Part shown: piece after piece, positions 1-33,594 of the stretch
Layout: each line of letters starts with the position of its first letter
How positions within the stretch are numbered: the first letter of the stretch is position 1
Program-made: the position numbers and the translations under genes
The notes under the pieces: generated by a model
The model's input: only the letters and a program-made list of their open reading frames with translations
Databases searched by the model: none
Told to the model about the DNA's origin: nothing
Assembly (NCBI GenBank): GCA_902516825.1
Contig: CABXZZ010000010.1
Span: forward strand, 1-33,594
DNA: 33,594 nt
Origin: an uncultured SAR116 cluster alpha proteobacterium
Lineage (GTDB): Bacteria > Pseudomonadota > Alphaproteobacteria > Puniceispirillales > Puniceispirillaceae
Reading direction: 5' to 3'

Positions 1-66
1 ATGATTTACGAAACAACCAACAAACACTACATCCTATTAATACATATTAATATATTAGATGATACG

Positions 67-1122
67 ATGCGTTTTTTAAAAGCAATTAATGGAGAAATAA
101 CAGATGTACCGCCCATCTGGATAATGAGGCAAGCTGGAAGGTACTTGAAAACATATAGAAATATAAGAAACACAGAGAAAGATTTTATTGAATTCTGTTT
201 GAACCCAGAAAAGGCAAGCGTCGTCACCTGTCAACCAATTGAACAGTTTAACATGGATGCTGCCATTATATTCTCAGATATTTTGTTAATACCGCATATG
301 CTTAATCATAAAGTGAGATTTATTAGAAATGTAGGTCCAACATTGGATAGATTAAATCAAGGACAGAGTTTACAAACACCTAACTGGGATACATATCTTG
401 CAAATTTGGGACCGGTAAGTGAAGCTATAAAGTTAACGAGAATCAAATTAGACAAAAATGAAAATACCAAACATATACCGATTATAGGTTTTTCTGGTTC
501 CCCATGGACGCTATTTACATATTTAACAGAAGGGGGGTCTTCTAAAGATTTTTTAAATGCGAGAAGACTTTTATGGTCTGATTACAATAACTCAAAACGA
601 ATTTTTGAAATCTTAACACAAGCTATAATTTGTTTCCTGGAACTTCAAATAAGTGCAGGCGTAAATGCTATTATGTTATTTGATAGTTGGGCGGGTTCGA
701 TACCTGCAAGATTTCGTAATGATTTTGTATACCAACCAACTAAAAAGATAATTGAGATACTCAGAAAAAAATATCCTAAAATACCTATAATTTGTTTTCC
801 GAAATCTATTGGTGAAGGCATTTTGGAATTTGTAGATATAGTTCAACCTAACTGTATTGCTGTTGACCACTTAACAGATATTGAGTGTGTACATAAGTTG
901 ATACCAAAAGAAATTGTTATCCAAGGTAATATCGACCCATTATGTCTCGTGGTTGGAGGAAATGTGTTAAAAAAAGAGGTAGACTATCTTCTTAACTTTA
1001 TTACAGACAGGCCCTATATATTCAATTTAGGACATGGTATTCTGCCGGAGACGCCCGAAAAAAATGTTGCAGAAATTATTTCTTATATAAGAAAGAAAGA
1101 ATTTGGATTATCAATTAGTTAA
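67..1122 (+). CDS. hemE: Uroporphyrinogen decarboxylase
   Basis: Decarboxylates the four acetate side chains of uroporphyrinogen III to give coproporphyrinogen III, a cytosolic step of heme synthesis. Family motifs are clear: PPIWIMRQAGRYL near the N-terminus, IIFSDIL, GFSGSPWTLFTYL, FDSWAG, QGNIDP and the C-terminal NLGHGILPETPEKNV. The frame is open to position 1, with an ATG there. I chose the ATG at 67 because the family signature begins directly after MRFLKAI, and this gives 351 residues, the usual length; the 22 codons upstream look unlike protein. No good ribosome-binding site is visible. The stop lies inside hemJ (20-base overlap), so the two heme genes are probably co-translated. By eye the gene is clearly richer in A+T than rho downstream. 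Confidence 0.95.
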   Translation: MRFLKAINGEITDVPPIWIMRQAGRYLKTYRNIRNTEKDFIEFCLNPEKASVVTCQPIEQFNMDAAIIFSDILLIPHMLNHKVRFIRNVGPTLDRLNQGQSLQTPNWDTYLANLGPVSEAIKLTRIKLDKNENTKHIPIIGFSGSPWTLFTYLTEGGSSKDFLNARRLLWSDYNNSKRIFEILTQAIICFLELQISAGVNAIMLFDSWAGSIPARFRNDFVYQPTKKIIEILRKKYPKIPIICFPKSIGEGILEFVDIVQPNCIAVDHLTDIECVHKLIPKEIVIQGNIDPLCLVVGGNVLKKEVDYLLNFITDRPYIFNLGHGILPETPEKNVAEIISYIRKKEFGLSIS

Positions 1123-1531
1123 AGCATTTCACATTATTGCTATTATAGCTTGGATGGTTGGATTATTATATCTTCCACGGTTATTTGTATATCACTCATT
1201 AGTGGACGTTGGCTCTGTTCGTTCCCAAACATTCAAATTAATGGAGCGACGGTTGCTAAAAGGCATTATGAATCCTGCAATGATAACAAGCTGGTTATTA
1301 GGGCTCTATCTTCTTCATCTTAATCCGTCAATGTTACAAGAATACTGGATGATGGCAAAAATTTTTTTTGTAGTGCTTATGACATATTTCCATATGAAAT
1401 TTTCTGGAATAAGACGAGGGTTTGAAGCAGATGAGGTGCCAAAATCAGATAAATATTATCGCTACTGGAATGAAGCTCCAACACTTACAATGATAGCAAT
1501 TGTTATATTAGCGGTCGTTGAGCCATTTTAA
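1103..1531 (+). CDS. hemJ: Protoporphyrinogen IX oxidase, HemJ type
   Basis: HemJ (formerly UPF0093) oxidises protoporphyrinogen IX to protoporphyrin IX in the inner membrane and replaces HemG/HemY in most alphaproteobacteria. The 142-residue protein has the family size, an N-terminal helix with the conserved histidine (LVKAFHIIAIIAWMVGLLYLPRLFVYH), several hydrophobic segments and the Trp-Asn-Glu-(Ala/Val)-Pro stretch near the C-terminus. The start is TTG at 1103, inside the end of hemE in another frame, preceded by a purine-rich GAAAGAAAGA. Coupling to hemE is expected from the overlap and from the shared pathway. Confidence 0.92.
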   Translation: MDYQLVKAFHIIAIIAWMVGLLYLPRLFVYHSLVDVGSVRSQTFKLMERRLLKGIMNPAMITSWLLGLYLLHLNPSMLQEYWMMAKIFFVVLMTYFHMKFSGIRRGFEADEVPKSDKYYRYWNEAPTLTMIAIVILAVVEPF

Positions 1532-1633
1532 CGACCTATTACACAAAATAACGTCTGATTTGACATTACCTGTATTAATCAGATATCATAGTCTTTTCCT
1601 ATACCTAAACTTAATCCAGATAAGTTTATATCC

Positions 1634-2893
1634 ATGCATTTACAAGAATTAAAATCTCATTCTCCCTCAGAATTGTTGGCATATGCTGAAGAATTAGAGG
1701 TTGAGAATGCATCCACCCTAAGAACGCAAGACATGATGTTTGCTATATTGAAGCAGTTGGCTGAAAACGAAGTAGTTATTAGTGGTACAGGTGTTCTCGA
1801 AGTTTTGCAGGATGGTTTCGGGTTCCTTAGGTCACCTGAAGCTAACTATTTACCAGGACCGGATGACATTTATGTATCTCCAAGTCAGGTTAGAAGATTT
1901 GGACTTCGCACTGGTGACACCGTTGAAGGAGAAATCAGAGCGCCAAAAGACGGCGAACGATATTTCGCACTTTTAAAGGTAGATCTTATAAATTTCGAGA
2001 AGCCAGACTCGGTTAGACATCGCATAAATTTTGATAATCTCACCCCACTATACCCAAATAAAAAACTGACTATGGAATTACCGTTTGACCCTGACAACAA
2101 GGACAAGACACCAAGAATTATGGATCTGATAGCTCCTATTGGAAAAGGGCAAAGGAGTCTTATTGTTGCGCCACCAAGAACTGGTAAAACCATGATGTTG
2201 CAATCAATAGCGCACGCAATATCTAAAAACCATCCAGAGGTATACCTCATAGTTTTACTAATAGATGAGCGCCCTGAGGAAGTAACAGATATGCAAAGAT
2301 CCGTTAAAGGAGAGGTAATCTCGTCAACCTTTGATGAGCCAGCAGTACGGCACGTTCAAGTAACAGATATGGTTTTAGAAAAAGCAAAACGTTTGGTCGA
2401 ACATAAACGAGATGTAGTAATCCTCCTTGATAGTATAACAAGGCTCGCAAGGGCTTATAACACAGTTGTACCGTCATCAGGTAAAGTATTAACTGGCGGA
2501 GTTGACGCAAATGCCCTACAGAGACCTAAACGTTTCTTCGGAGCTGCCAGAAATATTGAAGAGGGCGGCTCGTTGACGATAATTGCAACAGCTCTTGTTG
2601 AAACGGGGTCTCGCATGGATGAGGTCATATTCGAAGAGTTTAAGGGTACTGGTAATAGTGAGCTAATTTTAGATCGTAAGATAGCAGATAAAAGGGTTTT
2701 CCCAGCGATAGATGTGACTAAATCTGGAACCAGAAAAGAAGAGTTGCTGGTAGACAAGGTAACATTGAATAAAATGTGGATGTTACGTCGCATTTTAATG
2801 CAAAGTGGGCCGGTAGATGCAATGGAATTCCTAACTGATAAATTGCGTCATGCAAAAACGAATGAAGATTTCTTTGAAAATATGAATAGTTAG
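1634..2893 (+). CDS. rho: Transcription termination factor Rho
   Basis: Hexameric RNA-dependent ATPase helicase that terminates transcription. The 419-residue length is standard. Visible parts are an N-terminal helical domain ([20 protein letters not shown]), the cold-shock-like RNA-binding domain ([22 protein letters not shown]), Walker A APPRTGKT at residues 179-186, the [13 protein letters not shown] Walker B region and the Q/R-loop segment around [20 protein letters not shown]. It follows hemJ by about 100 bases on the same strand and may have its own promoter. Its stop codon overlaps the ogt stop by four bases on the opposite strand, leaving no space for an intrinsic terminator after rho. 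Confidence 0.98.
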
Positions 2894-3387
2894 CTATTTC
2901 TTCTTTCTAAATTTAATAGCCACTGTTTTCTTTCCAAGTTTTTTCGTGCAGTTGGGTGTTCTTTACTACCTCCGCTATATTGTCGTATAAACCCATTTTT
3001 GCTTAGTACGCGGTGGCAGGGTATTATTATCGGAATTGGATTTTTTCTACATGCCTGACCTGCGGCGCGTGCCGCTTTTATATTACCCCATTGTTGGGCT
3101 AGCCCTTGATAGGAAGTGGTCTGTCCGTAGGGAACAAAAGATAAAGTTCTGAACCAATGGGTCATTTTAGAGGACCAATTTGAAAAATCTAATAGTATGG
3201 AGAAATGATTAAGACTGCCTGATAAGTATTTTTCAAGTTGCCTAATTGTTTCACATGAAACTTCTTTGTTGTCGTTTTGCCAGGTTAGTTTCCTAGAGAA
3301 GGGCGTTTGTTGCCAGCGCAATTCTTTTAAGCCCCTGGATGTAGTAATAGGTAAAAAATACCCTAGTTCAGTTTTAATCGTGTTCAT
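2890..3387 (-). CDS. ogt: Methylated-DNA--[protein]-cysteine S-methyltransferase
   Basis: Suicide repair protein that moves the alkyl group from O6-alkylguanine to its own cysteine. The core reads [18 protein letters not shown], then ARAAG with the arginine finger, then [10 protein letters not shown] with the acceptor Cys at residue 124, and ends with the YSGG motif. At 165 residues it matches Ogt-type enzymes with a short N-terminal domain. It starts at ATG 3387, diverging from mnmE, and converges on rho with a 4-base overlap. Codons for residues 43-47 (Val-Ser-Cys-Glu-Thr) contain a parS-like sequence, so this gene seems to carry a partition site within its reading frame. Assignment to the family is sure; ogt versus ada-C-terminal naming is a convention. 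Confidence 0.93.
3247..3262. promoter_or_regulatory. parS: parS-like ParB-binding site inside ogt
   Basis: The sequence TGTTTCACATGAAACT is one base away from the near-universal ParB/Spo0J site core GTTTCACGTGAAAC (A instead of G at the centre). The same 15-mer TGTTTCACATGAAAC occurs again at 6939, next to parAB. It is read through as Val-Ser-Cys-Glu-Thr of Ogt. Its use as a site is inferred from sequence, repetition and location 5 kb from parB. Confidence 0.72.
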
Positions 3388-3488
3388 TTATTAGTTTGCA
3401 TCCATTTATTTAGATGTTAATGAGCCATAAGAAATATTACAGTTAACATTACGTTTTTTAATAAACTTGTCAAAGAACTGGAAACTAG

Positions 3489-4883
3489 GTGAGTGTATCT
3501 GATACTATATTTGCTTTGGCCACCCCGCCAGGCCATTCAGCTATTGCTATTATCAGAATATCTGGTCCTGGTGCACATGGAGTATTATCACATTTTGGGG
3601 TCCAGCGTGCCAACGTTATAAGTAAGCCACTTGTGCAATATAGTCGCCTTAGAGCAGATGGAGGTCAAATAATTGATGAGGTAATGCTTGTGTTGTTTCC
3701 GTCAAACAAGTCCCCAACAGGCGAGAACATTACAGAGATACAATGCCATGGAAGTCCAGCAGTTGTAAAATTTCTGTTGTCCACATTAGCCAATATCACT
3801 GGAGTCAGACCGGCACAGCCTGGCGAGTTCTCCCGTAGGTCGTTTAATAATGGTAAGATGGGATTGATTGACTTGGAAGGTCTTGCCGACTTGATAGATG
3901 CGCAAACTTCTCTTCAACATCAGCAAGCAATGAACGTCATGACCGGAAAATTATCTTCTCTTTTGCTGACCTATAGAGAAGACCTTGTGTCGATCTCATC
4001 AAGAATTGAGACAATTATCGATTTCTCAGACGAAGATTTACCTGAAAATATTTTAGATGGGTATTTGATGAAAATAAAAGAGCTACGGAATAATATCAAC
4101 TCACTTGTTAAAGATAGCGAATTATCTGAGCAAATACGCAATGGGATAAAGATAGCTTTGATAGGCTCCGTAAATGCTGGAAAATCAACAATACTTAACG
4201 TTTTAGCAAAGCGCGATGTAGCTATTGTATCTGAAATAGAAGGCACCACGCGCGATGCTATTGAGGTTCGATTAGATTTAGGCGGAATACCTGTTATCCT
4301 AACAGACACGGCTGGAATTAGAGAGACTCAGGATTTTGTAGAAATAGAGGGCATAAAACGAGCAAAGAAAGTAGCGAAAGCATCTGACCTAACTATTTTG
4401 GTAATAGATGTGTCAAACCCCGGTTGGACAGAACTTCTTTGTGATTTTGAGAAATTTGGTTCAGCTAAGAAGCTGGTAATATTGAATAAGGCAGATCTTG
4501 TATCAGAGCAAACTATAGAACAGAGAATTAAGCATGTTAATTCTACCGTTTTGGAACATGCCGAGCTAATAATTGCGAGCTTTCAAAATGAAAGTAAAGA
4601 CAATAGCGGGGATATATTGGTTAAAAAGTTAATCGAAATATTATCTTATATCGCGACGTCAAGCAGTAGTGACTTGCGGTTAACTCGTTCTTGGCACAAG
4701 GCAGCTTGCCTTTCAGTATCTTTGGCATTAGAACGCGCTATGGCCCTTGATATTCGACAACAACCAGAACTGGTAGCAGAAGAGTTAAGACATGCGTGTC
4801 TTTCTATTGGGCGCCTTACCGGCACCGTTGATGCAGATGACTTGTTAGACAATATATTTTCTAATTTTTGTATTGGCAAATGA
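3489..4883 (+). CDS. mnmE: tRNA uridine-5-carboxymethylaminomethyl(34) synthesis GTPase MnmE
   Basis: GTPase partner of MnmG in making cmnm5U at the wobble position of tRNAs reading NNA/NNG. The N-terminal tetrahydrofolate-binding domain starts with DTIFALATPPGHSAIAIIRISG. The GTPase domain has G1 GSVNAGKST (residues 226-234), GTTRD, DTAG and NKAD. The C-terminus ends FCIGK, with the single catalytic cysteine of the family. The length of 464 is normal. The start is GTG at 3489, preceded by GGAAACTAG; no ATG exists upstream that would preserve the conserved N-terminus. It heads the mnmE-mnmG-rsmG-parA-parB run. Confidence 0.97.
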   Translation: MSVSDTIFALATPPGHSAIAIIRISGPGAHGVLSHFGVQRANVISKPLVQYSRLRADGGQIIDEVMLVLFPSNKSPTGENITEIQCHGSPAVVKFLLSTLANITGVRPAQPGEFSRRSFNNGKMGLIDLEGLADLIDAQTSLQHQQAMNVMTGKLSSLLLTYREDLVSISSRIETIIDFSDEDLPENILDGYLMKIKELRNNINSLVKDSELSEQIRNGIKIALIGSVNAGKSTILNVLAKRDVAIVSEIEGTTRDAIEVRLDLGGIPVILTDTAGIRETQDFVEIEGIKRAKKVAKASDLTILVIDVSNPGWTELLCDFEKFGSAKKLVILNKADLVSEQTIEQRIKHVNSTVLEHAELIIASFQNESKDNSGDILVKKLIEILSYIATSSSSDLRLTRSWHKAACLSVSLALERAMALDIRQQPELVAEELRHACLSIGRLTGTVDADDLLDNIFSNFCIGK

Positions 4884-4885
4884 TG

Positions 4886-4907
4886 TATATTCCAAATTTG
4901 AAATATA
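4886..4907. repeat. Imperfect palindrome after mnmE
   Basis: TATATT, then C, CAAATTTG, A, then AATATA form a 22-base palindrome with one mismatched pair, beginning three bases past the mnmE stop and about 70 bases before mnmG. It has no T-tract and only an AT-rich stem, so a DNA-binding site is as likely as an RNA hairpin. Function unknown. Confidence 0.4.
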
Positions 4908-4973
4908 GTTATTCAGTTTGGTACTATATCACATAAATGAGTTCAGTGATAAAAAACCGAGAAAGCAAAAAAA

Positions 4974-6884
4974 ATGGTTACCAAGAGAGCTGACGTTATT
5001 GTAATAGGTGGTGGTCATGCAGGCACAGAAGCTGCAAGCGCTGCTGCTAGAATGGGTGCACAAACACTTCTCGTAACTATGGATATTCATAAACTTGGTG
5101 AGATGTCTTGTAACCCCGCTATCGGAGGATTAGGAAAGGGTCATTTAGTGCGTGAAATTGATGCTCTTGATGGCATCATGGGACAGGCTATAGACAAGTC
5201 GGGTATTCAATTTCGGATGTTAAACAAATCAAGAGGTCCAGCAGTTCATGGCCCGAGAGCGCAAGCAGATAGAGATTTATATAGTAAAGCCGTTCAAGAG
5301 GCTTTAAAAGCGCAGGTAAACCTATCATTTTACGAGGGTACGGTTATAGATATTCTAGTTGAAAATAAGATTGTAACCGGCATAAAGCTAGCAGATGGAA
5401 ACGAGATATTAACGAATTCGGTAGTTTTAACTACCGGCACGTTTCTTGGTGGAATAATACATCTTGGGTCGGAGAGAGTGCGAGCTGGAAGAATTGGAGA
5501 AGCACCCTCTAATTCGCTAGCGCAAAGACTGCGCGGGCTCGGTTTGCCAGTCGGTAGGCTCAAAACAGGCACTCCAGCAAGGCTTGATAAATCAACGATA
5601 GACTGGGCATCACTAGAAATGCAGGTCGCAGACGAAAATCCAGAACCATTTTCTTATTTAACAGATAAAATAACCATCCCTCAAATTTCGTGTGGTATAA
5701 CAAGGACAACTGAAGAAACACATAAAATAATATCTCAATCAATGCATTTATCAGCAGCCTACAGTGGTCAAATAGAAGGAAGAGGGCCGAGATATTGCCC
5801 GTCTATTGAAGATAAAGTAAATCGGTTTTCAGAAAAATCTTCCCATCAAATATTTTTAGAGCCGGAAGGATTAAGGCTTAATACTGTATATCCAAATGGC
5901 ATCAGTACTAGTCTTCCTCGCGATGTGCAAACTCAAATGATAGCGACTATCCCAGCTCTTGAAAAGGCTAGAATTCTCCAATTTGGATATGCCATTGAAT
6001 ATGATTTTATTGACCCAAGAGCATTAGATCCCACTCTGCAGCTAAAGGTGATGCCAGGTTTATATCTAGCAGGCCAGATTAACGGCACTACTGGCTATGA
6101 GGAAGCGGCGGCGCAAGGATTAATGGCTGGAATAAACGCAGCTTTATGCGCATCATCCAACATATACGGAAAACAAAAAGGTTTTTTTCTTGACAGAGCA
6201 GAAGCTTACATTGGCGTTATGATTGACGATCTTATAACATGTGGGGCGCCTGAGCCTTACAGAATGTTTACCTCACGAGCAGAATACAGACTATTACTTC
6301 GCGCAGATAATGCAGATCAGCGGTTGACCCCCAAAGCCATAGAGTTGGGATGCGCTAGCCATGATAGGCGTAAATCATTTGAAGACAGAAAGCAAATGCT
6401 TAATGATGCAAGAGATATAATAACCAATTTAAAAGCTAAACCATCAGAGCTATCTGCTCATAATTTACCAGTTCCACGGAATGGAAACATTTCAAAAGCA
6501 GAAGACTTACTATCTAATTATGATATAAAATTATCAGATTGTGTTTCATTATGGCCACAAATAAAAGACATCCCAACACATATACATTCCCAAATTGAAA
6601 CAGATTGTCGTTATACGAATTATGTGAAACGACAGGAGGCAGATATCGAAGCGATGAGGCGTGACGATGCTTTGAAAATACCAAATGATATAGATTTTTC
6701 TGCGATAGGGGGGCTTTCTTCTGAATCAATAGAGCTCTTTAATCGGTTTAAACCGGCCTCTATAGGCCAAGCTAATAGAATAGCAGGCCTTACACCAGCA
6801 GCTATCGTATGCGTATTGCGCTACATTCGCCGAAATTCAAAATTAACTAGAACACAACATCAAAGCATAGTAGTTGCGCGGTAA
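4974..6884 (+). CDS. mnmG: tRNA uridine-5-carboxymethylaminomethyl(34) synthesis enzyme MnmG
   Basis: FAD-dependent partner of MnmE (also called GidA) in wobble-uridine modification. The FAD-binding GGGHAG lies at residues 12-17 after a hydrophobic strand. Other family stretches are [71 protein letters not shown] and [21 protein letters not shown]. The 636-residue length is standard and the C-terminal helical domain is complete. ATG at 4974 follows an A-rich leader. It lies 90 bases after mnmE and 16 before rsmG. Confidence 0.98.
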
Positions 6885-6900
6885 TTAAGAGCCATATGTC

Positions 6901-7512
6901 ATGACAGATACACTTTCCGTGTTAAAGGATAAGTATAATGTTTCACATGAAACATTATCCGAGCTCTCAACCTTTCACGATCTTTTATTTCACTGGCAAA
7001 AACGCCTAAACCTCATCTCTACTAAAACAATAAATGAAATTTGGGATAGGCATATTCTTGACAGCGCTCAACTCTGTAGTTTTCTTCCCAAAAATCCATG
7101 TTGCATTCTTGATATCGGCTCTGGTGCTGGGCTCCCTGGTATTGTTCTATCCATTCTAACCGATCATGAGATACATCTAGTAGAATCAGACAAAAAAAAG
7201 TGTGCGTTTCTTAGAACTGCTTTATCACGAGTTAATTCAAATGCCTTGGTTCATGAAACGAGGCTAGAAGAGATGCCTAGTTTGAGGGCCGATATAGTAA
7301 CAGCACGTGCGTTTGCGCCTCTACCACGCCTACTTGCTTTAACGCAAAAGCAGCATCATCCGAAACTACGATTTTTACTTCTGAAAGGAAGGGCTGTAAG
7401 TTCTGAGTTGATTAATATAGAATCATGGCAGAAAATACGGGTAACGAATCGGTATGCATCTATGACATCTGAAGATGGTTGCATCCTAGAATTACAATTT
7501 AACGACGCATGA
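6901..7512 (+). CDS. rsmG: 16S rRNA (guanine(527)-N7)-methyltransferase RsmG
   Basis: Methylates G527 of 16S rRNA (formerly GidB). The SAM-binding loop ILDIGSGAGLPG lies near residues 69-80, preceded by the RHILDS motif region (WDRHILDSAQL), and followed by ESDKKKCAFLR. The 203-residue length is typical. It starts 16 bases after mnmG and ends 12 bases before parA. Residues 13-18, NVSHET, are encoded by a parS-like site; alphaproteobacterial RsmG proteins commonly carry NVSRET at this place because the partition site is embedded in the gene. Confidence 0.96.
   Translation: MTDTLSVLKDKYNVSHETLSELSTFHDLLFHWQKRLNLISTKTINEIWDRHILDSAQLCSFLPKNPCCILDIGSGAGLPGIVLSILTDHEIHLVESDKKKCAFLRTALSRVNSNALVHETRLEEMPSLRADIVTARAFAPLPRLLALTQKQHHPKLRFLLLKGRAVSSELINIESWQKIRVTNRYASMTSEDGCILELQFNDA
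6939..6954. promoter_or_regulatory. parS: parS-like ParB-binding site inside rsmG
   Basis: TGTTTCACATGAAACA differs from the canonical TGTTTCACGTGAAACA at one central base. It lies in the first codons of rsmG, about 570 bases upstream of parA, which is the classical position. An identical 15-mer occurs in ogt at 3247. The shared variant base suggests that it is the form used by this lineage rather than a decayed site. Confidence 0.8.
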
Positions 7513-7524
7513 TAGGGAATTTTA

Positions 7525-8298
7525 ATGAGCAAGATAATATCTATCGCCAACCAAAAAGGAGGTGTTGGAAAAACAACAACTGCTGTTAATCTCTCAACGG
7601 CTTTGGCCGCATGTGATAAACGAGTTTTGCTAATCGACTTGGACCCGCAAGGTAATGCAAGCACAGGCTTTGGTATTGACAATATTCAAAGGAACGTTCA
7701 GATATATCATCTTTTAACACAGCAAGCACATATTAATGATGCAATGCAACAAACAATAGTTCCAAAGCTATTTATAGTGCCAGCAGATATGGACCTAGCT
7801 GCAGCTGAAGTTGAAATAAGAAATAAAGAAAATAGAGAATATATGTTAGACCAGATTCTTCGCCCAATTTCTAGGTCCTTTGACTTCGTTATTATTGATT
7901 GTCCACCATCTCTTGGTCTACTTACTGTAAATGCGCTATCAGCTTCTGAATCCGTATTGGTACCGCTGCAATGTGAATTTTATGCTCTTGAAGGATTAGC
8001 TCAATTGTTGCGGTCGGTAGAGTTAGTAAAGAAAAATTTAAATCCAAATCTATCCGTTCAAGGTATTGTTCTCACAATGTTCGATAGTCGTAACAATCTA
8101 TCTGAAATGGTTGTAAATGACGTTAAGCAACATTTTGGTAAGCAGGTATATCAGACCATTATTCCACGTAACGTTAGGGTGTCGGAAGCACCATCTTTTG
8201 GTCAACCTGTTTTAATGTATGATATTAATTGTCCAGGCTCCAAGGCTTATGCATTACTTGCAGCAGAATTATTACAACAGGAGAATGTCATTTTATGA
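7525..8298 (+). CDS. parA: Chromosome-partitioning ATPase ParA
   Basis: Walker-type ATPase that forms a nucleoid gradient used by ParB-parS complexes to segregate origins. The deviant Walker A QKGGVGKTTT (residues 10-19, with lysines 11 and 16) follows the opening MSKIISIAN. The Walker B region IDCPPSLGLLTVNALSA and the C-terminal PRNVRVSEAPSFGQPV are intact. The length of 257 is normal for chromosomal ParA/Soj. An AGGGAAT element precedes the ATG. The stop overlaps the parB start as ATGA, so the pair is translationally coupled. Confidence 0.97.
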   Translation: MSKIISIANQKGGVGKTTTAVNLSTALAACDKRVLLIDLDPQGNASTGFGIDNIQRNVQIYHLLTQQAHINDAMQQTIVPKLFIVPADMDLAAAEVEIRNKENREYMLDQILRPISRSFDFVIIDCPPSLGLLTVNALSASESVLVPLQCEFYALEGLAQLLRSVELVKKNLNPNLSVQGIVLTMFDSRNNLSEMVVNDVKQHFGKQVYQTIIPRNVRVSEAPSFGQPVLMYDINCPGSKAYALLAAELLQQENVIL

Positions 8299-9260
8299 CA
8301 AAAGCACCAAAGAGAACAAAGAAAATTCAGCGTGGCCTAGGCCGCGGATTATCGACACTGTTAGGTGATGCAGAATCACGGTCTTCATTAGAGGAATTCT
8401 CTACCCCGAGCCCTAAATTTGGTGATAATATCGCGGGTATGGCAGGTACAAAATTACTGTCAAATTCTTCATCAGTACAACAAATTCCCATTGAATGGAT
8501 AAGTCCAGGCCCATGGCAACCACGAAGAAAGTTTGATACCGATTCCTTAAAAGAATTAGCAAATTCCCTTTTAAAACAGGGTGTTATACAGCATATATTA
8601 GTGCGCCCTACACCAGGCAAATTAAACAAGTATCAGCTAATTGCTGGTGAACGCAGATGGAGAGCAGCTCAAATTGCTAAAATCTATAAAATCCCAGCAG
8701 TAATTAAAGAATTTTCAGAACAAGAAGCAGCTCAAATTGCTCTTGTTGAAAATATTCAAAGACATGATTTGTCCTCTATAGAAGAAGCAGCCGCTTATCA
8801 GCAGTTAATTCAAACATATGGTTATACTCAGCAACAATTATCAGACGTTATCGGTAAATCACGACCTTATATTACTAATTTAATGCGCCTGTTAACACTT
8901 CCAGAATGGATACAGTCTCATATAGATAATGGTAGTGTTTCGGTTGGACAAATTCGCCCTATCATAGGACACTCTGACATAGATAATTTGGCAAAGTTAA
9001 TAATCAAGCAGGGTTTAACAGCTCGTGAAGCTGAAAATCTTTTTAATCGTAAGAAAAAGACCAATGGAAAGTTAAATACAGATGATAATGTATCTTGCCT
9101 AGAAAATAGAGATTTAGAAGAAAAGATAGAGCGCCAAATAGGGCTGAAGGCTGAAATCAAGTGGAATTTAAAAAGAGAGACTGGTGCTATTAAAATATCG
9201 ATCTCATCGCTAGATCAGTTTGACGCTTTATTAGAAAAATTAGGTGTTCAAAAGCGTTGA
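8295..9260 (+). CDS. parB: Chromosome-partitioning protein ParB
   Basis: CTP-dependent DNA clamp that loads at parS. Visible parts are the N-terminal ParA-interacting stretch RGLGRGLSTLLGD, the CTP-binding region with LIAGERRWRAAQIA, VENIQRHDLSSIEEAAAYQ, and the helix-turn-helix YTQQQLSDVIGKSRPYITNLMRLLTLP, then a C-terminal dimerisation domain. I chose ATG 8295, which overlaps the parA stop as ATGA with CAGGAG upstream and gives 321 residues. A TTG at 8229 in the same frame would add 22 unconvincing residues. The 3' end overlaps holA by 13 bases on the opposite strand. Confidence 0.96.
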   Translation: MTKAPKRTKKIQRGLGRGLSTLLGDAESRSSLEEFSTPSPKFGDNIAGMAGTKLLSNSSSVQQIPIEWISPGPWQPRRKFDTDSLKELANSLLKQGVIQHILVRPTPGKLNKYQLIAGERRWRAAQIAKIYKIPAVIKEFSEQEAAQIALVENIQRHDLSSIEEAAAYQQLIQTYGYTQQQLSDVIGKSRPYITNLMRLLTLPEWIQSHIDNGSVSVGQIRPIIGHSDIDNLAKLIIKQGLTAREAENLFNRKKKTNGKLNTDDNVSCLENRDLEEKIERQIGLKAEIKWNLKRETGAIKISISSLDQFDALLEKLGVQKR

Positions 9261-10279
9261 CGAGATAGGCTAATAGCTATGCCGAGTAAGGATTGCCCAA
9301 TCAAACTAAAAGGGTTTGGGTTGGTGCCTCTCTTACACTGTTTTTCTAATAACATCAATCTCTTTAAAAGGGCCAAACACCATCCGACAGTGCAAACGCC
9401 ACTATGGCGTATGACAGCTTCTTTTCTTTTAAAATAAATTGGCGGGCGCAGATTACCTATTGCAGCCGCAGTCGATAAACCAGATTTTTTCCCAGCACCA
9501 ACACTAATTAGTATCTTGAGATAAGATTGAAAATATCTAATAATAATAATGGGTTGTAAATCTTCAGACTTGGTTTTTTCCAACAAAAACCCAAGTTTTT
9601 TTGTTTTTCCATCAAAAACAGCATTGACCAATTGATCAATGAGTTGTGATGAATTATCTCCAAGTAGCACATCAATTTCTTGTTGCTTAATGGATTTTGT
9701 GGTTGCAGCATATAAGGCGAGCTTCCCAATTTCACTCCTATTAATGGCACGGTCGGTACTGAGTTTTTCAGATATATAAACTATCAATTCGTTAGAAATA
9801 TTAATTCCATGTTCAGACAGGTTGTTGCGAACAAATCGTCGTAGATTAATATCGTCGTCTGGATAACAGGCAATAGATGCAATCTGCGGGTGTTTGTCAC
9901 ATAACGTGATAAGGCTATGTTTTGTTGTACTTTGTCTTGCAGTGATAATCAATCGACAATCTAGGTTTAAATATTTAATATTAGCTTTTACCGCAGATCC
10001 GAGTTCATTTGAAGTTCCGTTTAATAAAACCACTTTTAGTGTATCCATCAGAGCTATAGAATTTAAAGCATCTGCCAACAGCGCTGGGTCTGTTTGAATT
10101 TCTTTACCAGTCAACCTGGAGATAGAAAACGGATCTTCCAAATTAGGGGAGAAAACATGTGCTAGCGTACTCGCACGCTCGTCTATCAGGCCAGAATCTG
10201 GCCCATGAAGCAAATATGCTAAAAAAGATTCTTTTGGCCTTTTGATAAGTGAATCAATGTCTTTAGGGGAAATTTTCAT
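9248..10279 (-). CDS. holA: DNA polymerase III subunit delta
   Basis: Clamp-loader subunit that opens the beta sliding clamp. The 343-residue protein opens with MKISPKDIDSLIKRPKESFLAYLLHGPDSGLIDERA, typical of alphaproteobacterial HolA, and has the delta-family helical collar segment in its C-terminal third. It is six bases downstream of lptE, in the conserved order leuS-lptE-holA, and converges on parB with a 13-base overlap. Sequence conservation in this family is low, so the synteny counts as much as the sequence. Confidence 0.92.
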   Translation of the reverse strand: MKISPKDIDSLIKRPKESFLAYLLHGPDSGLIDERASTLAHVFSPNLEDPFSISRLTGKEIQTDPALLADALNSIALMDTLKVVLLNGTSNELGSAVKANIKYLNLDCRLIITARQSTTKHSLITLCDKHPQIASIACYPDDDINLRRFVRNNLSEHGINISNELIVYISEKLSTDRAINRSEIGKLALYAATTKSIKQQEIDVLLGDNSSQLIDQLVNAVFDGKTKKLGFLLEKTKSEDLQPIIIIRYFQSYLKILISVGAGKKSGLSTAAAIGNLRPPIYFKRKEAVIRHSGVCTVGWCLALLKRLMLLEKQCKRGTNPNPFSLIGQSLLGIAISLSRQRF

Positions 10280-10285
10280 AAGAGA

Positions 10286-10789
10286 TTAGCTATCAGGATT
10301 TTCCAAGAAATAAAGATATAGGTTCTGATAAACACGTTGCGCTAACAAAATCGCGAGGCGCTCTTGCGCGAATTTCTCGGATTGTTCTTGTGCATACAAT
10401 CCGGAAACAGCCCCCGAAGTAGCCTCGGATCTTATCTTACCTTGGTGGATTGACTGCCCAGTTCGTGAATCTTCTAGCTCAAACTTTACTGTGACAGAGG
10501 TGTTTTTTAAGTTAGAGGAGTTTTGAGTAACAGAAAGGGTTTGGGTGTTTGAAACATCCAAGGAATAAGTAAGCTTGTAGCTCTCACTCATTGGAGAGTT
10601 GCGTGCAACGTGATGAAATTGTTTGTAAAATAATAGCTCTATATGAGATTTAGGATTCTTCGCTGTAATCTGGGATATCTTATCTTTCACCAAGACGTCA
10701 TTTCCAGTCTCGCTCGCGCCAATACAACTAGTCAAAAATAAAATAATACAACATAAAGTTAAATAGAAATATTTTTTAGCCCACAACAT
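10286..10789 (-). CDS. lptE: LPS-assembly lipoprotein LptE
   Basis: Outer-membrane lipoprotein that plugs the LptD barrel during lipopolysaccharide export. The 167-residue precursor has an N-terminal hydrophobic signal and a lipobox LTSC with Cys at residue 22. The rest shows the small alpha/beta LptE layout with alternating strand residues ([18 protein letters not shown]) and an [13 protein letters not shown] helix. It overlaps the leuS end by 14 bases and is followed by holA after six bases. The assignment relies on the lipobox, size and leuS-lptE-holA context, because LptE sequences diverge strongly. Confidence 0.85.
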
Positions 10790-13349
10790 TGATAATCCTG
10801 TTTGGTACGACTACGATACGTTTAATCTGTCTGCCAGACATGTGCTTTTTGACTTCTTCCGTTGAAAGTGCAGCTGTCTCTGCTTCCTGCTTTGGTAGAT
10901 CTACTGGTAAATTAAGCTTAGCTCTGACTTTACCATTCACTTGAACCGCAACCTCAATCGTATCATCATTGAGAAGCTTTTCAAAAACATCTGGCCAAGG
11001 GGATGTGCTTACAAGTCTTGTGTTTCCTAAATTGAACCAGAGCTCTTCTCCAATATGCGGAGCGAATGGTGTTAATATTTGTGCAAGTAATTCCAAAACA
11101 TGGTGCTTAATGCGATTTGCTACTTCCCCTTTCTCTTTGAAAGATGACAGGGCATTGACTAATATGTGAAGTTGCGCAACACATTTATTAAACGCAAATT
11201 TCTCTATATTTTCACTTATTATATAAACAGAGCGATGCGCTATTTTAAGCAGAGCTAAAGCGTTTACTGAAAGAGTCTCTAAATCATTTAAGCTAATTTG
11301 ACGGTTTGGTCTAGGGGGTGTTTCCAAAGACAGTTTAAAAATTTTACTTATAAATCTAAAGGAACCCTCAACACCAGCTTCCGTCCATTCAAGATCTCTA
11401 TCTGGCGGAGAATCAGAAAGCATAAACAATCGTGCGGTATCAGCTCCATATAATTGTATAATTTCCTCGGGGTCTATAACATTACGCTTTGACTTACTCA
11501 TTTTCTCAACGCGGCCAGCTTGGACAGGCAAATTATCTACCACTGAAACAAAGCCTCTATCACCTTTTTTAACCTCATTTGGAAATAGCCATTGTCCGTC
11601 TTTGGATTTGAAAGATTGATGGCAAACCATTCCTTGTGTCATGAGACCAGCAAATGGCTCATCTAGATTTAAGTATCCTACATCACTAAGTGCCCTGGAG
11701 AAGAATCTTGAATATAAAAGATGTAAAACTGCGTGCTCTACCCCTCCGATATATTGATCTACTGGCATCCAATAAGCAGCCTTCTCCGCATTAAAAGCTG
11801 ACTTAGACATAGGATCAACAAACCTTAGATAATACCAAGAGCTCTCGAAAAAAGTATCAAAGGTATCTGTTTCTCTCACACTATCAGCGCCGCATTTAGG
11901 ACACGCAACGTGCTTCCAAGTTGGGTGGTTATCAAGTGGGTTACCAGATGCCCCGAACTCAATCTTATTTGGAAGCTCAACAGGCAAATCTTTTTCAGGA
12001 ACAGAGACTATCCCGCATGCTGAGCAATGAATGATTGGTATTGGACATCCCCAATATCGCTGACGTGATATTCCCCAATCTCGCAATCTAAATGTTACCT
12101 GTTTAGACCCTGCTCCGATAGCCTCTATCTCTTTAATGGCAACATTCTTTGCCGCCTCTACGTCAAGACCGTTCCAGGAACCTGAGTTTATAATTGTTCC
12201 AGTACCAGTATAGGCGACGTCCTTAATTGAGAATGTTCCAGCTTTTTCACCTTCTGGGCAGACTACTTCTGTAACAGTAAGGTCATATTTACGAGCAAAA
12301 TCAAGATCACGTTGATCATGCGCTGGGCACCCAAATATAGCTCCTGTACCATAGTCCATTAGCACGAAGTTAGCAATGTAAACAGGTAATTTTTTGTCAT
12401 TAATAAGAGGATGATGCACTAGTAATTCTGTTTTAAAACCCTGTTTTTCTGCCTGCTCAATGGCCACCTCAGACGTGCCAAGGCCATCACAATCGGCAAT
12501 GAACTTCGCTACTTCTGAACTTTCTGCTGCAAGATAATTCGCTAAAGGATGATGTGCAGAAATAGCAACGAAAGATGCGCCAAATAATGTATCAGGACGA
12601 GTTGTGAATACTTCTAATTCTGAGTAATCGTAAATACCCCTATCTATTTTGAACTTAAGTTGCAACCCCTCTGATCTGCCAATCCAATTATGTTGCATCG
12701 AGCGCACGCGTTCCGGCCAGTTTTCAAGCTTTTTTATTGAATTCAATAGTTCTTCACTATATCTGGTGATGTTTAGAAACCACTGGGATAGTTCGCGGCG
12801 CTCAACTGGAACACCAGAGCGCCAACCACATCCATCAACAACCTGTTCATTTGCTAGAACAGTGTTTTCAAAAGGATCCCAATTTACCCAGGATTTCTTC
12901 CGATAGGCAAGGCCCTTTTCTAGAAATTTAAGAAACATGAGCTGCTCGTGTTTGTAATAATCAGGCTCACATGTTGCTAACTCGCGCAGCCAATCGTAAG
13001 AAAGACCTATTGTTTTTAATTGTTTCCGCATGGAATCAATATTTTGTCTTGTCCATTTGGCTGGGTGGGTTTTCCTCTCTATTGCTGCATTTTCAGCAGG
13101 AAGTCCGAATGCATCCCACCCCATGGGGTGCAGAACATTAAATCCCTTTGCTCTCTTAAACCTCGCAACTACGTCTCCCAACGCGTAATTTCGAACGTGC
13201 CCCATATGAATTCGCCCAGAAGGATACGGAAACATTTCAAGTACATAATATTTTGGTTTTTTAGAAAAATCTTCAGCACTAAAGCACTTAGCGTTTTCCC
13301 AAGCGACTTGCCATTTTTTTTCAATTTTAGATGGGACAAATGCAGACAT
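10776..13349 (-). CDS. leuS: Leucine--tRNA ligase
   Basis: Class I aminoacyl-tRNA synthetase that charges tRNA-Leu. The HIGH-type motif is HMGH at residues 48-51 within [19 protein letters not shown]. The editing domain carries [12 protein letters not shown] and [16 protein letters not shown] zinc-type region has HCSACGIV and CPKCGADS, and KMSKS sits at residues 616-620. The length of 857 is normal. It lies between DUF3576 (17 bases upstream) and lptE (overlapping), indicating one minus-strand operon DUF3576-leuS-lptE-holA. Confidence 0.99.
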
Positions 13350-13366
13350 GGTAAATAAAACCTAGG

Positions 13367-13867
13367 TTATTGAATGACAATCGATGCTCGTATTTCACGT
13401 GCTCTTGTTAAAATTAAGTCTTCTAACTTTTTTCCAAGCTCCAGATCTATCCCAGCATCTTTCCAGACATCTCCCTGACGTGATTGAACATATATAACAA
13501 CACGTATAGCATCGGAGCGGAGCTCTTTATCGAGAACAAAAATAGCTAGTTTAATCTGTTCGCTTGGTTTTGATGGAAGACTATACCAATCGGTTAGGAT
13601 TGTTCCACTAAATACATCGATGTCTTCAATGGGAAGAATAGAGGCTATGTCAAGAGAAGCCCGCCATAACAACGCGTTAACAGGTATACCAGTGGCCTTC
13701 TGGTTTGAAATACCTCTGATATCATCCAATGTGAAACCTTGTTCATTTTTTCCGGTAATAAATGAACCCTTGTCATCACTATTTCTTTTTGATTTATCTG
13801 ATGCGGGTTCTATGCTTGAGCAAGCCGAAAAGCTAAGAAAAAACAAAAGAAATAAGTATCTAGACAT
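13367..13867 (-). CDS. DUF3576 family lipoprotein
   Basis: A 166-residue predicted lipoprotein. The signal MSRYLFLLFFLSFSAC ends in a lipobox (FSAC) with Cys at residue 16, followed by a short polar linker and a domain with GIPVNALLWRASLDIASILPIEDIDVFSG, TDWY and a C-terminal ARAIRAS-like helix. This matches the DUF3576 family, which is restricted mainly to alphaproteobacteria and commonly sits directly upstream of leuS, as it does here. The function is unknown; the envelope location and the leuS-lptE operon suggest an outer-membrane role, which is inference. Transcription from the porin upstream is cut by a terminator, so it probably has its own promoter in the gap. Confidence 0.88.
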   Translation of the reverse strand: MSRYLFLLFFLSFSACSSIEPASDKSKRNSDDKGSFITGKNEQGFTLDDIRGISNQKATGIPVNALLWRASLDIASILPIEDIDVFSGTILTDWYSLPSKPSEQIKLAIFVLDKELRSDAIRVVIYVQSRQGDVWKDAGIDLELGKKLEDLILTRAREIRASIVIQ

Positions 13868-13900
13868 ATATGTATCTCCTCTTGGGAATAAGTATGTAAT

Positions 13901-13930
13901 AAAAAAAGAGGGCCAGACAAACTGGCCCCC
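13901..13930 (-). terminator. Intrinsic terminator after the porin gene
   Basis: Read on the minus strand, a 7-base-pair stem GGGCCAG/CTGGCCC with the loop TTTGT is followed by TCTTTTTTT. It begins about 25 bases past the porin stop and lies before the DUF3576 start. This is a textbook rho-independent terminator, and its stem is far richer in GC than its surroundings. Confidence 0.9.
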
Positions 13931-13955
13931 TTATATATAACTTATTTCTTTTATA

Positions 13956-14939
13956 TTAGAAAGAAACAGCTAATTTTACGACAGTAGCGGTGCCTGAAAC
14001 ATCAGTTGTACCGTTACTATTAGTGAAATCTGTAAATGTACCTGACAAAGTTACACCAGATGCAACTGTGTATGCGATGCCATAGGAACTCTGGTCATGC
14101 TTGTAATCTACACCCGCAGCCGCTGTTCCAGTTGCAGTCCCTGATACAGCAGTTGAACTAGCACTAAGAGCAATTGCGTCAGTAAGTGCGTAAGCAACAC
14201 CGAATTCGTCTGAACTGATGTCATACTGTGTTGTATTATTATCAGCCTGGTTATCAGCGCTCACTTTGTTTTGAGCAAGTGAAATAGTAATATCACCAAC
14301 TCCGATAGAAGCATTCAATGATGTTGCATCAACGCCTACTGTGGTGGTAGCAGAGTTACTGGCACCAGTATTTCCAGACGCGTAGCCTAAACTTACATCA
14401 GCACCGTTCACTGACGCTGCATAAGTAACACTCATTGATGTCTCGTCTGCGGTGCTTGTTGTTCCACCGTTTGTAGTACCGACAGAGAAATTGAAACCGT
14501 TGAAGTCAGGTGATGTGTAGGAAATAGCTCCACCATTAATACTCTCTCCGCCTGTGAAGTCGAAGGTATTAGTACCAGTAGAGGCATCTGGAGTTACGTC
14601 CGCATCACCTGCACCCGCATCACCTGCACCGCCACCGCCATCATCAAAGCGGATAGTACCAAAATCGCCGCCGATAGAGCTTCCGGCTGTCATATCTGTC
14701 AAGTCTATATCCATTGAAATTGATAAACCTGAATCAGTTGTTGATGACCATGAAGCGGACATGGTTGTGTCTGCTCCATAAGAATTACCATTATCACCAG
14801 CAGTGGTGTTATCAGTAACGTCATCTGAACTTGTGGTATAAATGAATGCGCTACCGGCACTGAATGAAACATCAGCATTGGCAGCACTAACACCAGCAAC
14901 AGCAACTAATGCTGTAGTAGCAAGTAAAATTTTACGCAT
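13956..14939 (-). CDS. Outer-membrane porin
   Basis: A 327-residue beta-barrel porin. The signal peptide MRKILLATTALVAVAGVSA is followed by ANADVSFS with a likely cleavage after ANA. The mature chain is rich in Gly, Ser, Thr, Asp and Asn, with repeated amphipathic strands (ISYTSPDFNGFNFSVGT, VTYAASVNGADVSLGYASG) and ends in Phe, as expected for recognition by the BAM complex. It resembles the general porins of marine alphaproteobacteria. A GGAG sits eight bases before the ATG, and a strong terminator follows, so it is a single-gene unit and likely highly expressed. One predicted loop holds an in-frame 15-base tandem duplication (14601-14630) next to a run of four glycines. Substrate selectivity cannot be read from the sequence. 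Confidence 0.85.
   Translation of the reverse strand: MRKILLATTALVAVAGVSAANADVSFSAGSAFIYTTSSDDVTDNTTAGDNGNSYGADTTMSASWSSTTDSGLSISMDIDLTDMTAGSSIGGDFGTIRFDDGGGGAGDAGAGDADVTPDASTGTNTFDFTGGESINGGAISYTSPDFNGFNFSVGTTNGGTTSTADETSMSVTYAASVNGADVSLGYASGNTGASNSATTTVGVDATSLNASIGVGDITISLAQNKVSADNQADNNTTQYDISSDEFGVAYALTDAIALSASSTAVSGTATGTAAAGVDYKHDQSSYGIAYTVASGVTLSGTFTDFTNSNGTTDVSGTATVVKLAVSF
14601..14630. repeat. Perfect 15-base tandem duplication in porin loop
   Basis: CGCATCACCTGCACC occurs twice without a gap and in frame. On the coding strand each copy encodes Gly-Ala-Gly-Asp-Ala, giving a ten-residue acidic, glycine-rich stretch beside GGGG. Such length changes are typical of surface-exposed barrel loops. 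Confidence 0.85.
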
Positions 14940-15046
14940 AAAAATCTCCGTTAAAACGTAGTAAGGGCCATTATTGACCGATTTTAATATTAACTGAATA
15001 TTTTAATTATTTAACATTAAAACGTTGAATAAATAAGAACTAAAAT

Positions 15047-15076
15047 CTTTACTGTGATAAATTTGCAACAGTAAAG
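15047..15076. repeat. Inverted repeat in the porin/yggS divergent promoter region
   Basis: CTTTACTGT and ACAGTAAAG are perfect 9-base arms around a 12-base AT-rich spacer. It lies 108 bases upstream of the porin ATG and about 120 bases upstream of the divergent PLP-homeostasis gene, inside a 259-base gap (14940-15198). No other structure or promoter box in that gap was convincing. It could be an operator for the porin or a 5'-UTR stem-loop; there is no T-tract to suggest a terminator. Confidence 0.5.
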
Positions 15077-15198
15077 TGGTGGTTACCCTAAATTAATATT
15101 TTATTTATTTTTTTGGATAACCTAGATAATAGTATTCATATCTCGGTTTTTGGTTTTAAAAAGAAAAATAAAGTAGACATTCTTTGTGAGCATAGTAA

Positions 15199-15879
15199 AT
15201 GATATCAAAATCGGAAACTAATTCGCCTGAGCAGAGCGAGATAGAGAATAAGATTCAAAAGGCATGCAAAAATTGTCAAAGAGATCGTTCTTTAGTGGAG
15301 TTGATTGCAGTATCAAAACGCCAGCCCAACGAACTTGTTAAAGCCGCGTTAGACCGTGGTTATAGAAGTTTTGGAGAGAACCAAGTTCAAGAAGCATATG
15401 TAAGATGGAATTCATTGAAACCTCTATACCCTAATTTGAAACTTCATCTAATAGGAGCGCTTCAAAGTAATAAAGCCGCCGATGCAGTTAATTTGTTCGA
15501 TTTTATACATTCTATAGACAGAGATAAGATAGCAAAAACATTGTCACTGGAAATGAAAAAACAAAATAAAAATCTTCCTTGTTTTATTCAAGTCAACACT
15601 GGGTCTGAACCCCAAAAATCTGGAGTTAAGCCAAATGAAGCAGTCGAGTTTGCACGAGTGTGCTCTCAAGATTACGGCCTCTCAATTGAAGGTTTTATGT
15701 GCATTCCCCCAATAGATGAAGATGCAAGCCCGCACTTTGCTTTTTTAAATAAATTGGCTTCACATGCAGGTCTGAAATCACTTTCCATGGGAATGAGCGC
15801 GGACTTTGAAGACGCAATAAGGCTAGGGGCAACTCATATACGCATTGGAACTGCTTTTTTTGGGAACAGATCATGTTAG
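15199..15879 (+). CDS. YggS family pyridoxal phosphate homeostasis protein
   Basis: PLP-binding protein of the YggS/PROSC family, a single TIM barrel that buffers free PLP and influences amino-acid and keto-acid pools. The PLP lysine is Lys40 in LIAVSKRQPN, followed by RSFGENQVQEA, HLIGALQSNK, CFIQVNTGSEPQKSGV, GFMCIPP, LSMGMSADFEDAIRLGATHIRIGTAFFG. The length of 226 is typical. It is transcribed away from the porin and converges on ribA with a 22-base gap. Confidence 0.95.
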   Translation: MISKSETNSPEQSEIENKIQKACKNCQRDRSLVELIAVSKRQPNELVKAALDRGYRSFGENQVQEAYVRWNSLKPLYPNLKLHLIGALQSNKAADAVNLFDFIHSIDRDKIAKTLSLEMKKQNKNLPCFIQVNTGSEPQKSGVKPNEAVEFARVCSQDYGLSIEGFMCIPPIDEDASPHFAFLNKLASHAGLKSLSMGMSADFEDAIRLGATHIRIGTAFFGNRSC

Positions 15880-15901
15880 AAAAAACCTAGCCTTATCGAT
15901 G

Positions 15902-17014
15902 TTAGCTTATAAAGTGGCCTGTTTTATCTCTCTTGACTCTAATATAATTTTCATTATGAGGATTAGTAGGAAGCACCAAGGGTAGCCTCTGTGTAATTGT
16001 AATGCCGAGTTCTGATAGCTGTTTAACTTTATCTGGATTGTTCGTAAGTAGTTTAATTTCTGAAACTTCAAGTAAATTTAGCATCTCAAAAGCGGTACTG
16101 AAGCCACGTTCATCTGTATCAAATCCCAAACTATGATTAGCCTCTACTGTATCAAGCCCAGCATCTTGGAGCGCGTAGGCGCGTATTTTATTCAACAAAC
16201 CTATATCTCTGCCTTCTTGCGCCAGATATAATACAACGCCTGCGCCTTCATTACTCATCAAAGACAGTGCTGCTTTAAGCTGTTCACCACAATCACATTT
16301 CAGTGACCCAAACACATCTCCTGTAAGACATTGAGAGTGTAATCTAACCAGAGGCTCCTTAACACTTAGCCCATTTCCAACAACGATAGCAAAATGCTCT
16401 TCTTTACCGTTACTATTTCGGAACATAACAATTTTTGACTTTGGCGCTTCTTTTAGAGGAAGGTCAGCTTTTATGCTGATAGAGAGGGATGTTTGAATTG
16501 ACGAGAAACTCTCAATATCTGAAGATTCCAAAACGGGTATCTGATAGGGGCTGGAAAGCTGGTTCTGCTTGTAAGTATCTGCGTGCGATATGCGATATAG
16601 AATGGCCGAAGGTAATAATTTTGAAAACTTCACAACTTTTATAGCCAAATCTACGAGTGAGTTTTCATGTTCTGGAAGCAACCCAACATTTTCCGGTAGA
16701 AGTTTGCTCTCTCCAATCGACAAGCCCACTATTTGTTTTCCGGTAAGAGTGTTTGCAGGCAAGCTAAAAACCGGTTTTATAGAGGTGTTATTTGGTCTTA
16801 AATATTGAACTTGTTGCCTTGTTAAACAAAGTATTGGGGCAATCTGGTTTATATATGGGATTTCTGGTAATTCATAATCAGCAAATTCCGCAGCTCTAAT
16901 AAAGCCTGCACGCTGATTTTTGTCACGTATTACGACCATTGAGCCCCTTCTAAGAGCAGACAGCGCTGCATCGATTTTACCTGCAATGTTTTTTGGATTA
17001 ATTGTCAATTGCAT
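15902..17014 (-). CDS. ribA: GTP cyclohydrolase II with degenerate DHBP-synthase-like N-domain
   Basis: First committed step of riboflavin synthesis: opens the GTP ring to a pyrimidinone with loss of formate and pyrophosphate. The C-terminal half (about residues 195-370) is complete, with zinc ligands Cys229, Cys240 and Cys242 (SQCLTGDVFGSLKCDC), then EGRDIGLLNKIRAYALQD and the substrate-binding TNNPDK. The N-terminal 190 residues align with the start of RibB (ALSALRRGSMVVIRD...AAEFA), but the acidic DDEDRENEGD segment of RibB reads RDKNQRAGF, so dihydroxybutanone-phosphate synthesis is unlikely. This layout is known in alphaproteobacterial RibA. It diverges from the response regulator across 139 bases; no FMN riboswitch is visible upstream. 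Confidence 0.92.
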   Translation of the reverse strand: MQLTINPKNIAGKIDAALSALRRGSMVVIRDKNQRAGFIRAAEFADYELPEIPYINQIAPILCLTRQQVQYLRPNNTSIKPVFSLPANTLTGKQIVGLSIGESKLLPENVGLLPEHENSLVDLAIKVVKFSKLLPSAILYRISHADTYKQNQLSSPYQIPVLESSDIESFSSIQTSLSISIKADLPLKEAPKSKIVMFRNSNGKEEHFAIVVGNGLSVKEPLVRLHSQCLTGDVFGSLKCDCGEQLKAALSLMSNEGAGVVLYLAQEGRDIGLLNKIRAYALQDAGLDTVEANHSLGFDTDERGFSTAFEMLNLLEVSEIKLLTNNPDKVKQLSELGITITQRLPLVLPTNPHNENYIRVKRDKTGHFIS

Positions 17015-17041
17015 AACTCTATTAGTTTGCTATATTGTCAT

Positions 17042-17076
17042 GTTTAAAATTCTAATAGTAACGTAACGTTTTAAAC
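17042..17076. repeat. Inverted repeat between ribA and the response regulator
   Basis: GTTTAAAA and TTTTAAAC are perfect 8-base arms around 19 bases, in the 139-base divergent gap about 30 bases upstream of the ribA start. A second short palindrome, ATTTCATGAAAT, lies at 17100-17111, nearer the regulator gene. Either could be an operator; both are AT-rich, so chance is a real alternative. Confidence 0.35.
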
Positions 17077-17153
17077 CTTATTTGCACCAAAAGGCAATTA
17101 TTTCATGAAATATGTAGTAATTGAGCCCATCATTTGTTTAAAAAGGCAGAAGA

Positions 17154-17864
17154 ATGGATGTTGAATACGAATTACAGCCAATAAAGTTGCTTTGCGTCGA
17201 TGATGATAAGTTTTTGACCGAAGTTCTTACAAGTCAGCTTCAACAAGAAAGAGTTGGCGAAATTTTATCATCAGGCAACATAGGTGACGCTAAAATACTG
17301 GTGCCCTCATTTAAACCAGATATTTTGTTGCTAGACGTTGATTTGCCCGATGGATCGGGAATAGATTTTTGTGTTTTCTTGCGACAGACCGGTTTTGAGA
17401 AACCAATTATCATTCTTACTGACAAGGGAAGTGAAAATGACGTTATTAATGGTCTCAATGCAGGTGCAAATGATTACATCACAAAACCAATTAGGTTAGG
17501 TGAGCTGTTAGCTCGCATCAGAGCACAAATAAGACAATTCAAGTCATCTGATTCTGCTCCTTTCACCATTGGTTTGTTAGAATTCACTCTTGCTAATAAA
17601 ATGTTGTCTATTTCAGGAAAACCCGAGAGAATAAATCTTACAGAAAAAGAAACATTTATTATAAGAATGTTGGTTGAATCTTTTCCAACGCCCGTTTCAA
17701 AAGAGGTGTTGCTTCAAGAAGTGTGGGGATTTCAGTCAGATTTGGTTACCCATACTCTCGAGACACATATTTACAGATTACGCCAAAAGATAAAAAGGCT
17801 TACTGCTACCACCTATATTCTCACAACAGAAAATGGCTACGGATTGATAGGAGAAGGTTTTTAG
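17154..17864 (+). CDS. OmpR-family response regulator (orphan)
   Basis: A 236-residue two-component regulator. The receiver domain (about 10-125) has the acidic pocket Asp16-Asp18, the phospho-acceptor Asp61 in LLLDVDLPDGSG, the switch Thr89 and Lys111 in YITKP, so it should be phosphorylated. The C-terminal winged helix (about 140-235) reads LTEKETFIIRMLVES...VSKEVLLQEVWGF...THTLETHIYRLRQKI...ENGYGLIG. No histidine kinase is encoded within the window, so its partner must lie elsewhere. It is flanked by divergent ribA and convergent sulfotransferase and seems to be a single-gene unit. The target genes are unknown. The 167-base gap after it (17865-18031) holds nothing I can support. Confidence 0.92.
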   Translation: MDVEYELQPIKLLCVDDDKFLTEVLTSQLQQERVGEILSSGNIGDAKILVPSFKPDILLLDVDLPDGSGIDFCVFLRQTGFEKPIIILTDKGSENDVINGLNAGANDYITKPIRLGELLARIRAQIRQFKSSDSAPFTIGLLEFTLANKMLSISGKPERINLTEKETFIIRMLVESFPTPVSKEVLLQEVWGFQSDLVTHTLETHIYRLRQKIKRLTATTYILTTENGYGLIGEGF

Positions 17865-18031
17865 TTCTAACGAACCAATCCAAATATGATCTTAAATGCT
17901 TAACATTTGAATCTCTTCACCAAAATGTTCACAGCATGTGTCATTAATTTTTTGACAGGTATTAGGGTCTGTTAAGGATTTATAATACTGAGTTCAAAAA
18001 ACCATTTCAGGTTAATTATTTCTAAACCTAT

Positions 18032-18835
18032 TTATAAATACCCTAACTTTTTCATTATTTTGCTGTTATTTTTTTCTATTGTCTTAAAGGATTTACTTGG
18101 TATTTTTTTCCATTGCGACCTAGTGCCTACCCTGAAAAATTTTGAATGACTTGACGCCTCCCTAAACCCAGTGTTTTTTTCTAATTTGGATAAATTTTCA
18201 AAATTAGTAAGATACAAAATATCAGATATCGCAATAACGGGATTGATTTTTAAAAATTCTAATATGGAGGAAATATTTTCATATGGTTTTGCTATTAAAT
18301 CTTCATACTTTAAAAAGTAAACTGGAATTTGTGCATTCTTCCAACCAGTTACGTGATTCTTCCATGAGGATGTGAATTCACCCCGTTTCCTATCCTCTGG
18401 CTGTAAATTGATAAGATTCTCATCATTAAGTTTGTCAGTCGCTACTTTGATTGAGTGATTGAAATGTTTGGAATAAGAGACTGCTACATCCCTAGGGTCT
18501 CTTACAATATAGATTGCATTCGCAGAAAATTCGGAGTTTGGAAAAACACCAACATCATATTTCCCAGCGGCGTTATGGGTTTTTAGTATACAACTTTTAC
18601 CTTGAGAAATTGCAGTTTCAGATATACGTTTTTGTGTTTCAAGCCATTTATATCTAATTTCCATCGGGTCTTTAAATGCATTTCCAAGCATGTCACTAGC
18701 TAAAGTAGCGAAATTAGGAATAAATTTTCCCATGCCATTTATGTCAAGTTTTCCTAATATCGCGCTATACAGAATAGTCCTTATCCATGTGTTGCCGCTT
18801 TTTGGATAACTTGCAATCCAAGTAATGTTTTTCAT
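18032..18835 (-). CDS. Sulfotransferase domain protein
   Basis: A 267-residue PAPS-dependent sulfotransferase of the Sulfotransfer_1 type. The 5'-phosphosulfate loop YPKSGNTW is at residues 10-17, and the 3'-phosphate motif region IYIVRDPRDVAVSYSKHF is near 107-124. A C-terminal RVGTRSQWKK matches the second PAPS-contact region. There is no signal peptide or membrane segment, so it should act in the cytoplasm. The acceptor is unknown; bacterial relatives modify exopolysaccharide, lipids or small metabolites. No sugar or polymer genes surround it, and the stretch is more AT-rich by eye than the neighbouring housekeeping genes, so it may be a lineage-specific or transferred gene. Confidence 0.9.
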   Translation of the reverse strand: MKNITWIASYPKSGNTWIRTILYSAILGKLDINGMGKFIPNFATLASDMLGNAFKDPMEIRYKWLETQKRISETAISQGKSCILKTHNAAGKYDVGVFPNSEFSANAIYIVRDPRDVAVSYSKHFNHSIKVATDKLNDENLINLQPEDRKRGEFTSSWKNHVTGWKNAQIPVYFLKYEDLIAKPYENISSILEFLKINPVIAISDILYLTNFENLSKLEKNTGFREASSHSKFFRVGTRSQWKKIPSKSFKTIEKNNSKIMKKLGYL

Positions 18836-19265
18836 TTTAAAAAAACCTGTTTAATGTATTTAGAATGGAAATTTTTCCCCCCTGAAATTGTATCTGCTGA
18901 ATCCATTCGCCTTATTTTTAAATATCTTTTTCAGAACAATCTCCATTTAAGAATCCAATTTGCCATAAAAAAAGTATAGCGCAAAGGGTGTCCAAATTTT
19001 CAGAGATATTAAAAAAAAACTTTAAAGACTATTTTTTAAAGTGTAGTTTTTGTCCTCTTGTTGTTCTGATTATTTTTAAATTGAGTTTTATCTTGTTTGT
19101 TGGTTTCAACCGATTCTTTAGTTCAGACACTGGTGACAACACCCACATCCCTATTTATTAGAGAATAAAGCAGTTTTTTGGGCAGTTTGAAGGATATGAC
19201 TTAAGAGTTGTCAGATAGGTTTATGTTTTATATGAAAGATTGTTGAAATCACTTGAGGACAAAAA
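18836..19265. other. 430-base gene-free AT-rich stretch
   Basis: No reading frame with protein-like composition, tRNA or family RNA was recognised here. It should hold the sulfotransferase promoter (minus strand) and the leader of the NTF2-like gene (plus strand). The only clear structure is the hairpin at 19011-19042. Homopolymer runs of A and T are frequent. Confidence 0.6.
19011..19042 (-). terminator. Terminator-like hairpin, minus strand
   Basis: On the minus strand, ACTTTAAA and TTTAAAGT form an 8-base-pair stem with an 8-base loop, followed directly by a run of at least eight T. The stem is AT-rich, which makes it weak by itself, but the T-tract is well placed. It would stop transcripts coming from tRNA-Gln/ispE before they enter the sulfotransferase gene. 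Confidence 0.42.
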
Positions 19266-19626
19266 ATGAGCCTTTTTTGAAAAATATACAAAAGCGTGGA
19301 ATGAAAAAGATGTTTCAGCCTTTTTAGAATGTCATCATGATGATTATGAGTTAGTTATCTACTCAACTGGAGAAGTCAAGAAGATGGAGGATATTGACTG
19401 GGATCAAATGAAGGAATGGATGGTTGCTGCGAACGTAGAAAATCATCGCTGTATTTATGAGAATGATGACATAATCGTAGAGCATCAAATTTTAAGTTAT
19501 GGATCAGGTGATAGAGAGGCCCTGATGCTAGTACATCGTTGCAAGGATGGATTGTGGCGAACAGAAACTGGAGCAACTCCGTTATCTACAAAAAGCTGGT
19601 CCCATACTTTTTATGAACACAAATAA
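19266..19626 (+). pseudogene. NTF2-like (SnoaL-fold) protein, frameshifted at its fourth codon
   Basis: A small protein of the NTF2-like superfamily, disrupted by one base. ATG at 19266 has a strong GAGGA ribosome-binding site but reads Met-Ser-Leu-Phe-stop. The stop falls in a run of six T (19273-19278). Dropping one T gives MSLFEKYTKAWNEKDVSAF and then an unbroken 119-residue protein with HHDDYELVIYSTGEV, RCIYENDDIIVEHQ and WRTETGATPLS, an ordinary NTF2-like layout. Without a shift, translation could begin only at ATG 19384, giving 80 residues and losing the first helix. Sequencing error, recent mutation or ribosomal slippage are all possible. Specific function unknown; such domains are enzymes or ligand-binding modules. 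Confidence 0.75.
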
Positions 19627-19656
19627 GATTCACTTGGAGGTATTAGAAGGGGAGAT

Positions 19657-19767
19657 ATGTCTAGAGTAAACGTGAGAAAAAGTAGAAGAACAGCAAAATG
19701 TTATAAAAATGTTGTGAAAAATGCAATCCAATTCGAACAAATAGAATTTGGTGGGTGGCAGGTGTAA
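19657..19767 (+). CDS. Candidate 36-residue basic protein
   Basis: An ATG with an excellent ribosome-binding site (AAGGGGAG, four bases before the start) opens a 36-residue frame ending in TAA. The first half is strongly basic (MSRVNVRKSRRTAKCYKN) and the second half is neutral to acidic, ending FGGWQV. I do not recognise a family. It begins 30 bases after the NTF2-like gene on the same strand and could be co-transcribed with it. It could be a real small protein or a chance frame; the ribosome-binding site is the main evidence. Confidence 0.38.
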   Translation: MSRVNVRKSRRTAKCYKNVVKNAIQFEQIEFGGWQV

Positions 19768-19812
19768 TCAGAAATATCGAAGGAAATAAGGTAATTTAGC
19801 TAATCTGAGTGA

Positions 19813-19887
19813 TGGCTGGGGCGGTAGGATTCGAACCTACGATACACGATACCAAAAACCGATGCCTTACCACTTGGCTACGCCCCA
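19813..19887 (-). tRNA. tRNA-Gln (UUG)
   Basis: Read on the minus strand, a full cloverleaf of 75 bases including an encoded CCA: acceptor TGGGGCG/CGCCCCA, D stem GCC/GGC, anticodon loop TTTTGGT with anticodon TTG, variable GTATC, T stem GTAGG/CCTAC with loop TTCGAAT, and discriminator G. The acceptor starting with U1-A72 is a glutamine identity feature. The anticodon stem is weak: position 27-43 is a U-U mismatch and 30-40 is G-U. It follows ispE by about 73 bases on the same strand. Confidence 0.96.
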
Positions 19888-19906
19888 TCAAATTTTGAAA
19901 TTTGAT
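19887..19906. repeat. Perfect 20-base palindrome at the 5' edge of tRNA-Gln
   Basis: ATCAAATTT, TG, AAATTTGAT: two 9-base arms with a 2-base spacer, starting at the first base of the tRNA and running upstream. Further ATCAAT/ATTGAT inverted pairs follow at 19929-19955 before the ispE stop. With the 2-base spacer it is more like a protein-binding site than an RNA hairpin. It might mark tRNA processing or a promoter element; unproven. Confidence 0.45.
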
Positions 19907-19960
19907 TGTCGCAATCTAACGGCCTGAAATCAATGGATCAATCTAAAAATTGATTGTAGT

Positions 19961-20854
19961 TTAAAAATTCGAAATAAATTTAGTTGAAACTGACCAATAT
20001 CCAGCCTGTTGTATTTTTCTACAAAACATATCTGCATTTTTCTTGTCCTCAAACAATGCGAAACAGCTTGCTCCACTTCCACTCATCTGTATTGAATGTT
20101 GCTCTGTGTTTCTACTCTTTGGATACAATGTTTTCATGGTATTTAATAAAATGCCAATTTCTGGATAAATTTTAATTGCAGATTCTTGAAGATTGTTGCT
20201 ACCAGTTAATAATTGGGTCGTATCTGTGTTTCCCTTAAACCATCCTGTATCTTCTCCCGAAGTGTTTTTATCAAACTCTTCAAAAACTTTGCTAGTACTT
20301 ACAATAGAATTTGGATTTGCCAGTACAATATAATTAGATATCCTAGCATTAGATATCTTAGTTATCCTATCACCAACACCCCTCATAAAAACAAAATCTC
20401 GGTAAAGGCAAACGGGTATGTCAGCCCCTATTTTTAGAGCCATATTTTCTAAATTGGTTTTCGATAAATTAAGATTGAAGATTTCATTGAGTGCTAAGAA
20501 AGTAGTTGCTGCATTGGAGCTCCCACCCCCTAATCCGCCGCCAACTGGTATCTGTTTATCAATTTTTATTCCTAATGGGGGAATGTGATGATTATGTTCT
20601 CTTAAAGTCTTAATAGCTTTCATAGCTAGATTCTCAGAAGTTTTAGTATCGATATCAGCTGAAAATTCTCCGCAAAGAGCTAATTGATCTGTGTCAGAGA
20701 GTTTAATAGCGAGAGAATCTCCGAACTCTGTAAAACCAACAATAGATGCTAACTCGTGATATCCATCAGGTCGTTTCCTAGCAATTTGCAGGGAAAGGTT
20801 AACCTTGGCTGGTGCCAGATATCTAAAGTTGTATTGGGGGTTAGAGATAAACAT
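19961..20854 (-). CDS. ispE: 4-(cytidine 5'-diphospho)-2-C-methyl-D-erythritol kinase
   Basis: Phosphorylates CDP-ME in the non-mevalonate isoprenoid pathway. This GHMP kinase has APAKVNLSLQI near residue 14, GYHELASIV at 31-39, and the ATP loop PVGGGLGGGSSNAA at residues 103-116, with the third motif MSGSGASCFALF near the C-terminus. At 297 residues it is a normal length. It starts ten bases after the TPR gene, with no obvious ribosome-binding site of its own, suggesting translation coupled to the upstream gene. The order ETF-QO - TPR - ispE is common in alphaproteobacteria. Confidence 0.96.
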   Translation of the reverse strand: MFISNPQYNFRYLAPAKVNLSLQIARKRPDGYHELASIVGFTEFGDSLAIKLSDTDQLALCGEFSADIDTKTSENLAMKAIKTLREHNHHIPPLGIKIDKQIPVGGGLGGGSSNAATTFLALNEIFNLNLSKTNLENMALKIGADIPVCLYRDFVFMRGVGDRITKISNARISNYIVLANPNSIVSTSKVFEEFDKNTSGEDTGWFKGNTDTTQLLTGSNNLQESAIKIYPEIGILLNTMKTLYPKSRNTEQHSIQMSGSGASCFALFEDKKNADMFCRKIQQAGYWSVSTKFISNF

Positions 20855-20864
20855 GGTATTTTAT

Positions 20865-22610
20865 TCAGTCTAAAGTTTGCGACAAGCCAAATTTTATTTT
20901 TTCTGAGACAAGTTTCCTTGTTGCTTCGTCAGAATACATCTCATAAGCAAATTGCCACTTATACCGAGCCTCAAGAGGTCTCCTTAGATGCCAGTAAACA
21001 TCACCAAGATGGTCATGAATAACAGCATCATCGGGAGCGAGCTGTATTGCACGCTCTAACCACATCACAGCTTTTTTGGCCTCGCCGATTTTAAAATAAA
21101 TCCAGCCAAGTGAATCAGCATAATATCCATTGTCTGGATGTAACTCAACAGCCCTTGTAATAAGTTCAATGGCTTTATCCAGATTTCTTCCCTCATCAGC
21201 CCACCAATATCCAAGATAGTTAAGAGCACTGCTATCATTTGGATTTAATTCCAGCGCTTTTGCAAATGCAGCCTCTGCCTTACTCGCCTGGTCAGTTTGC
21301 TCATAACACATACCAAGCTTGCGGTAGATATCTGCTAAAACAGGCTTCCTTTTGGTAACATTTTCATATCGCTGTATTGCATTATGACATTCTTTTTTAA
21401 TTCTATAAAAGTCACCCAACATTTCTTCTAATATTGGACTGTTTGTTTTCTTTAAGAGATATGTTTGGAGCATCTCAATAGCGTCAGTAGTTTGTCGGTT
21501 CTGTCTTAATTGATATAAATAAATCACTAAGCTGATTTGAAAACGTGGGTTAGCTTCTGGAACAGTGCTAAAATAAAAACTTGCATCTTGAAAATTATTT
21601 TGTTGATCGGCAAGTTGTAATAGAATGATGCTGGCGGCAGGTAGGGTAAACCCATTAGAATCAGCTATAAAAAGTCCAAGTTGGGAGCGGTGCCTTAGAT
21701 ACAAAACTGTCTCTTCTGTTAGGGTAAATAAACTCAAATGAATAATAGATTGTGCAAGGAAATAATTTCTGTTTTTTTCAGGACTCTCTGCGTTAGAGCG
21801 GTTCTCAAGCCAAGAAATTACTTTGTCTTGATTATAGTTTATAGATAAGTTTTGAGCCAATTTCTTGGCGATATTTATTTTTCCGATTAAAGCATATGCT
21901 TCTGCTGTAGCAATTATTAACTCGTGGTTACTTGTTTTATCCAAGGATATTTCTGAGAGCTGTGCCAAAGCCAGAGTATAGTTTTTTTCGAGTATAAATA
22001 GTTGCGAAATAAATAATTTCAGAAAATCGTTCTCACTATACCCCTGCTCGTCTAAAAGTTTAGAGAGCATTTCAAGCACACTAATCGCCGCACTATTCTG
22101 CCCTAAATTAAACATCGCCCATGCCCGAAAAAGAAATCCCAGATGTTGGCTACTTCCCTCAATTATAGCGCTGTCACTTAGAGCAAGAACTGCTTCCCAA
22201 TCAGTATCCCTCGCAGCAATAGCCAATGCTGGCTCGATACCCATTTGCAAACTCTGGTTAAGAGATTCAGCCTGCTGCGCGATCTCAGCTGCAGCAATAA
22301 TTCGCCCTGATGCGTATAAATTTGAGAAACTAGCTTGTAGCAGTTCTGGATTGGTGTTATCGATTGCAAGTGATTCAGTGTAGAATTTGGCAGCGGACCT
22401 AACATCTTCATTTTTCTCTGCGTGCAATGCTCCTAAATAGTATCCGAACAGATTTTGGGCATTACTGCTATAAACGGCGTTTTGGCCTTCTTCCAAAACA
22501 TCAATTGGCTCGTCAGCACTTGCTTGCTGGCAAGACATCATAAGAAAAGCACAGAAGAAAAGTATTCTTCCAGGTTTGGTCAATAGGGCTGGAATTCTTA
22601 TCTCTTTCAT
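20865..22610 (-). CDS. Tetratricopeptide-repeat protein, exported
   Basis: A 581-residue helical-repeat protein. The N-terminus has a signal (RILFFCAFLMMSCQQASADEP); it could be cut as a secreted protein after ASA or be lipidated at the Cys of MMSC, whose lipobox is imperfect. The whole chain looks like repeated 34-residue helical pairs, clearest at the C-terminus (IYRKLGMCYEQTDQASKAEA, ALELNPNDSSALNYLGYWWA, VELHPDNGYYADSLGWIYFK, IQLAPDDAVIHDHLGDVYWH). TPR arrays act as protein-binding scaffolds. Its specific partner is unknown. It lies 33 bases after ETF-QO and ten before ispE, a conserved alphaproteobacterial trio. Confidence 0.9.
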   Translation of the reverse strand: MKEIRIPALLTKPGRILFFCAFLMMSCQQASADEPIDVLEEGQNAVYSSNAQNLFGYYLGALHAEKNEDVRSAAKFYTESLAIDNTNPELLQASFSNLYASGRIIAAAEIAQQAESLNQSLQMGIEPALAIAARDTDWEAVLALSDSAIIEGSSQHLGFLFRAWAMFNLGQNSAAISVLEMLSKLLDEQGYSENDFLKLFISQLFILEKNYTLALAQLSEISLDKTSNHELIIATAEAYALIGKINIAKKLAQNLSINYNQDKVISWLENRSNAESPEKNRNYFLAQSIIHLSLFTLTEETVLYLRHRSQLGLFIADSNGFTLPAASIILLQLADQQNNFQDASFYFSTVPEANPRFQISLVIYLYQLRQNRQTTDAIEMLQTYLLKKTNSPILEEMLGDFYRIKKECHNAIQRYENVTKRKPVLADIYRKLGMCYEQTDQASKAEAAFAKALELNPNDSSALNYLGYWWADEGRNLDKAIELITRAVELHPDNGYYADSLGWIYFKIGEAKKAVMWLERAIQLAPDDAVIHDHLGDVYWHLRRPLEARYKWQFAYEMYSDEATRKLVSEKIKFGLSQTLD

Positions 22611-22643
22611 AAAATGTTTAGTCTTAAAATTAACATATATTGA

Positions 22644-24272
22644 TTACATATTCGGATAATTTGGTCCGCTCCCCCCTTCAGGAGTTACCCACTTTATGTT
22701 TTGAGTTGGGTCTTTTATGTCGCAGGTTTTACAATGCACACAATTTTGGGCATTTATTTGCAGATACGGACCTGAAGTATCTTCTGCGTGAACAATTTCG
22801 TAAACACCGGCAGGACAATAACGTTGTTCTGGAGAATCATATTTCTTAAGGTTTATTTCGATAGGAACCTTGTTATCAATTAATTGCAAATGTACAGGCT
22901 GATTTTCTTCATGATTGGTTGATGATAAATAAACAGATGAATTTCTGTCAAAGCTGACAACATTATCCGGCTTTGGGTATTCTATTTTCTTAGACGATTT
23001 TGCATCTTTGAGTTGGAGGTGATCTGCATGATGCCTAAATGTCCATGGAGCATTTCCTCTGAAAACATAGGTATCAAAGCCAGAGTAAATCATGCCTGCA
23101 ACAAACCCCTTTGAAAAAGAGGGTCGAATATTGCGCACCTTATATAATTCACTCCATAACCAGCTATCTTGCAATTTCCGCTGATAAGATGACGGCTCTA
23201 AAGTATCTTCCAAAACCGCATTGTAGACGGCTTCTGCTGCTAATATGCCGGATTTCATAGCGGTATGCGTTCCTTTTATTTTAGGGACATTCAAGAAACC
23301 AGCTGTGCATCCAACGAGGCATCCGCCTGGAAAAGTCAATTTTGGAATCGATTGAAAGCCCCCCTCATTTAATGCGCGGGCACCATACGACACTCTTCTT
23401 CCTCCTTCAAAAACTGACCGAACTGAAGGATGTGTTTTAAACCTTTGAAATTCCTCAAATGGAGATAAGTATGGATTTTTATAATCAAGTCCAACTACAT
23501 ACCCGGTAGCTATTTGGTTTCCAGATAGATGATACAAAAATGAGCCTCCATAAGTATCAGAAGGCAGTGGCCATCCTACAGAATGCCAAACAGTGCCTGG
23601 TTTAGACTTTTCTGGATCTATATCCCATAATTCTTTTATTCCAATAGCAAAAGTTTGTGGGTCTTTGCCCTCTCTTAAATTAAACGTATCAAACAACCCC
23701 TTCGTTAAGTGGCCTCTACAACCTTCTGCAAAGATTGTTTGCTTGCCGATTAATGCCATACCTTGCATGTAGCTATCAGTAGGCTGTCCATCTTTTCCAA
23801 CCCCTAAATCATTGGTTGCTATTCCCCGAACAGTTCCATTTTTATTAAATAAAACCTCAGCAGCAGCAAAACCTGGAAATATCTCAACGCCTAACGCTTC
23901 CGCTTGCTTAGCTAGCCAGCGGCAAAAATTTCCAAGTGAAATGATGTAATTGCCATGATTCCTCATTTGTGGCGGCGTAGGCAGTTTATAATGTAAATTC
24001 TGAGATAACAGCATGAAATGATCACTTTTGACGGGTGTATCAAGAGGTGCTCCTAACTCTTGCCAGTTAGGTAATAATTCGTTTAAAGCGCGCGGTTCTA
24101 GAACCGCACCAGATAAAATGTGAGCACCTACTTCGCTCCCCTTTTCGACTAGGCAAACAGAGACATCATGGCCCTGTTCTGATGCTAATTGTTTGAGTTT
24201 GATAGCCGCTGAGAGGCCAGACGGTCCCCCGCCGATGATTACGACATCAAATTCAATTGATTCGCGTTCCAT
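22644..24272 (-). CDS. Electron transfer flavoprotein-ubiquinone oxidoreductase
   Basis: Membrane-bound flavoprotein that passes electrons from reduced ETF (fatty-acid, amino-acid and methylated-amine oxidation) to ubiquinone. FAD binding is shown by [17 protein letters not shown] (glycines 14-19) and [21 protein letters not shown]. The middle has [36 protein letters not shown]. The C-terminal 4Fe-4S domain is complete: CPAGVYEI, then [19 protein letters not shown], ending [11 protein letters not shown]. The length of 542 is typical. It diverges from the uracil-DNA glycosylase gene over 135 bases. Confidence 0.97.
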
Positions 24273-24407
24273 ATATACCCCTCATTTTTTCTTATCTTGC
24301 GTGACAATTCATATTTATATTTAATTAAATAACGCTATCTCAATAGCTAACTTTACTCTATGACCAAAAATTTTTCTAATAATTACTAAATATAGAACAA
24401 ACTTATT

Positions 24408-25274
24408 ATGTCAGAGCATAAAACGACAAAAAACCATCTTATTTCGCAACTTTTCTGGCAGACGGAAATTGGAGCGGATGAAGCTATTTCAACTTACCCA
24501 CTTGTGCAAGATAAAATGACCGCCTTAAAACAATATATGGAATTATTAGAAAAATCCGTCCAACCAGATTTATCACTTCCGAAAACCTCACCTTCGCAAG
24601 TTAATGTTTTAGAACAAACTAACAGTTCAGGCGCGAATATTTCTACAGTAGATAGTGAAATATCTGACTCCAAAAAGCCTGGTTCGTTAGAGGCTTTAAC
24701 AACGCTCAATGAATTGAAGATGGCTTTAGAAAAATTTGATGGGTGCAGTCTTAGAAACACTGCAAGTCAGCTTGTTTTTGGTGATGGTAATCCCAACGCA
24801 AAAATCATGATCATCGGCGAGGCTCCTGGAAAAGACGAAGACAAAATGGGAATTCCCTTCGTAGGCCAGGCAGGTCAGCTTTTAGATAAAATGCTCAAAT
24901 CTATTGGCTTGGATAGGCAGCAAATCTACATCACAAATTTTATTCCTTGGCGCCCCCCTGGAAATAGAACGCCCTCTCCCTTGGAAATCAGTCAACTGAG
25001 GCCATTCATGTTAAAACATATCCAATTAAAAAAACCAGATATTATTGTTGCACTAGGAGGTGTTTCTGCGAAGGCTCTTTTAGAAACAGAACTTGGTATT
25101 CTAAAAATAAGAGGTCTCATTTATGAAAAGAAATTCGGCTCGGACAAGTCAATTCCCATTCTACCTACACTTCATCCTGCCTACTTACTACGTGCCCCAG
25201 CTCAAAAAAAATTGGCGTTTTACGACCTAGTCATGTTGAAACGTGCAATTAGTAAAGGTTTGGTTACACATTAA
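24408..25274 (+). CDS. Uracil-DNA glycosylase, family 4-like, without Fe-S cysteines
   Basis: Base-excision repair enzyme that removes uracil from DNA. The catalytic core has [27 protein letters not shown] (motif GEAPG at 137-141), the [15 protein letters not shown] segment, [10 protein letters not shown] and the C-terminal LHPAYLLR. The family-4 enzymes bind a 4Fe-4S cluster by four Cys; this protein has a single Cys in its whole length (residue 113), with Trp/Leu in place of the others, so no cluster can form. Similar cluster-free forms are known in alphaproteobacteria. About 110 N-terminal residues are low in conservation and rich in Ser/Asn. It precedes the transglycosylase gene by 106 bases. 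Confidence 0.9.
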
Positions 25275-25380
25275 CTGCAATACCTTTACAGAGTAAGCTC
25301 GCTTTATTGACTTAAGAGTAAAGAATCCGCATATAGTTTAGTGATTCGTGTACGTAAAGTAATGAAGAGTTGATGATTTT

Positions 25381-25617
25381 ATGGTGCTTTTGCAAAGGTT
25401 GATAACCTCTGTTTATTCGAGAAAAATGTTATGCGTATTGTTTAGCTTAATATCATTTTTCATTTTTTTTTCAGAAAATTTACTAGCCGAAGAGTATTAT
25501 GAGCGATCTATAAATCCATCGTTGCCCCAGCCGCTTAAAGATAAAGATGTGAAATTATATCAGCAAATTTTTGCTCTACAAGAAATTGGGGAAATTAAAA
25601 AGCAGATAAGCTGGTAA
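25381..25617 (+). pseudogene. N-terminal part of frameshifted lytic transglycosylase (signal peptide)
   Basis: This 78-residue frame starts with MVLLQRLITSVYSRK and a hydrophobic signal segment (MLCVLFSLISFFIFF) with likely cleavage after NLLA. It then begins the mature family sequence (LKDKDVKLYQQIFALQEIGEIKK) and runs to a TAA at 25615-25617. The sequence then continues, without loss of family similarity, in the frame one base back (KADKLVTQLSNRILVGH...). The two halves would join into one protein if the run of five A at 25597-25601 had six, or if ribosomes slipped back one base at AAA AAG. See the next entry for the catalytic part. Confidence 0.75.
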
Positions 25618-25667
25618 CTCAATTATCGAACAGAATTCTTGTCGGGCACATTCAGTCTCAGAAATAT

Positions 25668-27185
25668 TTGCATCCAAACGCCTGGCGCTCAAGTTATGAT
25701 GAGTTAAGGACATGGCTTTCTGATTATTCTGATCATCCTAACGCAAGTAGAATTAGCTGGCTGGCTAAAAAACGGAAACCAAAATCAGCTAATAACCACA
25801 ACAGCCCTAAAAAAGGATATTTAAATGGGGTTGGCCAGAACAAACCTCAAAGATGGCGCGCATCTATACCAGAGAGTTATACTGGCAGAGTTTCGCCTCG
25901 GCAGACCGCATCTATTGCTTATCAGATAAGACGCTCAAACTTGCGACGAGAGCCTTCCAATGCTAACAAGTTTCTAAGCAATCCAGATAATCTTCGTTTT
26001 TTAACCCCTTCTGAGGAAGCACATCTGAGGGGAGAGATCGCACATGCTTATTTTGTTTATGGGCTAGATGATAAGGCTGTTATGACTGCCCGTCAGGCTA
26101 TTTCCAAATCCCCCAAAACAGCATATATGGGATACTGGGCAGCTGGGCTGTCCTTATACCGTTCGTATCAGTATGGCCTTGCAGGGATTTATTTTAGAAC
26201 ACTTGCTGATATGGAGGATGCACCGAACCAACTTCGCTCTTCTGCTGCATTCTGGGCTTATCGGTTAAGCTTGCGTGAGAGCAAACCAGAAAATGCGATT
26301 AAATTTCTTAATATAGCAAAGAGTTTTCAAGACTGCTTTTACGGAGTGATGGCGTTACAAATTTCTGGACAGAAAATCTTTATAAATTTTCGACAGCCAG
26401 AGGTTACAGATGATTTTGTTCCGTGGCTTTCGGAAACGAGAGGAGGAAGACGCGTTTTAGCATTGTTGCAAATTGGCGATTGGGCCAAGGCAAGCAGGGA
26501 GTTGCGATATTTATATGGACGTGCATCATTAGCGCAAAAAAAAGATATGATGATGTTCACAGTCATACATAACATGCCAGGGTTGGCATTCAGGCTGGCT
26601 GATTTACATTACCAAGATACTGGTGAAGTGTTCAATCTAGCCTTATACCCACAGCTAGAAACGCATATTAATTTCGATATAGATCCGGCAATTATATACG
26701 GGATTATTCGAAAAGAATCTAGCTTCTATCCATCTGCAAGAAGTCGAGCACGTGCATTAGGCCTAATGCAGATAATGCCTGCGACCGCCGCTTTTATCTC
26801 TAAAGATAAGAGTTTCCTAAATGTAAATAGGCATTTATTAAATAATCCTGATATTAACTTAAAATTGGGCCAGAATTACATTCTTCATTTACTGGAAACA
26901 GCATTAGTTGATCAGCATCTATTTAAGTTATTAATAGCCTATAATGCTGGCCCCGGTAATCTAAATAAATGGCTAAAAAAAATAGATCATAGAGAGGATA
27001 GCTTCCTGATGCTTGAGTCTATTCCAGCAAGAGAAACACGAGGGTATGTGAAAAGTGTGACAATGAATATATGGATGTATCGATTGAAAGAGGGCGGTAG
27101 TGCTTCTGATTTGAGAATATTAGTAGCGGGTGAGGGAACCAGCGGTGAAATAAGTTTTCTTAAGGCAAATGTTAGTTCAGATTAG
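25668..27185 (+). CDS. Soluble lytic murein transglycosylase, catalytic part
   Basis: Cleaves the MurNAc-GlcNAc bond of peptidoglycan with formation of 1,6-anhydro-MurNAc, acting in the periplasm. The frame is open from 25599; the first in-frame ATG-like start given here is internal and lacks a signal peptide. A helical-repeat superstructure is followed by the C-terminal SLT domain: YGIIRKESSFYPSARSRA with the catalytic Glu codon at 26715-26717, ALGLMQIMPATAAF, LKLGQNYILHLL and LIAYNAGPGNLNKW. Joined with the preceding fragment the protein would be about 600 residues, the normal Slt size. As written, the catalytic domain would lack export, so it is either inactive, mis-sequenced or made by frameshifting. 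moaB follows after 43 bases. Confidence 0.85.
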   Translation: MHPNAWRSSYDELRTWLSDYSDHPNASRISWLAKKRKPKSANNHNSPKKGYLNGVGQNKPQRWRASIPESYTGRVSPRQTASIAYQIRRSNLRREPSNANKFLSNPDNLRFLTPSEEAHLRGEIAHAYFVYGLDDKAVMTARQAISKSPKTAYMGYWAAGLSLYRSYQYGLAGIYFRTLADMEDAPNQLRSSAAFWAYRLSLRESKPENAIKFLNIAKSFQDCFYGVMALQISGQKIFINFRQPEVTDDFVPWLSETRGGRRVLALLQIGDWAKASRELRYLYGRASLAQKKDMMMFTVIHNMPGLAFRLADLHYQDTGEVFNLALYPQLETHINFDIDPAIIYGIIRKESSFYPSARSRARALGLMQIMPATAAFISKDKSFLNVNRHLLNNPDINLKLGQNYILHLLETALVDQHLFKLLIAYNAGPGNLNKWLKKIDHREDSFLMLESIPARETRGYVKSVTMNIWMYRLKEGGSASDLRILVAGEGTSGEISFLKANVSSD

Positions 27186-27228
27186 TAAGTAAAAAATAAA
27201 TTATAGCGATAATAAAAGAGGAATTCAG

Positions 27229-27774
27229 ATGTCTAAATTGGATTTAAAAAGAGACTTCGTTCCGGTTAGAATAGCTGTGTTAACCATATCTGATACACGA
27301 ACTTTTTCAGATGATAAATCTGGTGATCTGCTTGCCAACAAGATAAGTGAGGCAGGTCATGTTTTGGTTAGGCAAGAAATAACTCAGGATGAGGTGAGTA
27401 AAATCACTCAAAAATTAAAATACAGCATTCAAGACCCAGATACGGATGTTGTTATTTCAACTGGGGGCACGGGCCTTACCGGCAGGGATGTAACACCAGA
27501 AGCGTTTCGAAGCATCTTTGATAAAGAAATTGAGGGGTTCGGAGAGATGTTTCGGTTCTTATCATTCCAGAAGATAGGAACTTCTACTTTACAGAGCAGA
27601 GCTGTTGCTGGTGTTGCGGGCGGAACCTATTTGTTTGCGCTTCCAGGGTCTCCTTCTGCCTGCAGGGATGCATGGGATGATTTGCTGGTTCATCAACTTG
27701 ATTATCGTCATCGACCTTGCAATTTTGTTGAAATTATGCCTCGATTAATTGAGGCTGGCGTCTCAAGCCGTTGA
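27229..27774 (+). CDS. moaB: Molybdenum cofactor biosynthesis protein B
   Basis: MoaB/MogA-type protein that binds molybdopterin; the family member MogA adenylylates it before metal insertion. The 181-residue sequence has VLTISDTRTFSDDKSGD, STGGTGLTGRDVTPEAF and the C-terminal ALPGSPSACRDAWDDLL, all hallmarks of the fold. A clear AAAGAGGAA site precedes the ATG. It is followed by rnhB after nine bases and follows the transglycosylase by 43, so the run is probably one transcript. No other molybdenum gene is present in the window, so the cofactor pathway must be completed elsewhere. Confidence 0.94.
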   Translation: MSKLDLKRDFVPVRIAVLTISDTRTFSDDKSGDLLANKISEAGHVLVRQEITQDEVSKITQKLKYSIQDPDTDVVISTGGTGLTGRDVTPEAFRSIFDKEIEGFGEMFRFLSFQKIGTSTLQSRAVAGVAGGTYLFALPGSPSACRDAWDDLLVHQLDYRHRPCNFVEIMPRLIEAGVSSR

Positions 27775-27783
27775 GTCAACGAT

Positions 27784-28431
27784 ATGGCACAAGTAAAGCC
27801 AGATTTTCATCTTGAGCAGCAGTTCGCAAGTCAAGGCTTGGTTGTTGGTGTTGACGAGGCAGGAAGAGGTCCTTGGGCTGGACCTGTTATGGCCGGCGCG
27901 GTTTGGATTAACCCCGCCCTATTATCCTCTCTCCCCTCAGAAATTACAGATTCAAAAAAACTAAATTTTGCTAAAAGAGAATATATCCATAAAGCTCTGA
28001 TATCTCTTGGTATAGCTATGGCAGTCGGTCAAGCCGATGTTGAAGAAATTGATAGATTAAACATTTTAAATGCAACTTTTATTGCAATGGAACGAGCTTG
28101 TATTAATTTGCAGGAAAAGCTGGGTTGTGTAATTAAAACCATCCTAATTGATGGAAATAGAAAACCAAAATTTAGAGCGATGTCTGAGAAGTTAAATCTA
28201 ATACCAATTATCAATGGTGATAACCTAAGCCTTTCTATAGCAGCGGCTTCTATTATTGCAAAGCAAACAAGAGACTCGTATATGTCTGATTTACATAAAC
28301 GCCATCCAGAATATGGATTTCACAGACATAAGGGCTATGGCACTAAGTTTCACCGTCTTGCATTGGCGAAATTTGGACCGACACCTCACCACAGATCTAA
28401 TTTCTCTCCTATTAGATTGCTCAAATCATAA
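27784..28431 (+). CDS. rnhB: Ribonuclease HII
   Basis: Endonuclease that cuts RNA in RNA-DNA hybrids, including single ribonucleotides. The start motif VGVDEAGRGPWAGP contains catalytic Asp24 and Glu25; DSKKL, LIDGNRKP and SIIAKQTRDSYM supply further acidic and substrate residues, and YGFHRHKGYGTKFH is the conserved C-terminal region. The length of 215 is standard. It lies nine bases after moaB and upstream of ccrM, the usual alphaproteobacterial order. A weak stem AAACAC/GTGTTT followed by seven T (28468-28495) lies about 40 bases past its stop. Confidence 0.96.
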   Translation: MAQVKPDFHLEQQFASQGLVVGVDEAGRGPWAGPVMAGAVWINPALLSSLPSEITDSKKLNFAKREYIHKALISLGIAMAVGQADVEEIDRLNILNATFIAMERACINLQEKLGCVIKTILIDGNRKPKFRAMSEKLNLIPIINGDNLSLSIAAASIIAKQTRDSYMSDLHKRHPEYGFHRHKGYGTKFHRLALAKFGPTPHHRSNFSPIRLLKS

Positions 28432-28467
28432 TGAGCAATGATTAATGGCCAGCGCAATACGTGTGCG

Positions 28468-28495
28468 AAACACCTGACAGAACGCGTGTTTTTTT
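28468..28495 (+). terminator. Possible weak terminator after rnhB
   Basis: AAACAC and GTGTTT form a 6-base-pair stem with a 12-base loop, followed by more T to a run of seven. It lies 37 bases after the rnhB stop. The long loop and short stem make it weak; position and T-tract are the support. Confidence 0.3.
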
Positions 28496-28618
28496 AGAAA
28501 ACTAAACCTGATAAAATTTGGTCGAGATTGAGTAATACTACATGTTCTATGATTATCTGGAAAACATACAAGATATAGTAAACTACAAATTGCTATTCAT
28601 AACTCATTGACTTTGAAT

Positions 28619-28663
28619 GATTCTTTGCGTTTTTATCACTAAAACACCATTAAAATAGGTTAA
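28619..28663 (+). promoter_or_regulatory. Possible cell-cycle control elements upstream of ccrM
   Basis: A GATTC (a GANTC methylation site, CcrM's own target) is at 28619-28623, and two TTAA half-sites lie at 28650-28653 and 28660-28663, eight bases before the ccrM ATG. In Caulobacter the ccrM promoter has GANTC sites and a CtrA box (TTAA-N7-TTAA). Here the spacing is six, not seven, so the CtrA reading is weak. The remaining 240-base gap (28432-28671) shows no gene. Confidence 0.28.
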
Positions 28664-28671
28664 AGTATATC

Positions 28672-29739
28672 ATGCAAATAGATATTATATTGAATAAAGA
28701 CTGTCTTACTGGTTTAGGTGAGTTGCCTTCTGGCAGCATTGATTTAGTATTTGCGGATCCACCTTATAATTTACAACTCACGAGTAAGCTTACCAGACCA
28801 GATCAGTCTGTTGTTGATGGGGTTAATGATTCTTGGGATCAATTCGATTCATTCAAAGCATATGATCATTTTAGTGAAGCTTGGCTTAAGGAATGTCATC
28901 GTGTCTTAAAACCTAATGGGGCCATTTGGGTCATTGGTAGTTATCACAATATCTTTCGATTAGGAAAAACATTGCAAGATCTAGGATTTTGGATTTTGAA
29001 TGATGTTATCTGGCGAAAAACTAATCCAATGCCCAATTTTCGTGGACGACGTTTTACTAATGCGCATGAAACACTAATATGGGCGGCAAAATCACCAAAG
29101 TCTAAATATCAGTTTAACTATGATTCTATGAAAATGTTAAATGAGGACTTGCAAATGCGCTCTGACTGGACATTACCCATTTGCAACGGTCAGGAGAGGT
29201 TAAAAGATAAAGCTGGCAAGAAAATTCACCCAACGCAGAAGCCTGAGAATCTGCTAACAAGAGTCGTTTTAGCAACTACCAAGCCAGGTGATGTAATACT
29301 AGATCCCTTTTTCGGAACTGGCACAACAGGTGCAGTTGCAAAGCGATTTGGGCGACATTATGTAGGAATAGAACAGGTTAGAACTTTTGTTGAAAATGCT
29401 GAAAAAAGATTATCTGCAATCGAGCAATTAGATCAGAGCATTGTGGATTTAACAGAAAAGCGTGATTTGCCAAGAATACCATTCGGAGCTTTAATTGAGC
29501 GTGGATGGATCAAAGCTGGTGATACTTTGTTTGATGAGAAAAATCTTTATTCAGCAAAAGTTCGTGCCGATGGCTCCATTATCACTATTGATCATAAATC
29601 AGGTTCCATTCATTCTTTAGCGGCTCTATTGCAAGGTTCTGCTAGCTGCAATGGTTGGTCATTTTGGTACCTAGAAGGTAAGACAGGACCAATATCCATT
29701 GATAGTTTAAGAGCTGATCTACGCAAAGAGGCGAATTAG
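28672..29739 (+). CDS. ccrM: Adenine-specific DNA methyltransferase CcrM (GANTC)
   Basis: Cell-cycle regulated beta-class N6-adenine methyltransferase that methylates GANTC. The catalytic motif DPPYNLQL is at residues 29-36 and the SAM motif DPFFGTGTTGAVA at 211-223, an order that defines the class. HPTQKPENLL precedes it. The C-terminal 90 residues (IPFGALIERGWIKAGDTL...GSIHSLAALLQG...NGWSFWYLE) form the extension specific to CcrM of alphaproteobacteria. The length of 355 is typical. There is no cognate restriction enzyme nearby, so it is a solitary methylase with regulatory function. It converges on apt with 32 bases between stops. Confidence 0.96.
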   Translation: MQIDIILNKDCLTGLGELPSGSIDLVFADPPYNLQLTSKLTRPDQSVVDGVNDSWDQFDSFKAYDHFSEAWLKECHRVLKPNGAIWVIGSYHNIFRLGKTLQDLGFWILNDVIWRKTNPMPNFRGRRFTNAHETLIWAAKSPKSKYQFNYDSMKMLNEDLQMRSDWTLPICNGQERLKDKAGKKIHPTQKPENLLTRVVLATTKPGDVILDPFFGTGTTGAVAKRFGRHYVGIEQVRTFVENAEKRLSAIEQLDQSIVDLTEKRDLPRIPFGALIERGWIKAGDTLFDEKNLYSAKVRADGSIITIDHKSGSIHSLAALLQGSASCNGWSFWYLEGKTGPISIDSLRADLRKEAN

Positions 29740-29771
29740 CTAATGATGAATTTTATCTAGGTTTTGTCTAA

Positions 29772-30302
29772 TCAGTATAGATAGGTTTGCAATGCATCAA
29801 CGGGGCAGTCTAAATTCTCTCTGCCTTTTAATCCTGTTAGTTCAATGAGACATAACGCGCCACAAACGATTCCTCCTGCTTTGTTCACAAGAGATTGTGC
29901 GGCGTTCAACGACCCACCTGTAGCAATAAGATCGTCCATTAACAAAACACGTTTTCCAGATAAATTTCTATCCTTCTGAATAGATAATTCGGCTGAACCA
30001 TATTCTAGATCATAAGGTTCAGTTATCACTTCTCCTGGAAGCTTATTTGACTTCCTTATCATGACACAGCCACAATTTAAATTGTAAGCAATAGGTGTCG
30101 CAAATAAAAACCCACGCGCATCAATTCCGCCGATTAGGTCAGGCTCAAAGGTCTTTGCCTTATTACATAGTGTGTCAACTGTTTGTTTCAGTAGGTCAGA
30201 TGCTTCTAAAATAGGACTAATATCGTAAAAAGTTATGCCTGGCTTGGGAAAATCTGTAATTTTTGCAATATTTGAATCGAGAATAAATTCAGCTCTTGTC
30301 AT
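29772..30302 (-). CDS. apt: Adenine phosphoribosyltransferase
   Basis: Salvages adenine to AMP with PRPP. The 176-residue protein has the N-terminal DFPKPGITFYDISPIL, the GIDARGFLFATPIAY loop and the PRPP-binding motif VLLMDDLIATGGSLNAA with the paired Asp residues, as in the family. It is 24 bases downstream of malate synthase G on the same strand, so the two are likely co-transcribed. Confidence 0.95.
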   Translation of the reverse strand: MTRAEFILDSNIAKITDFPKPGITFYDISPILEASDLLKQTVDTLCNKAKTFEPDLIGGIDARGFLFATPIAYNLNCGCVMIRKSNKLPGEVITEPYDLEYGSAELSIQKDRNLSGKRVLLMDDLIATGGSLNAAQSLVNKAGGIVCGALCLIELTGLKGRENLDCPVDALQTYLY

Positions 30303-30326
30303 GATGTAAACAGTCTAGTTGATAAA

Positions 30327-32489
30327 TCAAATTTGTTCAGAAGCCTTTTTTTCAAGCCTTCTGCGATGTAGGATGGGTTCTGTATAACCTGATGGTTGCC
30401 TTAATCCCTCAAAGATGAGCTCGCATGCTGCCTTGAAAGCTATAGATGTGTCAAATTTTTGGTCCATTGGCTCATATAAAGGATCATCTTTATTTTGACT
30501 ATCAACAACCACAGCCATTTTTTTCATAACTTGCATAACCTGCTCTTTTGAACAGACTTTGTGATGAATCCAGTTTGCAATATGTTGCGATGAAATCCGC
30601 AAAGTTGCTCTATCCTCCATCAAACCTATATTGTGAATATCAGGAACTTTTGAACATCCAATACCTTGGTCAATCCACCTAACAACATAACCCAAAATTC
30701 CTTGCGCATTATTTTCGAGTTCTCGTTGAATGTCACTATCTGACCAGTTTGGTCTCTCTGCCGTTGGAATCGTTAATATATCACCGAGGTCAGCACGGCG
30801 ACGTTTTACGATTTCAGCGTGTTTTTCAAAAACATTTACATGATGATAGTGAAGAGCATGCAGCGTTGCTGCGGTTGGTGATGGAACCCATGCACAGTTA
30901 GCGCCAGCATTAGGATGACCAATTTTTTGATTCATCATTTCATTCATCAAATCAGGCATAGCCCACATACCTTTGCCTATTTGTGCTTTTCCAGAGAACC
31001 CACAAGCCAGGCCAACATCTACATTCCAATTTTCATAGGCACTAATCCACGCAGCTTGTTTCATATCTGCTTTCCGAATCATGGCTCCTGCATTCATCGA
31101 AGTATGTATCTCATCTCCTGTTCTATCCAAAAAACCTGTATTAATGAAAGCGACTCTACTTTTTGCCACCCTTATACATTCTTTTAAATTAACAGTTGTT
31201 CTTCTTTCCTCGTCCATAATCCCAATTTTGGTAGTATTGGCAGGCAAGTTTAAAATTGCTTCCACCCTGTCGAAAATTTCACACGCAAAAGCAACTTCTT
31301 CAGGGCCGTGCATCTTTGGTTTTACTATGTAAATCGAGTTAGTTCTGGAGTTGCCGTTTGTTTTAAAATCATACATGGCACCAATTACAGTCATAAAGCT
31401 GTCCAGAATGCCTTCTGGGATTTCGTTTCCATCACCAAGCAGAATAGCAGGATTTGTCATTAAGTGTCCAACGTTGCGGACTAGCATTAATGACCGGCCA
31501 TGAAGGGTTACAGGTCTGCCCTCTGGAGACGTAAACTCCTTATCAGAATTAAGCTGTCTCGTGAATGTCTTATCACCTTTTTCCATTTCAACAGATAAGT
31601 CGCCCCGCATAAGTCCAAGCCAATTTCGATACGCAAGAACTTTATCTTCTGCATCAACCGCAGCGACCGAATCTTCACAATCCATTATAGTAGAAATGGC
31701 AGATTCAACAATCACATCATTAATGCTTGCTTTATCTGATTTTCCTATCATTCCGTTTGGATCAATTAAAATTTCAATATGAAGATTATTTTTAACGAGT
31801 AAGATTGCATTCGGGTTATCAGGGGTCCCGCGATAACCTGAAAATTGTGTGTTATCCGCAAGACATGTTGAACGCTCCCCAATAGATACAGATAATGCGC
31901 CGTCAACAATAGAGAACCCAGTTGCATCTTCCCAACTAGAATTAGAAAGTGGGCTATGCGTATCTAAAACGTTTCTCGCGTAGATTATTACTTTATTTCC
32001 CCTTACAGGGTTATAGTTTTTTGATATTTCGGCACCACCGTCTCTCGAGATCACGTCCGTTCCGTACAAGGCATCATATAACGAACCCCATCTGGCGTTT
32101 GCAGCGTTCAATGCGTATCGTGCATTCATAACTGGAACCACCAGCTGTGGGCCTGCAATAGTTGCAATTTCACTATCGACATTCGTAGTTTCAATTAAAA
32201 AATTTTCCCCTTGGGGAAGCAGATAACCGATTTTTCGCAAATACTCAGTATATTGCTTTGATTCTATCCCTGTTGATTTATGTTCCTCTAACCATTTGTC
32301 TAATTTTGTTTGTAACTGTTCACGTTTTTGTAAAAGACGTCTGTTTTGGGGCGCCAAATCATTTACTGCAGCTTCAAAATCGACCCAAAATCGTTTTGAT
32401 TGTATATCTAGTCCAGGTAATAATTCGTTATTAACAAAGTTTAAAAGACTTTCTGAAATGGATAAGCTACCGAAGGAAATATAAGTCAT
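30327..32489 (-). CDS. glcB: Malate synthase G
   Basis: Condenses glyoxylate with acetyl-CoA to malate. At 720 residues it is the long G isoform, not the short A form. Family stretches include the [14 protein letters not shown] region, [106 protein letters not shown] and the C-terminal WIHHKV. It has AAGGA twelve bases before its ATG. No isocitrate lyase lies in the window, so glyoxylate may come from glycolate or amine oxidation; this is inference. The 194-base gap upstream shows no glycine riboswitch, unlike glcB of SAR11. Confidence 0.97.
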
Positions 32490-32683
32490 GTTTATATCCT
32501 TAAAATTTTAAAATGATGAGCGTTAATTCTTCCACAAGTTTGGATAAACCAAGTTAGAAAAAAACATCGACACTTTACCCTATCTTGTTCTAAGCACTGA
32601 CACAAAAGTATCATTCTACGATATGAAATAGGTTTCCACATTTTTAACGCGCAAGAAATTAAAAACCGGTTGGTCAAAAAACG
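32490..32683. other. galU-glcB intergenic region, no supported gene
   Basis: The 194 bases hold only a 61-residue open frame on the minus strand that looks unlike a protein and has no ribosome-binding site. A palindromic AACCGGTT lies within AAAAACCGGTTGGTC near 32662-32676, just past the galU stop. No riboswitch or tRNA was seen. It probably carries the glcB promoter. Confidence 0.5.
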
Positions 32684-33538
32684 CTAAATTAATTCTCTAA
32701 GCCATTTTTGCAAAGGCTCTCTCAAATCATTTCTTTCAAATGCATAGGCAAGATTAGCCTGAACGAAACCTAGTTTCGAGCCACAGTCAAAACGTGTTCC
32801 GGAGAATTGATATCCAAAAAAGGGTGTCTTGCCGATTTCGCTACTTAAAGCGTCTGTAAGTTGAATTTCCTCGCCAGTACCCTTTGATTGTGTTGACAAC
32901 GTTTTGAAAACCGAAGGCTGAATAATGTATCTTCCAACAATTGCGATGTTAGATGGGGCGTCCTCGGGATTTGGTTTTTCAACAAGACCTGTAACTTCGA
33001 TTAGATTTCCGTTTATTTTGCCTGGCGAAACAATACCATAAGAAGATGTGCGCTCTGCTTCAACTCTCATAGTAGCCACCATATTACCACCGTTCCACGC
33101 TTCAAACATTTCTTTTAAGGCAGGCGCACCAAGAATTAAATCGTCTGCCAGTAATACCGCAACAGGCTCGTTCCCAATGAGTTTTCTAGCACACCAAACA
33201 GCATGCCCAAGACCAGCGGGTTCTTGTTGTCTTACATAAGATACAGAACCTGGTGGCTTCATCATAGCTTGAACAGTTTGCAGAGCACTTTTTTTTCCTT
33301 TGATAATAAGGGCAGACTCCAATTCCGTTGAGTGGTCAAAATGATCTTCAATTGCTGATTTGTTTCTTCCAGTTATAAAAATAAATTCCTCAACACCGGC
33401 TGCTGCTGCCTCCTCAACGGCATATTGAATGAGTGGCTTATCAACAACGGGCAACATCTCCTTTGGCAATGCTTTTGTTGCTGGCAGGAACCTTGTACCC
33501 AACCCGCCAACTGGAAAAATAGCTTTTCTGATCTTCAT
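32684..33538 (-). CDS. galU: UTP--glucose-1-phosphate uridylyltransferase
   Basis: Makes UDP-glucose from UTP and glucose-1-phosphate for polysaccharide and lipid glycosylation. The nucleotide-binding start KAIFPVGGLGTRFLPATKALPKEMLPVVDKPLIQYAVEEA is canonical; further family motifs are GLGHAVWCAR, VLLADDLI and the C-terminal GTRFDCGSKLGFVQANLAYA. The length of 284 is normal. Transcription is from the right and no partner is visible before the window ends (33539-33594 holds no gene). Confidence 0.97.
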   Translation of the reverse strand: MKIRKAIFPVGGLGTRFLPATKALPKEMLPVVDKPLIQYAVEEAAAAGVEEFIFITGRNKSAIEDHFDHSTELESALIIKGKKSALQTVQAMMKPPGSVSYVRQQEPAGLGHAVWCARKLIGNEPVAVLLADDLILGAPALKEMFEAWNGGNMVATMRVEAERTSSYGIVSPGKINGNLIEVTGLVEKPNPEDAPSNIAIVGRYIIQPSVFKTLSTQSKGTGEEIQLTDALSSEIGKTPFFGYQFSGTRFDCGSKLGFVQANLAYAFERNDLREPLQKWLRELI

Positions 33539-33594
33539 CTAACGCCTATATTAATTTTCAACTATATCGAATTTAAAATTAAATTAGAGATATT

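Follow-up and report, generated by a model that had tools for sequence, protein, structure and literature searches.

Organization of the locus

The window, the whole stretch of 33,594 nucleotides that was analysed, corresponds to contig C10 of a draft assembly. This genome comprises 1,466,541 bases on 92 contigs and is estimated to be 62% complete with 0 contamination. Between a gene of the uracil-DNA-glycosylase family (24408-25274) and a MoCF-type gene (27229-27774) lies a lytic transglycosylase gene of the Slt70 type, the two parts of which are in different frames of the forward strand. The 5' part is an ORF of 78 codons in frame 1 (25381-25617), which begins with a hydrophobic, signal-peptide-like stretch, as judged by eye, and ends in a premature TAA at 25615-25617. 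The 3' part, which contains the SLT catalytic domain, is in the -1 frame, which runs without interruption from 25599 until the stop codon at 27185. The start-to-stop ORF of this frame, 25668-27185, encodes 505 amino acids. The putative export signal, recognized by eye, and the catalytic part are in separate frames in the window and in one frame in the relatives examined.

The frame changes after about 72 codons at the junction ATT AAA AAG (25594-25602), in which ATT occupies positions 25594-25596 and AAA AAG positions 25597-25602. When the unbroken proteins of the two nearest relatives, G007 and G006, are compared with the window by tblastn, they match frame 1 up to 25602, and the switch is mapped to 25599/25602. 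As read from the sequence, a -1 shift at the junction would join both halves of the transglycosylase, and the predicted product has the length of the relatives' proteins. The original prediction that the halves meet at ATT AAA AAG in different frames, and that a -1 slip there reunites them, is borne out in both respects. Two short elements lie beside the A run: GGGG (25588-25591), five bases 5' of it and within a stretch coding for Ile-Gly-Glu, and a weak GATAA...TTATC hairpin (25605-25627), the arms of which are at 25605-25609 and 25623-25627.

Several other features of the window are recorded here. A tRNA-Gln gene (anticodon TTG; 19813-19887, reverse strand) is the sole Rfam match in the window at the gathering threshold. 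Together with a sulfotransferase-domain gene (18032-18835, reverse strand) it flanks about 1 kb (18836-19812) without an ORF of 90 amino acids, where short ORFs only are found, for example one of 80 amino acids at 19384-19626 on the forward strand. A DNA methylase of the N6/N4 type, whose C terminus carries a RAMA domain, is encoded at 28672-29739 (forward strand); we take it to be reminiscent of the CcrM-type methylases.

Identity of the enzyme

The 505-residue part matches the Pfam SLT domain PF01464 at residues 336-443 with an E value of 5.8e-24 (84.4 bits, the cutoff being 21.3). It also matches PDB entry 5mpq over residues 185-473 (E 3.6e-20) and Slt70 in entry 1qsa (E 5.4e-17); 1qsa and 1sly are presumably the E. 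coli enzyme. The sequence GIIRKESSF of the window protein aligns to GLIRQESRF of 5mpq, and its Glu is assumed to be the catalytic one. With the 505-residue part alone as the query, the NCBIfam model PRK11619 (murein transglycosylase) scores 92.8 bits, so that its curated threshold of 536 bits is not reached. The window gene is an ordinary Slt70-type lytic transglycosylase of a SAR116-like alphaproteobacterium.

The gene and its junction in related genomes

The transglycosylase is matched in 56 of 61 genomes, the window's own included, and every listed match is free of stop codons. The five genomes without a match (G001, G004, G027, G041 and G050) all fall short of 90% completeness. Where completeness reaches 90% and contamination does not exceed 5%, the gene is found in every relative (39 of 39), and the window's own genome has it once. 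The transglycosylase therefore looks like a core gene of which the window's own assembly has no second copy. Database phage records gave no match. Four named loci are found at 74-77% identity among the matches listed (L032, L033, L034 and L037); the titles of three name SAR116-cluster alphaproteobacteria and that of the fourth an Alphaproteobacteria bacterium, and the window's organism is on this basis probably SAR116-like.

The state of the frame was surveyed in the 30 best loci of the genome list and in the top 80 of 553 candidates. Matches at E 1e-20 or better were obtained for 122 of 124 loci. After 17 loci in which the alignment started after query residue 30 had been left out, the remaining 105 represented 88 distinct sequences. 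The frame was called unbroken when no stop codon occurred in the 60 codons that precede residue 1 of the 505-residue ORF, the junction being 23 codons upstream of that residue. One open frame runs across the junction in 87 of the 88 distinct loci among the matches listed, and the window copy alone is broken; a frame break at the junction is shared by none of the other 87.

Seven congeners (G002, G003 and G005-G009) carry one base more than the window at the junction, and AAA AAG is in frame there in none of them. The alignment of related genomes, which had been proposed earlier as a check, thus finds an unbroken frame and no slippery pair in the nearest relatives, and this speaks against a programmed mechanism. 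Within 16 codons around the junction, in-frame AAA AAG is present in one of the 87 other distinct loci among the matches listed. This locus, L017, is from another genus of the same family (53% identity) and has the pair at the same codons. As its frame is unbroken, AAA AAG can simply be read there as plain Lys-Lys coding.

The nearest congeners, G006 and G007 (88% amino-acid and 85% DNA identity), have the same run of five As as the window and an additional base just before the run. Because their A run is equal and one base precedes it, the loss of a single base at the run's 5' edge would be the simplest account of the window sequence. Contraction of the homopolymer is possible, but it is not the simplest account. 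The earlier statement that one extra A restores the protein holds insofar as one base is missing, and an extra A is no longer the preferred way to restore it. The other five congeners and L017 differ in the junction codons; since the more distant relatives diverge here, the base that was lost cannot be fixed exactly, and it is missing at or beside the five-A run.

Selective constraint

The catalytic part has a dN/dS of 0.109 against G007 and 0.111 against G006. The 37 codons before the break give 0.126 and 0.151, respectively. For comparison, the neighbouring methylase and MoCF-type genes have values of 0.106 and 0.073 against G007. Between G006 and G007 the same 37 codons give 0.51 at a dS of 0.045, with too few sites for this value to be read. 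Both halves were under normal purifying constraint until recently, with no sign of decay, and the low dN/dS in both of them fits an error as well as a loss that is very recent.

Signals for frameshifting

According to PMC4066793, a -1 frameshift signal requires a tetramer of the form Z_ZZN or a heptamer of the form X_XXZ_ZZN. In the window, A_AAG stands in frame as the tetramer, but the heptamer T_AAA_AAG does not fit X_XXZ_ZZN. The pair AAA AAG is also found in frame nine times in the 8945 codons of the 25 other ORFs of the window. At the site and after it, the best nested RNA fold is no better than those of dinucleotide shuffles (z 0.30 and 1.02). GGGG and the GATAA/TTATC stem are both present, as had been noted, but neither carries the meaning of a signal: GGGG occurs in G006 and G007 too, where the gene is intact, and the 38-base hairpin stretch has a folding energy of -2.8 kcal/mol in the window compared with -7.2 in G006 and -6.2 in G007. 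The hairpin is not an adaptation to frameshifting, because it is stronger in these two unbroken genes. As signals, AAA AAG, GGGG and the hairpin amount to no more than chance or inheritance.

Reliability of the assembly

ORFs of at least 90 amino acids from G007 were compared with the window and parts of three further contigs of its own genome (C57, C51 and C33). L125, which had a match of 57 bases only, did not enter this comparison, nor did L127, L128, L142 and L144. Those with at least 60% identity over at least 90 amino acids were kept, giving 83 ORFs, some of which are antisense or in alternative frames. About 64.3 kb were compared, and matched ORFs cover 55.6 kb of this. The transglycosylase is the only within-gene frame break in the 55.6 kb covered. 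It is one of three ORFs flagged for matching in more than one frame. The case on C51 is no frame break, since the difference is located 5' of the probable start codon, and the case on C33 is a weak match elsewhere on the contig (47% over 36 amino acids). Five short matches were likewise dismissed after alignment, three being at contig ends and two being C-terminal differences. An alternative-frame ORF of G006 inside the uracil-DNA-glycosylase gene matches in two pieces, the gene itself in one. The sampled assembly is not generally ridden with indels, and an error at the transglycosylase would therefore have to be a lone one; this weakens the error reading and does not remove it.

Two features of the compared contigs are mentioned in their own right. 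The 1127-codon ORF of L143 (contig C7 of G007) has at its 3' end tandem 15-base units that encode APSLE/APSLK repeats. These units are absent near position 7092 of the window's own contig C33 (L153), an in-frame length difference. On its own contig C51, L146 has at 918-940 an inverted repeat, ACAGAGGGTA...TACCCTCTGT, which is common to G007 and lies some 80 bases before the probable gene start; it may be the terminator of the preceding gene.

Origin of the frame break

The observations above can be combined into an account in which the assembled transglycosylase gene would lack one base at or beside the five-A run through an error in the draft consensus, whether of a metagenome bin or of an amplified single cell. 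The living cells would then carry an unbroken gene, and no recoding mechanism would be involved. We put the probability that an error of consensus or assembly explains the break at roughly 0.6. This account is supported by the restriction of the break to one of the 88 distinct loci among the matches listed, by the presence of the gene in all 39 good relatives and as a single copy in the window's own assembly, by the low dN/dS of both halves, and by the state of the draft, which is 62% complete and in 92 contigs. In a survey that took in 1106 complete prokaryotic genomes, a homology-validated singleton frame break is expected to reflect a sequencing error and not a genuine indel, and clustering across genomes serves as a main sign of programmed cases (PMC3711429); its genomes are complete ones of 2013 and earlier, unlike the present draft. 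The original judgement that a simple error is the likeliest cause is probably right, as unbroken relatives and a singleton break suggest. That the base was lost in the consensus rather than by mutation is nevertheless something we infer; a genuine deletion of recent date would leave the same sequence.

Such a deletion, of one base in the strain or the cell, would have left a young pseudogene whose product is a 78-residue stub. Only a single lineage is affected, as would be expected, and the lack of any other within-gene break in the sampled assembly makes the error rate look low. Indels are also common beside A runs. On the other hand, the presence of the gene in all 39 good relatives argues against its loss, as does the low dN/dS of both halves, although a very recent loss would show no decay. 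A real deletion is a tentative possibility that deserves to be kept in mind, at odds longer than even. If the base is truly lost in the living population, slippage at A_AAG might be compensatory and keep a freshly broken core enzyme at a low dose. This is very improbable, but its chance is not zero, because there are known cases in which frameshifting compensates for problem indels, one such site being A_AAG (PMC5009743).

A -1 ribosomal frameshift at A_AAG, whether programmed or tolerated, would yield the full exported enzyme and gate its amount. Slipping on AAG would produce a protein as long as those of the relatives, and in E. coli, given the IS3 pseudoknot downstream, A_AAG shifts most readily of the Z_ZZN tetramers, active tetramers ranging from 0.26% to 5.6% (PMC4066793). 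In the same study, however, Z_ZZN motifs that are not followed by a pseudoknot average 0.147%, compared with 0.112% where there is no motif. The other 87 distinct loci among the matches listed all lack the split, AAA AAG occurs in none of the seven congeners and, unbroken, in L017 alone of the 87, and neither a fitting heptamer nor a nested stimulator is present. The earlier alternative of programmed frameshifting is rejected on these grounds, with only a few chances in a hundred left to it.

Two further explanations fare even worse. The catalytic half might start on its own, at TTG 25668, TTG 25941 or ATG 26082, and work without a signal peptide. Start codons do exist at these places in the -1 frame, but the first ATG is about 160 codons into the frame, and the codons that precede TTG 25668 align without gaps to the relatives' proteins in tblastn. 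A division into two proteins is seen in none of the other 87 distinct loci among the matches listed, and it is more doubtful than ribosomal frameshifting. Transcriptional slippage on the A run, which would shift the frame in part of the mRNA, could be suggested by the five-A run at the break. Five As are short for slippage of RNA polymerase, however, and the intact genes of G006 and G007 have the same run, making this the least probable explanation considered.

Annotators should mark the frame of this gene as broken in the draft, and without reads it should be counted neither as a gene loss nor as a case of recoding. The break matters little beyond annotation. Rescue of a core murein enzyme by slippage, if it took place, would make this a case of natural compensatory frameshifting in a marine bacterium, but there is little to suggest it.

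Comparison with known systems

The window protein resembles the Slt70-type soluble lytic murein transglycosylases, such as E. coli Slt70 and 5mpq, in its SLT domain and in the ES(S/R)F, GLMQ(I/V)MPATA and YNAGPG stretches. It differs in that its gene is broken by one missing base, whereas the relatives examined are unbroken. With programmed -1 frameshifting of the dnaX or IS type, which uses A_AAA_AAG, or A_AAG with stimulators, the window shares the in-frame A_AAG. It departs from that type in having no X_XXZ_ZZN heptamer, no nested fold that beats shuffles and no conserved split. No notable difference is apparent from the singleton frame-broken genes of the GeneTack survey (PMC3711429), and the likeness to them is that a homology-validated break is present in one genome only.
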